Of a stretch of DNA of 64,000 nt, positions 1 through 64,000 are shown in pieces. The position numbers and the translations under genes are program-made. Source of the DNA: an uncultured Geobacteraceae bacterium (GTDB taxonomy: Bacteria > Desulfobacterota > Desulfuromonadia > Geobacterales > Pseudopelobacteraceae). The notes beneath the pieces were generated by a model. That model saw only the letters and a program-made list of their open reading frames with translations. It was not told the origin of the DNA and made no database searches. The stretch is from assembly GCA_903875605.1 (NCBI GenBank), contig CAIQWT010000097.1, forward strand, positions 1 through 64,000. Direction: 5' to 3'. Numbering within the stretch: position 1 is the stretch's first letter; every line of letters begins with the position of its first letter.

Positions 1-120
<120 letters not shown>

Positions 121-219
121 TATTGAATAGTCTGATAACTTTAAACCCAAAATTTACTTCTGGCAAAAATGTTACTTTTTGCATTTGATTCTCACAAATC
201 ACTTTAAAACTGCTATTCG

Positions 220-233
220 GTTTTCAAAGACCA
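220..233 (-). promoter_or_regulatory. boxA-like antitermination element in the rRNA leader
   Basis: On the minus strand this reads TGGTCTTTGAAAAC, close to the boxA elements (TGxTCTTTGAAAAC type) found in rRNA leaders, where Nus factors bind nascent RNA to prevent Rho-dependent termination. It lies about 100 bases upstream of the 16S start and about 40 bases downstream of the nearest promoter. The assignment is by pattern and position only. Confidence 0.55.
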
Positions 234-274
234 GCGTCGCTGCCGAATAAAACCGGCGTTGCAACCAGACGAAC

Positions 275-303
275 AATCTAGCAAAATCAGTTTCGGTTGT
301 CAA
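275..303 (-). promoter_or_regulatory. rRNA operon promoter (P2-like)
   Basis: The minus strand shows a perfect -35 TTGACA (298-303) and a -10 TAGATT (275-280) separated by 17 bases, directed at the 16S gene. Runs of A lie just upstream and could act as an UP element. Position and quality fit the proximal promoter of an rrn operon. Confidence 0.75.
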
Positions 304-384
304 TAACTTTTTTGCTGCACCGAAATCTTTTTTTCTGCTCCCACATGAAGTCGCTTGGATGTGCGCTCCTCAAAAGGGACTCGC

Positions 385-414
385 TTTCTATCATAAACAA
401 TTTATTCCTGTCAA
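385..414 (-). promoter_or_regulatory. rRNA operon promoter (P1-like)
   Basis: A second perfect -35 TTGACA (409-414, minus strand) is followed 18 bases on by TAGAAA (385-390). It is about 110 bases upstream of the first promoter and preceded by T/A-rich DNA overlapping the end of arsS. Tandem promoters are usual for rRNA operons; the -10 is imperfect. Confidence 0.5.
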
Positions 415-442
415 AAGAAAAATGATCGAAATTGAAAATAAA

Positions 443-1411
443 TCAGTTGTCGGCGTTCGTCAGTGCTCCTGTGCAGCTTGAGCCTTCTCCTGCCGTACAG
501 CAGTAACAGTGTTGAGCCAGGAGTATCTTTTTACCGTTCATTTCAGTCTCTGCAAACCCTGATATACTGATTTTACTACCATTATCTGTTGATACCGTCA
601 TCCCGAGGGCCTGATTGAAATCGCAGTTGAATACCATCCCCTGCCAATCTACGCTAATCAGTGTGCGACACATTATATTGCCCGCCGCATCCGGATTGAA
701 GCGCTCAGCAAGTTGGCTCATATATGTTGTGTAGGTATCCACCGATTCGAGGTGTTCACGAAACCGGCCGATCGGAGCATTGGTGATTGTAAATAGGTGG
801 TTGAATTTAATTCCGTGGCGTGCTGACAGTTCCGCCTTATATGCTGTCTCAAGTTCGTGCTGTGCCCCTGGGATAAAGTCCCCTCCCGGATTATAGACTA
901 GATTCAGCTCTATCTCAGTACCGTAACCAAGGGCATTCAGCTGTTTTAATACCTGAATACTTCTCTGATAGACACCTGTTCCTCGCTGTTTGTCTACGTT
1001 TTCTTCCAGATAGCAGGGGAGCGAGCCGATTAGTGTAAGGGCGCGACTGCGGCAATACTCCGGAAGCCACTCCCACCCCGGTTCACACATGATAGCCAGA
1101 TTACTGCGAAGCATACGGCGTGCCGCTAATCCCTCGGTTAAATCCATGAAATAGCGAAAGTGTGGATTCATTTCGGGACATCCACCGGTTATGTCGAGTG
1201 TAAGACCGGGATTATGTGCAAGGAAAAAAGCAATCTGCTCCATTACCTCTTTTCCCATCATCTCAGTTCCGGAAGATGAAGCATCAACATGGCAGTGGTT
1301 GCAGTGCAGATTGCACAAGTTACCGAAATTTACCTGCAGGGTCTGTAGCTTTTCAAAAGTTTCATATTCTGGATTTACCGTCATCAGGCGTTCCTTGAAT
1401 GGAATTATCAT
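443..1411 (-). CDS. arsS: arsenosugar biosynthesis-type radical SAM protein (ArsS family)
   Basis: Radical S-adenosylmethionine enzyme of 322 residues. The CxxxCxxC cluster motif is C33, C37, C40 in GNLCNLHCNHCHVDA. The C-terminal Cys-rich tail (HCYCCTAGEGSSCTGAL) is typical of the radical SAM/Cys-rich (ArsS, DUF3641) family. Family members act on methylated arsenic to form the 5'-deoxyadenosyl arsenosugar precursor. Some relatives reportedly carry selenocysteine in the Cys-rich part; here all positions are Cys. It is the last gene of a same-strand cluster and overlaps the glycosyltransferase by 4 bases, which suggests coupled translation. No arsM or other ars gene is in the window, so the arsenic substrate is inferred from family alone. 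Confidence 0.85.
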   Translation of the reverse strand: MIIPFKERLMTVNPEYETFEKLQTLQVNFGNLCNLHCNHCHVDASSSGTEMMGKEVMEQIAFFLAHNPGLTLDITGGCPEMNPHFRYFMDLTEGLAARRMLRSNLAIMCEPGWEWLPEYCRSRALTLIGSLPCYLEENVDKQRGTGVYQRSIQVLKQLNALGYGTEIELNLVYNPGGDFIPGAQHELETAYKAELSARHGIKFNHLFTITNAPIGRFREHLESVDTYTTYMSQLAERFNPDAAGNIMCRTLISVDWQGMVFNCDFNQALGMTVSTDNGSKISISGFAETEMNGKKILLAQHCYCCTAGEGSSCTGALTNADN

Positions 1412-2475
1412 AGTTTCCCTTTGGATTCACTTTTATCAACAAGCAAAAAAAACGGCGCAAGTACCCCCATAAACCAGATAAAGCTGATTAAGCCGGTAAC
1501 TGCATCCAATATTCTACTGTTTTTACAAGCTCCGGACATACGATCATATGTATTTAAACTGGGATAGCGACCAATCCCAATCAGCGGGCGCATCAAAACA
1601 TCTATAAAAAAGAACATCTGCCATAAATTCTGTCGAATGTAGCGCCCCAGAAGGTAGAAAGCGTGAATCGTTCCGTCTAACCCCCATTCATCGAGCATCA
1701 TTTGCCGGAGCAGGCAAAAAAAAGGTGAGAGCAAAAGCTTTCCTGTGTCCTGCTGCAGGCGGTAAACTCCGGGCGCGCGGGTAAAAAAACTATCCTCACC
1801 GATACTGTACAAGCCCATCATCATACTCATCAGAATGTAACGACGATGAAAACCTTCCGTCTCAAAGCGCCGTGCCGATGTTGCAAGATATCCGGGTAGC
1901 GTTATTAATTCCCCCTGGGTTCTTATTTTTTCGGTAATGCGCTGATCTTCAAGAAAAGGCATCCTTTCATCGAAACCGCCCAGATCACGGAAAAAGTCTC
2001 TGCTCAAGAGCAAACCCTGATCGCCGTTTGTTGTATTGACACGGTTGAATGCGCTCTTCTCCTCTGCGTAGCGATATGCCATCTTGTTACGCGCGGTACT
2101 GCGTATGAAACGGAGACGAAAATGCCCGGCAACGCGTTGTTGAAGCGGGCTTTTCGACATCAAGGCATCTATGGCATTGCTCAGAAGATTGGCGTCATTA
2201 ATGCGTGAATCCGCATGGAGAAAAAGGAGATGTGCTCCGGAAGCCCTCTCAGCGGCGGCATTCATCTGCGCTCCCCGACCAGATGCTGCTGTGATAAAAT
2301 CCGCGCCGAACTCCTCCGCGGTTGACCGGGTCGCATCTTCTGAGCCACCATCGGCGACTATAATCTCAAACGTGATTTTCTGTTGAATATTGAGATCACC
2401 CAGAAGCAGCGGCAGATGGCTTGCCTCATTAAGCGTTGGAATTATTACAGAGAGCAGTGGTGCAATATCATTCAT
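1408..2475 (-). CDS. family 2 glycosyltransferase (TIGR04283-type, arsenosugar/selenodomain-associated)
   Basis: GT-A fold glycosyltransferase. The N-terminal LLSVIIPTLNEASHLP, the nucleotide-sugar motif VADGGSEDAT, and HADSR (DxD-like) are visible, with GDQGLLLSRDFFRDLGGFDE further on. The C-terminal ~150 residues carry hydrophobic segments suggesting membrane contact, an extension beyond the short core enzymes of this family. These enzymes commonly accompany ArsS-like radical SAM genes and are thought to add sugar in arsenosugar-type pathways. The chosen ATG gives 8 bases of overlap with the upstream gene; an in-frame ATG at 2538 would add 21 residues but overlap by 71 bases. It overlaps arsS by 4 bases. 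Confidence 0.8.
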   Translation of the reverse strand: MNDIAPLLSVIIPTLNEASHLPLLLGDLNIQQKITFEIIVADGGSEDATRSTAEEFGADFITAASGRGAQMNAAAERASGAHLLFLHADSRINDANLLSNAIDALMSKSPLQQRVAGHFRLRFIRSTARNKMAYRYAEEKSAFNRVNTTNGDQGLLLSRDFFRDLGGFDERMPFLEDQRITEKIRTQGELITLPGYLATSARRFETEGFHRRYILMSMMMGLYSIGEDSFFTRAPGVYRLQQDTGKLLLSPFFCLLRQMMLDEWGLDGTIHAFYLLGRYIRQNLWQMFFFIDVLMRPLIGIGRYPSLNTYDRMSGACKNSRILDAVTGLISFIWFMGVLAPFFLLVDKSESKGKL

Positions 2476-3175
2476 TACGTGGCTGCCTGCTCTCCGTAGA
2501 AAGAGATATTTCTCCATACCAGGCATCTGCCCTGCCACCGGTATTATCGGTATCAGTCATGATGGCAATGGCTTCAGTTTCTTGAGGATTATCACCGAAA
2601 AGGGCGCGATAGTCCGCAAGCAGATCACGCTCCTCACTCCGCCATTGTCCCGCCTTACCATCACCAGATTCCACAGCAACCATCTTTGCGTTAGCCGCAT
2701 ACGCATTTTGAATCGACTCGCCTTTTGGCAGTTTGTTTGCCCAGATATAGTTTATCGCCTTCATCTGCCAGAAAAAACGTCCCGGAAAGATGACATACAG
2801 GCGTGCGGCGTAATCATCGCCCGCCTTTAGCTTCTCATCCCCCCCTTTGATGGTGTGGGCTATTTTCCAACTCCAGCGCAGATATCTATGGGTCGCAGGG
2901 TCAAAGCGGATTTTTTTAACTAAACCTGATGCAGCACCCTGACTGGCAGCATGTATGACGGTTCGCCCCTGTTCTCTGTTCACGTGATATTCTGTAACAC
3001 CCTTAAAGCTCTTTGACTCCCAGCCAGTCAGCCCTTCAGTGCTGAAATGACTGATCGAAATTTCTTCCGCATGGCCGGTCGATGCGTAAAACAGTGCCAT
3101 TGCCGGTAGTAGAAAAAATATCCGATTTACTAGTGACCGCCTGTTGCTTGAGGTGTTACCGTTGCATAACATCAT
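2468..3175 (-). CDS. DUF3047 family exported protein
   Basis: A protein of 235 residues with a signal peptide (hydrophobic stretch about 18-33, cleavage likely after GHA). The mature part matches my memory of DUF3047: GDDYAARLYVIFPG, AINYIWANKLPKGE, MVAVESG and IAIMTDTDNTGGRADAWYG. The function of this family is not known. The start lies 3 bases downstream of the preceding tvp38-like stop, and the end overlaps the glycosyltransferase, so it belongs to the same transcription unit. It is likely periplasmic. Confidence 0.8.
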   Translation of the reverse strand: MMLCNGNTSSNRRSLVNRIFFLLPAMALFYASTGHAEEISISHFSTEGLTGWESKSFKGVTEYHVNREQGRTVIHAASQGAASGLVKKIRFDPATHRYLRWSWKIAHTIKGGDEKLKAGDDYAARLYVIFPGRFFWQMKAINYIWANKLPKGESIQNAYAANAKMVAVESGDGKAGQWRSEERDLLADYRALFGDNPQETEAIAIMTDTDNTGGRADAWYGEISLSTESRQPRNE

Positions 3176-3178
3176 GGA

Positions 3179-3787
3179 TTATATATTGACCTGTTTTCTG
3201 TTTCTGAATCTATTGTTCAGCGTCGGAATAATGGCAACTAGCCCCAGCAGAGCAAAAGAGGAAAGTACCCGGGGGGAAGCTATGCCGGAGAGCGAATCTA
3301 TAGTGGCAAGAGAAGCCCCGGCGTTGACGTAGACGAAACCGCCCGGGATAATGCCGAACATGGTAGCAAAGAAAAAGGTTCGCAACGGAAGCCTGGTCAA
3401 GCCTGCAGCCAGATTGATCAGAAAAAATGGGAAAATCGGTACAAGACGAAGAAAAAGAAGATAACCAAAGCCGCGTTCCTCCAACTCCCTGTTCATCCCC
3501 TCCAGTTTACGGCCGAATTTATTCAGGACTACATCTCGCAGTAGGTAACGGGTAACCAGAAAAGCAAGGGCAGCACCGATCGTAGCAGCAATATTGGCGT
3601 AAACAGTGCCGAGAACTGTTCCAAAAACAGCACCGGCGGCAAGAGACAGGATGGCAGCACCTGGTATCGATAGAGCGGTCTGAACGATATAAAATGCCAT
3701 AAATCCGGCAACCATAAGAAGTTTGTGGGTGGCGTAATAATCGAGCAGCATTTGACGGTTAGTTTTGAGCACCTCGAGTGTCAGCAA
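3179..3787 (-). CDS. TVP38/TMEM64 (DedA-like) membrane protein
   Basis: Polytopic inner-membrane protein of the SNARE-associated/VTT domain family. The central motif (PGAAILSLAAGAVFGTVLG, followed by NIAATIGAALAFLVTRYLLRD and later RLVPIFPFFLINLAAGLT) is diagnostic. Members are implicated in lipid scrambling or small-solute handling, and the substrate here is unknown. The start given is a TTG. The same frame stays open upstream to about 3910 and encodes a further hydrophobic helix (ITKVVIVLAVIAAIALFFSF) expected at the N terminus of this family. That stretch has no ATG, GTG or TTG; an ATT at 3883 follows a G-rich Shine-Dalgarno-like run by 8 bases. The real product is therefore probably about 234 residues with a non-standard start. 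Confidence 0.8.
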   Translation of the reverse strand: MLTLEVLKTNRQMLLDYYATHKLLMVAGFMAFYIVQTALSIPGAAILSLAAGAVFGTVLGTVYANIAATIGAALAFLVTRYLLRDVVLNKFGRKLEGMNRELEERGFGYLLFLRLVPIFPFFLINLAAGLTRLPLRTFFFATMFGIIPGGFVYVNAGASLATIDSLSGIASPRVLSSFALLGLVAIIPTLNNRFRNRKQVNI

Positions 3788-3913
3788 GCGCTGCAGACCG
3801 AAAGAGAAAAACAGAGCGATCGCAGCGATTACAGCTAAGACGATGACAACTTTTGTTATGACTCCGGATGTTTGCTGATTAATAAAAATAACCGCCCCCC
3901 AGGCGACAGAATA

Positions 3914-4345
3914 TCAGACTGTTTCCTTGGTATCTTCAGACGGATTTCGGCACTTTGAGAACACGTAATAGCCTGCTGAAAGTGAGAATATCAGCGCCGC
4001 TAGGCCGAGAATCGAGATAGGGTCTGTCTCTTTCAGATCAAGGGTAACTACTTTGTTGCAGAGGGCTATAACAGCAACCTCCACCACAAGTTCGGGCCTG
4101 ACAAAATGATGAGTTATGTGAAACTTCAGCAACTTGATCAGCTCGAGACCGATCAGACAGATAAGGAAAAGTCCAAAAGTCTGGAAGAGCATCTTTGGTG
4201 AAATCAGCATGTACGGCGGTGCATCCACAATCATGCCAAACAGGATCCGTCCCAGTTCTAAAGTGCTCAGCAAAACCGCCAGGAGCAACATCAGTACAAG
4301 CGCCCAAAGAATAACCGATTCAATCCGGTCAATATATTTGCTCAT
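3914..4345 (-). CDS. phosphate-starvation-inducible PsiE family membrane protein
   Basis: A protein of 143 residues with four hydrophobic segments (about 13-36, 47-70, 85-100, 107-128), matching the PsiE domain. Recognisable parts are YMLISPKMLFQTFGLFLICL and ELIKLLKFHITHH. The family is named from Escherichia coli psiE and its biochemical role is unknown. I see no Pho box upstream, so phosphate control is not supported here. It is the first gene of the cluster ending in arsS; its TGA stop lies in the same frame as the following TVP38-like gene. Confidence 0.75.
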   Translation of the reverse strand: MSKYIDRIESVILWALVLMLLLAVLLSTLELGRILFGMIVDAPPYMLISPKMLFQTFGLFLICLIGLELIKLLKFHITHHFVRPELVVEVAVIALCNKVVTLDLKETDPISILGLAALIFSLSAGYYVFSKCRNPSEDTKETV

Positions 4346-4519
4346 AAATTCCTCCTGTCAAATAGCCAGTTAAATCGATGATATTGGAGCTTATCAGCAA
4401 TTTTTTAAAAAGCAAGAGTGTAGTTAGAACAGATGAGGGATGAGCGAGAAAGACAAAGAAGGAGGCGAAGGAGAGACTGCAGTGATGTGCTTGCCGCATC
4501 CGCTTTTGATGTGGATGAG

Positions 4520-4564
4520 AACAATCATCGGAAGGTCACTATTGGTGGCCTTCCGATGATTGTT
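4520..4564 (-). terminator. strong hairpin, likely glmS terminator
   Basis: A perfect 16-bp stem (4520-4535 with 4549-4564) extends inward through GGTCAC/GTGGCC to a 5-base loop. It begins 12 bases after the glmS stop on the minus strand and is followed there by TTGTTCTC. It may also insulate the downstream psiE-arsS cluster. Confidence 0.75.
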
Positions 4565-4576
4565 GTTGGCAGCGGG

Positions 4577-6406
4577 TTATTCCACCGTAACACTTTTGGC
4601 TAAATTTCTCGGCTGATCGACGTCAGTCCCCTTAAGTACCGCAATGTGGTATGCAAGTAACTGCAGTGGCACCGAGAGCAGTAGCGGATCAAGATCTTCG
4701 TCGAGATTCGGGATTTCAATAACTGTTTCCGCCCTGCCACGCACCTCTTCATCACCGGCGGAACAGACCGCTATCACACGGCCGCTTCTGGCAATAACCT
4801 CTTCCATATTGGAAAGTGTTTTTTCGTAAGAGCTGCCTTTGGGCACAAGTACGACTACCGGCACATCCTCATCTATCAGGGCAATCGGGCCATGTTTCAT
4901 TTCGCCTGCCGGATAACCCTCAGCATGGATGTAGGAAATTTCCTTGAGCTTAAGCGCACCTTCGAGGGCGATAGGAAAATTTTTCCCACGGCCGAGATAA
5001 AGGAAATCTCGGGCATTCATATATTTTTTTGCCACTTTTTCCGTGTACTCATTCAGCTTTAATGACTCTTCGAGTAAACCCGGTACTTTTTTGAGCGCCG
5101 CAATCATCTTCTGACCATGAGCAACGTCAATGGTGCAGTTGGCTCTTCCCAGGCGGATAGTAAATAGATACAGAGCGGTCAACTGGGTAACAAAAGCCTT
5201 GGTTGAGGCAACGCCTATCTCCGGACCGGCATGAGTGTAAATGACGCCGTCTGACTCACGAGCGATTGAAGAATCGACCACGTTACAGATTGCCATATTC
5301 AGGGCGCCGCGTGATTTTGCTTCGCGGAGGGCCGCCAGAGTGTCAGCAGTTTCACCCGACTGGGAGATGACTATTGCTAGTGTGTTTCCATCGATGACCG
5401 GATTGCGGTATCGGAACTCTGAGGCGATATCAACTTCAACTGGAATACGACAAAGGCCTTCAAGGTAAAATTTACCGACCAGAGCTGCGTGCCAGGAGGT
5501 TCCGCAGGCGATAATGACAATCCGCTTGACCGCTGCCAGCTGGCGATCACTGAATTGAAGATTTTCGAGATACACATCGCCTTCACCTTCAAGCAGTCGG
5601 CCGGCTATCGTATCACGCACTGCCCGAGGCTGTTCGTGGATTTCCTTCAGCATGAAGTGCCGATAACCACCTTTTTCCGCCATCATGGGCGACCAGTCGA
5701 TATGGCGTGGTTTTTTATCCAGAGGCGCACCGTCAATCGTAGAAAAATTAGCTGTACAATTCCTGAAAACGACAAGCTCGCCATCTTCCATGAACACCAT
5801 CTCGCGGGTATAGGCCAAAATAGCCGGAATATCGGATGCGACGAAGAACTCCTCATCGCCAAGACCGACAACCATCGGAGATCCCAATTTGGCGGCAATC
5901 AAACAGCCCGGTTCCTTTTCGTTGAGGATACATACTGCGTACGCTCCGCGTAATTGCGCAAGAGTAAGCCTGACCGCCTTTTCGAAATCGGCTTCAGTTT
6001 TGTGCGTTTCTTCAATCAAGTGCGCTATTACTTCCGTATCTGTTTCGCTCTTGAAAGTATGGCCAGCCTGTTTTAACTGCTCTTTAAGTTGCAGATAATT
6101 TTCTATGATGCCGTTATGTACAAGAATAACCGGGCCGGCTTTGTGCGGGTGGGCGTTGATTTCAGAGGGTCTGCCATGTGTGGCCCAGCGGGTATGACCG
6201 ATCCCTACGTTCCCGCCTAGCGGCTGCTCCCGTAGGAGATTCTCAAGGTTAATCAGCTTACCCTGACTTCTGCGGGTAGCGGATTCACCTCCCCCAAGAG
6301 TAGCTATTCCGGCCGAGTCATAACCGCGATATTCAAGTTTTTTAAGCCCTTCCAAAATGATGGGGGTTGCCTGCTGTTCACCAATGTATCCAACAATGCC
6401 GCACAT
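4577..6406 (-). CDS. glmS: glutamine--fructose-6-phosphate aminotransferase (isomerising)
   Basis: Makes glucosamine-6-phosphate from fructose-6-phosphate and glutamine, the first step toward UDP-GlcNAc for peptidoglycan and LPS. At 609 residues it has the usual length. The N-terminal nucleophile is Cys2 (MCGIVGYIG), with the glutaminase domain up to about 230 ([16 protein letters not shown]). Two SIS sugar-isomerase domains follow ([38 protein letters not shown]) and the family C-terminal end LAKSVTVE. It diverges from the penicillin-binding protein gene across a ~210-base region. I see no glmS ribozyme-like conserved leader. glmU lies 16 kb away rather than adjacent. Confidence 0.98.
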
Positions 6407-6620
6407 ATACTCACCTCATTGGCCGTAATAAATCAGATTAAATCGAGACAGTAGTATCAAAACATGGCCTCTTTAGTAAAGTTTTTTTATGTAGGCAGCG
6501 TGTCCGTCAAGCTGCACCACGCGTTTATTGATCTGAATATGCTTGAATTTAACACATGATATGTTATTTTGCCTCACTCATAATCCAGCCATAGTCACCG
6601 TTTTCAGGAAGGCCCGTTCA

Positions 6621-8933
6621 ATGGAAAGAAAGAAGCAATCTACCCCCGCACACAGCAGTTTTTGGTCAACGGTGTTGCTTTTTGTCATAACTCTGGCTGT
6701 TGTTGCTGCCCTGGGTGTGACCGGATACGTATTTTATCTAATGGCAAAACTTCCCCGTGTGGATCGACTGGCTGACTACAAACCACCAATCGTTTCGCAG
6801 GTATATGGTGATGACGGCAGCCTGGTGGGTGAGTTTTATCTGGAACGCCGCATCGTAGTGCCGGTCAACAAAATGCCGCGTAAACTAATCCAGGCCTTTG
6901 TTTCAGCGGAAGATTCCAATTTTTATTCTCACAAGGGAATCGACTATTTGGGAATTGTGCGCGCAGCTTTCAAAAATATAATTTCCATGAGCAAAAAAGA
7001 GGGCGCATCCACCATAACCCAGCAGGTTACAAAATCCATGCTGCTGTCTCCGGAGAAAAAGTTTTCCCGCAAGATAAAAGAGGCCATCCTCGCCAAGCGA
7101 ATGGAGGAACGACTCTCTAAAGACGAAATACTGTACCTGTATCTGAACCAGATTTATCTCGGCAGTGGAGCATATGGAGTTCAGGCCGCAGCCGAAACAT
7201 ATTTCGGAAAAAATGTCGAGCAGCTTAATCTGGCTGAAATGTCCATGCTGGCCGGACTTCCAAAGGCACCAAATGCCTATTCGCCCATCAAACACCTTGA
7301 AAAAGCCCGCGAACGTCAAGGTTATGTACTCGATCGTATGACCAAGGAAGGATACATAACACCTGTAGAAGCAGACCATGCCCGGAACACACCCATCATC
7401 CTGCAGCCGATGAAAAAGGTCAACAATGAGCAGTCCGCCTATTTTCTTGAATACCTGAGAATCCAGTTGGAGCAGAAATACGGTGAAGAGCAGCTTTACA
7501 AAGGTGGGCTTAAAATTTACACGACCATGAATGCAGAGATGCAGCGAGCGGCATACGCCAGCCTGCGTAAAGGCCTTAAAGAGGTGGACAAGCGCCAGGG
7601 TTTCCGTGGTCCTGTAAAATATCTGAATGAAACCGACGTTGACCCTTTTTGCAGTAAAATAGAGGATTCAATTGATTCTGTCATACTAAAAACCGGTGAA
7701 ACCTATCAGGGTGTTGTCGTCGGCTTCAACACTGAAAAGGGAGAGGCACTGATCAGGGTCGGGGAACGCAAAGGAATTCTTTCCCGGAAAAACATGGCGT
7801 GGGGTGGAAAAATAGCCATGACCAACCGCTACGGCAAACCTGAAAAAGGTAACAAAGGGTTGACGCTTGGCTCCGTTATCGAGGTTTCGGTAGTAACTCC
7901 GGAACTGAACAAGGATGGTGCCCAGTTTGCGCTTGACCAGACACCGGAAGTTCAGGCGGCGCTGGTCTCTATAGATCCACGCAGCGGCGGAGTCAAGGCT
8001 ATGGTTGGCGGCTATGACTTCAAAAAAAGCCAATTTAACCGGGCTATGCAGGCCAAACGTAACGGTGGCTCTGCCTTTAAACCGATTATTTATGCGGCTG
8101 CTCTTGACAAGGGCTTGACGCCCGCTACAGTTATTGAGGATGCCGAAGTTGAATATCCGGACGGGTCCGGAGGTATGTGGAAGCCGCAAAACTACGATCA
8201 TGAATTCCGCGGGCCAGTAACCATGCGGGAAGCTCTTACCTACTCCATCAATATCGTCAGCGTCAAGATCATGGAGCAGATAGGTGCACAGTACACTGCA
8301 GAATACGCAAAGAAACTTGGCTTCACTTCACAGATTCCAGCCAATCTGGCACTGGCACTGGGAGCAGCCTCAATATCCCCATTTGAACTTACCTCGGCAT
8401 ACGCAGTCTTTGCAAATAAAGGGGTACTGACACCACAATATTTCATCACTAAAGTAACTGATACTGACGGCACAATCCTTCAGGAAACGCCGCCACCTGT
8501 GCCGATTCCGGTAATATCGCCCGAGACAGCTTATGTTATTACAAATCTGATGCAGAGTGTTGTCTCCAGCGGAACCGGACATCGTGCGTCCGTAATCGGC
8601 CGTCCAGTCGCAGGAAAAACCGGCACTACCAACGGTGCCAAGGATGCCTGGTTTGTCGGCTACATCCCCCAGCTGGTTACCGGTGTCTGGGTGGGATATG
8701 ATCAGGAACGCTCACTGGGCAGCGGCGGCACCGGTGGTCAGGCAGCCGCTCCGATATGGGGTGATTTTATGCAAAAGGCGATTATGTCTCTACCATCAGA
8801 GGATTTTATAGCGCCGGAAAATGTTTCGTTTGTTTTGATAAATCCACGTACCGGCAAGCTTGCTAAAGAGGGAACAGCGGGGGCGGTGATGGAGTGTTTT
8901 ATAAAAGGGACCGAACCGTCTACATACGAATAA
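6621..8933 (+). CDS. mrcA: class A penicillin-binding protein (PBP1A family)
   Basis: Bifunctional peptidoglycan synthase at the inner membrane. A short cytoplasmic N terminus and one TM helix (LLFVITLAVVAALGVTGYVF) are followed by the GT51 glycosyltransferase domain (EDSNFYSHKG, GASTITQQVTKSMLLSPEKK). Next come an OB-like insert and the transpeptidase domain, with SxxK (GGSAFKP), SxN (YSIN) and KTG (AGKTGTTNGAKD). ATG 6621 is preceded at a good distance by AGGAAGG; an in-frame ATG at 6543 lacks such a site. About 770 residues, normal for the family. A hairpin terminator follows. Confidence 0.95.
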   Translation: MERKKQSTPAHSSFWSTVLLFVITLAVVAALGVTGYVFYLMAKLPRVDRLADYKPPIVSQVYGDDGSLVGEFYLERRIVVPVNKMPRKLIQAFVSAEDSNFYSHKGIDYLGIVRAAFKNIISMSKKEGASTITQQVTKSMLLSPEKKFSRKIKEAILAKRMEERLSKDEILYLYLNQIYLGSGAYGVQAAAETYFGKNVEQLNLAEMSMLAGLPKAPNAYSPIKHLEKARERQGYVLDRMTKEGYITPVEADHARNTPIILQPMKKVNNEQSAYFLEYLRIQLEQKYGEEQLYKGGLKIYTTMNAEMQRAAYASLRKGLKEVDKRQGFRGPVKYLNETDVDPFCSKIEDSIDSVILKTGETYQGVVVGFNTEKGEALIRVGERKGILSRKNMAWGGKIAMTNRYGKPEKGNKGLTLGSVIEVSVVTPELNKDGAQFALDQTPEVQAALVSIDPRSGGVKAMVGGYDFKKSQFNRAMQAKRNGGSAFKPIIYAAALDKGLTPATVIEDAEVEYPDGSGGMWKPQNYDHEFRGPVTMREALTYSINIVSVKIMEQIGAQYTAEYAKKLGFTSQIPANLALALGAASISPFELTSAYAVFANKGVLTPQYFITKVTDTDGTILQETPPPVPIPVISPETAYVITNLMQSVVSSGTGHRASVIGRPVAGKTGTTNGAKDAWFVGYIPQLVTGVWVGYDQERSLGSGGTGGQAAAPIWGDFMQKAIMSLPSEDFIAPENVSFVLINPRTGKLAKEGTAGAVMECFIKGTEPSTYE

Positions 8934-8946
8934 TGCTGATAAACTA

Positions 8947-9001
8947 ACCACCCCGGGAAGCTGAAATGCCATCCTGTTTCAGGAGATACCCGGGGTGTGG
9001 T
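8947..9001. terminator. hairpin between convergent genes
   Basis: ACCACCCCGGG (8947-8957) pairs with CCCGGGGTGTGGT (8989-9001) with a two-base bulge. It lies 14 bases after the penicillin-binding protein stop and 11 bases beyond the stop of the convergent L,D-transpeptidase gene, so it may serve both. U-tracts are weak. Confidence 0.6.
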
Positions 9002-9012
9002 AAGGCTTTCGC

Positions 9013-10254
9013 CTATAGTGAAATATCCTCGGCAGTACCGTTTTTATGCTTTAGTACCGCTTTGAATTTCTCCCAATCCACCTGATTCGACAGTTTTTTT
9101 TCCTCAATCATCTGCCTGGCTTCTGCAACAAGACTGACGCTTTTGTTGTAGATATCATGATGTACCTCTAAAAAAACCCGTCCACGACCGTCCACAACCA
9201 GCTTGACGGGCTTATAAATTATTTCGCCCCTGGTATTAACCTTTATTTGCGGGAAAAATTCTTCCATCTGAACCGGAGAGAGCCGAATACAACCGTGACT
9301 GGAAAAACTATAGATTGACCACGGCTTGGTTGTGCTGTGGATCAAAATGCCAGGGATCGAGGTTCGCATGGCATATTTACCAAGTGGATTTTCCGGGCCC
9401 GGAGGGATGCTGATAATGACATCCTTACCCTGCTCTTCCATCTCCGTCTGAATTGACGGTGGCACCGTCCAGGTTGGATCTTTAATTTTTGCCGTTATCT
9501 TAAATTTACCAACCGGGGTCTGCCAGATATATTTTTCATTTTTAGTTGCCGAGCCAAGTGCAACCGGAAGCGATGTGACAAGATTCCCCCGCTGGAAATA
9601 ATAGAGAGTCCGATCGGGAATATTGACAATAATACCATCTGTTAACTGTTGTGGAATAATTTTACGGTTATTATAGGCCAGCTTCTGCCCGGCTTTGAGG
9701 GTTCCCTTGGCATCAAGCTTGTTTTTGCTGCGGAGGTGCTGCTGACTTACTCCCAGTTTTGCAGCAACCAGGCGTATGGTATCGCCTTTCACTACCGTGT
9801 AGGAGCCTTTTACACCGACAAGCCTGTTGGAATCAGGCTCTGTAGCGTGCTCTGCTGTAGGATTCTCTTTGGCGGGCTCAACAGGGATTTCCACATCCGG
9901 GCGTGGCGCGACTGGAGAAATCTCCGGCAACGGTTTTACTTCCGATACCTTGAGCATTGTTTCAATAATCCGGGCTTTTTGCAGCACCAGCAGATAAAAT
10001 CTATCGGCTGTTTCAAAATCGTCGTTCTTGAAAGAGCGCTGTGAGATCTCAAAAGCGAGGTCAAGGCTTTTCATATCATCCGGAAACTGTTGGGCTGCGT
10101 CGTTCTGATGCAGGTTCAACACCGCCGATTCGGCATCCTGCCTGATATCGGCAAATGCATTAACCACAGTTAAAAACAGCATCAGCGTTAGCAGGATAAG
10201 ATGCCGCAAGGTATTTAGATTAATAGAAAGTTCCATGACCGCTTTTTTGTACAT
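9013..10254 (-). CDS. LysM-containing L,D-transpeptidase (YkuD/ErfK family)
   Basis: Exported enzyme that forms 3-3 peptidoglycan cross-links or attaches proteins to the wall. A signal peptide (LILLTLMLFLTVVNAFA) is followed by a helical region and a Pro-rich linker. A LysM motif (YTVVKGDTIRLVAAKLGVS) comes next, then the YkuD domain with the catalytic SHGCIRLS and upstream HSTTKPWS. The start is uncertain: ATG 10254 is used, ATG 10236 also leaves a good signal peptide, and a TTG at 10275 is possible; none has a clear ribosome site. It faces the penicillin-binding protein gene, so two wall cross-linking enzymes are neighbours but convergently transcribed. Confidence 0.92.
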   Translation of the reverse strand: MYKKAVMELSINLNTLRHLILLTLMLFLTVVNAFADIRQDAESAVLNLHQNDAAQQFPDDMKSLDLAFEISQRSFKNDDFETADRFYLLVLQKARIIETMLKVSEVKPLPEISPVAPRPDVEIPVEPAKENPTAEHATEPDSNRLVGVKGSYTVVKGDTIRLVAAKLGVSQQHLRSKNKLDAKGTLKAGQKLAYNNRKIIPQQLTDGIIVNIPDRTLYYFQRGNLVTSLPVALGSATKNEKYIWQTPVGKFKITAKIKDPTWTVPPSIQTEMEEQGKDVIISIPPGPENPLGKYAMRTSIPGILIHSTTKPWSIYSFSSHGCIRLSPVQMEEFFPQIKVNTRGEIIYKPVKLVVDGRGRVFLEVHHDIYNKSVSLVAEARQMIEEKKLSNQVDWEKFKAVLKHKNGTAEDISL

Positions 10255-10320
10255 TAACAGCGGCAGACTTTGCAAACATATTTTGTCTCCGCCACAAACT
10301 GAAGTTGCCGGTAAAAAGAC

Positions 10321-10355
10321 TAACGCCCCCGCTGAAATCTCCAGCGGGGGCGTTA
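10321..10355 (-). terminator. rho-independent terminator of hcp
   Basis: A perfect 14-bp GC-rich stem (10321-10334 with 10342-10355) with a 7-base loop. On the minus strand it is followed by GTCTTTTT. It sits 25 bases downstream of the hcp stop. Confidence 0.9.
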
Positions 10356-10380
10356 CGGGTGCTTCCTTTATACTGATATA

Positions 10381-11982
10381 CTAGCCAAGAATGGCTTTAA
10401 TATCGGCTTCAGCTGTTGTAATCGGAGCAATATTGAAGTTCTCAACCAGGAAGTTGAGTACGTTCGGTGTGATGAATGCCGGCAGTGTCGGTCCAAGCTT
10501 GATGTTTTTGATACCAAGGTGGAACAGTGTCAAAAGGATAACAACCGCCTTCTGCTCGTACCAGGAAAGAATCATTGACAGCGGCAGGTCGTTAACGCCG
10601 CATTCGAAGGCGCCTGCAAGTGCTACAGCAATCTGGATTGCAGAGTAAGCGTCGTTGCACTGACCGATATCCAACAGGCGTGGAATGCCGCCTATGTCGC
10701 CGAAATCCAGCTTGTTGAAGCGGTACTTACCGCAGGCCAGCGTCAGTATAACTGTATCCTGTGGGAGCTGCTCGGCAAATTCGGTGTAATAGTTACGGCC
10801 GGATTTGGCGCCGTCGCAGCCGCCAATCAGGAAGAAGTGCTTGATAGCGCCGGACTTTACAGCCGCAATAACCTTGTCAGCTACTCCCAGAACCGCATTG
10901 TGGCCAAAGCCGGTCAGAATTTCCTGACCTGGATTCTCAGGCAAGCCGGGCAGCGCCAGAGCGGTGTTGATGACATCAGAAAAATCCCAGCCGTCAACAT
11001 GCTTTACATCCGGCCAGGCGACAAGACCCCAGGTATAAAGGCGGTCTTTGTAGCTGTCTGACGGCTTCTGGATGCAGTTTGTGTTAAAAATGATAGCACC
11101 AGGGAAGTTAACGAACTCTTTGGCCTGGTCCTGCCATGCGCCGCCGAAGTTACCGACCAGGTGCGTGTATTTTTTCAGACCGGGATAGCCGTGAGCTGGT
11201 AGCATCTCACCGTGTGTGTAGATATTGATGCCCTTTCCTTCTGTCTGCTTGAGCAGCTCTTCCAGCATTTTAAGATCGTGTCCGGTGACCAGGATGGCCT
11301 TGCCGGCTTTGGTACCAAGTTGTACTGAAGTTGGAACCGGGTGACCGTATGCATCGGTATGAGCGTTGTTAAGCAGTCCCATAACTGTCAGGTTCTGCTT
11401 GCCGCACTCCATAGAAAGACCGACAAAATCCATCAATCCAAGGTTGACATCAGTGGTTGCAGCCAGTGCTTTCTGGAAGAAAGCCATAACTTCATCATCG
11501 GTTCTACCAAGGATCATGGCGTGATCCATGTATGCTGCCATACCCTTCAGGCCGTACATTAGGATTTCGATTACGGAACGGATATCTTCGTTGATGTGCT
11601 GAGTATTGATGCCGTGGGCTTCTCCCTGTGCAGTCATACCGGCCAGATCAGCAGCAGGTTTCCAATCAGCAGCAGGACCGGAAAGTGTTACGCCGGCAGC
11701 AGCTTTGGCTTTTTCTTTCAGTTCGTAGCAGCGTGTGATCATGCCGCCGATGCGCTCAGCGTCAAAATCAACGTTGGTTACGGTCGTAAAGAGCCCCTCG
11801 ATGGTGAAACGATCGATAGCGGCATCACGTCCCAGTTTGTCGGCATACAGTGCCAGACTCTTCAGGCCAAAGAGCAGATGATCCTGCAGTGCCGCTACCT
11901 CCGGTTTTTTGCCGCAGACGCCTGCAATGTTACAACCTGTGCCGTTAGCTGCCTGCTCGCATTGATTACAAAACATTTCCAT
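10381..11982 (-). CDS. hcp: hydroxylamine reductase / hybrid cluster protein
   Basis: Cytoplasmic Fe-S enzyme with a hybrid Fe-S-O cluster, linked to nitric oxide and hydroxylamine detoxification. At 533 residues it matches the class with an N-terminal CxxC type cluster motif: C5, C8, C17, C23 in FCNQCEQAANGTGCNIAGVC. Downstream features include VTGHDLKMLEELL, IFNTNCIQKP, FFLIGGCDGAKSGRNYY and LACGKYRFN, which carry ligands of the hybrid cluster. The ATG follows GGAGAAAACCAG. It is transcribed away from a ferredoxin/DUF362 gene with a symmetric regulator-type palindrome between them. A terminator follows, so hcp appears monocistronic. Confidence 0.97.
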   Translation of the reverse strand: MEMFCNQCEQAANGTGCNIAGVCGKKPEVAALQDHLLFGLKSLALYADKLGRDAAIDRFTIEGLFTTVTNVDFDAERIGGMITRCYELKEKAKAAAGVTLSGPAADWKPAADLAGMTAQGEAHGINTQHINEDIRSVIEILMYGLKGMAAYMDHAMILGRTDDEVMAFFQKALAATTDVNLGLMDFVGLSMECGKQNLTVMGLLNNAHTDAYGHPVPTSVQLGTKAGKAILVTGHDLKMLEELLKQTEGKGINIYTHGEMLPAHGYPGLKKYTHLVGNFGGAWQDQAKEFVNFPGAIIFNTNCIQKPSDSYKDRLYTWGLVAWPDVKHVDGWDFSDVINTALALPGLPENPGQEILTGFGHNAVLGVADKVIAAVKSGAIKHFFLIGGCDGAKSGRNYYTEFAEQLPQDTVILTLACGKYRFNKLDFGDIGGIPRLLDIGQCNDAYSAIQIAVALAGAFECGVNDLPLSMILSWYEQKAVVILLTLFHLGIKNIKLGPTLPAFITPNVLNFLVENFNIAPITTAEADIKAILG

Positions 11983-12074
11983 CTGGTTTTCTCCTTTTTG
12001 TTGTTTGATAACTCGTGTGGTGAGTTTTTTTTGTTTTTATGTTAGGAACGATATACCACACTTCCAGTGAATTA

Positions 12075-12090
12075 CTTGACGGTTGTCAAA
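12075..12090. promoter_or_regulatory. CRP/FNR-type (HcpR-like) palindrome between hcp and the DUF362 ferredoxin gene
   Basis: The core TTGAC-N4-GTCAA (12076-12089) is perfectly symmetric. It lies 27 bases before the DUF362 start and about 94 bases before hcp. HcpR, a CRP/FNR-family regulator of nitrosative-stress genes in deltaproteobacteria, has been described with a motif of this form. The match to HcpR is from memory; no regulator gene is in the window. Confidence 0.55.
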
Positions 12091-12115
12091 AAAACATATT
12101 TAAAGGAAAAATCCG

Positions 12116-13219
12116 ATGTCTAAAGTCTTTTTCAGTGACATGCGTACCGGCCACAAGGAGAATTTGTTCGACAAGATCGCAAAACTACTTGCGATGGCAG
12201 GGCTTGCCAAGGTTGTTACTGCAGGCGATCTGACAGCGATCAAAATTCATTTCGGTGAAAAAGGAAATCACACTTATCTGCGCCCGGTCTTTGCAAGGCG
12301 GGTGGTGGAGGAGATTAAAAAACTCGGAGCACTGCCATTCCTGACTGACTCTTCGACACTTTATCCGGGCCAGCGCAAGGAAGCCGTATCGGCACTGATC
12401 TGTGCGATAGAGAACGGCTTCGGCTACGACTGCGTCGGTGCGCCACTGGTAATAAGCGACGGATTGCGCGGGGTTACCGAAACAGCGGTTGCGGTGGCAG
12501 GTGAAATGTTGCGAGAAGCCTACATCGGCACTGAAATTGTCGAAGCTGATTCGATTGTGACCATGACTCACTTCAAGTGTCATGAGCTTACCGGCTTCGG
12601 AGGAGCAATCAAAAACATCGGAATGGGCTGCGCCAGCCGCAAGGGCAAAATGGTACAACACTCCACCGTAGCCCCGGTAGTTGCGCAAAAGAACTGCACT
12701 GGATGCGGTATTTGCCCCCGATCATGCGCACACGACGCCATTACCATCAATGGCGGTAAGGCAACAATAGATCCACAAAAATGTGCCGGCTGTTCGCGCT
12801 GTATTACCGTTTGTCCGGTCAAGGCAATAAACATTCAATGGAATGAGGCTGCCGACCAGGTCATGCGCAAGATGGCCGAATATGCCAAAGGTGCATTGAC
12901 CGGCAAGGAGGGCAAGGCTATCTATATCAGCTTCATCACGCAGGTTTCACCTGCCTGCGATTGCTATGGCCATTCCGATGCGCCAATTGTCAACGACATC
13001 GGCATCTGCGCTTCCATGGATCCGGTGGCGATAGATCAGGCCTGTGCCGACCTGGTCAACGGCGCACGCGGCAACGAAGGATCCGCCCTGCAAACCGGCC
13101 ATGAGCCGGGCGGTGACAAATTTCGCGGTTGCTGGCCGGATATTCCGTGGGAGGTGCAGTTGGAACATGCGGAGAAGGTTGGCTTGGGAAGCAGGGTGTA
13201 TGAGTTGGTAAGGGTGTGA
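12116..13219 (+). CDS. DUF362 domain protein with two [4Fe-4S] ferredoxin motifs
   Basis: Cytoplasmic Fe-S protein of 367 residues. The N-terminal ~190 residues match DUF362 (KIHFGEKGNHTYLRP, TDSSTLYPGQRK, ADSIVTMTHFKCHELTGFGG, GMGCASRKGK). Two CxxCxxCxxxC motifs follow (CTGCGICPRSC and CAGCSRCITVC), then a second DUF362 portion (CASMDPVAIDQACADLV). It probably transfers electrons; the partner is unknown. Its divergent arrangement with hcp and the shared palindrome suggest it could supply electrons to Hcp, which is inference. Ribosome site GGAAAAATCCG precedes the ATG. Confidence 0.9.
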   Translation: MSKVFFSDMRTGHKENLFDKIAKLLAMAGLAKVVTAGDLTAIKIHFGEKGNHTYLRPVFARRVVEEIKKLGALPFLTDSSTLYPGQRKEAVSALICAIENGFGYDCVGAPLVISDGLRGVTETAVAVAGEMLREAYIGTEIVEADSIVTMTHFKCHELTGFGGAIKNIGMGCASRKGKMVQHSTVAPVVAQKNCTGCGICPRSCAHDAITINGGKATIDPQKCAGCSRCITVCPVKAINIQWNEAADQVMRKMAEYAKGALTGKEGKAIYISFITQVSPACDCYGHSDAPIVNDIGICASMDPVAIDQACADLVNGARGNEGSALQTGHEPGGDKFRGCWPDIPWEVQLEHAEKVGLGSRVYELVRV

Positions 13220-13274
13220 AAAGACGCTAACCGACACAAACATCAAAAAATAAATGTTACATTTGGGAGCATAA

Positions 13275-13298
13275 CCGACCCCACGCTCGTGGGGACGG
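13275..13298. repeat. solitary palindrome resembling a type I-E CRISPR repeat core
   Basis: CCCCACG-CT-CGTGGGG forms a 7-bp stem with a 2-base loop, flanked by a further CCG/CGG pairing. Cores of this shape are seen in type I-E CRISPR repeats, but there is only one copy and no cas gene nearby. There is no U-tract, so it is a poor terminator for the preceding gene. Confidence 0.45.
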
Positions 13299-13336
13299 CC
13301 AACAACGAGTTATACAACAAGAAATGGAGACAAATA

Positions 13337-13711
13337 ATGGACACCAAAGTTAAAATGGTATTAACGGTGCTGGCAATCTGTTTCACCAGCGGTTGTTCAA
13401 TATTCCAGCCAGATAAGCAAGTCTTGTAAATTAGTTGTAACATTCCTGACTTGATTTTAAAGGTTGACGGAGATCAGCAAAAATGTCCCACCGAAGTGAA
13501 TGTCAGAAGAGACAAAAAAGTCCAAATTGAAGCCTATAAAACTGGATACGACAGATATTTAAAGTCAATCGACTACTACTTAAGTTCAAGTGCAAAGTGG
13601 GACGTAGTTGGAACGGTCTGCTGGTTCTTCCCGGTTTTTGGTCTTCTCACCCCCGGAGCATGGGATTTAGACGAAACCGAGATACGTGTAGTCCTTAATG
13701 AGCTAAACTAA
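13337..13711 (+). pseudogene. small PEGA-like lipoprotein gene interrupted by an in-frame TAA
   Basis: A well-placed ATG (ribosome site GGAGA 6 bases upstream) opens a 30-codon frame ending in a lipoprotein signal with lipobox FTSGC (Cys20). TAA at 13427-13429 then stops it. The same frame continues without further stops to TAA at 13709-13711. It encodes a segment with a PEGA-like pattern (LILKVDGDQQKCPTEVNVRR, then AYKTGYDRY), a hydrophobic patch (WDVVGTVCWFFPVFGLL) and PGAWDLDETEIRVVL. Signal and mature domain in one frame argue for one original lipoprotein of about 124 residues with a nonsense change. A start at TTG 13451 giving an unexported 86-residue protein is less attractive. A sequencing error is also possible. 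Confidence 0.65.
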
Positions 13712-13974
13712 TTCGAGTACTGGTCTTTGGGAACGAGCTCAGGGGAAAATTTGCCGTGTTCATAAGAAACAAACTCGCTAGTTTAAAAGCGCGCACTACT
13801 GAGAACAATCTAAAATCCCACACGGCTAACTTTGGGGTAATTCCGCCTGAAGATTAACTTCGCTGAAGCAACAGCAAGCCAAACCAAACGACAGCCACAA
13901 CACATAAATACGTATTTGTTTTTAAAAGTTAAATTTGTATTGACGCCGCGCCATCCCGCAGCTATCATCGCTTC

Positions 13975-15180
13975 ATGTACATACAACGCACCATAGAGCA
14001 CCTCCTCCCCGGCATACTTGCCACATTTCCCTGCCTGGCAGTTACCGGACCGCGACAGTCGGGTAAATCGACCCTGTTGCGGCATGCGTTGCCTGAATAT
14101 CGATATGTGACACTGGACGATCCAACCGCGTTGGAGCAGGCGCACTCCGACCCGGTCTATTTTCTTGATTCACTGGGCGAACGGTGCATCATTGATGAAA
14201 TCCAGCTGGCCCCCGGAATCCTATCCTATGTAAAAATGCGCGTAGATGCCGACCGCAGCCGTAATGGTCGTTTTGTTTTCACCGGATCGCAGCAATTCGG
14301 CATGATCCGCAATCTGGGGGATTCACTGGCTGGCCGGATTGCCTTGCTTGATCTGTTACCTTTTGCCGCCAGTGAGATGCAGCAGACCACATCGATTAAT
14401 GGCGGGTTGGAGCATTTTACCGCATCCTGCCTTACCGGCGCATACCCACAACTCGCGGTGAATCCGGAAATCGATCGACGGCTCTGGTACTCATCCTATA
14501 TTCAAACCTATCTGGAACGGGATATCCGGTCACTGTATGACATCGGCAGCCTTCGAGAGTTTCATCGATTCATGCAGCTTCTGTCAATACGCTGCACCCA
14601 GATGTTAAACATGAGCAGCTTCGCTACTGACCTGGGTGTTAGTGTCACAACGATCAAACGATGGCTATCGGTGCTGGAGGCAGGGCGCATAATCTTTCTC
14701 CTGCCGCCGCACTTCAATAATCTGGGCAAACGGATCACTAAAATGCCCAAAGTGTATTTCCTTGACACCGGACTGGCCTGCCATCTGGCCGGGATACGTG
14801 ATCGCGAACAACTTCTGGAAGGACCGATGGCAGGGGCGCTCTTCGAAAATTACTGTCTGCAGGAAACGGTAAAATCATTTGCCAACCGGGGAGAGCAGCC
14901 ACTCCTCTCATACTTGCGCACCAACAACGGCCTGGAAGTTGATCTGATTATCGAAGGGGCAGATCTGCGGCCACTTCCGGTGGAAATAAAATTGAGCCGA
15001 ACACCATCGGCCGCGATGGCATCCAGTCTTATCCGCTATACATCCCTATTCGCTAAAGCCGACCCGGAGGATGGCTTCCTGCTCTGTTTGGCTGATGGTA
15101 ACCGTCAACTTTGCCGTGGTGTTACTGCGATAGGTGTTGAAGAATATTTTCAGATGCTGCAAAAACGACTTGATGACTAA
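13975..15180 (+). CDS. AAA-type ATPase with DUF4143 domain
   Basis: Cytoplasmic ATP-binding protein of 401 residues. Walker A is GPRQSGKST at about 25-33, a Walker-B-like RCIIDEIQ at about 69-76, and the sensor-like [11 protein letters not shown] follows. A winged-helix segment ([18 protein letters not shown]) and the DUF4143 nuclease-like end ([22 protein letters not shown]) complete it. The role of these common, often horizontally spread ATPases is unknown. No obvious ribosome site precedes the ATG, and about 260 bases of non-coding, A/T-richer DNA lie upstream. It is probably a single-gene unit. Confidence 0.85.
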
Positions 15181-15229
15181 CTGCGGGTTACCGCTGAGTA
15201 AAAACAAAAAACATAAAGAGGAAATATAC

Positions 15230-15568
15230 ATGAGCCAACCACCAAAATGTCCATCATGCAGTTCGGAATACTCCTACGAAGACGGTAATATGTTCGTCTG
15301 CCCAGAATGTGCTCACGAATGGCCAATAGCCGCTGCTGAAGATACTACTAACGACCTTATTGTACGTGACGCCTTTGGCAACGAGCTCAAAGCAGGAGAT
15401 GCCATCACCGTTATCAAAGACCTGAAGCTCAAGGGTTCGTCAGCCGTTGTCAAAACGGGGGTGAAGATCAAGATTATCCGCCTCGTAGATGGCGATCACG
15501 ACATCGACTGCAAGATTGACGGCATCGGTGCGATGCTGCTGAAATCTGAATTCGTCAAAAAAGCATAA
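15230..15568 (+). CDS. yjdM: zinc-ribbon YjdM (PhnA) family protein
   Basis: A protein of 112 residues. The N-terminal zinc ribbon has CPSC and CPEC (residues about 7-27), followed by the compact PhnA domain ([45 protein letters not shown]). It was named alkylphosphonate uptake protein in older annotation, but the role of YjdM is unproven. The ATG at 15230 is chosen because AAGAGGAAA lies just upstream; a longer frame from 15134 overlaps the ATPase gene and lacks family similarity. It leads a short run of same-strand genes. Confidence 0.9.
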
Positions 15569-15580
15569 GGGAAAGAATCC

Positions 15581-16018
15581 GTGAAAGCAGTCATCCAACG
15601 TGTTACATCAGCCTCGGTTGCTGTCGAGAGAGAGATTACCGGGCAAATCGGCCATGGTATCATGATCCTGCTCGGTGTGGAAAAGGGTGATACCACAGCA
15701 CAGGCCGACTGGTTAGTGGACAAAATCTGCGGGCTGCGTATGTTTTACGATGCCGCCGGCAAGATGAACCTCTCTGTGAAGGATATCGGCGGGAGTCTGC
15801 TGATTGTATCCCAGTTCACTCTGGCGGGGAATTGCAACAAGGGGAGGCGCCCGTCATTCGATACAGCGGCACCGGCAGACGAAGGGAAACGGCTGTACGA
15901 ATATTTTGTCGCCACAGCCGTGCGAAGCGGAGTTCCGGTAGAAACCGGCATTTTTCAGGCTGATATGCAGGTTGAGCTTGTTAATGACGGGCCGGTGACG
16001 TTTATTTTGGAGAGGTAG
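15581..16018 (+). CDS. dtd: D-aminoacyl-tRNA deacylase
   Basis: Hydrolyses D-amino acids from mischarged tRNA in the cytoplasm. At 145 residues it has full family length. The start [15 protein letters not shown], the catalytic [17 protein letters not shown] segment and the C-terminal NDGPVTF (Gly-cisPro region) are all present. The GTG start is preceded by AAGGGAAAG. The gap to the preceding yjdM is 12 bases and to the next gene 9, so it is likely co-transcribed. Confidence 0.96.
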
Positions 16019-16027
16019 AGGCCGGCT

Positions 16028-16480
16028 ATGAAATTAACTCCACGTCTTCTTAAATTTCTGTTGTTATTTTACCCCCCCTATATCGGTGCTGGTGTCAGAA
16101 TAACCTACATCAGCCGGGATTGGCGTGAGCTTCATGTCTCCATGAAACTGGGCCTGTACAACAGAAACATCGTCGGCACTCACTTTGGCGGCAGCCTCTA
16201 TTCTATGATCGATCCGCACCTGATGCTGCTACTAATGCAGCTGCTTGGCAAGGATTATACCGTTTGGGACAAGGGAGCCGAGATAGAGTTTATCCATCCA
16301 GGCAAGGGCACCGTGACGTCAACTATAACCATATCCGATACTGAGCTGGGTGAAATTCGGAAGAACACTGCCGATGGCCAGAAACACTTTCCAGAGTTTA
16401 ATTTGAAAATCATTGCTGCCGACGGTACAATTGTGGCAAAAGTGAAAAAGACTCTCTATGTTCGCCGGAAAAAGTCATAA
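16028..16480 (+). CDS. DUF4442 hot-dog fold (thioesterase-like) protein
   Basis: A protein of 150 residues with the DUF4442 pattern: PYIGAGVRITYISRDWRELH, then NRNIVGTHFGGSLYSMIDPH and WDKGAEIEFIHPGKG. The family is related to acyl-CoA thioesterases (PaaI/YiiD type); no substrate can be assigned. GAGG lies 6 bases before the ATG. The gap to mqnD is 10 bases. Confidence 0.85.
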   Translation: MKLTPRLLKFLLLFYPPYIGAGVRITYISRDWRELHVSMKLGLYNRNIVGTHFGGSLYSMIDPHLMLLLMQLLGKDYTVWDKGAEIEFIHPGKGTVTSTITISDTELGEIRKNTADGQKHFPEFNLKIIAADGTIVAKVKKTLYVRRKKS

Positions 16481-16490
16481 GGAAATCACC

Positions 16491-17324
16491 ATGAACAGTC
16501 CACTTACCCTTGGTTTTTCTCCCTGTCCCAATGACACGTTTATGTTCCACCCACTCGTACATGGACTGGTGGATACCGGCGGACTCACTTACCGAGAACG
16601 GCTGGAGGATGTAGAAACCCTAAACCAACTGGCCCTTAAGGGGGATCTTGATGTCAGCAAGGTTTCCTACCACGCGCTGGGACATATCCGTGATCAATAC
16701 GCGCTGCTCCAATCCGGTAGTGCCCTGGGTCGCGGTTGTGGGCCGCTGTTAGTGGGAACAGAGAATCTTGACCCAACAAGCCTGAAGGGAAAGACTATCG
16801 CCGTGCCTGGACGCTACACGACCGCCATGCTGTTGCTGCAGTTGTTTGACCCGGCACTGAACAACTTTATTGTCATGCCATTTAATGAAATTATGGACGC
16901 CGTACTTAGTGGCAATGTTGACGCCGGACTTATCATCCATGAATCACGCTTTACCTACCAGGGCTTTGGCCTGCACAAACTGCTTGATCTGGGGGAGTGG
17001 TGGGAAGGCGACACCGGACTGCCGATTCCGCTCGGAGGCATTGTGGCCAGACGGTCACTGGGGGCGGAGATTATTGGAACTATTGAACGCACTCTGCGGT
17101 CAGGCGTTGAATATGGCTACAGGCACCCGGGCGAGGCGGCTCGTTATATCGGACAACATGCCCAGGAAATGAGCCCGGAAGTCTGCGCTGCCCATATAGG
17201 GCTGTACGTCAACAATTTTTCGGCCGATCTGGGAGACGAGGGGATTAAGGCTATATCCTGCTTACTGCAGCGCGCCGGGCAGGCGGGTATAATACCGGCA
17301 TCAACCACACCGCTCTTTATTTAA
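16491..17324 (+). CDS. mqnD: 1,4-dihydroxy-6-naphthoate synthase (futalosine pathway)
   Basis: Converts cyclic dehypoxanthinyl futalosine to 1,4-dihydroxy-6-naphthoate in menaquinone synthesis by the futalosine route. It has 277 residues with the periplasmic-binding-protein-like fold: LGFSPCPNDTFMFHPLVHG, DVSKVSYHALGHI, LGRGCGPLLV, and the His-containing GLIIHESRFTYQ. ATG 16491 follows AAGGAAATCACC. This suggests quinone synthesis via chorismate-futalosine, as in Geobacter relatives. Confidence 0.94.
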   Translation: MNSPLTLGFSPCPNDTFMFHPLVHGLVDTGGLTYRERLEDVETLNQLALKGDLDVSKVSYHALGHIRDQYALLQSGSALGRGCGPLLVGTENLDPTSLKGKTIAVPGRYTTAMLLLQLFDPALNNFIVMPFNEIMDAVLSGNVDAGLIIHESRFTYQGFGLHKLLDLGEWWEGDTGLPIPLGGIVARRSLGAEIIGTIERTLRSGVEYGYRHPGEAARYIGQHAQEMSPEVCAAHIGLYVNNFSADLGDEGIKAISCLLQRAGQAGIIPASTTPLFI

Positions 17325-17350
17325 AAACTGAAACAGGAGGAAACACCGAA

Positions 17351-17881
17351 ATGTCTGATGTGAAAGAAAAATGGCAGGGATGGCTGGCGCTTTCTACCGC
17401 AATTATGGCGGTTCTGGCAGCGTTAACAACACTTTATATGGGTAAGTTCTCCTCTCGCGCCATTATGGCCCAGGGACAGGAGAGCGATCAGTGGGCATAC
17501 TATCAGGCCAAAAGTATCAAAGGACACACCTTCGAAACAAACAAGACCACTCTGGAGCTTTTGTATCTTACCCAAAAGGGTTTAAACCCCGCAGCGGCGG
17601 CTGAATACCAGAAAACGATGAAAAAATATGGCGATGAGATTAAACGGTATGACGTAGAAAAGAAGGAGATTAAGGAGAAAGCCGAAGGGATAGCCAAGGT
17701 TAAGCTTAAAGCACAGGAGATGGGTGGTAATTTTGCCTATGCACTTATTTTCCTGCAGATAGCCCTTATGCTCTCATCAATCGCCAGTCTGACCAAGCGG
17801 CATTATCTCTGGTACATCGCCCTGATCTGCAATATTGGCTGGTTGTTCTTCTTCATGGATGCATGGTGGCTGTTTTACTAG
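17351..17881 (+). CDS. DUF4337-type membrane protein
   Basis: A protein of 176 residues. The N-terminal TM helix (LALSTAIMAVLAALTTLYMG) is followed by the characteristic SDQWAYYQAKSIKGHTFET and a charged coiled-coil region (about 75-125). Two C-terminal TM helices end the protein. The function is unknown. AGGAGG precedes the ATG. Its TAG stop shares the tetranucleotide CTAG with the stop of the convergent mfd gene, giving a 4-base overlap. Confidence 0.8.
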   Translation: MSDVKEKWQGWLALSTAIMAVLAALTTLYMGKFSSRAIMAQGQESDQWAYYQAKSIKGHTFETNKTTLELLYLTQKGLNPAAAAEYQKTMKKYGDEIKRYDVEKKEIKEKAEGIAKVKLKAQEMGGNFAYALIFLQIALMLSSIASLTKRHYLWYIALICNIGWLFFFMDAWWLFY

Positions 17882-20800
17882 TCGTTAGCAGGCACCAACC
17901 GCTTCAGTACACTCTTCGCCATGTCAAGAATGCCCTCGAACGATGTATCTTTCAAGGTGCATACCAGCTTATAATCAGGGGTAAACTGATATTTTTTCGG
18001 TTCGCCCCTCATCATACCTATAATGGTGTCCGGCTGTGCCGGTGTGCGTGGATGGAAGGAGATAATTACCCCTTTACCATCAAAGTCAATCTGCCGCACA
18101 ATCAGTTTCTTCAACATAACTCTCAGCTTCATGATCTCGAACAGATAGGAGGTCGCCAATGGATATTTTCCGAAGCGGTCAAGCACCTCATTCTGCACAT
18201 CCAAAACATCCTCTTCAGATTCTGCCTGAGTCAGCTTTTTGTAAATCACCAGCCGTTGCCCAGCCTCTTTGACGTAAGCTTCGGGGATAAAGGCGGGTAC
18301 TTTTAGATTAATTTCCGGCTCCACCCGTTCGACGTTTTCCTCGCCGCGCATACGGGAGATGGTCTCCTCAAGCATCTGGTTATATAGCTCAAAACCGATT
18401 TCAGTAACCGTTCCGGATTGACGGTTACCGAGCATGTCGCCCGCCCCGCGGATTTCCATATCATGCGTTGCAATGCGGAAACCGGCACCCAACTCTGATA
18501 TTTCCTGCAATACCCTGAGCCGTTCACGGGCGTCCGAACTTATTGCCGCCTCACCCGGAATCAGGAGATATGCATAACCGCGTTGAGTAGAGCGCCCCAC
18601 CCTTCCCCGCAACTGGTAGAGCTGTGAAAGACCGAAATTATCTGCATGGTCAACGATCAGAGTGTTGGCATTGGGGATGTCAAGCCCTGACTCAATGATG
18701 GTAGTACAGAGCAGCAGATTTGTTTCGCCATGCATGAAACCGAGCATCACTTTTTCCAGCTCATGTTCACCCATCTGACCATGTCCCACTGCAATTTTAG
18801 CTTCAGGTACCAACTGAGCCAGCAACTCGGCGCGCTTGCCGATTGTCTGAACCCGGTTGTGCACGAAAAAAACCTGCCCGCCACGACGTAATTCGCGTAG
18901 CACCGCTTCGCGGATTAACTCTTCGGAGAATCGGGAAACAATAGTTTTGACTGCCAAGCGATCTACCGGCGGCGTGTCAATGATCGAGAGGTCGCGAATA
19001 CCCATCATCGACATATACAATGTTCGCGGAATCGGTGTGGCGGTAAGAGTCATGACATCAACCACCGCCCGGAATGATTTGAGACGTTCTTTGTCCTTAA
19101 CCCCGAAACGCTGCTCTTCATCGATAATCAGGAGGCCGAGATCCTTGAAAGCGACGTCTTTCTGCAGCATGCGATGGGTGCCGATAATTATGTCGACATT
19201 TCCTTTTTTAAGGCGTTCAAGGGTTTCTTTCTGCTGTTTTGCAGTACGGAAGCGGGAGAGGACATCGACTGTTACCGGATAATCTTTGAGACGTTCACGG
19301 AATGTTTCATAGTGTTGCTGGGCAAGAATAGTGGTCGGCACCAGGATACCAACCTGCTTTCCGTCGAGAGCAGACTTGAAAGCCCCTCTCAGGGCGACTT
19401 CGGTTTTGCCGTAGCCGACATCTCCGCAGATCAAGCGGTCCATCGGCTTGGAATGCTGCATATCTGCCAGCACATCCTGGATTGCGGAAAGCTGATCAGG
19501 GGTTTCCTCCCAGGCAAAAGAGGCTTCAAACTCCCGGTACATCTCGTCAGGAGGAGAAAATGAGAACCCCTCGCTGAGTTGGCGTCTGGCATATATCTCC
19601 AGCAGTTCACCGGCGAGCTCCTCGATGTTTTTGCGTGCTTTCCCCTTTGACTTTTCCCAGGAGACTCCGCCAAGTTTGTCCAGGGCCGGATGACTCCCTT
19701 CCGGACCAACGTAGCGCTGTACCAACCCCAAACGATCAACCGGAAGAAAAAGCTTATCCGAACCGGCATACTCCAGCAGCAGAAAGTCACCACCGGCCCC
19801 CCCGACACTGATATGCTGCAGCCCCCGGTACAGGCCGATACCGTGGTCAATGTGCACCATGTAATCGCCCGGCTTCAGTTCGGCCAGTGAAGCTAGCAGC
19901 TGTTTCTTGCGCACTTCCGAAACACCGCGACGTCTGACGCGTTTACCGAACAGCTCTTCTTCGGCGATTAGAATAAGAGAAGATGATGGAAGCCGGAAGC
20001 CGCGCGAGATATCACCGATGAGGACAGTTATCCTCCCTCCTCCCGGTGATGAAAGATTGGGAGTGGGGAGGAGTATCTCAGCAAAACGGGCTTCGCTGAT
20101 TGAACAGGGGAGTTTGTAGGGAGTAAGGAGATCCTTGAGCCGCTCGGCTTGCGGCTGCTGATGGCATGCAATCACGACCTGCTGGCCACCATCGAGCCAT
20201 TCGCGCAGCGTACGCGCCAATGGCGCCAGTGCGTGACTGCTCTCCTTCGACACATTAACCCGCAAATCACTGTTTTCATGGCAGGAGATTATGATTGTCG
20301 CACCGCCATCCGGAGCATCTACAACCAGACCTGGCAGTTCAATGACACGGCGCCCGGCGATGATACTGTGCAGTCCGGTATCAGTCAGGAACAGTTCAGC
20401 TGCCGGAGAGTGGGCCAGGCCTGAAGCCGCAGCCTTGACAACACCACTCTCGACCTCCTCGCATAAAGTCAGACAGGCATAGTGAACCGCCTCAGGGTCG
20501 AGAATAATCAGCGGAACGCTGTCGGGAATATAGTCGAAAATTGTTTCAAGACCGGGATGAAGGAGCGGCTGCAGGAAATCGATCCCCTGGAAATAGACTG
20601 CATTCTGCAAATCTTCCAGTATCAGGCGGCGGCGGTTGGTCGGGATATCTAGATCGTCGCAGCAGAGCTTCAGTCGCGGTGCAATATCAGCGAGCACTTC
20701 GTCAGAAAGCAGTAACTCACGCGAGGGGAGCAGCACCAGTTCCTCTATCGGCTGAAGTGAACGCTGCGTCAAAGGATCAAAAGCGCGCATGGTTTCAGCC

Positions 20801-21393
20801 GTATCGCCAAAAAATTCGATTCTGATCGGCGTCGGCAGGTTAGGCGGAAAAATGTCTAGAATTCCGCCACGCACGGCAAAGGTACCACGATCTTCCACCA
20901 GCGGCACATTGGCGTAACCCATCCTGATCAGCCTGGCCAACAGCTCGTCCCGTTCAAATTCTTCGCCGGCAAGCAGATAGCACGAAGCATCGTTCAAAGT
21001 TTTTCGCGGCAGAACCCGCTGCATGGCGGCTGCCACAGACATGACGGTTATCCGGGAAGCACCGTTCTGGAGTCTAAAGAGAGTATCCAGCCTGGCACCG
21101 GTTACATCCGGATGTGGTGACGCAGCTGAAAATGGCGTGCTATCCCAGGCAGGGAAAAGCGCCGCGTGCAGGTCTCCACGAGAGAAAAATGTCAGCTCTC
21201 TGCAGAATTCCTCTGCCGCATCCTGAGTTGCAGCAATCACCATTGGCGTCTCAAGACCTGCCCGAACCATCTCGGAGACATAAAAAGCCGGGGACGAACC
21301 TTTCAGGCCCGGGATGGAAATACGCCGTTCACCACGACGGAGTGCGGCAATGCTGTCAATAGTCTGGGGGATGCGGTTCGTCATATTGGTCAT
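17878..21393 (-). CDS. mfd: transcription-repair coupling factor
   Basis: Displaces stalled RNA polymerase from DNA lesions and recruits UvrA. At 1171 residues it is full length. The N-terminal UvrB-like module contains VRGGILDIFPPNLPTPIRIE. The RNA-polymerase-interacting domain includes PGDYMVHIDHGIGLYRGL. The translocase domain has Walker A (GDVGYGKTE), IIDEEQRFG, and TLTATPIPRTL. The C-terminal TRCF domain includes LRGRVGRSTQRGYAYLL. No strong ribosome site precedes the ATG at 21393; ATG 21384 is an alternative. uvrA, its partner in repair, lies 6 kb away. Confidence 0.97.
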   Translation of the reverse strand: MTNMTNRIPQTIDSIAALRRGERRISIPGLKGSSPAFYVSEMVRAGLETPMVIAATQDAAEEFCRELTFFSRGDLHAALFPAWDSTPFSAASPHPDVTGARLDTLFRLQNGASRITVMSVAAAMQRVLPRKTLNDASCYLLAGEEFERDELLARLIRMGYANVPLVEDRGTFAVRGGILDIFPPNLPTPIRIEFFGDTAETMRAFDPLTQRSLQPIEELVLLPSRELLLSDEVLADIAPRLKLCCDDLDIPTNRRRLILEDLQNAVYFQGIDFLQPLLHPGLETIFDYIPDSVPLIILDPEAVHYACLTLCEEVESGVVKAAASGLAHSPAAELFLTDTGLHSIIAGRRVIELPGLVVDAPDGGATIIISCHENSDLRVNVSKESSHALAPLARTLREWLDGGQQVVIACHQQPQAERLKDLLTPYKLPCSISEARFAEILLPTPNLSSPGGGRITVLIGDISRGFRLPSSSLILIAEEELFGKRVRRRGVSEVRKKQLLASLAELKPGDYMVHIDHGIGLYRGLQHISVGGAGGDFLLLEYAGSDKLFLPVDRLGLVQRYVGPEGSHPALDKLGGVSWEKSKGKARKNIEELAGELLEIYARRQLSEGFSFSPPDEMYREFEASFAWEETPDQLSAIQDVLADMQHSKPMDRLICGDVGYGKTEVALRGAFKSALDGKQVGILVPTTILAQQHYETFRERLKDYPVTVDVLSRFRTAKQQKETLERLKKGNVDIIIGTHRMLQKDVAFKDLGLLIIDEEQRFGVKDKERLKSFRAVVDVMTLTATPIPRTLYMSMMGIRDLSIIDTPPVDRLAVKTIVSRFSEELIREAVLRELRRGGQVFFVHNRVQTIGKRAELLAQLVPEAKIAVGHGQMGEHELEKVMLGFMHGETNLLLCTTIIESGLDIPNANTLIVDHADNFGLSQLYQLRGRVGRSTQRGYAYLLIPGEAAISSDARERLRVLQEISELGAGFRIATHDMEIRGAGDMLGNRQSGTVTEIGFELYNQMLEETISRMRGEENVERVEPEINLKVPAFIPEAYVKEAGQRLVIYKKLTQAESEEDVLDVQNEVLDRFGKYPLATSYLFEIMKLRVMLKKLIVRQIDFDGKGVIISFHPRTPAQPDTIIGMMRGEPKKYQFTPDYKLVCTLKDTSFEGILDMAKSVLKRLVPAND

Positions 21394-21415
21394 AGGTATT
21401 GTGAGCTTGAGAAAA

Positions 21416-21976
21416 TCAGTGTTTTCGAAGTCCGGCTTTCAGCTTTGGCTTACCATCCTCAATAACAACCCGGAAGGCAAGATGGTCAGTTCCAAGTTTA
21501 GCGGCCAGGGCAGGTTTCTGTTTTTCAATAGTTGCGGAGACCAGTTCGCGAGTAATCTTGTCAAACGGCATGTTACAGGCTTTTCGTGCTTCCCGGAACT
21601 CATGAACGAGACGATCAAGATCTGCTTCAGCGCTGGCAGGCGGAGAATCCAGAGGTTTTCTTTCAGGCCTGTCTTTCTGTTTCAGATGCAGATCGCTGAT
21701 AAAACGGTCCCGTGAATAGCGCCCTTCTTCCATAAGTCTCAGAATCCGGTTCCAATGTTCGCGATAGGTGTTGAGGCGGGCGACCAGCATGGTAAAACGA
21801 TGCTTGTACATAGTATTGTTAATCGGTGTTCCCGTGTGACGTCGCACCAGTTTCTCAACATCTCCAAGCAACTGGAGCGGCTCCCGTTTTTCCAGACCGA
21901 TGAAGTACTGTTCGTACTTGGTGATCAGTTCACTCAATTTATGGTCAAGAAGAATGACATCATCAGCAATAGCCAT
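21416..21976 (-). CDS. conserved hypothetical protein, MXAN_5187 C-terminal-domain-like
   Basis: A protein of 186 residues, soluble and charged, with no signal. The pattern ELITKYEQYFIGLEKREP, then INNTMYKHRFTMLVARLNTY and WNRILRLMEEG, resembles what I recall as the MXAN_5187 C-terminal domain found in Myxococcota and Geobacter. Its function is unknown. ATG 21976 is preferred because the in-frame extension to 22036 runs into the upstream control region. It ends 22 bases before the start of mfd on the same strand and may be co-transcribed with it. Confidence 0.7.
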   Translation of the reverse strand: MAIADDVILLDHKLSELITKYEQYFIGLEKREPLQLLGDVEKLVRRHTGTPINNTMYKHRFTMLVARLNTYREHWNRILRLMEEGRYSRDRFISDLHLKQKDRPERKPLDSPPASAEADLDRLVHEFREARKACNMPFDKITRELVSATIEKQKPALAAKLGTDHLAFRVVIEDGKPKLKAGLRKH

Positions 21977-22167
21977 CGGTGAACCTTTAGTCGGTTGGTG
22001 GAAGTATCTGATTAAACAAGCGGATACTATAGTCAAACCAGCAGATAAGTAAAGGTTAAAGATGGATCATAACTTTGCAACTGCGCTAATATCTTGACGC
22101 TTTGGCCATCAATCGCATAAAGTATCCGGGCGTTTTTTTACATTTCTTTCAATTGGAGTTAATAAAG

Positions 22168-23544
22168 ATGGAATCACTTGCATCCATTGTGCTCGCCGCC
22201 GGAAAAGGTACCCGCATGAAGTCCGGCCTGATCAAAGTCCTTCATCCCGTTGCCGGGTTACCAATGATTGCCTGGCCTCTCGCAGCGGCCCGTGAAGCAG
22301 GATCTGATCCAATCATTCTGGTAATCGGTCATCAAGCAAATGCTGTACAGGGGACATTTCGAGGTGCGGCAGATATTCGTTGTGCCATGCAGGAAGAGCA
22401 GCTCGGCACCGGACATGCCGTAGCCTGCGCTCTGGACGTGCTTACCGGCTTTCGTGGCACAGTACTCATACTGTGTGGAGACACACCGCTGTTGCGTTCC
22501 GAAACTTTAAAAGAGATGCTGACGTTCCATCGCGACAACGGGGCCGCCCTCACAGTGCTGACCTCATTGATGGATGATCCGTATGGTTATGGCCGCGTTG
22601 TTCGCGACGCTTCCGGCCAGGTAAGCCGCATTGTCGAGCAGAAAGATGCCGATCCCGAAGAACAGCAGATTCGTGAAATCAACAGTGGCATCTACTGCAT
22701 GGATTCAGAATTTCTGTTCGGCAACATTAAGGGGATCAGCAACGACAATGCTCAGGGGGAATATTATCTGACAGATCTGCTGGCGATTGCGGTACGTAAA
22801 GGGCTGACCTGCCTGGCGCTGCCGACATCTGACGCCGACGAAATAATGGGAGTAAATGACCGCGTACAGCTTGCTGAGGCCGGCAGAATTCTCCGCAGTC
22901 GCATCAACCGTGACCACATGCTGAACGGTGTTACGCTCATTGACCCGGAGACCACATACATCGACCACGGAGTCAGCATCGGCGCTGACTCGACCATTCA
23001 CCCCGGCTGCCAGATCGGCGGAGGAACGATCATCGGGGAGGGTTGCGAGATCGAGCAGAATGTGAGCATCTCCGGATGCCGGATCGGTGATGATTGCCAT
23101 ATCAAGGCGGCATCAGTTCTGGAAGATTCCGAACTGGGGGAGGATGTGGCTGTCGGACCGATGGCTCACCTACGCCCCGGCACGGTACTCGCCAAAAAAG
23201 TTAAAATCGGTAACTTCGTCGAAACCAAGAAGGTTGTCATGGGAGAAGGTTCTAAAGCCTCACATTTGACGTACCTGGGTGATGCCGAGATCGGCCGCAA
23301 TGTCAATATCGGCTGCGGTACGATTACCTGCAACTACGACGGCGTCAACAAGCATCGTACCATTATCGGTGATGACGTGTTTATCGGCAGCGACGTGCAA
23401 CTGGTGGCACCGGTCAGCGTCGGCCGTAATTCTCTGGTGGCCGCCGGCACTACCGTTACTACCGATGTTCCGCCGGATTCTCTTGCCCTTTCCCGCACAC
23501 CACAGATCAACAAGGAAGGGTGGCGACTGAAGAAAAAACCGTGA
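22168..23544 (+). CDS. glmU: bifunctional UDP-N-acetylglucosamine pyrophosphorylase / glucosamine-1-phosphate acetyltransferase
   Basis: Acetylates glucosamine-1-phosphate and uridylylates it to UDP-GlcNAc. It has 458 residues. The uridylyltransferase motif is LAAGKGTRMKSGLIKVLHP at the N terminus, with GDTPLL and EQKDADPEEQ. From about residue 255 it is a left-handed beta-helix of hexapeptide repeats ending in NYDGVNKHRTIIGDDVFIGS. ATG 22168 has GGAG 10 bases upstream; an upstream in-frame ATG at 22102 has no family similarity. The downstream oxidoreductase gene overlaps its stop. Confidence 0.97.
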   Translation: MESLASIVLAAGKGTRMKSGLIKVLHPVAGLPMIAWPLAAAREAGSDPIILVIGHQANAVQGTFRGAADIRCAMQEEQLGTGHAVACALDVLTGFRGTVLILCGDTPLLRSETLKEMLTFHRDNGAALTVLTSLMDDPYGYGRVVRDASGQVSRIVEQKDADPEEQQIREINSGIYCMDSEFLFGNIKGISNDNAQGEYYLTDLLAIAVRKGLTCLALPTSDADEIMGVNDRVQLAEAGRILRSRINRDHMLNGVTLIDPETTYIDHGVSIGADSTIHPGCQIGGGTIIGEGCEIEQNVSISGCRIGDDCHIKAASVLEDSELGEDVAVGPMAHLRPGTVLAKKVKIGNFVETKKVVMGEGSKASHLTYLGDAEIGRNVNIGCGTITCNYDGVNKHRTIIGDDVFIGSDVQLVAPVSVGRNSLVAAGTTVTTDVPPDSLALSRTPQINKEGWRLKKKP

Positions 23545-24383
23545 GCGATACACCTTGTCAAAGATCTCTCTACCAGCCGTTTGATTGCGAGATTATAACC
23601 GTTACCGACCTGACTTCAGCCGAAAAGCTGTTCCGGGTCAGACGGATGGACGGCCTCCCGCTGGGGCATCTTCCCGGACAATTTGTACAGGTTTCCCTGC
23701 TCGGCTGGGGTGAAGCACCTATTTCAGTGGCATCTTCACCGACGCGGGAAGGAGCATTTGAACTTGGAGTGCGTAATGCCGGCAGCCTGACCAGCGCCAT
23801 GCATCTTATGCAGGCTGGTGACACCTTCGGCGTTCGCGGCCCCTTCGGCCGATCTTTTGATCTGCAGCGCCTGCATGGTCAGGACCTGCTGTTGATCTCC
23901 GGCGGGTGCGGTCTGGCACCGCTCCGATCGCTAATCCAGTATTGCGAGGACCGGCCGGACGAATTTGATCAAATAACAGTACTTTACGGTGCAAAAAGTC
24001 CCGGGGACAGGCTTTTCAAGGATGAACTCGCCGCCTGGGAAGCCTCTGCCCGCTTCGCCTGCAGCCTGACTGTTGACTCCGTTCCCGGTGGAGACTGCTT
24101 CAGCGGCAGTGTCGGCCTGATTACCGCTTTGATCCCCCCTCTCACTATTGTTCCGGAAAACACCGTCGCCGTCGTCATCGGTCCGCCAGCTATGTACCGT
24201 GCCGTCATTGCAGAGTTAAAAAAGAAAGAACTGGGGCCTGAACGCATTGTGGTTTCCCTGGAACGCCAGATGCGCTGCGGAGTCGGTAAATGTGGCCACT
24301 GTACGATCGAGCATCTCTATTGCTGTCAGGACGGGCCGGTATTCTGGCTCGATGAGATTGAACATCTACGGGGAGCTTTATGA
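23541..24383 (+). CDS. FAD/NAD(P)-binding subunit, sulfhydrogenase-gamma type
   Basis: Ferredoxin-NADP reductase-like protein of about 280 residues. The FAD-binding part has HLPGQFVQVSLLGWGEAPIS and the NAD(P)-binding part GGCGLAPLRSLI. The C-terminal [2Fe-2S] motif RCGVGKCGHC is followed by further Cys (EHLYCCQDGPVF), as in hydrogenase/sulfur reductase gamma subunits, AsrB and PyrK. It likely exchanges electrons between NAD(P)H and the Fe-S subunit encoded at 26413. GTG 23541 overlaps the glmU stop; GTG 23520 is also possible. Its stop overlaps the ATG of the molybdopterin subunit (ATGA), so translation is coupled. Confidence 0.88.
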   Translation: MSDTPCQRSLYQPFDCEIITVTDLTSAEKLFRVRRMDGLPLGHLPGQFVQVSLLGWGEAPISVASSPTREGAFELGVRNAGSLTSAMHLMQAGDTFGVRGPFGRSFDLQRLHGQDLLLISGGCGLAPLRSLIQYCEDRPDEFDQITVLYGAKSPGDRLFKDELAAWEASARFACSLTVDSVPGGDCFSGSVGLITALIPPLTIVPENTVAVVIGPPAMYRAVIAELKKKELGPERIVVSLERQMRCGVGKCGHCTIEHLYCCQDGPVFWLDEIEHLRGAL

Positions 24384-26416
24384 AACGAACCCTAACCGTT
24401 TGCCCATACTGCGGGGTCGGGTGTACCTTCTATCTGGTCAGTGACAAAGGACGCCTGGTCGGAGTTGAACCGAGCGCGACCCATCCGGTCAGTCGTGGTG
24501 GACTCTGTGTCAAGGGTTGGAATGCCTACGCCTTTGTCCACCACCCCGATCGCCTCACAACCCCGCTGGTGCGCCGTGATGGTCTATTATGCCCCGCATC
24601 CTGGGATGAAGCGCTGAACCTGGTGATCGAGAAACTACAGGCTATCCAGGCAAAGCATGGGAGAGATGCGGTTATGTTTGCCTCCTCTGCCAAAGCGACC
24701 AACGAAGAAAATTTCCTGTTGATGAAGCTGGCCCGGGCGGTATTCGGCACCAATAATATCGACCATTGTGCCCGCCTATGCCATTCATCAACTGTTACCG
24801 GACTTGCTGAAACCTTCGGCTCGGGGGCAATGACCAACTCTATCTCCTGTCTCGACCAGACCGAAGTCATCCTCGTTATCGGCTCCAATACGACCGAACA
24901 GCATCCATTAATCGGCAGCCGCATCCTCAATGCCGTACGAAACGGAGTGCGCCTGATCGTCGCCGACAACCGCCGCATCCGCCTCGCCCGTCACGCAGAG
25001 CTGCACTTGCGCCACAAAAACGGCAGCGACGTCGCCCTGCTGAACGGCATCATGCACGTCATCATTTCTGAAGGATTGACCGACCGGGATTTTATTGCAG
25101 CGCGTACCGAAAATTATGACGCACTGGCCAAATCAGTGGCTGAATGGACTCCGGAAAGAAGCGCCGATGCCACCGGCCTGAAAGCCGACGAGATCATAGC
25201 GACAGCACGTCTTTTTGCCGGTGCGGAGCGTGCCATGATTGTGTATTCTATGGGAATAACCCAGCACAGCCATGGCGTGGACAACGTCCGCTGTATCGCC
25301 TCTCTGGCCATGCTAACCGGCAATGTCGGGCGAACCGGCACCGGCGTCAATCCACTGCGAGGCCAGAATAATGTTCAAGGGGGCTGCGACATGGGCGCTC
25401 TCCCCGATCTTTATAGCGGCTATCAAAAGGTGTCGGATCAGAAGATACGCGATAAATTCGCCCGGGCCTGGGGGGTTGATGAACTTCCGGAATCTCCGGG
25501 TCTCCCGCTGACCCGGGCTATGGATGCCGCATCGGCGGGGCATCTGCAGGGAATGTTCATTATGGGAGAAAATCCGATGCTCTCCGATCCGGATCAGGGA
25601 CACGCCCGGAAGGTATTGGAAAATCTGGAGCTATTGGTAGTACAGGACATCTTCCTGACAGAGACCGCAGCTCTTGCCGACATAGTCCTTCCAGCCGCCT
25701 GTTATGCCGAAAAAGAGGGCACTTTTACTAATACTGAACGGCGTGTCCAGCGCCTGCACAAAGCGGTGGCCCCCCCCGGAACGGCACGCGCCGATTGGGA
25801 GATAATTTGTGATCTTGCTGAACGCGCCGGTTATCCCGGAATGCGCTACAACAATACAGCGGAGATAATGAACGAAGCCGCGGCGCTCACCCCGATCTAC
25901 GGAGGTATAACCGACGACCGCCTCGATCAGCACGGGTTGCAATGGCCATGCCCCGACAGCAGTCATCCCGGCACCCCGATTCTACATCTGGATCACTTTA
26001 CCAGGGGTCGGGGACGTTTCAGTCCGGTGACTCACCGCCTGCCGGCTGAACTTCCTGACGAGCAGTATCCATTTGTGCTCACAACCGGGCGCACCTATTT
26101 TCACTGGCATACCGGCAGTATGACACGTCGTACCCACCTACTTCACCGGGAGGAGCCACGCTCTTTTATAGAACTGCATCCGGATGATGCCGCCCGAATC
26201 GGAGTTCGTGATCGTGACAAACTACTGGTAATCAGTCGCCGTGGCCAGGTTCACACAGAAGCACGGGTAACTGCGATGGTTATTCCCGGCGTGGTGTTCA
26301 TGCCGTTTCATTTCGCCGAAGGTGCGGCTAATGCACTCACCAACAACATACTTGACCCGGAGTCATCCATTCCCGAATTTAAGGTCTGCGCGGTAAGCGT
26401 GGAGAAACTGTTATGA
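24380..26416 (+). CDS. formate dehydrogenase catalytic (alpha) subunit, Cys type
   Basis: Molybdenum or tungsten bis-MGD enzyme of 678 residues, similar to FdhF. The [4Fe-4S] motif is C8, C11, C15, C43 (CPYCGVGC and GGLCVKGW). The metal-ligand site reads CARLCHSSTV with Cys134 where selenocysteine stands in E. coli FdhF, followed by the conserved His. RGQNNVQGGCDMG and the C-terminal TTGRTYFHWHTGSMTRR further support formate dehydrogenase. It lacks an N-terminal ferredoxin extension, so electrons must pass to the adjacent subunits. There is no Tat signal, so it is cytoplasmic. moeA, needed for its cofactor, lies at 32 kb. Confidence 0.9.
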   Translation: MKRTLTVCPYCGVGCTFYLVSDKGRLVGVEPSATHPVSRGGLCVKGWNAYAFVHHPDRLTTPLVRRDGLLCPASWDEALNLVIEKLQAIQAKHGRDAVMFASSAKATNEENFLLMKLARAVFGTNNIDHCARLCHSSTVTGLAETFGSGAMTNSISCLDQTEVILVIGSNTTEQHPLIGSRILNAVRNGVRLIVADNRRIRLARHAELHLRHKNGSDVALLNGIMHVIISEGLTDRDFIAARTENYDALAKSVAEWTPERSADATGLKADEIIATARLFAGAERAMIVYSMGITQHSHGVDNVRCIASLAMLTGNVGRTGTGVNPLRGQNNVQGGCDMGALPDLYSGYQKVSDQKIRDKFARAWGVDELPESPGLPLTRAMDAASAGHLQGMFIMGENPMLSDPDQGHARKVLENLELLVVQDIFLTETAALADIVLPAACYAEKEGTFTNTERRVQRLHKAVAPPGTARADWEIICDLAERAGYPGMRYNNTAEIMNEAAALTPIYGGITDDRLDQHGLQWPCPDSSHPGTPILHLDHFTRGRGRFSPVTHRLPAELPDEQYPFVLTTGRTYFHWHTGSMTRRTHLLHREEPRSFIELHPDDAARIGVRDRDKLLVISRRGQVHTEARVTAMVIPGVVFMPFHFAEGAANALTNNILDPESSIPEFKVCAVSVEKLL

Positions 26417-27393
26417 TAAAATTGACTTCTGATCAGCTTGATCAATTCATAACCTCCCTTGCCGAGATGTGGGAGGTGCGCCTACCGATTCTTCTCTCTG
26501 ACGGGACCCGTATCATAGGATCCTTGAAAGACGGCCCGCTTGCTTTACTGGGCGGTGCCATTTTGAGTAAGCCGACAGCTGCCTTCTTTCCTCAGCATGG
26601 AACTGTATTCATTGCAACCGAAGATGGAGTACCGGAATCAACGGACTCGCTGCAACCAATCTTCATCCTTGGCTTTACCCCACGAGATCTGGCCTGTCTC
26701 CGCTTTATTGATCGTTTTTTTGCCGATGGTTTCTGTGATGATCTGTACTTTCACCAGCGTAAAAGTGCCGTGGTAGCCGGCATCTCCGGTTACTGCGGCC
26801 CATACGGTTCACTCCTTGCCCCCGCTGGCGGCGACTGCGACCTGGAGTTTTTTTGGGAGGGAAGCAGCTGGCTGGTGATTCCATACAGCTCCGCCGGAAA
26901 AGCTCTTGTCGCGGAATTCACTGACAGCGCACCACCGGAAGCAGAGAATCGATATCGTCAGGCCGTGATGACACCACCTGACGAAAACGAAAGGTTCCTC
27001 AGGCGGGCTTCCGAACTATTGCGCGGCAACTCTGTTCCAGACTCATTCTGGGTAGAGATCGGTGACCGCTGTATTGCCTGCACTGGCTGCAACCTCGCTT
27101 GTCCCACCTGTACCTGTTTCGGCGTGCAGGACTGGCGCTCAGCTAAACGGGTTGAACGTAGCCGCATGTGGGATTCATGTCAACTGGACGGTTTCATGCG
27201 TGAAGCAAGCGGTCACAATCCGCTCGGAAGCGAGGCAGAGCGCAGCCGACGGCGCATCCATCACAAGCTGGCCGCTGACCCGGAGAAATGGGGAGAGATC
27301 AGCTGTTTTCTTTGCGGACGCTGCGATGCCGTATGCCCGACTGGGATTGGTATTATTGCAGTTGCTAGAGAGTTAGTGACACGTTTTGGATGA
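26413..27393 (+). CDS. [4Fe-4S] dicluster electron-transfer subunit, sulfhydrogenase-beta type
   Basis: A protein of 326 residues. Two ferredoxin-type motifs are near the C terminus: CIACTGCNLACPTCTC (about 218-233) and CFLCGRCDAVCPTGIG (about 299-314). The N-terminal part (PIFILGFTPRDLACLRFIDR) matches the beta subunit of cytoplasmic sulfhydrogenases and AsrA. The ATG overlaps the stop of the catalytic subunit gene (ATGA). With the FAD subunit it probably completes a soluble NAD(P)-linked formate dehydrogenase. The hydrogenase subunits normally seen with these proteins are absent. Confidence 0.85.
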   Translation: MIKLTSDQLDQFITSLAEMWEVRLPILLSDGTRIIGSLKDGPLALLGGAILSKPTAAFFPQHGTVFIATEDGVPESTDSLQPIFILGFTPRDLACLRFIDRFFADGFCDDLYFHQRKSAVVAGISGYCGPYGSLLAPAGGDCDLEFFWEGSSWLVIPYSSAGKALVAEFTDSAPPEAENRYRQAVMTPPDENERFLRRASELLRGNSVPDSFWVEIGDRCIACTGCNLACPTCTCFGVQDWRSAKRVERSRMWDSCQLDGFMREASGHNPLGSEAERSRRRIHHKLAADPEKWGEISCFLCGRCDAVCPTGIGIIAVARELVTRFG

Positions 27394-27441
27394 AACTGAG
27401 CATCCTATTTTCAAAGGTAACATACCAAGAGAAGGAACATC

Positions 27442-30327
27442 ATGGCCCACACCAGTATTATTGTCAAAGGTGCCTGCGAGCACAACCTCAAATGTATAGA
27501 CGTAGAAATCCCCCGCGATCAGCTGGTCGTTATCACCGGCTTGTCCGGCTCCGGCAAATCAACTCTGGCATTTGACACGATCTACGCCGAGGGACAGCGC
27601 CGTTATGTCGAATCACTCTCATCGTATGCCAGGCAATTTCTGGAACAGATGGAAAAACCGGATGTAGAATCTATTGAGGGGCTCTCGCCGGCTATTTCCA
27701 TCGAGCAGAAAACCACCAGTAAAAACCCTCGCTCAACAGTCGGTACTGTCACCGAAATCTATGACTACCTGCGATTGCTGTTCGCCCGCGTCGGTCATCC
27801 ACACTGCACATCATGCAATAAAGAGATAACCTCTCAGACAGTCTCCCAGATGGTGGATCAAATCATGACCCACGCTACCGGGACAAAACTAACCCTGCTC
27901 GCTCCGATGATCCGCGGCCGTAAGGGTGAATACAAGAAAGAGCTTAATCAGTTGCGTAAAGAGGGTTTTACTCGCGTAGTGCTCGATGGTACGGTTCGGG
28001 AACTGGCAGATGACATCGAAATGGACAAGAAGAAAAAACACGACATTGATATCGTGGTTGACCGGATCGTCATCAAGAAGGGAATTCAAAGGCGCCTGGC
28101 GGATTCACTGGAAACTGCTTTACATCATGCCGATGGGGTGGTGAAGGTCGAGGTAGTGACACAACCGGATCCAAACGGTGCTGCGCTTGATATACCAGAT
28201 GGTGCCTCGCAAAAAAGAGCGGCGGCGCGGCAGACAGCCCCACTGCTCTTCTCAGAGAAACTTGCCTGTGTCGATTGCGGTATCTCCTATCAGGAAGTTA
28301 CTCCCCGGCTGTTCTCGTTTAATAACCCGCACGGCGCCTGTCCTGACTGCACCGGACTGGGTACCCGTATGTATTTCGATGCCGATCTGGTGATTCCGAA
28401 TCAGGAGTTATCCCTGCGTGAAGGAGCTATCGCGCCGTGGGAAAAGAGACTTTCCGGTTGGTTTCATCTGATCCTGGATGCACTGGCCAAGGCTTACAGT
28501 TTCGACATCCGCACCCCCTTCAAGGAGTTGCCTGAATCGGTTCGCGACGTCATTCTGAACGGTTCCGGAGGGAAGAAAATTGAGTTCTGGTGGGAGGAAG
28601 ACGGTGAACGCCGTCATACATACCAGAAGGAATTCGAAGGGGTTTTAAACAATCTGCAGAGGCGCTGGCGTGAGACCGAATCGGATACGGCTCGTGAGGA
28701 GCTGGAAAAGTATATGAATGTCATGCCCTGCCCGACCTGTCATGGTGCCAGACTACGCCCGGAAGCGCTGCATGTATTGATAGGCGGCCTCACTATCCGT
28801 GACGTTACTGCGTTCTCTATTCGTGACTGTCTCCGTTTTTTTGAGGAGTTGGCGTTACGCGACAAGGAACAGGAAATCGCCCGCCGGATACTCAAGGAAG
28901 TTCGCGAGCGTCTCTCCTTTCTGGTCAATGTCGGTCTCGACTATCTGTCACTTGACCGCACCTCAGGCACTCTTTCCGGGGGTGAGGGGCAGCGAATACG
29001 CCTGGCAACCCAGATTGGATCAAGTCTGGTCGGCGTGCTCTATATTCTGGATGAGCCCTCTATCGGACTACATCAGCGTGATAATGCCCGTCTGCTTGGC
29101 ACTCTCAAACGCCTGCGCGATCTTGGCAACACCGTGCTTGTGGTTGAACATGATGAAGAAACGATTCTGGAAGCGGATCATCTGATAGACATGGGACCGG
29201 GAGCCGGTGTGCATGGCGGCGAAGTTGTCGCACAGGGGACTCCGGCAGAGGTTATGAAGAATCCTGCATCACTCACCGGGCGCTACCTTTCAGGCGAACT
29301 GGACATTGCTGTACCGAAAAAACGGCGCAGTGCCGACAAATGGCTGCACATCGTCGGAGCAACCGAGAACAACCTGAAAGAGGTCTCGGTCGAAATCCCG
29401 CTTGGCGTCATGACCTGCGTCACCGGTGTTTCCGGCTCCGGCAAATCGACACTGATTATTGACACTCTGCACAAGGTGCTGGGGCAACGTCTGTACCGCA
29501 GCCGTGAAAAAGCGGGAGCAGTGAGAGATATTCTGGGATTGGAACACCTCGACAAGGTCATCAACATTGACCAGTCACCGATCGGACGCACCCCGCGCTC
29601 CAACCCTGCTACATATACCGCCGTATTCAGCGATATCCGTGACTTATTCTCCAATCTTCCTGAATCAAAGCTGCGCGGATACAAGCCCGGGCGCTACTCG
29701 TTCAATGTCAAGGGTGGACGCTGCGAGGCCTGCTCCGGCGACGGCATCATAAAAATCGAAATGCACTTCCTGCCGGATGTTTATGTGGAATGTGAAGTCT
29801 GCAAAGGGGCGCGTTACAATCGCGAAACGCTGGAAGTTCATTTCAAGGGCAAGTCCATCGCCGACGTACTGGACATGACTGTTTCGCAGGCGTTAGAGTT
29901 TATGGGGGCTATTCCGCGCATTAAAAACAAATTGGGCACTCTGGAAGAGGTCGGTCTCGGCTATATTAAGCTGGGGCAGGCGGCAACAACTCTTTCCGGG
30001 GGGGAAGCCCAACGGGTCAAACTGGCCAAAGAGCTATCCAAACGCGCCACAGGCCGGACTATTTACATTTTAGATGAGCCGACCACGGGCCTGCATTTTC
30101 ATGATATTTCCAAGTTACTGGAGGTTATCCAGCGATTGGTCGATGCCGGCAACACCATCGTAATTATTGAACACAATCTGGATGTAATCAAAACTGCCGA
30201 TTGGGTTGTCGATCTGGGACCGGAGGGGGGCGACCGGGGCGGTGAAATTATAGCCGTCGGCACTCCGGAACAGGTGGCCAAGGTAACCCGGTCCTACACC
30301 GGGCAGTATTTACGAAAGATGCTGTGA
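27442..30327 (+). CDS. uvrA: excinuclease ABC subunit A
   Basis: Damage-recognition ATPase of nucleotide excision repair. At 961 residues it is full length. It has two ABC modules: Walker [10 protein letters not shown] near 32-40 and GVSGSGKST in the second half, each with a signature LSGGE ([15 protein letters not shown] and [15 protein letters not shown]). Two zinc modules show CVDC/CPDC and CEAC/CEVC. AGAAGGAAC precedes the ATG. It sits 48 bases after the formate dehydrogenase operon, with no clear terminator between. Confidence 0.98.
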
Positions 30328-30410
30328 GCTAGCCCGCCTCAAACAACGGGGGCTTCCAGTATCCAACCCTTAACCAATTCTACAGATACTTACAGTAAAA
30401 GGAGTTTCAC

Positions 30411-31190
30411 ATGTCTATGATACTAACGCGGCTTCATGATGATATTGGCACCATTATTATGGATAATCCGGAGCGCCGGAATGCATTGAGCAGCAAGATG
30501 GTTGATGAGATGCTTCACGCGCTTGAGGTTCTTGAAAAAGGAAAAGCGCGAGTAATAGTTATCCGGGCGCACGCCGGAGCGAAAGTCTGGTCTGCAGGAC
30601 ATGATGTAAATGAGCTTCCCATCGCCGGCCGTGATCCATTGGCCTACAGCGACCCGCTTGTGACTGTACTTCGCTCCATACAGGCATCACCGCTCCCGGT
30701 AATTGCCATGATTGAGGGGGGGGTATGGGGTGGAGCATGTGACCTTGCACTTTCATGCGATATTCTGATCGGCTCACCAACGGCGTCCATCACAATGACA
30801 CCTGCTAAAATCGGCGTGCCTTACAATGCCTCCGGTATTTTGCATTTCATGGGAATTATGGGGGTAAATATTGCCAAGGAGATGTTTTTTTCGGCGCAGT
30901 CACTTACGGCAGAACGGGCTGAAAAACTCGGGATTTTAAACCATGTTGTTCCAGCAGATGATATGGAAAAATTTACATACGAATTGGCCGGAAACATAGC
31001 AAAAAACAGCCCACTCAGCATAAAAGTCATAAAAGAACAAATACGATTACTTGCAAATGCCCATCCCCTAAGCCCCCATACTTTTGAGCGCGTCCAGGGC
31101 TTGCGCAGATTAGTCTATGACAGCAATGATTATGCTGAGGGGATCAACGCGTTTCTCGGCAAGCGGCCAGCTGTTTTTCAAGGGGAGTAG
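30411..31190 (+). CDS. scpB: methylmalonyl-CoA decarboxylase (crotonase family)
   Basis: Decarboxylates methylmalonyl-CoA to propionyl-CoA. It has 259 residues with the crotonase fold: IIMDNPERRNALSSKMV, KVWSAGHDVNELP, and the oxyanion-hole region IEGGVWGGACDLALSCD. MTPAKIGVPYNASG matches YgfG/ScpB rather than enoyl-CoA hydratases. AAAGGAG lies 6 bases before the ATG. Partner mutase genes are not in the window. Confidence 0.88.
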   Translation: MSMILTRLHDDIGTIIMDNPERRNALSSKMVDEMLHALEVLEKGKARVIVIRAHAGAKVWSAGHDVNELPIAGRDPLAYSDPLVTVLRSIQASPLPVIAMIEGGVWGGACDLALSCDILIGSPTASITMTPAKIGVPYNASGILHFMGIMGVNIAKEMFFSAQSLTAERAEKLGILNHVVPADDMEKFTYELAGNIAKNSPLSIKVIKEQIRLLANAHPLSPHTFERVQGLRRLVYDSNDYAEGINAFLGKRPAVFQGE

Positions 31191-31195
31191 GGTTT

Positions 31196-32053
31196 TTAAG
31201 CTGACTTAACCAACCCGCGCAGCACTCCAAGATTGACTGAGTCCATCTCGTCATTATCACCTTTTGGCGTTTCAAGGATCTTAGTAACCCCGGTAAAACG
31301 GGGATCGTTCAAGATGAAGCGAAACGGGTTCAACCCCAGGGTTCCCAATCCAATATGTTCGTGCCGGTCAACCCTTGAACCAAGCCCTTTTTTGGAGTCG
31401 TTGAGGTGAAAGCAGAGTAGTCGTTCCACTCCAATCAGACGGTCAAACTGCTCCATGGTGTCACGATACCCCTCTTCCGTAGAGGTATCATACCCCGCAG
31501 CAAAGGTGTGACAGGTATCAAAGCAGACTCCGAACTTTTCCGGGAAACGTGAACCGTGAATTATCGTGCCCAACTCTTCAAAAGTCCTGCCCAGATTACT
31601 ACCCTGACCTGCTGTAGTTTCAATGAGAACTCTTCCTTCGAACTGGGGTACTTCACTGAAAAGCTGGTCAAACGCTTCAATCACCCGTGTCAGTCCATTC
31701 TGCGGTGAATCCGCCAGATGTGAGCCGGGATGCATAACAACTTTATTGATGCCCAGACGAGCACACGTTTCCAGTTCGTCGCGGAAAGCGGCCAGACTTT
31801 TATCACGCGTTTCACCCGGCGGGGACGCCAGATTGATCAGATAAATATCGTGCGAGACAACATCATGGAGACCGGATGCGGCAAATTTACTGCGAAAGAG
31901 CGCTGCGTCGGCTTCACTGACCGGTTTACCCCGCCACTGATTGGAGTTGCGGGTAAACACCTGTACGGTATTGCAACCGGCAGCGACAGCCCTGTCTATC
32001 GCAAGGTGCAGGCCGCCGGAAATTGACATATGGGCGCCAATATAATCATTCAT
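31196..32053 (-). CDS. nfo: endonuclease IV (AP endonuclease)
   Basis: Cleaves at abasic sites in base excision repair. It has 285 residues with the TIM-barrel family motifs: IGAHMSISGG, VVMHPGSHL, IETTAGQGSNLG, GVCFDTCHTFAAGYD, HLNDSKKGLGSRVDRHEHIG and ILETP. These carry the metal-binding His, Glu and Asp residues. GGAGTAATAATA precedes the ATG and overlaps the moeA stop, so it is probably translated from the moeA transcript. Confidence 0.97.
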   Translation of the reverse strand: MNDYIGAHMSISGGLHLAIDRAVAAGCNTVQVFTRNSNQWRGKPVSEADAALFRSKFAASGLHDVVSHDIYLINLASPPGETRDKSLAAFRDELETCARLGINKVVMHPGSHLADSPQNGLTRVIEAFDQLFSEVPQFEGRVLIETTAGQGSNLGRTFEELGTIIHGSRFPEKFGVCFDTCHTFAAGYDTSTEEGYRDTMEQFDRLIGVERLLCFHLNDSKKGLGSRVDRHEHIGLGTLGLNPFRFILNDPRFTGVTKILETPKGDNDEMDSVNLGVLRGLVKSA

Positions 32054-32058
32054 TATTA

Positions 32059-33273
32059 TTACTCCAGTTCAATATAATTACCGTAAAAGTGCACCGCTAC
32101 TTCATCGCCGGCGGCAAAGTCCGTACTCTCGGCAGACAGTACGGCAATTGCCTGAGCATCGACCATGGTCTTGAGGATAGCGGTCTGCTGGTTTCCGGCA
32201 GAAACGGCGTACCAACACCCCCCCTCTTTTTCCAGACGCAACCGCACAATCTGCACCTTACCCGGTTTCTTCTTCAGCGACTCACGCAGAACAGCCTTGA
32301 AGAGCGGACGCAAGACTCGATGTTGTCCCTGCATCCGCAGCAGGGCCGGACGGACGAACTCATCAAAGGTAATCATGGTAGAGACAGGATTGCCCGGGAG
32401 TGAAAATACCGGCGTCGTGCCGTACATCGCGAACGCGGTCGGCCCCCCCGGCTTGATCCCCACCTTCCAGAAAAGCTGTTTTGCACCCAACTCTTCAAGA
32501 ATATCTCTCACAAGATCACAGTCGCCGGCCGAGACACCGGCTGACGTGATTAATACATCCGCCTTCAGTCCCTCGCCAAGTTTTTCCAAGTGGCTGTCAC
32601 GTGTATCCCGAGCAATGCCGATAATGCGCGGAATACAGCCAGCCTCTATAACCGCAGAGGCCAACGAAAGCGTATTGCTGTTGACTATTTCACCCGGCCC
32701 CGGTGTGCGTCCCAACTCAACCAGTTCATCACCGGTTGAAAGAATAGCCACCGTAGGCCGACGAAATACCGGTACCAGCGCCATTCCAAAGCCGGCCAGC
32801 ATATTCATTTCCGGGGGACGGATAATGGCTCCGCACCGGACAAAAACCACGCCGGAAGCCACATCTACGCCGCAGAAACGGATATGCTGCCCTTTTTTCA
32901 CAGGTTCAAGAAGGATTACCTCCTGCATTCCATTGTCAGTCCCCTCCACCGGTATAACCGCATCGCAACCCTCTGGAATTGGCGCTCCGGTCATAATTCG
33001 CACGGCACAACCAGCTGCAACACTTATCCCGTCAGACGTAGCCCCGGCGGGAAGAAATCCGGTGACACTCAGTGTACACGGCGTCGCCACACAATCCTGC
33101 CAACGCACAGCATAACCGTCCATGGCCGAATTATCCCATAGTGGCAGATTCCACGGCGCTGTAACGTCTTCGGACAGGATCCTCCCGGTCGCCTCCAACA
33201 GATGTATCCGTTCCACCCCTACCGTCTCAACACTACCTAATATAATCGAACGAGCCTCTTCAAATGAAACCAT
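32059..33273 (-). CDS. moeA: molybdopterin molybdenumtransferase
   Basis: Inserts molybdate into adenylylated molybdopterin. It has 404 residues from ATG 33273, preceded by GAGGAGGATC. Motifs: PLWDNSAMDGYAVR, RIMTGAPIPEGCDAVIPVE, ILSTGDELVELG, SAGVSAGDCD, and KPGGPTAFAMYGTTPVFSLP (MoCF_biosynth domain). An in-frame extension to 33393 is not family-like. It probably serves the formate dehydrogenase encoded 6 kb away, among other molybdoenzymes. It forms a pair with nfo. Confidence 0.96.
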   Translation of the reverse strand: MVSFEEARSIILGSVETVGVERIHLLEATGRILSEDVTAPWNLPLWDNSAMDGYAVRWQDCVATPCTLSVTGFLPAGATSDGISVAAGCAVRIMTGAPIPEGCDAVIPVEGTDNGMQEVILLEPVKKGQHIRFCGVDVASGVVFVRCGAIIRPPEMNMLAGFGMALVPVFRRPTVAILSTGDELVELGRTPGPGEIVNSNTLSLASAVIEAGCIPRIIGIARDTRDSHLEKLGEGLKADVLITSAGVSAGDCDLVRDILEELGAKQLFWKVGIKPGGPTAFAMYGTTPVFSLPGNPVSTMITFDEFVRPALLRMQGQHRVLRPLFKAVLRESLKKKPGKVQIVRLRLEKEGGCWYAVSAGNQQTAILKTMVDAQAIAVLSAESTDFAAGDEVAVHFYGNYIELE

Positions 33274-33429
33274 GCTGATCCTCCTCAATAAGGTTTGCAC
33301 ACAATAGCGGGAAGTTCTCAGAAATACAATGCGATTGCCAACACCATGAAAATTGCTATAATGCTTACCTAAAAACAATGAAGAACTTAGCATGGCATTA
33401 TGACCGATTTTTCTTTGGAGCCACTCCGC

Positions 33430-34251
33430 ATGAATGATACCTCACTGCTCAAAAAGTTCCCATTGTTTGACAGCCATTTCCACATTATTGATCGCCGTTT
33501 TCCGCTAACCCCTAACGCCGGCTACCTGCCGGATGATCTGACCTGCAGCGATTATCTGGCACAGGCTTCCCGCTATGATCTATGCGGCGGCGCCATCATT
33601 TCCGGCTCGTTCCAGGCATTTGATCAGAGCTACCTGCTGGACGCCCTGCGCACCCTTGGTACCGGATTTGTCGGCGTTACCCAACTTCCGGTAACAGTTT
33701 CCGACGCTGTGATTCTGGATTTAGACCGTGAAGGCGTAAGGGCGGTGCGCTTCAACCTGAAGCGTGGCGGCTCAGAGGAGGTTCGCCATCTGGATACCAT
33801 GGCACGGCGGGTACATGATCTGGTTGGCTGGCATGTGGAGCTGTATGTGGATTCCAGAGAACTGGCTGAATTGTATGATACGCTGATAGCCCTACCGGCG
33901 GTCAGCATAGATCACCTTGGGCTGTCACAAGAGGGGCTGGGAACAGTTTTGAAGTTGGCGGAACTGGGAGTGCGGATCAAGGCTACCGGTTTCGGCAGGG
34001 TGAATTTCGACGTACCGACAGTGCTCAAGCAACTCTATGCTGCCAATCCTCACGCCCTGATGTTCGGCACCGACCTCCCCTCAACCCGTGCCCTGCGACC
34101 GTACGCAGATAGTGATTTTCTGTTGGTGGCTGAAATGCTGGGGGATGAAGCGGCTCAAGCGGTGTTTTTTGATAATGCGGAAAAGTTTTATCGGATTTCC
34201 GACAGGCATGTCGAAAAAGAGCCTCTAGCTGATGTATATCCCAGGTCGTAA
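33430..34251 (+). CDS. amidohydrolase-family TIM-barrel hydrolase
   Basis: A protein of about 273 residues of the amidohydrolase-2 (PF04909) type. The metal-binding FDSHFHIID is N-terminal, with VSIDHLGLS, IKATGFGRVNF and MFGTDLPSTR (the Asp-containing end) following; this resembles 2-pyrone-4,6-dicarboxylate hydrolase-like proteins. The substrate cannot be told. ATG 33430 is preferred since GGAG lies 9 bases upstream; ATG 33400 adds ten residues without a site. It diverges from moeA. Confidence 0.8.
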   Translation: MNDTSLLKKFPLFDSHFHIIDRRFPLTPNAGYLPDDLTCSDYLAQASRYDLCGGAIISGSFQAFDQSYLLDALRTLGTGFVGVTQLPVTVSDAVILDLDREGVRAVRFNLKRGGSEEVRHLDTMARRVHDLVGWHVELYVDSRELAELYDTLIALPAVSIDHLGLSQEGLGTVLKLAELGVRIKATGFGRVNFDVPTVLKQLYAANPHALMFGTDLPSTRALRPYADSDFLLVAEMLGDEAAQAVFFDNAEKFYRISDRHVEKEPLADVYPRS

Positions 34252-34270
34252 TCGTCTGATTGCGACCTGG
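34241..34270. terminator. hairpin between convergent amidohydrolase and mtnP
   Basis: CCAGGTCGTAATC pairs with GATTGCGACCTGG (one G-T pair) around a 4-base loop. The left arm includes the last codons and stop of the amidohydrolase gene, and the right arm lies 14 bases from the mtnP stop. It can act in both directions. Confidence 0.6.
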
Positions 34271-34284
34271 AATAACAGCCAACG

Positions 34285-35148
34285 CTACAGATATTTCCCG
34301 ACAATCGGTGCCAGTTTCTGCTTAGTCGCTTCAGGAATAACGGACCGGTCGGTAATAATGGCATACTGCATCGCAGAGCAGCAGGGACAGGTCCGCTCAC
34401 CGCTTATTTCTGCAATTGCATGACGGATTATGTTTTTGGCCATCGCGACGTTTTGATGGATGATTGCAATTATCGCCTCAACGGTTACATCATCGTGAGA
34501 ATCGTGCCAGCAATCGTAGTCGGTTGAAAGTGCAATAATACCGTAGCAGATCTCTGCCTCACGGGCGAGCTTGGCTTCGGTCAGGTTGGTCATTCCGATT
34601 ACTGATGCTCCAAGCGCAAGATATGACAGTGATTCCGCACGGGTCGAAAAGGCCGGCCCTTCCATACAGATATATGTGCCACCCTTGTGTGTCGTTGCTC
34701 CGGCTTTACGGGCGGCGTTGAAGAGCGTATCTGAAAGATCCGCACAGACCGGATCAGCAAAACCTGCATGTGCTACAATCCCGTTACCAAAAAAAGTATC
34801 TCGCCTGACTCCCTTGGTGCGGTCAATAAACTGTTCAGGGATAACAATGTGTCCCGGTGCTATGACATCTTTCAAGCTTCCGACTGCGGATACGGAGATA
34901 ATCTGCTCGACACCGAGCGTCTTCATGCCGTAGATGTTGGCACGGTAGTTAACCTCGGACGGCAGGAGACGGTGACCGCGCCCGTGACGCGGTAGAAACA
35001 CCATCTTTACCCCGTTAAGTACCCCGGTAACATACTCGTCTGATGGGTTACCGAAGGGGGTTTCAACCTTGATCCGCTCGACCTGTTCCAGCCCCTCCAT
35101 ATCATATAATCCGCTGCCGCCGATAACTCCGATAGTTGTTTTGCTCAT
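34285..35148 (-). CDS. mtnP: S-methyl-5'-thioadenosine phosphorylase
   Basis: Phosphorolyses methylthioadenosine to adenine and methylthioribose-1-phosphate in the methionine salvage path. It has 287 residues. Motifs are IGVIGGSGLYDMEGL, LPRHGRGHRLLPSEVNYRAN, YICMEGPAFSTRAES, and GMTNLTEAKLAREAEICY with the following TDYDCW that favours methylthioadenosine over purine nucleosides. ATG 35148 is chosen: GGAA lies upstream and homologues begin there. A C-terminal CPCC motif resembles thermostable archaeal-type members with disulfides. Confidence 0.93.
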   Translation of the reverse strand: MSKTTIGVIGGSGLYDMEGLEQVERIKVETPFGNPSDEYVTGVLNGVKMVFLPRHGRGHRLLPSEVNYRANIYGMKTLGVEQIISVSAVGSLKDVIAPGHIVIPEQFIDRTKGVRRDTFFGNGIVAHAGFADPVCADLSDTLFNAARKAGATTHKGGTYICMEGPAFSTRAESLSYLALGASVIGMTNLTEAKLAREAEICYGIIALSTDYDCWHDSHDDVTVEAIIAIIHQNVAMAKNIIRHAIAEISGERTCPCCSAMQYAIITDRSVIPEATKQKLAPIVGKYL

Positions 35149-35255
35149 AATGTTAATTCCTTTCATACGCAGATGATAAGTTCTGCTGTCCTGGTTTCAT
35201 TTATCTGACCGGTCTCCGATACACTCAATTACAATACAGTACATTCCAATGCAGT

Positions 35256-35297
35256 ACAGGGGAAAACCGCTGCAGAACAATAGCAGTTTTCCCCTGT
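35256..35297 (-). terminator. terminator-like hairpin after the SYLF gene
   Basis: ACAGGGGAAAACCGCT (35256-35271) pairs with AGCAGTTTTCCCCTGT (35282-35297) with one G-T pair. It is 42 bases downstream of the SYLF gene stop on the minus strand. The U-tract is weak. Confidence 0.6.
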
Positions 35298-35339
35298 GAT
35301 GATAATTCGCTTCTAATGACATACTGCGATAACGATGCC

Positions 35340-35915
35340 TTAGTTTAAATCCGTATCGAGATAATATTTTGATCCCTGAATGGTTGCCTGTATGGCAAGA
35401 CCGTTTTTTGTTAACTGATAAAGGTCAATATCCGGAGCAACGGAGATTGCTCCTCCCGTGCCTCCCCCCTTGGCATCTGATTTAGCAACGGCATCGCCAG
35501 CCAACCCGGCAACCCAGCCGTTTTCTTTAAAGTGATCAAAAGCCTGTAATGACTTAAATACGAAGATGCCCCTGAAATCCTTTACCCCGAATCCAGGGCC
35601 AATGCCGCCGTAAACCATTTTCATATAATACTCTTTACCCGTCTTGTTATCATGGGCAACACCCCACCCGCCACCTAGCGAAAAGTAAATAATATTTGCA
35701 CCTACATTACTGAATACCGCGTAGCCTTCAGCATTTTGGATGCGCGACTTTGACTGCGGATGGACGGTATAAAGCTCCTGCAGCGTGTCATTTTTCATCT
35801 TCTGAATTACTTCACGCTTGTCTCGTGAATTGTCACTTACCGGGATTGTGATGCATCCGGCAAAAAGGCAGGCTGAGCATACCAGTAACAATAATTGTAA
35901 CATAGAGCGGTGCAT
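35340..35915 (-). CDS. SYLF (YSC84-like) domain lipoprotein
   Basis: A protein of 191 residues with a lipoprotein signal (lipobox LFAGC). The SYLF domain follows: SRIQNAEGYAVFSNVGANII, GGWGVAHDNKTGKEYYMKM, and KGGGTGGAISVAPDIDLYQL. SYLF domains bind phosphoinositides in eukaryotes; in bacteria they occur in exported proteins of unclear role. GGAG is well placed before the ATG. It follows the lipoprotein at 35937 by 21 bases on the same strand, so the two likely form an operon at the end of the envelope cluster. Confidence 0.9.
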   Translation of the reverse strand: MHRSMLQLLLLVCSACLFAGCITIPVSDNSRDKREVIQKMKNDTLQELYTVHPQSKSRIQNAEGYAVFSNVGANIIYFSLGGGWGVAHDNKTGKEYYMKMVYGGIGPGFGVKDFRGIFVFKSLQAFDHFKENGWVAGLAGDAVAKSDAKGGGTGGAISVAPDIDLYQLTKNGLAIQATIQGSKYYLDTDLN

Positions 35916-35936
35916 TTTGACTCCAGACAGCTGAAT

Positions 35937-36779
35937 CTATTCCTGCAAACTGTTTACCCGAACCCGGACCTTTGCACCCTCTTTGATTGAAGCACCACCA
36001 CGAGGATAAATTTTGCCGGTAACCGAACCATCACCAATAATAAGCTCACTGATTGATGCGAGCACTTTATTTTCTTCATCAATTACCACAAAACCATCGT
36101 TGCTTTCAAGTTGTCCTTTGGGCATTACCTTTATTTTGCTGGTGGCTATCATGATATTCACAGATTTGCCATTCAGATTGGTAATTTTACCCATTTCATA
36201 ACTCGGATTGAACGCATATCCCAACATATTTGCCGCTGCAGTGAAAGCAACATCAATAACTTCCGTGTAGAGCTCGGCTTTTTTCTCAGGCGGTACCGGG
36301 AATTTACTGGAAACTTTTTTATCGAGAGTCCTCTTGTCACCGAAAGACTTTACCAGTTCAATCTGGCCTTTTTGATTCATAAATTTGACATCCAGCTGAA
36401 CAGTCGCCTTAAAAGTGAGCTGTTTCCTATTGGGATCTGTAGGCATTGGAGTTTCGTAATTGCTTAACTCCTTGATTCTAGGTTCTATTATATAACTTTT
36501 TCCATCAATTGAGTTTTCAATGACTTTAGTAAAACGCTTTGTGTTGGCAATCTGCGTTTTTACCGACATCATGATTGTGTCTACTGATTCGGCAGACAAC
36601 TGTTTAGACCATTTGCCGGTAATATCCTTGGCCAGTTCGTCGGAGACAAGGTTGACCGGCTCCAGCGCAAGTGTTGTAACCTGTTGTGCCTCAGTGATGT
36701 ACACCGGAGCAGGAGCAGTTGCACAACCGAATGCTGTTAATGTGGCACCAGCCATAAGTAATAACTTTAGTTTTTTCAT
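35937..36779 (-). CDS. lipoprotein of unknown function (280 aa)
   Basis: The N terminus is a clear lipoprotein signal (LTAFGC, Cys19). The mature part has alternating beta-type segments (FKATVQLDVKFMNQKGQIEL) and a C-terminal ~100-residue part with NGKSVNIMIATSKIKVMPKG, VIDEENKVLASISELIIGDG and GKIYPRGGASIKEGAKVRVR. The latter could be a small beta-barrel such as a FlgT/LPP20-associated or OB-like module. I do not recognise the family. It heads a two-gene unit with the SYLF gene and sits next to the paralogue cluster. Confidence 0.75.
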   Translation of the reverse strand: MKKLKLLLMAGATLTAFGCATAPAPVYITEAQQVTTLALEPVNLVSDELAKDITGKWSKQLSAESVDTIMMSVKTQIANTKRFTKVIENSIDGKSYIIEPRIKELSNYETPMPTDPNRKQLTFKATVQLDVKFMNQKGQIELVKSFGDKRTLDKKVSSKFPVPPEKKAELYTEVIDVAFTAAANMLGYAFNPSYEMGKITNLNGKSVNIMIATSKIKVMPKGQLESNDGFVVIDEENKVLASISELIIGDGSVTGKIYPRGGASIKEGAKVRVRVNSLQE

Positions 36780-36970
36780 TGTATGCGGTCTCCCTTGGGT
36801 TTTATCGTGTATATGATAGATATTTACGGCTTTATATCAAAGATACAATCAGGGCGGTGAGTATTAAGGCAACGAAGATATTACATACGGTATACTGAGG
36901 AACCGAAGATGAGTTAAAGAAGAGCATGCTTTGACCTGGGACGAGAAAAACCGACCAAGAAACTGTAATT

Positions 36971-37008
36971 ACTCAATAGAGAGAGGCACAATGCCCCCCT
37001 CTATTGAG
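36971..37008 (-). terminator. hairpin terminator after the 440-aa lipoprotein gene
   Basis: ACTCAATAGAG (36971-36981) pairs perfectly with CTCTATTGAGT (36999-37009 region), with further G-C pairs inside. It begins about 18 bases after the stop at 37027 and separates the 37-42.6 kb unit from the 35.3-36.8 kb unit. Confidence 0.65.
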
Positions 37009-37026
37009 TGCAGTCAGGGGTGGAGG

Positions 37027-38277
37027 TTACTTGTTCCAGGCAGCCTGTAAAACCTGATCAAGTTCAGATTGTACCGGGTACATTGCAGCAAGAACATTCA
37101 TTGTAGCTGCTTCGTTATCACTGAACTCTACTTCTTTGCCAGCGGCAGCGAGCAGCAGCTTCGGTTCGATATCTGCCAATGCGACCACGGCATTTTCAAT
37201 ACGGAGAAGAGCCTGCTTTGTAGGCTCATCATCCTTGATTTCATAACCGATTTCTTTGATATTTTTATACATGGAAGAGTAGACAGTGTACTGCATGCCA
37301 AGGTTGTTTTTGTACATACCAAAAGCACCGATAATGTTTTTTACGCGGGGGATGACCATGGCAATATTAACCGCACCTTTTGCACCCTTAAACTCGTTTT
37401 TGATGTTTGGGAGCGCGCGGACGCCATTAACAACGGCGCATACGATTTTCACCATGGAAGCTGTTGAAAAATCCGCACCGGAGACAGATGCGCGGTAAAC
37501 CTTATTGGCCAGCTTGCCATGCTGCTTTTGAAGTTCAGCTACCTCTTTTTTCTTTTCTTCCAGCTTGGCGTTAAGTAGTGCTTTCGCCTTGTCATCCTTG
37601 AATGCCATATCAGGACAGTTGGCTTTCTTTACTTTTTCATCCTTGATCTCTTCGGTTGCTTTGCGAATAAATGCGCTGCAGGTTTTGTAACCTTTTGCTT
37701 CAGCCTCAATTTCATTCTGTAATTCTAGAACCTCTTTGCTGTTGCCGGTTACAGCACCATATGCAGCAAGCGGGTTGCGGTAAATATTGTCATCAATTGT
37801 GCCGTCTTTTTTGCGTGCTCCTAACGTTGTAAAGTCAACCTTGCTTTTTTTGAAGAAGCTGATGTCAATTTTATTAATTTCACTGTCGAGCATTTTGTCC
37901 CGCTCTTTCAGGAATATGTACAGAGCGCTTGTAGGACGTGGCAAACCTGTTTCAGGGTCAATCTCCATAGGAATAGTTACGCCCTGAGTTGAACCAAGCA
38001 TTGACAGACCCATTTTGAACATTGCCGCACCGGAGGGTGCACCGTACATTTTAGCTGGCCATTGATCCTGCTCCGAGATTGGTGTCTCCAAAAGTACTCG
38101 GTTAGACAATTTTATCGCCATTGCGGCTGACTCAAAAGAGTCAAGTGCTGCCATAACTGTCGGATTCATAGACTCAGCGGCACATTCACCGCCGGAAGTC
38201 AGGGTTGCACACCCGGTCATCTGGAGTGATGCCAGAGCGAGCGCGGCGAAGAGAATCAAGGATTTAAACATTTTCAC
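37027..38277 (-). CDS. large lipoprotein of unknown function
   Basis: About 416 residues from a GTG start that follows GGAGG by 8 bases; an ATG lies two codons later. The signal is lipoprotein-type (LQMTGC). The mature protein is Lys/Glu-rich and mostly helical, with a likely coiled coil around KLEEKKKEVAELQKQHGKLA and a later hydrophobic helix. I do not recognise it. The gene follows the FlgT-like gene at 38330 by about 50 bases and is the last of that transcription unit. Confidence 0.75.
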   Translation of the reverse strand: MKMFKSLILFAALALASLQMTGCATLTSGGECAAESMNPTVMAALDSFESAAMAIKLSNRVLLETPISEQDQWPAKMYGAPSGAAMFKMGLSMLGSTQGVTIPMEIDPETGLPRPTSALYIFLKERDKMLDSEINKIDISFFKKSKVDFTTLGARKKDGTIDDNIYRNPLAAYGAVTGNSKEVLELQNEIEAEAKGYKTCSAFIRKATEEIKDEKVKKANCPDMAFKDDKAKALLNAKLEEKKKEVAELQKQHGKLANKVYRASVSGADFSTASMVKIVCAVVNGVRALPNIKNEFKGAKGAVNIAMVIPRVKNIIGAFGMYKNNLGMQYTVYSSMYKNIKEIGYEIKDDEPTKQALLRIENAVVALADIEPKLLLAAAGKEVEFSDNEAATMNVLAAMYPVQSELDQVLQAAWNK

Positions 38278-38329
38278 GGGTATTACCTCCGGTGTACTAG
38301 ATACCTTCACACTTGGTGTAAGGATTATG

Positions 38330-39460
38330 CTATTTTTTCTTGAAAACAACTTTATTACCAGCGATTTCAGGGTTAAAGCTCTTCATTTGTTCATCTTTTT
38401 CAAAGTTATCGAGCAACAGGTCTACCAGGTCACTGATCTTGCCGACATACATCAGGTCAATGACCATATCACCCTTGCCCCTACCCTTCTGGCTTACATC
38501 CTTGAGTCCCTTAATATCCTCTTTAAGCAGTTTTAAAATCTTTCGCTCCAGCTTGTAATCCCCGCCTGCTGCAAAAACGACTTCAAAACGCGAACCGCGT
38601 CTTTCCTGAGTAAGAGTCTTTGTGTTCAGTGCGCCAAGCACCTCTTTGGCAAATGCTTTACCGCCGTTGATGGCAGAAAGGCGCAAAGCCGCTTTCGCCT
38701 CGGCCTTTGATCCCCTGGCAGCACCGTCTATGTTACCTTCCCACATAATATCGCGACTGGCCAGACTGACAGCCTTGCCGGTCATCATGGCGCGGTAGAT
38801 GTAAGTGCCGCCATTCTGTGCGATATCCATATCGACCTTACCCAATACCAACCACTCGCCTTTGTCTGCCAGCTTGTCTGCCAGCTTGTTAATATGACTG
38901 ACGAGCTTGTTGTAATCAGCCTCTTCAGTTAAAGCGTCATTGATAGCCTGATCATCGGAATCGATGACGGTATACTCTGCAGCAGTCAGACTTCTGCGAA
39001 TTTCAGCCCGGACGTTATCGAGAATAACCGGCGCATCACCGCTATCCATCTTGCCTGGTATCAACATAACCACAATACGACGGTCCTCGTTTTTACCGGT
39101 AACGGCGCCCTGTCGTTTTAGATAAGCACGCACCTCTTCTTCATTGATGGTAACGCGAAACTTAACTTTAAGCTCTTTGCCAAACATACCGCTTGTACTG
39201 GATTCGAGCTGTTCCATGTCCTGAATGAACTTCTCGTCGCCGGTGAGGTTGAGTGTTGCCGCGCGATCTTTGTACACATCATTAAGGTAACTGCGCAGTG
39301 CCTGCTCACGGCCACGCTCTTTGGCCTTATTTAGTGCGCTGTATTCATCATCTCCAACTTTAACAGTGACAGTCTCTGTGTAAGTGCGCGTCTCGGCTAC
39401 TGCGATAAGGGGAACCAGCATCATACCCAATACCATCACAAGCATAATTATTCGTTTCAT
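38330..39460 (-). CDS. exported FlgT/LPP20-like protein
   Basis: A protein of 376 residues with a signal peptide (VLGMMLVPLIAVAE, cleavage after AVA). The N-terminal part (YSALNKAKERGREQALRSYL) resembles the N-terminal domain of FlgT and LPP20-type proteins, where a preprotein-like helix carries many Ala and Arg. A central TolB-N/CsgG-like region follows (RIVVMLIPGK, AEIRRSLTAAEYTVIDSDD). The C-terminal ~70 residues (KGDMVIDLMYVGKISDLVDL ending in Lys-rich NKVVFKKK) recall the end domain of the three upstream paralogues but are more divergent. AGGAGG precedes the ATG. Exact function unknown. Confidence 0.75.
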   Translation of the reverse strand: MKRIIMLVMVLGMMLVPLIAVAETRTYTETVTVKVGDDEYSALNKAKERGREQALRSYLNDVYKDRAATLNLTGDEKFIQDMEQLESSTSGMFGKELKVKFRVTINEEEVRAYLKRQGAVTGKNEDRRIVVMLIPGKMDSGDAPVILDNVRAEIRRSLTAAEYTVIDSDDQAINDALTEEADYNKLVSHINKLADKLADKGEWLVLGKVDMDIAQNGGTYIYRAMMTGKAVSLASRDIMWEGNIDGAARGSKAEAKAALRLSAINGGKAFAKEVLGALNTKTLTQERRGSRFEVVFAAGGDYKLERKILKLLKEDIKGLKDVSQKGRGKGDMVIDLMYVGKISDLVDLLLDNFEKDEQMKSFNPEIAGNKVVFKKK

Positions 39461-39499
39461 ACAGGTAATCCTCCTAATAATAGTTCTTTGCGGAATAGG

Positions 39500-40615
39500 T
39501 TATTGTTTTTTCCAGGTGCTGCGGTTACCTTCAGATCTGATCAGCTTGAGCTTCCAGCCGAGATCTTTAGCTGCTTTCTGGATAAAAGCCTTAACCTCGT
39601 CATTGCTGCCGCTGTATTTCACTTCGTATGTAGTTTTTCCGCCACCTGACTCGCGCTCACGAATGCTCTCCATTTCAGGAATTGCCTTCATCTTGTCTCT
39701 GAAGCTGCTGATTTCTTCTGCATCATCAACACCATCCATGACGAAAATGTATGTACTGCCCATAGTTTTTTCACGTTTCCAGCTTTTCTTGATCGCCTCT
39801 ATTGTAACGGCAGCCACCTTTTTGCCAGCTTCATCAGCTGAACGGAGCAACGCTTCCTGAATAGTTGAAGCCCCTGAAGAAGCATCAACTTTTTTACTTG
39901 CAATGATACGTGATGTTGTCGCGTTGATCAGCTCAGTGCGGATAAAAAGCTTGGCAGCACTGCGTGAATCACCTTCAACGCCGATCCCTACGGCTTGATA
40001 ATAAAGGATCAGCTCTGCATGGTTTTTCAAACCAAAGGCTGCGGCTTTATTGATATCGATATCCATTTCGTGTGATTCTGCAACTTGCAGAGAGAATTTC
40101 TCGGCAGTGCCTTTGTCAATTACATCAAAGCCCTTATCAGCAAGTACATCGACGATAGAACCGTATGAGTTGTCAAAAAATGCTTCCAAATCCTTGGAAG
40201 TGGCACCCAGCTTACCGCCTTGAGGAAGTTTAGGGTTATAAAGCACCATTATACGCGGGTTACCCATTGATTCCTGAAGAATGCCAAGGCCACTGATATC
40301 AGCCTCTAGAGCCTTTGTGTCAACCTCAACGACTGCCGCTACTTCGTATCCAGAACCGGTAAATTCGGCTTCACCGGATTCTTTAGCGGACGTTACGTAA
40401 TTTTTGCCTTTGATGGTTGCCTGAATTTTGCTTTTGTATTTCTTGTAAGATGCGTCATCAACAATCTGCAAAATTGCCTGCTCAACAGCTTTGACTTTTG
40501 CATTAGCGAGTGCAGCTTCCTCGCTTTTTCCTTTTCCGGTTACATTGATCGGAGCGGCCCATAAAGTAGAGGCAAGCAGCAGTGACACGACAGAGGCAAA
40601 GATAAAATGGCGCAT
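39500..40615 (-). CDS. exported FlgT-like paralogue C of a tandem family
   Basis: A protein of 371 residues with a signal peptide ending LWA. The N-terminal domain (ATG-like GKGKSEEAALANAKVKAVEQ) resembles FlgT-N/LPP20. The middle domain starts at MGNPRIMVLYNPKL and includes DVLADKGFDVIDKGTAEKFS and KAAAFGLKNHAELILYYQA. The C-terminal domain has ESGGGKTTYEVKYSG and ends in LGWKLKLIRSEGNRSTWKKQ. These three parts recur in the same order at 40673 and, without the first, at 41789. Likely periplasmic or outer-membrane-associated. Unknown role; a TolB-N/CsgG-like fold is plausible. Confidence 0.8.
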   Translation of the reverse strand: MRHFIFASVVSLLLASTLWAAPINVTGKGKSEEAALANAKVKAVEQAILQIVDDASYKKYKSKIQATIKGKNYVTSAKESGEAEFTGSGYEVAAVVEVDTKALEADISGLGILQESMGNPRIMVLYNPKLPQGGKLGATSKDLEAFFDNSYGSIVDVLADKGFDVIDKGTAEKFSLQVAESHEMDIDINKAAAFGLKNHAELILYYQAVGIGVEGDSRSAAKLFIRTELINATTSRIIASKKVDASSGASTIQEALLRSADEAGKKVAAVTIEAIKKSWKREKTMGSTYIFVMDGVDDAEEISSFRDKMKAIPEMESIRERESGGGKTTYEVKYSGSNDEVKAFIQKAAKDLGWKLKLIRSEGNRSTWKKQ

Positions 40616-40672
40616 GGTGTTATGTCCTTTCCAATAGGTTTAATTTAACAATGATATTTATCAACCTGGGCA

Positions 40673-41776
40673 CTACTGTTTTTTCCAGGTACTGCGAGCC
40701 CCTTCTGCACGAACCTTTTTAAGGGTCCAGCCAAGCTCCTTTGCTGCGCGTATAACATCTCTGTCGAGCTGATCACGCTTACCTTTGTAGGTAGCTTCAA
40801 AAGTTGTTTTTCCACCACCGGATTCAATTTCCTTGGCATCGTTAACGAGAGGGAATTTCTCAAACATGCTGGTGAACTTGCCGATTTCTTCCGCATCTTC
40901 AACACCATCGATCACAACCGTGTACAAGGAACCGTTCTGCTGCATATCCATCCAGTTTTTCTGGATAACTTCGATCATTGGATTGACGATCTTCTTGCCG
41001 CCGTCACGTGCCGCTTTTTCCATAGCGTTTTCCATCGACTGGCCGCTGCTGACCTGTTCTACCATTTTGCTGGTAACAACCTGTGAACGGGTATTGTCAA
41101 TTAACTGGGTCTTAATACGCAACTTGACACCAATATTAACAGCGCCCTCCTTGACTTCACCGCTGACGCTGTACAGCAGAGTATACTCAGCGTTGTACTT
41201 AAGTCCGAAAGCTGCTGCCTGATTCAGGTCAACATCAATTTCGTGGGTAGCGGCAACCTGTTGAGCAAATTTTTCCGAGGATGCTTTGTCAACCACTCGG
41301 AATTGTTTGTCAGTCAGAGTTTCCACAATTCCGTTGTAGATTTCCTCGACAAAATCTTTGTTTTTGAAAGCCTGTGCGCCCTCGCCTTTTTTGCTGAAAG
41401 CCACGAGAATACGAGGATTACCAACACTCTTTCGCAGAATGGTTAACGCATTGACGTCGTCCTTGATAAGCTTGTCATCAACCTTGGCTGAGATGGTCAC
41501 AGTGTAGCCATCATCCGTCTTGGCTTCCTTGATGACTGTATAGCTGGTGACATATCCCTTGCTGTGCGAAAGGATTTTGTCGTCAACCAGTTGCGCATCA
41601 ATTACGGTAGTACTGGATTTTATGTACGTGCCAACTCCCTGCTCAACCGCCCGCCGCATGGCACTTATCAGAGCCTGGTCTTTATTAGGGCCTTCTCCTG
41701 TGGCCTCAACGTTGGCAAAAGCGACTGATGTCCCCATTACCAGAAATGCAAACATAATCAGAAATACATTCTTCAT
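40673..41776 (-). CDS. exported FlgT-like paralogue B of a tandem family
   Basis: About 367 residues. The ATG 41776 follows AGGAGG by 6 bases; a TTG two codons upstream is less likely. A signal peptide ends SVAFA. The N-terminal domain reads ATGEGPNKDQALISAMRRAV with SKGYVTSYTVIKE. The middle domain has VGNPRILVAFSKKG and VVDKASSEKFAQQVAATHEI. The C-terminal domain has ESGGGKTTFEATYKG and ends in VRAEGARSTWKKQ. It is the closest match to both neighbours and so may be nearest to the ancestral copy. Unknown function, probably part of a multiprotein envelope assembly. Confidence 0.8.
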   Translation of the reverse strand: MKNVFLIMFAFLVMGTSVAFANVEATGEGPNKDQALISAMRRAVEQGVGTYIKSSTTVIDAQLVDDKILSHSKGYVTSYTVIKEAKTDDGYTVTISAKVDDKLIKDDVNALTILRKSVGNPRILVAFSKKGEGAQAFKNKDFVEEIYNGIVETLTDKQFRVVDKASSEKFAQQVAATHEIDVDLNQAAAFGLKYNAEYTLLYSVSGEVKEGAVNIGVKLRIKTQLIDNTRSQVVTSKMVEQVSSGQSMENAMEKAARDGGKKIVNPMIEVIQKNWMDMQQNGSLYTVVIDGVEDAEEIGKFTSMFEKFPLVNDAKEIESGGGKTTFEATYKGKRDQLDRDVIRAAKELGWTLKKVRAEGARSTWKKQ

Positions 41777-41788
41777 GAACAACCTCCT

Positions 41789-42622
41789 CTATTTAATTTT
41801 CCAGGAACTACGGTTCCCTTCTGACCTGACTTTATTAAGCTTCCATCCCAACTCACCTGCTGCCTTGAGAATATCACGGTCCAATTGATCACGCTTGCCT
41901 TTGTAGCAGATTTCAAATGTGGCCTTGCCACCACCTGACTCTGTTTCTTTGGCTGTGGATACTGATGTGTTCCCTTCCAACTGAGCCAGCAGCGGCATTA
42001 AACTCTCTTCGCTGTTTGGGCTCTCAACCACGATTGTGTAGATATGACCCGCGTTGACAGCCTCCCGATAGAACTTTTCCATGGCGCCAATTAGTGCTGC
42101 CGCAAGCTTTTTACCGGCAGCGCGGGAAGCTTTATCAATTGCATCCTCTAGAGTTATACCCGATGACGATGCATCTGCAACTTTAGACGTTATTATTTGG
42201 GCTGAGGTATTGTCAACGACTTTGGCGGAAACCCGTATCAAGGCGCCTTTGCTCTCTTCAGCGTCTCTTTTGGTGGTTGTGGTCTTAAAAAAAATGGTGT
42301 ACTCGGCAAAAAATTTAAGTCCGAAGGAGGCTGCTTTATTGAGGACCGGATCGATTTCGTGGGTGGCGGCAATCTGAAGCGAACACTGCTCGGCTGACGC
42401 CTTGTCAACTACCCGGTATCCCTTGTCGGTCAGATATTCGACAAGCCCTTCGTAAACATTCACACGGGACTCTTGCTCAGCATCATTTGCTTTACTTGAA
42501 GGAGCAACGTGGATGATAAGCAGCCGCTCATTGCTGGGCTTTTTAGTGTCGGACGCAGAAGAGGGGGTGCCATAACAGGCCATGGCAAAGACTGCGAAAA
42601 CCAGGGTGATCCAATGCTTCAT
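41789..42622 (-). CDS. exported paralogue A, lacking the N-terminal FlgT-like domain
   Basis: About 277 residues from ATG 42622, which has AGGAGGG 7 bases upstream; the longer frame from 42733 runs through a leader hairpin. After the signal peptide it goes almost directly into the middle domain (NERLLIIHVAP, EYLTDKGYRVVDKASAEQCS, THEIDPVLNKAASFGLK). It then has the C-terminal domain with ESGGGKATFEICYKGKRDQL and VRSEGNRSSWKIK. The N-terminal FlgT-like domain of its two neighbours is missing. It is the first gene of the unit and 12 bases before paralogue B. Confidence 0.8.
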   Translation of the reverse strand: MKHWITLVFAVFAMACYGTPSSASDTKKPSNERLLIIHVAPSSKANDAEQESRVNVYEGLVEYLTDKGYRVVDKASAEQCSLQIAATHEIDPVLNKAASFGLKFFAEYTIFFKTTTTKRDAEESKGALIRVSAKVVDNTSAQIITSKVADASSSGITLEDAIDKASRAAGKKLAAALIGAMEKFYREAVNAGHIYTIVVESPNSEESLMPLLAQLEGNTSVSTAKETESGGGKATFEICYKGKRDQLDRDILKAAGELGWKLNKVRSEGNRSSWKIK

Positions 42623-42667
42623 GTAATCCCTCCTGGGCAGGTAAACTTTACTATGTAGTAGAACAAA

Positions 42668-42706
42668 AAAGAGCATACCCTTTTTATTGCCTGGGGAATG
42701 CTCTTT
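42668..42706 (-). terminator. terminator-like hairpin in the leader of the envelope cluster
   Basis: On the minus strand AAAGAGCATTCCC pairs with GGGTATGCTCTTT and is followed by TTTTTTG. This is a textbook intrinsic terminator, but it lies about 46 bases upstream of the first gene and downstream of its candidate promoter. It may attenuate the operon, or stop read-through from the transporter gene at 43493. Confidence 0.6.
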
Positions 42707-42860
42707 GATAGCGCTGTTATAGATTTCAGTCACGGACTTTCATTGAAATACCGCCATACATTTATACAAAGTTCTTTTTAACCAAATCTCTTTTTGTTTG
42801 TTGCAAACAAGATATTTACTACCCTGTTTATTAAAATAATTTTCGAATAAAAGATAAATT

Positions 42861-42889
42861 TAACTATCATTACCGCTTATTCAAGTCAA
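42861..42889 (-). promoter_or_regulatory. candidate promoter of the envelope cluster
   Basis: Minus-strand TTGACT (42884-42889) and TAGTTA (42861-42866) are spaced by 17 bases in A/T-rich DNA, about 240 bases upstream of paralogue A. The -10 is only a moderate match. The opposite strand holds the start region of the DUF2062 gene. Confidence 0.35.
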
Positions 42890-42904
42890 GTTATTTTATT
42901 CCCT

Positions 42905-43489
42905 GTGCACCTTTTAATGGCACTCTATTCCTGTTCGAAAAAGGTGCTCAATTCCATTGACAAAATGCCCCGCATGACCGTAAAGTTGCCACCAATCGGG
43001 GCAACTGTGATATCTATTGATAAGATTAAACTACAATTCAAAAAAATACTTTCCCTGGATGCCCACCCCGGGCATATTTCCGTTGGTTTTGCCGTAGGTG
43101 TTTTTATCAGTTTTACCCCCTTCTTCGGTCTTCATACACCTCTTGCAATCGCGTTGGCCTTTATTTTCCGCCTCAACAAAGTAACCTGTATTACCGGGGC
43201 CTGGGTCAACACTCCTTTTACTGTTGTTCCTATCCTGATGGCCAGTTACAACCTGGGAAGATTCCTGCGGGGAAAACCGGCCAAGGCACTCACTTTCACA
43301 AATCTTGATTGGCACAGCCTCCAACCCTACGCTAAATCAATCCTGCTCGGAAGTTCAATACTCGGTTTTTTTGCTGCAGTCGCTTCCTACTTTATATGCT
43401 ACTGGCTGGTGACGTTTTTCAGGCGCAAGGATGCCGCACTGAAAGAGATTACGCGGGAAATGGAAGAGGTTGGAGAAGAGCTGGATTAA
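42905..43489 (+). CDS. DUF2062 membrane protein
   Basis: Up to 194 residues. The core matches DUF2062: HISVGFAVGVFISFTPFFGL, then RLNKVTCITGAWVNTPFTVV and a C-terminal TM helix near LGSSILGFFAAVASYFICYW. The function is unknown, though members occur near glycosyltransferases. The start is uncertain: the frame opens at a GTG with no ribosome site, and later ATGs (42917, 42965, 42974) or GTG 43009 would trim up to 35 residues that do not look conserved. It lies alone between two minus-strand units. Confidence 0.8.
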   Translation: MHLLMALYSCSKKVLNSIDKMPRMTVKLPPIGATVISIDKIKLQFKKILSLDAHPGHISVGFAVGVFISFTPFFGLHTPLAIALAFIFRLNKVTCITGAWVNTPFTVVPILMASYNLGRFLRGKPAKALTFTNLDWHSLQPYAKSILLGSSILGFFAAVASYFICYWLVTFFRRKDAALKEITREMEEVGEELD

Positions 43490-43492
43490 CCA

Positions 43493-44746
43493 TCAGTGGA
43501 GTTGACCATATTCCCGCGCACCGGAATACAGAATAATAGAGAACGCAAGCCCCGCTACCGGGAAGATAAAGGCTGTATGAAGACCTGCTGCCGAAATGTT
43601 TCCAGCAACCCCACCGTACGAGCCGATAATCCCCCCCATGACCTGCTGTGTTACCGCAGCCCCCATTAATACATAGAAATTAAGCGAAGTAAGCGCCGTA
43701 CCGACAATATTCACCGGGAACATTGAGCGGATAATCGGATAAATCATCACACCACTGGAAACTGCCAACCCTACCATAAAAAACACTCCCGCCAGCAGCG
43801 GCTGTGGCACGGCCTCGGCCCACCCCAGAAAAGCGGTCATCAGCAGCAGTAATACCACCTGCCCTGCAAGCAGGGTTTTCTTATAGGATTTGAAAAAACT
43901 CCGGGCAATGGCATCGATACATGAGCTGCCTACGATAAACCCGATAGATGTGAACATCAGCATGCTGCCGGCAGCCGCGCGGGAAAGATGCAACACCTCC
44001 ATTAGATACGGCCCCCCCCATAATGCCTGCAGAGCCAGGTAATTCCCATACCAGGAAAACGCCATAATACCCAGGAGCCAAAAATCCCTGGAACTAAAAA
44101 TACCAGCCCAGGCCGCAATAACTCCAGCTTTTGCATTTACATCAGGCTCTTCACTAGAGGTGTTTATGAGCGGCTTGTCCTGTACTCTACTTAAAACCAG
44201 CAGAGTTACGGCAGCCTGTACAGCGCCGACCGCGAGAAAAGAAGTCCGCCAGCCAAAAGCCCCTACAGCCAGCGCTAAAGGTGCTGTGGCCGCAAGGTTT
44301 CCAAGATTACCGATTGCAACCATAAACCCGGAAACACGTCCGAACTCCTGCTTGCTGAACCAGTGGCTGAAAAGCGCAAAAGTAGCCATCAATACAGACG
44401 CCGTACCGATGCCGATCAGCAATCTGGCGACAATGGCGGCTTCAAGCGTAGCTGCCTGTGAAAAAAGAATTCCGCCAATGGTAGTCAGCACGCCACAACC
44501 GCTGATAACCAGCCGGCTTCCCAAACGGTCTATCATCGGCCCGAGAGGCAGTTGAGCGGCGGCATAAGCGTAGAACATCACACCCGACAGAGTCCCCAGC
44601 TGCCCGGGCGTCAACTGCAATTCTCTCGAGATATCACCTGCCACCACAGCAAGCGAAACCCGATAAAAATATACAAGGATATACATCAACGCAAGGGTAG
44701 CGAAAATGGTCCAGCGCTTACGATTCTGTGACGGCGCGTTGATCAT
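43493..44746 (-). CDS. major facilitator superfamily transporter
   Basis: About 417 residues with 12 predicted TM helices. The N-terminal YFYRVSLAVVAGDISRELQL and the loop motif PLGPMIDRLGSRLVI (MFS motif A form) identify the family, as do GFMVAIGNLGNLAATAPLAL and the similar second half. The substrate cannot be told; it resembles the hexose-phosphate/sugar-acid group of MFS carriers. ATG 44746 follows AGGA; the frame stays open to 44770. The stop is 3 bases beyond the end of the convergent DUF2062 gene. Confidence 0.85.
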   Translation of the reverse strand: MINAPSQNRKRWTIFATLALMYILVYFYRVSLAVVAGDISRELQLTPGQLGTLSGVMFYAYAAAQLPLGPMIDRLGSRLVISGCGVLTTIGGILFSQAATLEAAIVARLLIGIGTASVLMATFALFSHWFSKQEFGRVSGFMVAIGNLGNLAATAPLALAVGAFGWRTSFLAVGAVQAAVTLLVLSRVQDKPLINTSSEEPDVNAKAGVIAAWAGIFSSRDFWLLGIMAFSWYGNYLALQALWGGPYLMEVLHLSRAAAGSMLMFTSIGFIVGSSCIDAIARSFFKSYKKTLLAGQVVLLLLMTAFLGWAEAVPQPLLAGVFFMVGLAVSSGVMIYPIIRSMFPVNIVGTALTSLNFYVLMGAAVTQQVMGGIIGSYGGVAGNISAAGLHTAFIFPVAGLAFSIILYSGAREYGQLH

Positions 44747-44861
44747 ACGGTGTCCTGTCGGCAGGTTCAAACAAGGAAGCGACTATTGAAAGCATAAATG
44801 TCTGACTTTTTATGCACGAAAGTCGTAGTTCGCGCAATGGCAGAGTTCTATGACGGTTTAC

Positions 44862-44906
44862 AAACAGACAGTCCCAACCGGAAACTGCGGATGGGACTGT
44901 CTGTTT
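44862..44906 (-). terminator. terminator after phoU
   Basis: AAACAGACAGTCCCA (44862-44876) pairs perfectly with TGGGACTGTCTGTTT (44892-44906), and CCG/CGG pair inside the loop. It is 33 bases downstream of the phoU stop and ends the pho-pst operon. Confidence 0.75.
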
Positions 44907-44939
44907 AGCGTTACTGCATAAATACTACGATGGATTACC

Positions 44940-45611
44940 TTATGCTATCGTGTGCCTGATATCCTTGCCTTTTACCATAAAAATCACCATTTCAGCCACG
45001 TTGGTGGCGTGGTCGGCAATACGCTCCAATGATTTTGAAATATAGTTGAGCTTCAAGGCACGGGATATTGTTGTCGGGTCTTCAATCATAAAAGTCAGGA
45101 GCTCTCTCTGTATCTGAATATTAAGATCGTCGACAAACGTATCGTCCTTGCAAACTTTGACGGCCAGATCCGCATCGCCGCGTACAAAAGCATCAAGGGC
45201 CTCTTTAAGCATAATCTCCGTCCAGTGAGCCATGCGTGGGATATCGATATAAGGCTTTAGCGGAGGCTCTTCATTGAGCTCACGGGAACGCTTTGCAATG
45301 TTAGCGCACTGGTCACCAACACGTTCAAGGTCGGTAACAATCTTGAGAGCAATCGTGATAAAACGTAGATCTCTCGCGGCCGGCTGGCGCAATGCCAGCA
45401 GCTCCAGGCATCGTTCATCGATCGACACCTCAGCAGCATTGATCTCATGATCAAGCGCAATTGTGCGCTCAGCAAGCGGAGTATTCCTGTCGACAAGAGA
45501 TTTAACCGAGTTGGCAATCATCAACTCAACCTTACCGCCCATAATCAGAATACTTTGCTTTAACTCACTCAGCTCAATGTCGAATACGGTACTGATGTGT
45601 TCACGTTCCAT
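44940..45611 (-). CDS. phoU: phosphate transport regulator PhoU
   Basis: Cytoplasmic negative regulator linking the Pst transporter to PhoR. It has 223 residues in two PhoU three-helix repeats: ALDHEINAAEVSIDERCLEL with QPAARDLRFITIALKIVTDL, and the second IQRELLTFMIEDPTTISRAL with YISKSLERIADHATNVAE. The metal-binding E/D motifs (DLERVGDQCANIA, SLERIADHATNVA) are intact. GGAG precedes the ATG, close to the pstB stop. It is the last gene of the operon. Confidence 0.97.
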   Translation of the reverse strand: MEREHISTVFDIELSELKQSILIMGGKVELMIANSVKSLVDRNTPLAERTIALDHEINAAEVSIDERCLELLALRQPAARDLRFITIALKIVTDLERVGDQCANIAKRSRELNEEPPLKPYIDIPRMAHWTEIMLKEALDAFVRGDADLAVKVCKDDTFVDDLNIQIQRELLTFMIEDPTTISRALKLNYISKSLERIADHATNVAEMVIFMVKGKDIRHTIA

Positions 45612-45619
45612 GTGCTCTC

Positions 45620-46402
45620 CTAGCCGAATCGTCCGGTAATGTAGTCTTCAGTCTGCTTTTTCTCAGGGTTGGTAAAAATCTTGCGTGTCACTCCGGCTTC
45701 AATCAACTCTCCAAGATAAAAGAAAGCGGTTACATCAGATACCCGCGCGGCCTGCTGCATGTTGTGGGTGACGATGACAATAGTGTACTTGCTTTTAAGC
45801 TCTTCGATCAACTCTTCGATTTTAAGGGTCGATATCGGGTCAAGTGCCGAGCAGGGCTCATCCATCAGGATAACCTCGGGATTGACCGCAATTGCGCGAG
45901 CAATACAGATACGCTGAGCCTGTCCGCCGGAAAGGCCCAAAGCGGAATCATTCAAGCGGTCTTTAACCTCGTTCCAGATAGCAGCACTTTTCAGACTGCT
46001 CTCAACCACCTCATCCAGGGTCGACTTATCATTTACACCGGCAATGCGCAGACCATAGACAATATTCTCGTAAATAGACTTTGGGAAAGGATTGGACTGT
46101 TGAAAGACCATGCCTATTTTTCGCCGCAGTGAGATAACATCGGTAGAGGATTCGTTGACCTCGTCACCGTTAAACCGGATACTCCCGTCGATCCTGGCAC
46201 TCTCCACCAGATCGTTCATGCGATTGAAACAGCGCAGCAGTGTCGACTTGCCGCAACCGGAAGGTCCGATAAAAGCGGTCACCTGATGGCGTGCCATATC
46301 AAGGTTAATCCCCTTTAGCGCATGGGCCGAACCATAATGAAGATCCAGATTAGAGACTGAGAGAATGGGTGAGCTTCCGTTTTGTTCTTTTGCCTGTGCC
46401 AT
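45620..46402 (-). CDS. pstB: phosphate ABC transporter ATP-binding protein
   Basis: ATPase of the high-affinity phosphate importer. It has 260 residues from ATG 46402. Walker A is GPSGCGKST, the signature [16 protein letters not shown], Walker [14 protein letters not shown], and the Q-loop [10 protein letters not shown]; the C-terminal [16 protein letters not shown] is PstB-type. A longer frame to 46468 crosses a palindromic repeat and is rejected. It lies between pstA and phoU. Confidence 0.98.
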
Positions 46403-46434
46403 GTCTATTCCTATTTTCAGGATTGTGTAGTAGT

Positions 46435-46489
46435 AGGGGCGCATCGCCTGCGCCCGTGAATGCTGCAATCCGGTGCGTATGTATGCACC
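46435..46489. repeat. palindromic units between pstA and pstB
   Basis: A unit of the form AGGGGCGCA-TCGCC-TGCGCCCGT (46435-46457) is followed by a second hairpin, GGTGCGTA/TATGCACC (46472-46489). The first resembles the AGGGGC...GCCCCT hairpins between pstC and pstS, suggesting a small dispersed repeat. Confidence 0.5.
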
Positions 46490-46557
46490 CTGATGACAAT
46501 CTCAATAGACCCGATATTGTTCGAAGCCCTTAGAATTGTGCCCTTACAGTAATCCGG

Positions 46558-48153
46558 CTAAAATGTCGAAGTTGTATATTTACTGCGCATCCTGTTGCGC
46601 AGGTAAATTGCCGCACTGCTTGCCAATATAACTATCGCCAGCAGCAGCATTGTAGTGACAAAAACCATCGGCTTGGCGGCCTCTACGTTTGGAGACTGGA
46701 AACCGACATCGTAGATATGGAAGCCCAAGTGCATAAACTTTCGATCCATGTGAAAGAACGGAAAATTAGTATCAAAGGGCAGTGTTGGCGCCAACTTGAC
46801 AACGCCGACAATCATCAGCGGGGCCACTTCACCAGCCGCACGTGCCATGGATAGGATCAGCCCGGTCATAATGCCTGGAGTTGCCATCGGCAGCAGATTT
46901 TTTGTAAGAGTCTGGAATTTGGTTGCGCCAAGTGCCAGTGAGCCCTCGCGGATGCCTTTAGGAATTGAGGCCAGTGATTCCTCTGTGGCAACAATCACTA
47001 CCGGCACGGTCAGAAGTGCCAGGGTCAGACTCGACCAGAGGATACCACCGGTACCAAAAGTCGGTGTTGGCAGACGCTCCGGAAAGAAGAGGCTATCAAT
47101 ACTGCCACCGATTCCATAGACAAAAAAACCGAGGCCGAAGACGCCATAAACGATTGATGGGACACCGGCCAGATTGTTAACTGCGATGCGAACCATACGG
47201 GTCATCAAACCTTCCTTGGCATATTCTCGCAGATAAATCGCAGCTACTACACCGAAAGGAAGAGAAAAAACACTCATCAGTAATACCATCATAACTGTAC
47301 CGAAGATTGCGGGAAAGAGCCCCCCCTCGGTATTTGACTCGCGTGGGTCATCCAGAAGCAGTTCACGGAGTCGTTCAAGGTAGGCAGCGCATTTAGCAAA
47401 GAATGACATGCTGTTGGGTCGCTGCAGGGCAACTATTTCAATCAGCGAAATATCTTTGCTTCCTCCGGCAACATCACTGAACTGAGCCGTAATACGGGCT
47501 ATATCGGCCTGGGCCGCAGTTGACAACTCGTTCAGACGGGTGAATTCCGCCAGATCTTTTTCACGGATGGAAGTCAGTTCACCAATTGCCGCAGCGTTCT
47601 TTTCTTTGCCGGAATATTCGAGCTTCAACAACTTCAGCCTAAGACGTTCGGCGTTATGGTTCAGCTCAGACATCTGCTGTTTGATTTTGCGGCCGCTATC
47701 AAGTTTGACTGACACCAGCTTCATCGCCTGCTGCAGTGCGTCATAAGGTGAGGCAGCAGTCAGCCCCATCCCATCAGCAGTAATCCCTTTCAAAAAGCCA
47801 AAATAGTTGCCATGTTCCCGGCGTTCAAGCAGTACCGCCTCGCCTGGCAGGGCGCGAGAGGCGATTTCTTTTTCGTCTACCCAGCGAAAATCCTGTCCGA
47901 AAACATCACGGTTACCAACTTTCAACTGCAGGCGACGAAGACCGCTGATTGGATTTTTTTCTTCTTGAGTAATCTGGCCGAGTAGAGAGGTGCCATCTTT
48001 CAATTCGAGCTTGACGAGTTCGCGCGGCCAGAAGTAGCCAAGGCCGTTCGTCATTACGACTCCGACAAGTGCAAGACTCATAACAAGTATGATTGCCAGG
48101 GCGGCTCCTGTAGCCAGAACAAAAGGTTCACCTGTTTTCCAGAATAATTTCAT
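46558..48153 (-). CDS. pstA: phosphate ABC transporter permease PstA, extended form
   Basis: Inner-membrane permease, 531 residues, nearly twice the classical length. After TM1 (about 16-38) comes a periplasmic region to about 280 with a long coiled-coil (about 140-225). The permease core follows with TM helices. The EAA-type loop is RAAGEVAPLMIVGV, preceded by SLALGATKFQTLTKNLLPMA. Such enlarged PstA/PstC pairs occur in Geobacter and Pseudomonas relatives. GAGAGG precedes the ATG. Confidence 0.92.
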   Translation of the reverse strand: MKLFWKTGEPFVLATGAALAIILVMSLALVGVVMTNGLGYFWPRELVKLELKDGTSLLGQITQEEKNPISGLRRLQLKVGNRDVFGQDFRWVDEKEIASRALPGEAVLLERREHGNYFGFLKGITADGMGLTAASPYDALQQAMKLVSVKLDSGRKIKQQMSELNHNAERLRLKLLKLEYSGKEKNAAAIGELTSIREKDLAEFTRLNELSTAAQADIARITAQFSDVAGGSKDISLIEIVALQRPNSMSFFAKCAAYLERLRELLLDDPRESNTEGGLFPAIFGTVMMVLLMSVFSLPFGVVAAIYLREYAKEGLMTRMVRIAVNNLAGVPSIVYGVFGLGFFVYGIGGSIDSLFFPERLPTPTFGTGGILWSSLTLALLTVPVVIVATEESLASIPKGIREGSLALGATKFQTLTKNLLPMATPGIMTGLILSMARAAGEVAPLMIVGVVKLAPTLPFDTNFPFFHMDRKFMHLGFHIYDVGFQSPNVEAAKPMVFVTTMLLLAIVILASSAAIYLRNRMRSKYTTSTF

Positions 48154-48203
48154 ATAAACATGCCTCTCGGGTTTTCAAGCACCCCTTCAAGTGAAGGGGG
48201 AAA

Positions 48204-50447
48204 TCAGTATCGGCCGTACTTTTTACGGAACCTCTGGCGCAGCGCTTCGGCAACTGTGTTGATAAGAAAGGTGAAAAGGAACAGCAGCACAGCAGAGAGA
48301 AATAGTACCCGATAGAGTGAGCTGTTAAGGGGTGCTTCCGGAATTTCCACCGCAATGTTGGCTGATAGTGAGCGTAGTCCGTTAAATAGACTCCAACTCA
48401 TAATCGGCGTGTTGCCCGTTGCCATCAGCACTATCATAGTTTCGCCAATGGCGCGTCCAAAACCAATCATGACCGCAGAAAAAACGCCGGGGAGCGCCGA
48501 CGGCAGAACCACCCGCCAGGCTGTCTGCCATCTGCTGGCACCAAGAGCAAGTGAGGCGGCGGTCAGATTGCGCGGCACGTTGGAGATGGCATCTTCAGCG
48601 ATGGTGAAGATAATCGGAATCACGGCAAAGCCAAGCGCAATAGCGATGATAATGCTGTTTCTCTGGTCGTAACGAACACCCAGCGAGCTGTATAGCCACT
48701 GTTTGAAGTCTCCCGAGAACAGGTTTAGTTCCGCCAGGCCACTGAGAAGAAAGGCTGCATAAATCCCCAGAATAACCACCGGAATCATGGCAATGAATTC
48801 ATGCCCGCGTGTCATTTTCTGAAGCATGGAAGCCGTCTTGATTCGCTTCCAGAAGAAGATGGTAAGCAGCAGCATCAACGGCACGATAATGATACTTAAG
48901 AAAATGGTCAGGACACTTTTATCGATTAAAGGAGCCAACCAGAGACCGGCAAGAAAACCGATCACTACCGAAGGAATGGCGGCCATGATCTCTACCACCG
49001 GCTTGACACGCCCCTTCAGTTTTGGCGACATGAACTGGCTGGTGTAAAGAGCAGCCAGCAGTGCCAGCGGTACGGCAAAAAGCATGGCGAAGAACGTCGC
49101 CTTGATAGTGCCGAACACCAACGGCACCAGGCTCATCTTCGGTTCAAAATCGTCGTTGGCTGCCGATGACTGCCAGGCATATTCAGGCCTGTCGTAGCCT
49201 TCGTACCAAACCTTGCCGAACAGGGTACTTAACGAAATTTCGGGATGTGGGATATCGAGCTTCCACACAGTTACAGTGCTGCTGCCCAGAGCCACCAAGG
49301 TGTTTCCCTTGGGAGAAAGAGCAGCTCTAACGGTCCCGGCAGCAGGCGTAATGGTCAGAAGATCTCGTTCCGAAGTCATATGATCAGCGTGAATTTCACT
49401 GGCGTTGAAAGAAACAATCGTCTTGTCCCGCGGTGAAGGAATTATTGCTGTTATTCCTTTTTGATTGGGGCGCAGAGTATGAATACGTGTTAGTCTTCTG
49501 TCCTCACCACTTCCGGCGACCTTGACGGGAAACCAGGTTGTCAAAGAGCCGCCGGCATCGCCGACTGCAACAGAGACATCTCCAAGAACCAATGCAAGAG
49601 ATGTAACAGCTTTGTGCTGATCGGATGTCTCTACACTTTCAAGCAGCCGTACCTGACCGGGTTCTGAAATATCCCAGCGCAGCAGCATGCCATTCTCGGT
49701 ACCGGCGTACAGATAATGTCCTTTTGAATCCACGGCCAGTGCAGTCAGACGACCTGGCAACGGCTCGCTAATATCGGCACTGGTATTGCTTCGTTTTTCA
49801 TTACCGAGTAGATCCTTTTCGACCAGTTGATGGCTTACCCTCAGGCGATCTCCGCTCAAGCGGTCAATCCGCACCACGCCTTTACCTTCAATCGAGCGGA
49901 CAAAAGACTGTACTATGCCGGCAGTTGCAGCAAATGATATGTCATCCTGTGCTACCACATCATGGGTGAGGGATATTTTCCCATCCGCATCTTTGTTAGT
50001 AGCGAGTGCGACTGTAACAGAGCTGACAGCGCCGTTGTCCCAGAGCAGGTTATAGGCCGATTTACCGACGTATTCAGCCGCAACCGCACGAACCGCTCCG
50101 ACTGGAACAGAAGGAGTCTTGATGCTTGATGAAAGGGATCCATCAGCAGCCTTCAAAAAGTGAAAAGTTCCGCTGTCATCAAGCAGGAACAGTGCCTGCT
50201 GATTCTCTTCGGACCCGAGCGTCAGGATCCTGTCAGCAGAGATCGCAGCAGGAATCTTGACCGTAGAGGCAACTTTGGCTGATGCAGGGTAGAAAAGCGG
50301 CAGAGCAACCCGGGAGATCATCACCAGAATCCAGACCACCGAAAATATGACCATTACCCCGCCGACACGAATCAGAAACTCGGCAATACGGTCGTTGCGG
50401 CGGGATTTATCAATACTGTTTTTTGTCATAGGCTGGTTGTGGTTCAT
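48204..50447 (-). CDS. pstC: phosphate ABC transporter permease PstC, extended form
   Basis: Inner-membrane permease of 747 residues. TM1 (about 30-52) is followed by a ~370-residue periplasmic insert with beta-propeller/WD40-like repeats (LTALAVDSKGHYLYAGTENG, AVTSLALVLGDVSVAVGDAG, VRAALSPKGNTLVALGSSTV). The C-terminal permease domain includes LAALYTSQFMSPKLKGRVKP, AAIPSVVIGFLAGLWL, ASLALGASRWQTAWRVVLPS and GRAIGETMIVLMATGN. It pairs with the similarly enlarged PstA. No strong ribosome site; ATG 50429 is an alternative. Confidence 0.92.
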   Translation of the reverse strand: MNHNQPMTKNSIDKSRRNDRIAEFLIRVGGVMVIFSVVWILVMISRVALPLFYPASAKVASTVKIPAAISADRILTLGSEENQQALFLLDDSGTFHFLKAADGSLSSSIKTPSVPVGAVRAVAAEYVGKSAYNLLWDNGAVSSVTVALATNKDADGKISLTHDVVAQDDISFAATAGIVQSFVRSIEGKGVVRIDRLSGDRLRVSHQLVEKDLLGNEKRSNTSADISEPLPGRLTALAVDSKGHYLYAGTENGMLLRWDISEPGQVRLLESVETSDQHKAVTSLALVLGDVSVAVGDAGGSLTTWFPVKVAGSGEDRRLTRIHTLRPNQKGITAIIPSPRDKTIVSFNASEIHADHMTSERDLLTITPAAGTVRAALSPKGNTLVALGSSTVTVWKLDIPHPEISLSTLFGKVWYEGYDRPEYAWQSSAANDDFEPKMSLVPLVFGTIKATFFAMLFAVPLALLAALYTSQFMSPKLKGRVKPVVEIMAAIPSVVIGFLAGLWLAPLIDKSVLTIFLSIIIVPLMLLLTIFFWKRIKTASMLQKMTRGHEFIAMIPVVILGIYAAFLLSGLAELNLFSGDFKQWLYSSLGVRYDQRNSIIIAIALGFAVIPIIFTIAEDAISNVPRNLTAASLALGASRWQTAWRVVLPSALPGVFSAVMIGFGRAIGETMIVLMATGNTPIMSWSLFNGLRSLSANIAVEIPEAPLNSSLYRVLFLSAVLLFLFTFLINTVAEALRQRFRKKYGRY

Positions 50448-50483
50448 CTTGCACCATCAATTGTATGAATATACGTCTCATGT

Positions 50484-50507
50484 AGGGGGCACAACAATTG
50501 TGCCCCT
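50484..50507. repeat. palindromic repeat unit in the pstS-pstC gap
   Basis: AGGGGGCACAA pairs with TTGTGCCCCT around CAA. It is similar in outline to the hairpin at 50552-50582 and to the unit between pstA and pstB, so it is probably a dispersed element used in operon spacers. Confidence 0.5.
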
Positions 50508-50551
50508 GCTGTTATTGTCAAAATACGGAATGCGCTACCCAATTACAAGCT

Positions 50552-50582
50552 ACTCAGGGGCGTATTCAATACGCCCCTGAGT
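50552..50582 (-). terminator. perfect hairpin just after pstS (repeat-like)
   Basis: ACTCAGGGGCGTATT (50552-50566) is perfectly complementary to 50568-50582 with almost no loop. It begins 8 bases after the pstS stop on the minus strand. It may partly terminate transcription after pstS, giving more pstS than permease mRNA, or stabilise the 3' end of pstS mRNA. Confidence 0.6.
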
Positions 50583-50589
50583 CATAATC

Positions 50590-51555
50590 CTATTTCAGTG
50601 CCTTTAGCTGCTCATCAACCAGTTTTGCTGTTAGTGGATCGTAGCCGTCCTTCACTACGATTTCCTGACCTTCTTTGGAGAGTGCGTAACGAAGGAACTC
50701 TTCCACTACTTTCGGCAGTGGCTGGCCAGGTTTTTTTGCAACATAGATGTAAAGCACACGACTCATCGGGTAGGTACCATTCAGTACATTGGCATAAGTT
50801 GCCTCTGCGGCCTTGCCACCCTCTTTGGCAGAGAGAGGAACAGCTCGTACGCCAGAGGTTGCGTAACCTATGCCGGAATAACCGATTGCTCCGATATCCT
50901 TTGCGACACCCTCTACAACCGAGGCGGAACCGGGCTGCTCTTTGACTGTGTTTTTAAAATCTCCCTTACTCAGAGCGTGCTCTTTAAAGTAGCCGTATGT
51001 GCCGGAAGCAGAGTTACGGCCGTAGAGACTGATCGGCATGTCAGCAAGTTTGCCGGTTACTTCAACCTGACCCCAGGTTGTGACATCAGCACCGCCACGT
51101 TTGTGGGTTTTGGAGAAGATGGCATCAACCTTGTCAAGTGACAGGCTCTTGATGTGGTTATCCTTGTTGACAAATACAGCCAGAGAATCAAGTGCTACAC
51201 CGATTTTGGTCGGTTTGAAGCCATGTTTCTTTTCAAACTCTTCGATTTCAGAGCTTTTCATTTCACGTGACATCGGCCCGAGCTGGGCAGTACTGGCAAT
51301 CAAGGCGGGAGGAGCGGTGCTGGAACCTTTCCCTTCAATCTGAATGTTAACGTTAGGATATTTCTTTTTGAATCCTTCTGCCCAGTAGGTCATCAGGTTG
51401 TTGAGGGAGTCGGAACCGATACTGCCAAGGTTACCGGCAACACCGGCGGCAGGGGTGTATTTTTTGATCTTGGCATCTACTGTTACTTTTTCGGCATGAG
51501 CTGCTACTACGGTGACCATCAGCAGAGCTGCGGTCAGGATTGACTTCTTTAACAT
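50590..51555 (-). CDS. pstS: periplasmic phosphate-binding protein
   Basis: High-affinity phosphate receptor for the Pst importer. It has 321 residues with a signal peptide ending AHA. Phosphate-site segments are visible: GSDSLNNLMTYWAEGF, GSSTAPPALIA, GRNSASGTYGYFKEHALSKG and AIGYSGIGYATSG. AGGAGG precedes the ATG, and a Pho box lies 56 bases upstream of the start. It is followed by a hairpin before pstC. Confidence 0.97.
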   Translation of the reverse strand: MLKKSILTAALLMVTVVAAHAEKVTVDAKIKKYTPAAGVAGNLGSIGSDSLNNLMTYWAEGFKKKYPNVNIQIEGKGSSTAPPALIASTAQLGPMSREMKSSEIEEFEKKHGFKPTKIGVALDSLAVFVNKDNHIKSLSLDKVDAIFSKTHKRGGADVTTWGQVEVTGKLADMPISLYGRNSASGTYGYFKEHALSKGDFKNTVKEQPGSASVVEGVAKDIGAIGYSGIGYATSGVRAVPLSAKEGGKAAEATYANVLNGTYPMSRVLYIYVAKKPGQPLPKVVEEFLRYALSKEGQEIVVKDGYDPLTAKLVDEQLKALK

Positions 51556-51610
51556 GGAATATTTCCTCCTGTGGGTTTGTAACTTATCTGTAGCAACTAT
51601 AGCAGATCAT

Positions 51611-51629
51611 TGTTACAGCGATGTTACAG
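51611..51629 (-). promoter_or_regulatory. Pho box upstream of pstS
   Basis: Minus strand CTGTAACA-TCG-CTGTAACA: two identical 8-base units in 11-base phase, as expected for a PhoB dimer on direct repeats. It is 56 bases before the pstS ATG, in the phoR-pstS gap. Confidence 0.88.
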
Positions 51630-51645
51630 AGAGGAAAAAAGTTGG

Positions 51646-53421
51646 TTAAATGTTTGCTCCTGTTGGCACCTTTTTAAGCGTAAATGTAAACACTGAACCT
51701 CTGCCAGGTTCACTTGTTACAGAAACAGCTCCTCCGTGAAGTTGAACAATATGTTTCACAATAGCCAATCCGAGTCCAGTCCCCCCCTGCTCACGGGTTC
51801 TGGCTTCATCAACGCGGTAAAAACGTTCAAATATACGCGGCAGGTCTTTATAAGGGATACCGATACCGGTGTCTGCGATTGAAACTCTGGTGAATGCACC
51901 GTCATCTTCGGTAAACAGGCGGATTGAACCACCGTCCGAGGTGTATTTGATAGCGTTTTCCAACAGATTGACCACAACCTGTTCGAGGCGCCCCTGATCA
52001 GCTGTCACTCGCGACAGTGTGCCGTTATTGGATTCATTAAGTATGGCAATATCTTTTTGTACTGCGCGCTCCTGAAGTAGCATACATGCCTTGGCTATAG
52101 TCCCCGAGACATCAATCGGATTGAGTTCAAGAAGAGCCTCTTTCGACTCCAGACTCGACAGTGTGAGGATATCGTTTATCAGGTTAGTAAGACGCTCTGC
52201 GTGACTGGAGATAATTTCCACGAAGCGAACAGCGCGCACCGGATCGGACTCCAGCGCACCATCGAGCAGCGTTTCGGCATAACCTTTAATGATAGTCACC
52301 GGTGTCCGCAGTTCGTGAGAAACATTAGCCACAAAATCCCTACGCATATTTTCAGCTTTTTTCAGATCACTGATATCATGAAAGACTGCGACTACTCCCT
52401 GCGCGACGCCATCAACCTTCAGTGGAACCCAGTGGGTAAAAAGAGTGCAGTCATCTGGTTTGAGCGAAATTTCCCGCAGCAGTTCATCCACATTCGGCTT
52501 GTCAAGGTCGTTAAAAGCCTCCAGCAGATCGGGGTGGCGTGATATCTCCACCAGCTTTTTACCTTCAACTTCACCGGCTATAGCGAAGAGTCGGCGGAAA
52601 GCGGGGTTAACCAGAGTTATGACGCCATCCAGATCGGTGACCATGACCCCTTCACCCATACTGCGCAGTATGGTATCAAGCCGCTGTTTTTCAGCGGAAA
52701 GCCGCTGCACCTGTTCTTCGATCCGTTCCGACATGTCATTTAGCACCGTACCGAGCAAGCCTATCTCGTCGTTAGATATCACAGCAATTTTTGTTTTACT
52801 TCCACCATACCCGATGCGAGCGGCAGCATCTGCCATATCGCGCAGCGGCCTGGATGTAAGATTGGAAAGAAAGTAACTGAACAGAAGAGCAATGAGTATC
52901 GTTACTACAGTTGCCACGCCAACCATATTGTGCAGGGTGCTCCTGGCGGACGAAAGGTATTCAAGCGGTCTGGCAAGACGCACAATACCGTCCACAGTCC
53001 CGTTTCCGTATGACATGGCCGAATAGAGCATCGGAGTGCGCAAGGTGTCCGAATAACGAAGAGCCGAACCACTGCCGTTTTTAAGAGTCTCCTGCACCTC
53101 AGGTCTTTGCAGATGGTTCTCAACCTGAGCAAGTCGAGCCGGCCCGACATCCGAATCGCCAATCACAGTACCGTTTACAGCTATCAAGGTTACTCTTGAT
53201 CTGGTGGCAATACCTATCGATTCGGCAAGTTGCTGCGGAGATGCAGTCTGTTTGCTGCCAATCAATAGCAAACGGGCCAGTTGCACCTGACTGGTCAGGT
53301 TTACACGGCTCTCCTCAATCAGACCTTTTTGCAGAGAATGATTGAAATAAAGGTAAAAACTTCCCGTGACCAACGTAATCAGAAATATGTAGGAGAGTAT
53401 CAGCTTGGTTCGGAATCCCAT
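51646..53421 (-). CDS. phoR: phosphate regulon sensor histidine kinase
   Basis: Inner-membrane kinase of 591 residues. TM1 is about 7-27, a periplasmic sensor domain about 30-163, TM2 about 168-186, HAMP about 187-240, and a PAS domain about 250-350. HisKA carries His369 in VSHELRTP, and the HATPase has NLLENAIKYTS and GTGLGLAIVKHIV. The large extracytoplasmic domain differs from E. coli PhoR, which has little of one. AGAGG lies before the ATG; the gap to phoB is 3 bases. Confidence 0.93.
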   Translation of the reverse strand: MGFRTKLILSYIFLITLVTGSFYLYFNHSLQKGLIEESRVNLTSQVQLARLLLIGSKQTASPQQLAESIGIATRSRVTLIAVNGTVIGDSDVGPARLAQVENHLQRPEVQETLKNGSGSALRYSDTLRTPMLYSAMSYGNGTVDGIVRLARPLEYLSSARSTLHNMVGVATVVTILIALLFSYFLSNLTSRPLRDMADAAARIGYGGSKTKIAVISNDEIGLLGTVLNDMSERIEEQVQRLSAEKQRLDTILRSMGEGVMVTDLDGVITLVNPAFRRLFAIAGEVEGKKLVEISRHPDLLEAFNDLDKPNVDELLREISLKPDDCTLFTHWVPLKVDGVAQGVVAVFHDISDLKKAENMRRDFVANVSHELRTPVTIIKGYAETLLDGALESDPVRAVRFVEIISSHAERLTNLINDILTLSSLESKEALLELNPIDVSGTIAKACMLLQERAVQKDIAILNESNNGTLSRVTADQGRLEQVVVNLLENAIKYTSDGGSIRLFTEDDGAFTRVSIADTGIGIPYKDLPRIFERFYRVDEARTREQGGTGLGLAIVKHIVQLHGGAVSVTSEPGRGSVFTFTLKKVPTGANI

Positions 53422-53424
53422 GTG

Positions 53425-54108
53425 TCACACCTCTATCTTATAGCCAAAACCACGGACGGTTTTGATGATGTCGCCAGGTGTACCCAGTTTTCCCCGTAGG
53501 CGGGTAACATGAGTATCTACGGTTCTTGTATCACCGGCATTGTTGTAGCTCCAGACATTCTGCAGCAGTTTTTCACGGCTGTGTACAAACCCTTTTTTCT
53601 CCGCCAGATAGAGCAGCAGCTTAAACTCGGTACTGGTGAGCTCAATTTCAAGGCCGGCACTATTAACAGTATGACGCTGCTTATCGATGACAATATCACC
53701 AATGGAAAAAAGTTGCGCGACCGGTATTTGCACCTCATGCTCAAAGCGTCTCATGACAGCCTTGACCCGCAAAGCCATCTCCCTCATGGAAAACGGTTTC
53801 ACTATATAATCGTCAGCACCGACCTCAAATCCTACTACACGATCAATTTCGTCCCCTTTGGCCGTTATCATGATTATCGGAATATCGGCAGTACGCTGAT
53901 CTTTCCGCAGCGCCTTGCAAATCTCTGTTCCCAATAGTCCCGGCAGCATGAGGTCAAGAAGGATCAGATCAGGCAGATCCTCACTGGCCCGCTCAAGGCC
54001 GAGCTTACCATCGTGAATACATGTAGCGGCATACCCTTCCTTTTCAAGGTTGAAAGCCAGTAATTCCGCCAGATCCTTTTCATCTTCAATAATCATAACT
54101 CTCTTCAT
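53425..54108 (-). CDS. phoB: phosphate regulon response regulator
   Basis: OmpR-type transcription factor of 227 residues. The receiver domain has the acidic pocket at E8-D9, phospho-acceptor Asp52 (ILLDLMLPG) and Lys in MITAKGD. The winged-helix DNA-binding domain has LTSTEFKLLLYLAEKKGFVH, RTVDTHVTRLRGKLG and VRGFGYKIEV. ATG 54108 follows GGAG; the in-frame extension to 54162 overlaps the control region. A Pho box 56 bases upstream indicates autoregulation. Confidence 0.96.
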   Translation of the reverse strand: MKRVMIIEDEKDLAELLAFNLEKEGYAATCIHDGKLGLERASEDLPDLILLDLMLPGLLGTEICKALRKDQRTADIPIIMITAKGDEIDRVVGFEVGADDYIVKPFSMREMALRVKAVMRRFEHEVQIPVAQLFSIGDIVIDKQRHTVNSAGLEIELTSTEFKLLLYLAEKKGFVHSREKLLQNVWSYNNAGDTRTVDTHVTRLRGKLGTPGDIIKTVRGFGYKIEV

Positions 54109-54163
54109 GTCACGCTCCTGCTCCAGTTTAGGCGATGTAGCAATAATATATGTAACACACAAT

Positions 54164-54182
54164 TGTTACAGAAATGTTGCAG
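54164..54182 (-). promoter_or_regulatory. Pho box upstream of phoB
   Basis: Minus strand CTGCAACA-TTT-CTGTAACA, two units in 11-base phase, at the same distance (56 bases) from the phoB start as the pstS box is from pstS. It supports PhoB autoregulation of the whole phoB-phoU operon. Confidence 0.85.
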
Positions 54183-54315
54183 ACGTATAAAGATCTTGTA
54201 GAATTTGCATCCAAACAGCAATTCAACAACAAAAATTCACAAAGATTTTAACTTACCTCCACATGATTGTAATATTGATCATATATACTATCAAAAAATA
54301 AAGGAGGAAACGAAG

Positions 54316-54498
54316 ATGAAAATAAGATTAAATGAAGACTATTATTTCTGGTGTTGTGACTGGTGTGATACTGAGAATCGTGTATTCTGGACAAAACTGC
54401 AGGAAGGTACCACCTGCGGAGCCTGTCATAGACCAATGAACCTTCCGGAGATGAATGACGTAATTACAGAAAACCACATCGCAGCGGGGCTGTGTTAA
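54316..54498 (+). CDS. small double-CxxC (zinc-ribbon-like) protein
   Basis: A protein of 60 residues beginning MKIRLNEDYYFWCCDWCDTE. CDWC and CGAC form a pair of CxxC knuckles likely to bind zinc or iron. A strong GGAGG site lies 8 bases before the ATG, supporting translation. It diverges from phoB across the ~200-base Pho-box region. I do not know its function. An in-frame extension to 54205 is rejected because of that site. Confidence 0.65.
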   Translation: MKIRLNEDYYFWCCDWCDTENRVFWTKLQEGTTCGACHRPMNLPEMNDVITENHIAAGLC

Positions 54499-54500
54499 CC

Positions 54501-54704
54501 ATGCGCGGGTGGATAACGACCCTGGCCGGATGGTGTCGCCTGCCGATATTGGGAGGTTTTGCCGAACTGGATACACAAATTGATAAGCTGCGAGCATTGC
54601 GGGACTCCTATCAACTACAGACGGAAAAAGCGTGTTACGTCCCGAACAGTGAGGAAAATAAGGTAATTACAGCCCCTGCCTTAGTGCCGCAGGGCTGTTC
54701 TTAA
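54501..54704 (+). CDS. possible small protein downstream of the zinc-ribbon gene
   Basis: A frame of 67 codons starting 2 bases after the preceding stop. It encodes an amphipathic/hydrophobic N terminus and a short helical part (ELDTQIDKLRALRDSYQLQT). The ribosome site is weak, and translation would rely on coupling. Its 3' end overlaps the convergent corA-like gene by 38 bases, including a hairpin. It resembles nothing I recognise and may not be real. Confidence 0.35.
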   Translation: MRGWITTLAGWCRLPILGGFAELDTQIDKLRALRDSYQLQTEKACYVPNSEENKVITAPALVPQGCS

Positions 54705-55965
54705 GTTTACTTTTCCCAAAATAGCGCAGACATACAAAAGTTATCCAGCCGACAAGCACCATGCCAACGGTAAACAGACTGTATGAAATGGGCCATGGAA
54801 TCCCCTGTGTCATCATAGAGAACTCTGACATACCGCCAACACCGGCCAGGAAGTTTAGCGGCATAAAAATGATACTGATAATAGTTAACTGCTTAATGAC
54901 TTTGTTCTGATTGATGTTAACGAAGCCAACTATCGCATCCATCAGAAAGTTGATCTTGTTAAACAGGAAAGCAGTATGCCCGTCAAGTGATTCTATATCA
55001 CGCAATATTTCACGAACATCCTCGTGTTGCGCTTCCGACAAAAATTTTCCCCGCATCAAAAATGACAGTGCTCTCCGGGTATCACGAACATTACGACGGA
55101 TGCGGCCGTTAAGATCTTCTTCCTCTGCTATGGAGGCAAGAAATCTTGCAGACTCCTCGTCAGTCATGTCGGTACCATAAACCTGTTTCCCTACCGCCTC
55201 CAGCTCCTCATACACATCTTCAAGTGCGCTGGCCGAATATTCAACATCTGCTGCATAAAGATCCAGAAGCACATCTTTAGCCTCGGAGACGTAACCTGAC
55301 TTGGCCCTGGCTCGCAAACGCTGCAGGCGGAATACCGGCAGCTCCCCGTTTCTTACCGAAAACAGAGTCCCCTCATTCAGAATAAATGCAACCATCACAT
55401 TGCGCGATTCGTCTTCCCGGTCGAGGAGAAAATCCGAGTGTAAATGAACCTCTCCATTATCTTCCACATAGAAACGTGCGCTTGTTTCAAGATCAGTCAG
55501 CTCACTCGGGTCAGGCAGTTTTACGCCAAAGATCTCACTTGCCCAGGCCCGCTGTTCATCTTCAGGATTCACCAGATCAACCCAGATTGGTTTGGCTCGC
55601 GCAAGATCATCACGTGTTTCTATGGGAATCTGACGTAAGCGCCCTTCGTATAGGTCAAAAACCCGGATTTTTGTGATCTGAGCCTGAGGAGCAATCTCAA
55701 ACAGCAGCTCAACCCGGACAGAATCTTCCGTTTCCAGAAGAATTTCCTCCTTTTTCCCATCCGGGATAAGAGGCCATATGATCTGACGGTCGTCGCTGGA
55801 AAGACTTTCAAGAATGCGTGCAATCGAACCGGGATCAAGCTGATCGACCATCTTCTGTAATTCCACCCTGTTCTGCTTATGCGCCAGGGTTTCAAGCAAT
55901 TGGTGCCTGGCTATCAGCGCCTTTACCTGGGAGAGCGACCCCTGAATATCTAAGTGGTTATTCAT
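54667..55965 (-). CDS. CorA-family metal transporter with MgtE-N-like extension
   Basis: A protein of 432 residues. The N-terminal ~90 residues ([40 protein letters not shown]) resemble the MgtE intracellular N domain. A CorA cytoplasmic domain and two C-terminal TM helices follow. The pore signature that is usually GMN reads GVGGMSEF here, as seen in a CorA subfamily; this could change selectivity among Mg, Co, Zn or Ni. The CDS start overlaps the end of the chemoreceptor gene by 8 bases, so the two are co-transcribed. Probably a divalent-cation channel in the inner membrane. Confidence 0.88.
54669..54698. terminator. hairpin within the overlapping 3' ends
   Basis: ACAGCCCCTGC (54669-54679) pairs with GCAGGGCTGT (54689-54698) with one bulged C. 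It lies inside the last codons of the corA-like gene and of the opposing small frame, and may terminate transcription from the chemoreceptor-corA side. Confidence 0.45.
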
Positions 55966-58177
55966 AAGCAGAACTCGGATTCAGCCAGGTTAGTCGACTG
56001 CTTTCTCTTTGATTCACATATGTTGCAGTTACAGTGTGGACAGCCAGATGACCGGTATGAGTAAATCTGCTGATTTCATTATTCAGTTCTACCGCAATCC
56101 CGGCTAAGGCATCCGATTCTGCAGCAATCGCAGCCGCTGCTTTAACGGTCTCTTCCGAGACCTGCTCAACAGCAACAATATCCGTGCTGATCTGTTCTGC
56201 TGTTGCAGAAAGCTCAACCGTTGCCGTAGCGATTTCACCGGCCATTCCTTGCAAAGAAGTAACACTTTCAACTATTTTGCGCAAAGAATCTCCCGCTTGT
56301 TCGGCATGTTCGACACCCACTTTTACACGCTCGAGGCTTTTGTTCATGGCAATCACTGCTTTACTCGCGTCAACCTGAATAGCCTTAACCCGCTCGGTGA
56401 TACCAACAGTCGCCTTGGCTGTACTTGTTGCCAATTTGCGGACTTCATCCGCTACCACAGCAAAACCCAGGCCGTGCTCTCCGGCCCTGGCAGCTTCTAT
56501 GGCGGCATTCAAAGCCAAAAGATTCGTCTGGTCAGTGATCTCAATTATAACAGCAACTATCTCTCCCACCTGTTGAGAGCGTTCGTTAAGGGACTGCATC
56601 ACTCTGGTGGACTCTTCTACAGCCCGTGCTATCTCCTGCACCTCACGCCCTGTCTGGCTAACTACATCGGCACCACACGCCGCTAATTGATGTGCCTCGG
56701 TTGCCGACTGAGCAATCCGGGAAGTGTTCTGGGATACCATCGCAATAGTCTGGGACATTTCTATCGCAGCGGCAGCAACTTGACCCACACTTGCCGATTG
56801 CTCCTTCGTGGTGGAATGAATTGCCAAAGCGGTATGGGTAAGCTCTCGCGATGTTACTGTAAGTTTGCCTGATGACTCGGAGACTTTTGCCAGAATCCTG
56901 GAAAACGAGGTGAGTAACTTATTAAAAGCGTTGATAGTTACTGCAAATTCGTCATCATTCTTTATTAGTGCTTTATGGTTAAAATCACCGGTTTCGGCAA
57001 CTGTCACGATAGAATCATTTAGTCGTGTCAGGGATCGAACAATGCAGATGGTAGTTGTTACCGTCAGGTACAACACCAGCAAAATAATAATCAGGGATAT
57101 TCCTATAAGCAGTTTTCTGAACAGGTCAACTCTCTGGGTGACTACAGTTACGAATCTTTGCTGCTCCTGGGCTGTTGATTGGACATTAGCCTCACTCTTC
57201 TGCCCCTGCTCCAGAGCAACTGCTTTAATTTTCTTTACCGAGTTATCCACTTGAACCATGTTATCCAGTACCTTTCGCTGGGAAGTACTGATGGCTCGCA
57301 GAGAGTTGCCCGCACTGCCAACGGCGCTGTTTATTCCGGCAACAGCATCATCAACGAAGCCAGAGCTTTTGATCTCCTTTATCCCATTGCCAGCCTGTAA
57401 AACATTGCGTGCAATGCGCGACTGGATCGTCTGCACCTCTGCTGTTGCCCTGTCCAATTCTGCAGGTGTCTCACTGAGCATAATCATACGTGCTTTGGCA
57501 TCAAGAAGCTTGGCATCAACACCAATGGAATAGACAACGTCATTTATTGTATTAATTCTTTTGTGCATGACAAGGTCGGTATCAATCTCATTGCGATAAT
57601 CCTGAATACTTTCCAGAATTTCAGGATTCGTTGTTTTATCTTTCAGCCCGGCGTTCAATGTTTGTGTTGCACTGGTTGCCCGGCGGCTTGCCGCCAGTAC
57701 CAGGTTGGCAATAATTTCTTTAAGAGTTACCAGGGATTTATCCACACGGGACATCGCCCCGTTCACCTTAGAAGCTTCCTCCTTGAACAATGCCATACTT
57801 TTAAATTTTTCATCCGTAGCCTTCAGCACTTGATCGTGTAAATCCGAAAACATGCCAATATCCGTGGACGTCTTCTTGAAATTACTGATTTCAGTGTTGA
57901 GCCGATCAAGATTGGTCTTGCTACCGGCAATTGTCAGTGATATCTGCTGAACATCTTGCGGGTCGTGCGCGAGGCCAAGCTGTAGCAAATCGGCCGACAG
58001 CTTTTCCACCGCCTGCTGAAACTGAACGGTTTTTACCTGGAGGGGAGTAGACTGGGATGTCAAAAGTGTAATTTTTTCCTTCACCATCAGGATCGTCACA
58101 AGGCTGAAGGCGGCAATACAGATGATTCCAAGTATGCTGATGCTTGAACTCAAGTAGAGTCTGGTTTTTATTTTCAT
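55958..58177 (-). CDS. methyl-accepting chemotaxis protein
   Basis: Transmembrane chemoreceptor of 739 residues. TM1 is about 10-32, a long helical periplasmic region (about 33-358; helical-bimodular or four-helix type) follows, and TM2 is near [24 protein letters not shown] and the signalling hairpin come next, with the conserved tip [20 protein letters not shown] and [11 protein letters not shown]. No CheR-tethering pentapeptide is seen at the C terminus. The ligand is unknown; association with the Pho-box unit suggests phosphate or another nutrient, by inference. AAGGA precedes the ATG. Confidence 0.93.
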
Positions 58178-58226
58178 GATTAGTAATCCTTCTCATGTAG
58201 CAAAAATATCAGGTAATGTTGTAGAT

Positions 58227-59048
58227 TCAATGTGTTCGGTACAGTTGCATCAGGTAAATTATAATTTCGATGGCGATCAGGACTATGATAATCCATTCAA
58301 GGCGGGCGGAGCGGCGGGCGTGGGAAAGGCTTGAAAATACGTCGGTCATGTCCAGTAAAGTTTCAGACTTGTGTTTAATTTCCTGATAGCGTGGGTTCAA
58401 CTCGAACAGACTCGCCATGGTCAGATAAAGACGGTCCGCTTCAGGATTATCCCAGGTACTGTCCGGCTTGTCCAATACCATAATGTGGGCAATCGACGTA
58501 AACTTAAAGCTGAGGATGGAAGAAGCAAGTCGTGCCATGTCACGATCCGGCAATTCCAGCTTTCCCCTGCCAAGATTTGAGATCAATCCTTCAACTTCGT
58601 CAAAGACGATATCGATTCTTTCTTCAATCCGTTCGAGTGCGACAGACTTAGCGATTACAAAGCAGATGATATCCAAAAAGGCCAGATTGTAACGGGGCAT
58701 GACAGCGAAATCATTCGCAATGTCCGGTTCACGCTCCGGATCAATCTCCAAACGATATTCTTCTCGATAGGGCAATTGAATCTGCCCTTTCAAGGATTCG
58801 GCATATTGTGGAATGCTATCAAGAAAGCGGACAATGATATCACCGGAACAGTTAAGAAAAACAACTCCGCCGAAGTAATAGAGATACACCCGTTCTGAAT
58901 CGTTGCCCGTTGCCAGTGCAAAGGTGATGGGATTGAGCTTCATCGGCTCTTCCCAGCGATATTTACGGGTGATACCCAGCTTAATGGCCAGGCGGTTTAA
59001 ATCAAGCTCTCCTCCGAAGGCAAAAGCTTTAAAAGTAAATAGTTCCAT
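58227..59048 (-). CDS. RMD1/YagE-family (DUF155) membrane protein
   Basis: A protein of 273 residues. The RMD1 pattern includes FGGVVFLNC, AFLDIICFVIAKSVALERIE, DRDMARLASSILSFKFTSIA and PEADRLYLTMASLFELNPRY. The C terminus is a single TM helix (EWIIIVLIAIEIIIYLMQL). Eukaryotic relatives (Rmd1, Rmd8) are membrane-linked and poorly understood; bacterial ones have no known role. It lies about 50 bases before the chemoreceptor gene on the same strand. A close AGGGA precedes the ATG. Confidence 0.85.
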   Translation of the reverse strand: MELFTFKAFAFGGELDLNRLAIKLGITRKYRWEEPMKLNPITFALATGNDSERVYLYYFGGVVFLNCSGDIIVRFLDSIPQYAESLKGQIQLPYREEYRLEIDPEREPDIANDFAVMPRYNLAFLDIICFVIAKSVALERIEERIDIVFDEVEGLISNLGRGKLELPDRDMARLASSILSFKFTSIAHIMVLDKPDSTWDNPEADRLYLTMASLFELNPRYQEIKHKSETLLDMTDVFSSLSHARRSARLEWIIIVLIAIEIIIYLMQLYRTH

Positions 59049-59074
59049 CAGTCCCTACGTTTACTTGGTTGATT

Positions 59075-59257
59075 CTACTTTCGCAAAACGCTCAGCTCTA
59101 CAATCCCGATATCACGCAGGCCGTCATCATCTGAGTTGCACATCCTCTGCACGAGTTCTTCCCATTCATGAGTAGGAATAGTTTTTTCCGGTGGAATTGC
59201 TCTCATCTGCTGCCCTATTTCAGCGTATTTCTTCTTATTGATATTAATAACCATCAC
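59075..59257 (-). CDS. small acidic protein, first gene after a Pho box
   Basis: A protein of 60 residues beginning with a GTG (ATG next codon) 7 bases after AGGAGG. It is soluble and charged, with IPTHEWEELVQRMCNSDDDG as its central part; no domain is recognised. The strong ribosome site and the Pho box 49 bases upstream support it as the leading gene of the RMD1-chemoreceptor-corA unit. Confidence 0.65.
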   Translation of the reverse strand: MMVININKKKYAEIGQQMRAIPPEKTIPTHEWEELVQRMCNSDDDGLRDIGIVELSVLRK

Positions 59258-59305
59258 TGCATGACCTCCTGCTTTAAGTAACTGTTTTTACAATAACATA
59301 TTCAA

Positions 59306-59324
59306 TGTCACAGAAGTGTTACAT
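59306..59324 (-). promoter_or_regulatory. Pho box upstream of the small-protein/RMD1/chemoreceptor/corA unit
   Basis: Minus strand ATGTAACA-CTT-CTGTGACA, two units in 11-base phase, 49 bases before the GTG start at 59257. It matches the pstS and phoB boxes in form, orientation and spacing. It also lies 17 bases beyond the stop of the zinc-ribbon gene at 59341. Confidence 0.75.
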
Positions 59325-59340
59325 GCGTGATAAATTTCTG

Positions 59341-59508
59341 TCACATAACGACGTGATCCCCTCTGATTTTTTGTTGCCGATAATGTGTGGGATACGGCTG
59401 AGACCAGTAACCGCAGATTATGCAGCGGGTACCCTGCACTACTGCAAAATCAAGTATGACCTCATGTTTCATGACTCCAATTCTGGCCTTGCACTTTGGA
59501 CAGTTCAT
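59341..59508 (-). CDS. small zinc-ribbon protein
   Basis: A protein of 55 residues beginning MNCPKCKARIGVMKHEVIL. CPKC near the N terminus and CIIC further on (RCIICGYW) form a likely zinc ribbon. GGAGGTAAGT directly precedes the ATG at 59508; an extension to 59553 is rejected. Unknown function. The gene is followed by the Pho box of the next unit. Confidence 0.7.
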   Translation of the reverse strand: MNCPKCKARIGVMKHEVILDFAVVQGTRCIICGYWSQPYPTHYRQQKIRGDHVVM

Positions 59509-59537
59509 ACTTACCTCCGTGTTATCAAACTGGCAGA

Positions 59538-59762
59538 TCAAACTGCCGCGCAATATTCACTTGCATCTGAACCGTAATTGCGTTCAGAGCCACTGCCATC
59601 ACTGATATATTTTTCAATGTTATGGTGTAGCTGCAGTATCGCCTTATATGCTGTAATAATTGAATCTTTTACAGCTTTATCAGCGCATCCTTCATAGGCT
59701 TTTTTCAGGGCAGCAACAGCGGTATGGGAAAGCGCGGTCGTATTCAAGTCTAAAGTATTCAT
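59538..59762 (-). CDS. small hypothetical protein (74 aa)
   Basis: A protein of 74 residues with an Ala-rich helical part (ALSHTAVAALKKAYEGCADK, AVKDSIITAYKAILQLHHNI) and a Ser/Gly-rich tail. It is cytoplasmic by appearance. AAAGGAG lies 6 bases before the ATG, so translation is likely. It precedes the zinc-ribbon gene by about 30 bases on the same strand. No family recognised. Confidence 0.6.
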   Translation of the reverse strand: MNTLDLNTTALSHTAVAALKKAYEGCADKAVKDSIITAYKAILQLHHNIEKYISDGSGSERNYGSDASEYCAAV

Positions 59763-59851
59763 AGCAGACTCCTTTCATATATAAATATTTTCTCAGTGGT
59801 AAATCGCACCGGGCTGAAGGACGATTTAGTACTCAAATCATAGCAAAATAT

Positions 59852-59870
59852 TGGTTACAAAGGGGTGACG
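59852..59870 (-). promoter_or_regulatory. weak Pho-box-like repeat
   Basis: Minus strand CGTCACCC-CTT-TGTAACCA, 11-base phase, about 90 bases before the 74-residue protein gene. Further TGTGACA-like units occur nearby (59882-59896). The match is imperfect. The rest of the ~295-base gap holds only the terminator at 60010. Confidence 0.3.
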
Positions 59871-60009
59871 TGTTAGCAAAAGGTGTGTGACAACGCATGT
59901 GAGGATTGGCCAATTAAGTGCGATAAAGGGGTAACAACAAGGAGAGAAAAAATGCGTGGTGACCCGGCCATTGATCCACACGCCATTACAATGTAAGAGT
60001 AAAAATTAC

Positions 60010-60031
60010 CCGCGCCATTTTCGGCGCGGGA
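60010..60031 (-). terminator. rho-independent terminator of the metallophosphoesterase gene
   Basis: CCCGCGCC (60010-60017) pairs with GGCGCGGG (60024-60031) with a 6-base loop. On the minus strand TAATTTTTAC follows. It is 28 bases after the stop at 60059. Confidence 0.88.
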
Positions 60032-60058
60032 TCTGTAGGTTTATGGCATGAATACGGA

Positions 60059-61306
60059 CTAAATATCGCGAGGCAGCAGAGATACAGTAATGGAATTACC
60101 CCATGCCTTTGTATTCCAGCGATATTCACGTACCGTCATTTTTTTTGCATCGGTGTCAATTGAAACAGCCTGAAAAGACAACTTTGTAGGGTCAGTTGCC
60201 GAGAAGTTGCCCTTCATCGGCGAATCGACTCTGAAAATATTCAGCCTGATGTCATTATCAGGTCCCGTATAGGTATAGTACTCGTTTGCGTTATCATTGC
60301 CATGGAAGTAGGCTACGATGTTCTTATGCGTTTTGAGCCAGGCCACAAAACCTCTCTGCTCAACATCAGTCGATGCCCCGAAGGTCACAAGGGCCGGAGC
60401 GAGAAGCTCCGAGTTGGCATATGGGTTTGAAAGCAGGTTCTCGAACTTGTTTGTAGTGTTGATTGCAGTAGCAGTTGCGTCAAGCGGGTTGGTGAAATGC
60501 TTGGGCTCGGAAGTAGGCTGGTCGTGGGTGAACAGGATTACAGGAAGTGTAGGGGCCTTTGCAATTTCGCTATCGATTAATGGGCGGGAAATTGAATCGG
60601 GCCACATGCCGACAAAAACAAAATTGACACCGTTCACAACCTTCGATGTTACAACCCTTTTGCTGGCGTAACTTGCAGCAGCGGTGACTCTATCTGGTGT
60701 AGAACCGATGAATCCGGCATTAGTAAGGGCAGTGGCAGGTGACATCATGAGATTGTAAATCGCGACATATGAAGTTGCATCTAGATAGGCAGTTGTGTCG
60801 GTCGGTACCTTATAGTATCCGATTGCAGCTGAGACATCATGGTTACCAGGTGTCATCCATACGGGTGCTTTTGTATTGGCGGCGTTCTTAAGATTAAGCT
60901 TGGTGAAATAATCAGCCTGAAACTGAGGCCAGGTAACAGAACCATTAGCATATAGAGATGGAGTAGTTGTACCATCCGGACGGTTTATAGCATCACCTGT
61001 TTCAACAACAAAGTCCACAGCACTCAGCGTCTGCCCGGCATTAATACCGCCATCACTCGGCAGGGTAACGTTTGCACTCTGTAGTCTGTTCATTTCGGTA
61101 ATCATCGCTCCGTTAACCTGCTGAGCGCTGCTCAGACCCGAAAAGGCAGCCCGCTTGATACCGTAATGAGCGTCTGATGTGTACATGAACGTCGTCGTTG
61201 GAGTTGCCGTTGTGGTGCTGTCGCTACCACAGCCACTCAGCATGCCTGACATTACTACAACCGCTAACAACGAGGCTGTTATCAGCCCCTTCTTCTTAAC
61301 TTCCAT
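60059..61306 (-). CDS. lipoprotein metallophosphoesterase (calcineurin-like)
   Basis: A protein of 415 residues with a lipoprotein signal (lipobox MLSGC) and a Ser/Thr-rich linker. Metal-site motifs are in order: TSDAHYG (DxH), ETGDAIN (GD), TPGNHDVS (GNHD), LFTHDQP and FHGNDNANE. The last replaces the usual GHxH. It probably hydrolyses phosphate esters outside the cytoplasmic membrane, which would suit phosphate starvation. GGAGGGAACAAAC precedes the ATG. The natural substrate is unknown. Confidence 0.85.
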   Translation of the reverse strand: MEVKKKGLITASLLAVVVMSGMLSGCGSDSTTTATPTTTFMYTSDAHYGIKRAAFSGLSSAQQVNGAMITEMNRLQSANVTLPSDGGINAGQTLSAVDFVVETGDAINRPDGTTTPSLYANGSVTWPQFQADYFTKLNLKNAANTKAPVWMTPGNHDVSAAIGYYKVPTDTTAYLDATSYVAIYNLMMSPATALTNAGFIGSTPDRVTAAASYASKRVVTSKVVNGVNFVFVGMWPDSISRPLIDSEIAKAPTLPVILFTHDQPTSEPKHFTNPLDATATAINTTNKFENLLSNPYANSELLAPALVTFGASTDVEQRGFVAWLKTHKNIVAYFHGNDNANEYYTYTGPDNDIRLNIFRVDSPMKGNFSATDPTKLSFQAVSIDTDAKKMTVREYRWNTKAWGNSITVSLLPRDI

Positions 61307-61417
61307 GTTTGTTCCCTCCGTAAATCGAGTTTAATATACGAGCCTTTTTAACACGTACAATATTACGATAGGGTGCCAACTTAGAAAAGGTTATGTTCCA
61401 CCACAGGCAACCTAAAA

Positions 61418-61436
61418 TGTCACCACACTTTTACCC
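61418..61436 (-). promoter_or_regulatory. weak Pho-box-like repeat upstream of the metallophosphoesterase
   Basis: Minus strand GGGTAAAA-GTG-TGGTGACA in 11-base phase, 112 bases before the ATG. It is degenerate compared with the pstS box. The remainder of the ~330-base gap (61307-61637) holds a terminator at 61583 and nothing else I can support. Confidence 0.28.
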
Positions 61437-61582
61437 TGCCAGACGTCTGTTTTTTAATGGGCGCTAAGGAATAGGGTGGAATATGGACGCTTTGATCCGC
61501 TGTTTATGAATCTATGGGATGTCAGGAAAAATCGAGGGAGGCCTGTCTGTTTTTCAGGTAAAACGTAATGTGCCGGAGATAT

Positions 61583-61619
61583 AGTAAGTGCCCCTGGTTC
61601 ACGCCGGGGGACACTTACT
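61583..61619 (-). terminator. terminator-like hairpin after the Lys-rich protein gene
   Basis: AGTAAGTGCCCCTGG (61583-61597) pairs with CCGGGGGACACTTACT (61604-61619) with small bulges. It is about 19 bases after the stop at 61638. Confidence 0.65.
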
Positions 61620-61637
61620 TATGTTCTGTTATAATCT

Positions 61638-61925
61638 TCAAGCTTTCTTCTTATTTTTTTTGGCAGTAGATTCCTCTTTAGGGGCTTTGGTTTCTGTAAT
61701 TGCCTTGGTTTCTTTTGGTTTTACGGAAGGCTCTGAAACCTGCTCCTTGACGCCAAGATATTTTTCTACACCAGGAATAGCCTCACCACCGTTTTTTCGG
61801 TACTTTTGATAGCCGGCGGCAATCTCTTTCTGCATCTTAATAAGGCTTTCCAGTTTTGGTACTAGTGCAAGCACAGCCCGAAAATCCTCCGCTAATACAA
61901 AAGCCGCTTTCTCTTTTTTGCTCAT
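61638..61925 (-). CDS. Lys-rich-tailed small protein, candidate Pho regulon member
   Basis: A protein of 95 residues. The helical N-terminal half (EKAAFVLAEDFRAVLALVPK, LESLIKMQKEIAAGYQKYRK) could form an amphipathic coiled coil. The C-terminal half is low complexity (TKAPKEESTAKKNKKKA), recalling histone-H1-like or granule-associated proteins. A phasin or polyphosphate-granule protein is one guess, unproven. GGAGAC precedes the ATG, and a Pho-box-like site lies 63 bases upstream. Confidence 0.65.
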   Translation of the reverse strand: MSKKEKAAFVLAEDFRAVLALVPKLESLIKMQKEIAAGYQKYRKNGGEAIPGVEKYLGVKEQVSEPSVKPKETKAITETKAPKEESTAKKNKKKA

Positions 61926-61987
61926 TTTTTGTCTCCTTTCATTTTATTACATGCTTATAGGTATACCACCTAACTGATTCGTTATAA

Positions 61988-62006
61988 TGTTACATTTGTG
62001 TAAACT
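61988..62006 (-). promoter_or_regulatory. candidate Pho box upstream of the Lys-rich protein gene
   Basis: Minus strand AGTTTACA-CAA-ATGTAACA in 11-base phase, 63 bases before the ATG at 61925. One unit is close to consensus and the other shares TxACA. Spacing resembles the better boxes at 51611 and 54164. Confidence 0.5.
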
Positions 62007-62350
62007 TTATTACGGTTGCGTGTCCGCGGTGCTTACTCAATTCGATCCAACAGCGTGGACAATGTATTTATTTTTGTCAAAATGACCATACAACTCCACT
62101 AACTCGAAAAGGCCATTGAACGGAATCAAAAGTACACACCAAAACCTTTCTGTGTGCTCGGTTTGCAACAGATTCATGACAACTATGTAACATGTTGATT
62201 ACACGACTGATTAGACTTGATTATCACTCTATCTTTCTGTAGAAAATGTCGAAACGATGTCCTTGATAAAAACAAGACCATCCCGACAGCGGAAAAAAAC
62301 ATGCAGCTATTAAATTAAAGTGGCGACTGCCACGGAAAGCAGGGGGGAAA
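62007..62350. other. non-coding, A/T-rich spacer
   Basis: About 340 bases without a convincing coding frame. A short hairpin GTGGC/GCCAC is at 62320-62333, just before the SAP-domain gene. A promoter for that gene is expected here, but no strong -35/-10 pair stands out. Nothing else supported. Confidence 0.4.
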
Positions 62351-62530
62351 ATGAAGCTGGATGAAATTAAGGAAATTGCCAGGCAGCATGATATTAAGGT
62401 TGGGAAAATGAAGAAGGCAGAATTGATAGCTGCAATCCAGGTTGCAGAAAAAAATGAAGTTTGTTTTGAGACAGGTACAGCGGACAGTTGCGGACAAAAC
62501 GACTGTTTGTGGCGGGAAGACTGCGCCTAA
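62351..62530 (+). CDS. SAP-domain-like small protein
   Basis: A protein of 59 residues. The N-terminal helix-turn-helix (MKLDEIKEIARQHDIKVGKM then KKAELIAAIQ) matches the SAP nucleic-acid-binding fold. The C-terminal half has Cys residues ending in CGQNDCLWREDCA, typical of short proteins common in Geobacter. AGGGGGGAAA directly precedes the ATG. The function is unknown, perhaps DNA or RNA binding. It is convergent with the parA-like gene. Confidence 0.78.
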   Translation: MKLDEIKEIARQHDIKVGKMKKAELIAAIQVAEKNEVCFETGTADSCGQNDCLWREDCA

Positions 62531-62581
62531 GGTCCTATCTGCCCCTCGTCAGCAAGGCGGGGGGTGGGTCTTTTTGGATCG

Positions 62582-63334
62582 TCATCTGCTATTTAGCTGG
62601 GCTCGCAACACAACTTCCGTCCAAAGGTCACCAAATATTTCTGCCGCATTACTTTTCGGTGCAAAGGCACCTACCGGCGCTCTTTTTACCCCCATATATT
62701 CAATGATCGAGAGATAGGGGATACTCGTTCTCAGCAATCCTTTGATATCTGTTTGACCAGCATCCATGGTTTCAAGATGGAGTTTCTTACGCCTGTCCAC
62801 CATCGAAAAAAACGGCATCAACTTAAGGGTGAGTTTCTTATGATCCCCCACGTACTCCAGAATTTGATCGTGAGTCCTTAATGACAGAGTGGTGGGGATA
62901 AGTGGCACGAGCATGACATCCGCAGAATTAAAGACGTTTTCCGACACCAGTGAAAAACTGGGTGGGCAATCAAGAAACAGGACGTCATAATCATCTTCGA
63001 AACGGCTCAGGAATTCGCTCATGCGTTTTTTGGGTTTTTTTTCACTGTCCAGAAACAGATCCATGTGCCGGTACGAGAAATCTGCCGGCAGCAGGTCCAG
63101 ATATTCAACATCAGTTTCCTTGACCAGCTTTCCGATCTCTTTAGTTTTGAAGAGTTTTTTTGTTCCTCCCCTCACTTCTGGCTTCACATTAAAGTAATAG
63201 CTGGCAGCCCCTTGAGAGTCCAGATCCCACAGAAGTGTCCTCATCCCGCTCTTTGCACATGAGTACGCCAGGTTTACGCATGCGGCGGTTTTACCGACTC
63301 CGCCTTTGATGTTATAGAGGGCAATAATTTTCAT
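62582..63334 (-). CDS. ParA-family ATPase
   Basis: About 250 residues with the deviant Walker A motif IKGGVGKTAACVNLAYSCA, then LLWDLDSQGAASYYF (switch I) and YDVLFLDCPPSFSLVSENVF (Walker B/switch II). This group positions chromosomes, plasmids or protein complexes by ATP-dependent dimerisation. No parB follows, so it is an orphan. ATG 63334 has GGGAG 5 bases upstream. It might work with the truncated gene upstream, but nothing proves it. Confidence 0.85.
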   Translation of the reverse strand: MKIIALYNIKGGVGKTAACVNLAYSCAKSGMRTLLWDLDSQGAASYYFNVKPEVRGGTKKLFKTKEIGKLVKETDVEYLDLLPADFSYRHMDLFLDSEKKPKKRMSEFLSRFEDDYDVLFLDCPPSFSLVSENVFNSADVMLVPLIPTTLSLRTHDQILEYVGDHKKLTLKLMPFFSMVDRRKKLHLETMDAGQTDIKGLLRTSIPYLSIIEYMGVKRAPVGAFAPKSNAAEIFGDLWTEVVLRAQLNSR

Positions 63335-63632
63335 GTTCACTCCCGGACAGAATCGAGTAATACCCGTATTGACTTTAAGTGATGTATCAACAGATTACAA
63401 GCCTGCCGTAGCCATATTTTCATTTAGCAAATTGCATAACCCCGTCGCATGCACCTAACCCGATCAGATGGCGAATCATCCCACAATCAGTATGGTATAT
63501 TTTCGGCTGATGACAAGCGTAACAGGATCAGCTATATAGTTACATTCAGGAGGGACCGAAACCACACTACATCAGCAAAAAAGGGCCCGGAAACAAGAAA
63601 TTATAATGGTAATTCAATAAATACCGGGTTAG

Positions 63633-64000
63633 CTATTCCCAAAAGACAAGCCCGCCATGCTCGTCGCGACCGGAGTCCAGATTCCAGTCTGAGAATGATG
63701 GCATATCAGTCGTGCCTACTGCATTGATCGCCTTTTCTACAGACCTCCATACCTCCGCAACATTGTCTGCCGCCTCGTCGAATATATCGTCATAATCAAG
63801 GCAATATGGAATTTCAGTCGGCACTAACTGCTCCACAATATACTGTCGACTAACTTTTTTGTATGCCGGATAAGTCAAACCCGTTTTTGCTGCTATAACA
63901 CCGGCAAGCGGAAAAAGCCGGACTTCTCCGGCTCTGCAATCTATAGCCTTGGCAATAAATTCCCTGTGCCACCTGGTACTATCAGGAGGATATGCAGCAA
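63633..64000 (-). CDS. hypothetical protein, partial (runs off the right edge)
   Basis: The frame stays open from the stop at 63633 to the window end, about 122 codons, and the start is not in the window. The visible C terminus ends DSGRDEHGGLVFWE and includes YCLDYDDIFDEAADNVAEVW. It is acidic and soluble. I do not recognise it. About 290 bases of non-coding DNA separate it from parA. Confidence 0.6.
   Translation of the reverse strand, partial: AAYPPDSTRWHREFIAKAIDCRAGEVRLFPLAGVIAAKTGLTYPAYKKVSRQYIVEQLVPTEIPYCLDYDDIFDEAADNVAEVWRSVEKAINAVGTTDMPSFSDWNLDSGRDEHGGLVFWE

Follow-up and report, generated by a model that had tools for sequence, protein, structure and literature searches.

A conserved gene set encoding FlgT-like exported paralogues and two predicted outer-membrane lipoproteins in a Geobacteraceae bacterium and its relatives

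RESULTS

Seven genes for exported proteins

The window, i.e., the whole 64,000-nucleotide stretch of DNA analyzed here (contig C97 of an uncultured Geobacteraceae bacterium), carries seven minus-strand genes between positions 35340 and 42733, all for exported proteins, and all seven ORFs were found where the initial annotation had placed them. The genes, and an inverted repeat lying among them, are as follows.

41789–42622, minus strand: p314, FlgT-like paralogue of 277 aa from the probable ATG, with middle and C-terminal domains only
40673–41776, minus strand: p369, 367 aa from the ATG; SHS2/FlgT_N, TolB-N/LpoB-like and C-terminal alpha/beta domains
39500–40615, minus strand: p371, p369 paralogue with the same three-part layout
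38330–39460, minus strand: p376, distant full-length p369 homologue
37027–38277, minus strand: lipo440, 416 aa from the GTG; predicted outer-membrane lipoprotein
36971–37009, minus strand: inverted repeat downstream of lipo440, between lipo440 and lipo280; ACTCAATAGAG...CTCTATTGAGT
35937–36779, minus strand: lipo280, predicted outer-membrane lipoprotein
35340–35915, minus strand: SYLF-domain lipoprotein, accessory

Start codons were revised for three ORFs. That of p314 is most likely the ATG at 42622, which has GGAGGG upstream and gives a protein beginning MKHWITLVF.... The most likely start of p369 is an ATG at 41776, and that of lipo440, listed as an ORF of 440 aa, is a GTG at 38277, leaving 416 aa. 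The inverted repeat has arms of about 11 bases without a T-run and was not called by the terminator scan; it may act as an attenuator or mark the end of a transcript. Counts in the promoter and terminator scan were at chance level, and an Rfam search of the 33- to 45-kb region returned no match.

Four FlgT-like paralogues

The initial annotation had described a common middle domain and C-terminal motif in the proteins encoded at 39500, 40673 and 41789, and BLASTP bears this out with E values from 3e-44 (p371 versus p314) to 6e-85 (p369 versus p371, 39% identity); p369 and p314 match at E 1e-66 to 4e-73, with 44% identity over p369 residues 118 to 367. As judged from these alignments, p369, p371 and p314 are true paralogues. 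All three carry the motif, ESGGGK(T/A)T(Y/F)E ... EG(N/A)RS(T/S)WK, in their C-terminal domains. p314 lacks the N-terminal SHS2/FlgT_N domain, and its orthologues keep the short form too; p369 is retained more widely than either of the other two.

The fourth protein, p376, had been credited with a "related" layout, which is correct and understated: it is only weakly similar to the paralogues by BLASTP (E 0.06), but profile-profile comparison with p369 (hhalign) aligns about 330 columns at a probability of 97.6% and E 3.5e-12, i.e., over the full length, and an HMM built from the paralogues also recovers it (E about 9e-8). p376 is strongly conserved, with 79% mean column identity across 15 orthologues. 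Low complexity is ruled out as the source of the similarity among the paralogues by the E values and by the fold described below. The structural relation that had been proposed for testing is indeed present. By inspection, p369, p371 and p376 carry ordinary cleavable signal peptides, and none of the three contains a Cys lipobox.

Predicted fold of p369

An AlphaFold2 model of p369, built with 25 homologues (pLDDT 79), shows a strand-helix-(insert)-strands region followed by an alpha/beta TolB-N-like domain and then a strand-helix-strand-strand-helix-strand domain. In a Foldseek search of the PDB with this model, the best match was 8z5n (LPHT ring; E 2e-10), then 3w1e (FlgT; E 1.7e-9), followed by GNA1162, CT253, CsgG, HpaA, PelC and LptE. 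The alignment with FlgT covers 384 columns at E 1.7e-9 with a TM-score of only 0.28 and an rmsd of 14.6; a difference in domain arrangement accounts for the low TM-scores. The relatedness to FlgT that the model supports is hence one of individual domains and of domain order, which is no proof of a FlgT orthologue.

Sequence profiles agree with the FlgT-like domain order that had been recognized at the outset. Pfam FlgT_N (PF16548) matches 16 of the 25 p369 homologues (best E 1.8e-9); p369 itself scores E 4e-4 and 21.3 bits, below the cutoff of 28.8, and one homologue (from locus L048) reaches 33.1 bits, above it. LpoB (PF13036) matches 13 of the 25 at E 0.1 (best 7e-6), p369 itself giving E 1e-3 and 19.2 bits against a cutoff of 22.3, and LpoB was also matched in a PDB profile search with p369 (E 0.007). 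At E 0.1, FlgT_C (PF16538) matched none of the 25, and no window protein has a Pfam match to the CsgG domain (PF03783). The p369 profile additionally matches the FlgP-type chain of 9hmf (E 2.4e-7) and, over residues 33 to 335, a LipL46 profile (E 8e-7, but 28 bits against a cutoff of 400).

Known relatives of the p369 domains, namely, FlgT, FlgP, CsgG and PelC, form rings. Ring formation has been linked to extra residues inserted after the SHS2 helix and before the second strand (PMC12222027). The p369 model has about 20 residues at that site (helix 34 to 57, next strand from 78), although these are helical, unlike the beta-hairpin of FlgP.

The lipoproteins of the locus

By inspection, lipo440 has the lipobox LQMTGC and lipo280 the weak lipobox TAFGC, the Cys of which is invariant across 12 homologues; both look like outer-membrane lipoproteins. 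The lipo440 model is mostly helical (pLDDT 74), with two very long helices (residues 229 to 295 and 298 to 343), and a fold search of the PDB gave no meaningful match (best E 0.32). lipo280 shows a subthreshold profile match (41.6%) to a CsgG-like cluster. Neither protein has recognizable relatives, and the roles proposed for them below are guesses.

The SYLF protein (lipobox LFAGC, by inspection) is a third lipoprotein of the locus. It matches NF049970 (SYLF/BPSL1445 lipoprotein) over residues 10 to 183 at E 2.1e-16 and, with 60 bits against a cutoff of 200, would belong to the same domain class, a match that does not establish equivalog status. SYLF is a lipid-binding domain class (PMC10787603). 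Apart from this genome, only the nearest relative has the gene next to the set; its inclusion in the set by the initial annotation is therefore not upheld, and we treat it as noncore.

Conservation and co-occurrence of the set

The order p314-p369-p371-p376-lipo440-lipo280 recurs in about 12 relatives with differing flanking genes. These relatives represent several genera of one Geobacter-like family, and the named ones comprise Geobacter sp. as well as MAGs assigned to Geobacteraceae or Desulfuromonadaceae. Some lack p314 and p371, leaving a core of p369-p376-lipo440-lipo280, and at some loci only p369-p376 is kept, beside other partners. Recurrence outside a single strain, on which the initial annotation had made its proposal depend, was thus observed: of 98 genomes sampled, 11 besides our own carry the set. 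In this sample of near relatives lipo440 occurs in 12 genomes, our own included; its presence is patchy and the system therefore dispensable.

Across 297 genomes drawn evenly from the phylum, the p376, lipo440 and lipo280 profiles hit the same five (own genome included), with one copy of each, all in the window's family. dN/dS values against the nearest relative (locus L032) were 0.02 to 0.08 for the six core genes; the values are rough, dS being near saturation, and indicate that the core genes are under purifying selection. No relatives of p376 or lipo440 were found in the plasmid collection searched.

Wider p369 homologues and their neighborhoods

Homologues of p369 occur in 126 of the 297 phylum genomes, far more widely than p376, lipo440 and lipo280, and have two recurrent kinds of partners. 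One comprises YcfL, a 517-aa p369 relative (hhalign 95.5%) and proteins of 670 and 220 aa (loci L044, L039 and L114). Kinship of lipo440 and lipo280 with the 220- and 670-aa proteins was considered and rejected, profile comparison being negative. In L114 (1932–7994), which belongs to another family of the phylum, the p369 of this variant scores E 7e-142 against the profile, which suggests either horizontal transfer or losses elsewhere. Near another YcfL-517-670-220 cluster (L104, 14629–16889), a possible E1/E2-like fusion was noted by eye beside a JAB-like peptidase.

The other kind of neighborhood comprises an SLH/TPR lipoprotein, an LPP20-like protein that is itself a p369 profile relative (96.7%), CsgG-like and GNA1162-like lipoproteins, FecR, transglutaminase-like proteins and a presumed outer-membrane barrel. 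In the nearest relative (L032, 2198–7556), genes for FecR-TPR, SLH/TPR lipoprotein, LPP20-like 306-aa and transglutaminase-like proteins lie directly upstream of p314; in our own genome the same run sits elsewhere, on contig C18 (L128, 7245–12715). Contig C83 of our genome (L106, 2418–3923) also encodes a protein of 502 aa whose N-terminal domain is p369-like (hhalign 92.9%); close to it, by eye, is an apparent replicative-helicase fragment.

Of 50 genomes outside the window's family, 9, from six families, have MlaE on the contig of the p369 homologue and no more than about 15 kb away from it. About one genome would be expected, a rough estimate based on about two MlaE genes per 2.8 Mb that takes no account of related genomes not being independent. 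In L124 (8444–17999; also L115 and L116), a p369 homologue, GNA1162-like, CsgG-like, SLH lipoprotein, LPP20-like and presumed barrel genes, MlaE, an ATPase and MlaD form one run, an envelope cluster that has no name and includes MCE lipid transport.

These neighborhoods bear on a role as an accessory for lipid or polymer transport across the envelope, either CsgG/PelC-like or Mla-associated. Such a role would accord with CsgG and PelC being among the p369 fold matches, with the proximity of p369 homologues to MlaE/F/D and CsgG/GNA1162 lipoproteins, and with the adjacent lipoprotein of the lipid-binding SYLF class. However, the window's set has no transporter, channel or substrate gene; no MlaE was found on the window contig, the window proteins have no CsgG Pfam match, and SYLF is not conserved with the set. 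We regard this role as quite unlikely.

Flagellar, curli and LpoB genes elsewhere in the genome

As the initial annotation had noted, no flagellar or curli genes lie near the set: FlgH is on contig C26, and the sole CsgG match listed for the genome is on C72. An accessory flagellar structure, i.e., an extra H-ring or a basal-disk-like ring in the manner of FlgT, FlgP or FapH, would fit FlgT as the closest fold, the sequence-profile match to the FlgP chain, and the presence of FlgH in every lipo440-bearing genome bar one, which is incomplete. There is also the precedent of Helicobacter FapH, a lipoprotein encoded beside flgP in its operon, which forms a motor ring at the outer membrane and can protect that membrane (PMC11756786). 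Yet FlgH lies on a different contig from the set and tracks it poorly (81 of 98 relatives, compared to only 12 for lipo440), and elsewhere p369 homologues adjoin other envelope genes. We consider a flagellar role quite unlikely.

The genome also has its own YcfL-LpoB-like operon, on contig C81 (L096, 7181–10294), separate from the set and recurring in many relatives. This operon-like group comprises a long lipoprotein, YcfL (DUF1425, about L096 8796–9080), an LpoB-like lipoprotein and a further lipoprotein. In relatives, the long lipoprotein beside YcfL-LpoB is of a family that we take to be COG3014; hhalign detected no profile relation between lipo440 and this COG3014-like protein (probability 4.7%). 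The COG3014-YcfL-LpoB operon was accordingly rejected as the parent of the set, neither lipo440 nor lipo280 having a profile relation to it and the genome having a separate operon of that kind.

Might the proteins nonetheless regulate peptidoglycan synthesis, their LpoB-like middle domains activating class A PBPs and the lipoproteins serving as outer-membrane anchors? The LpoB profile matches given above would speak for this, as would YcfL in the variant p369 locus, YcfL being the neighbor of lpoB in E. coli. Against it, the genome already has the C81 operon, the TolB-N-like fold is common to many different functions, and p369, p371 and p376 are without lipid anchors, a defining feature of LpoB. 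We regard such regulation as quite unlikely too. By its context the set is not flagellar, and it is neither a curli system nor the LpoB of this genome.

DISCUSSION

The explanation that we favor, with about an even chance of being right, is an envelope assembly that is neither flagellar nor curli: a hetero-oligomeric scaffold in the periplasm, attached to the outer membrane and probably serving envelope maintenance. p369, p371, p376 and the short p314 would be subunits of a single hetero-oligomer, which might take the form of a ring or disk as in FlgT and FlgP, and the helical lipo440 together with lipo280 would fasten it to the periplasmic side of the outer membrane. Most likely it would serve to maintain or organize the outer membrane and the connection of that membrane with the cell wall or with lipid traffic. 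An assembly is suggested because the p369 fold matches FlgT and the LPHT ring and then GNA1162, CsgG and PelC; a single unit, because p376, lipo440 and lipo280 co-occur in the same 5 of 297 genomes, gene order is conserved and dN/dS is low; and an envelope role, because wider p369 homologues are found with CsgG, GNA1162, LPP20, SLH and barrel-like proteins and, in some genomes, within about 15 kb of MlaE. The MlaE link, however, concerns distant p369 homologues and not the window's set. A bolder version, which we think unlikely, is that the set builds an undescribed non-flagellar, hetero-oligomeric ring or disk under the outer membrane, FlgT/FlgP-like and with a role in envelope maintenance, and that it represents one of several interchangeable forms of a p369-based machine widespread in the Desulfobacterota, some of these forms being coupled to Mla lipid transport.

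Known systems resemble the set only in part. Like p369, FlgT of the Vibrio polar flagellum H-ring (3w1e/8z5n) is exported and has a TolB-N-like middle domain preceded by a domain of SHS2 type at the N terminus, but the p369 family has no FlgT_C match, arranges its domains otherwise, has several paralogues per operon and shows no link to flagellar genes. With LpoB and the YcfL-LpoB operon it shares the TolB-N-like middle domain (a weak LpoB match) and, in the variant cluster, YcfL; unlike LpoB, the FlgT-like proteins of the window are not lipid anchored and have extra N- and C-terminal domains, and the LpoB-like gene of the genome is a separate one. The outer-membrane lipoproteins CsgG, PelC and GNA1162 have a related TolB-N-like fold, the first two being ring forming, but the window proteins have no CsgG Pfam match and no curli or Pel genes alongside. 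LipL46 of Leptospira, matched by profile along most of the p369 chain, is a lipoprotein, unlike p369. Among the FlgP/LPP20/FapH proteins of Campylobacterota, FlgP and LPP20 have the SHS2 domain and FapH is an operon lipoprotein partner; these proteins are, however, much shorter, and FlgP and FapH are flagellar motor parts. The group provides a precedent for rings that protect the outer membrane (PMC12222027, PMC11756786).

The set is real, conserved and built from known kinds of domains, in a combination for which we found no description: our literature search retrieved no paper on this gene set. Flagellar motors are the main setting in which FlgT-like SHS2/TolB-N proteins are known. Here, four such proteins are encoded with two private lipoproteins in a conserved, strictly co-occurring operon in a non-flagellar context, which suggests a wider envelope role for ring-type modules. 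The p369 homologues offer a way into a large group of envelope gene clusters that has no name and spans the phylum, Geobacter relatives included; in these relatives the outer membrane is important for extracellular electron transfer and for bioremediation.
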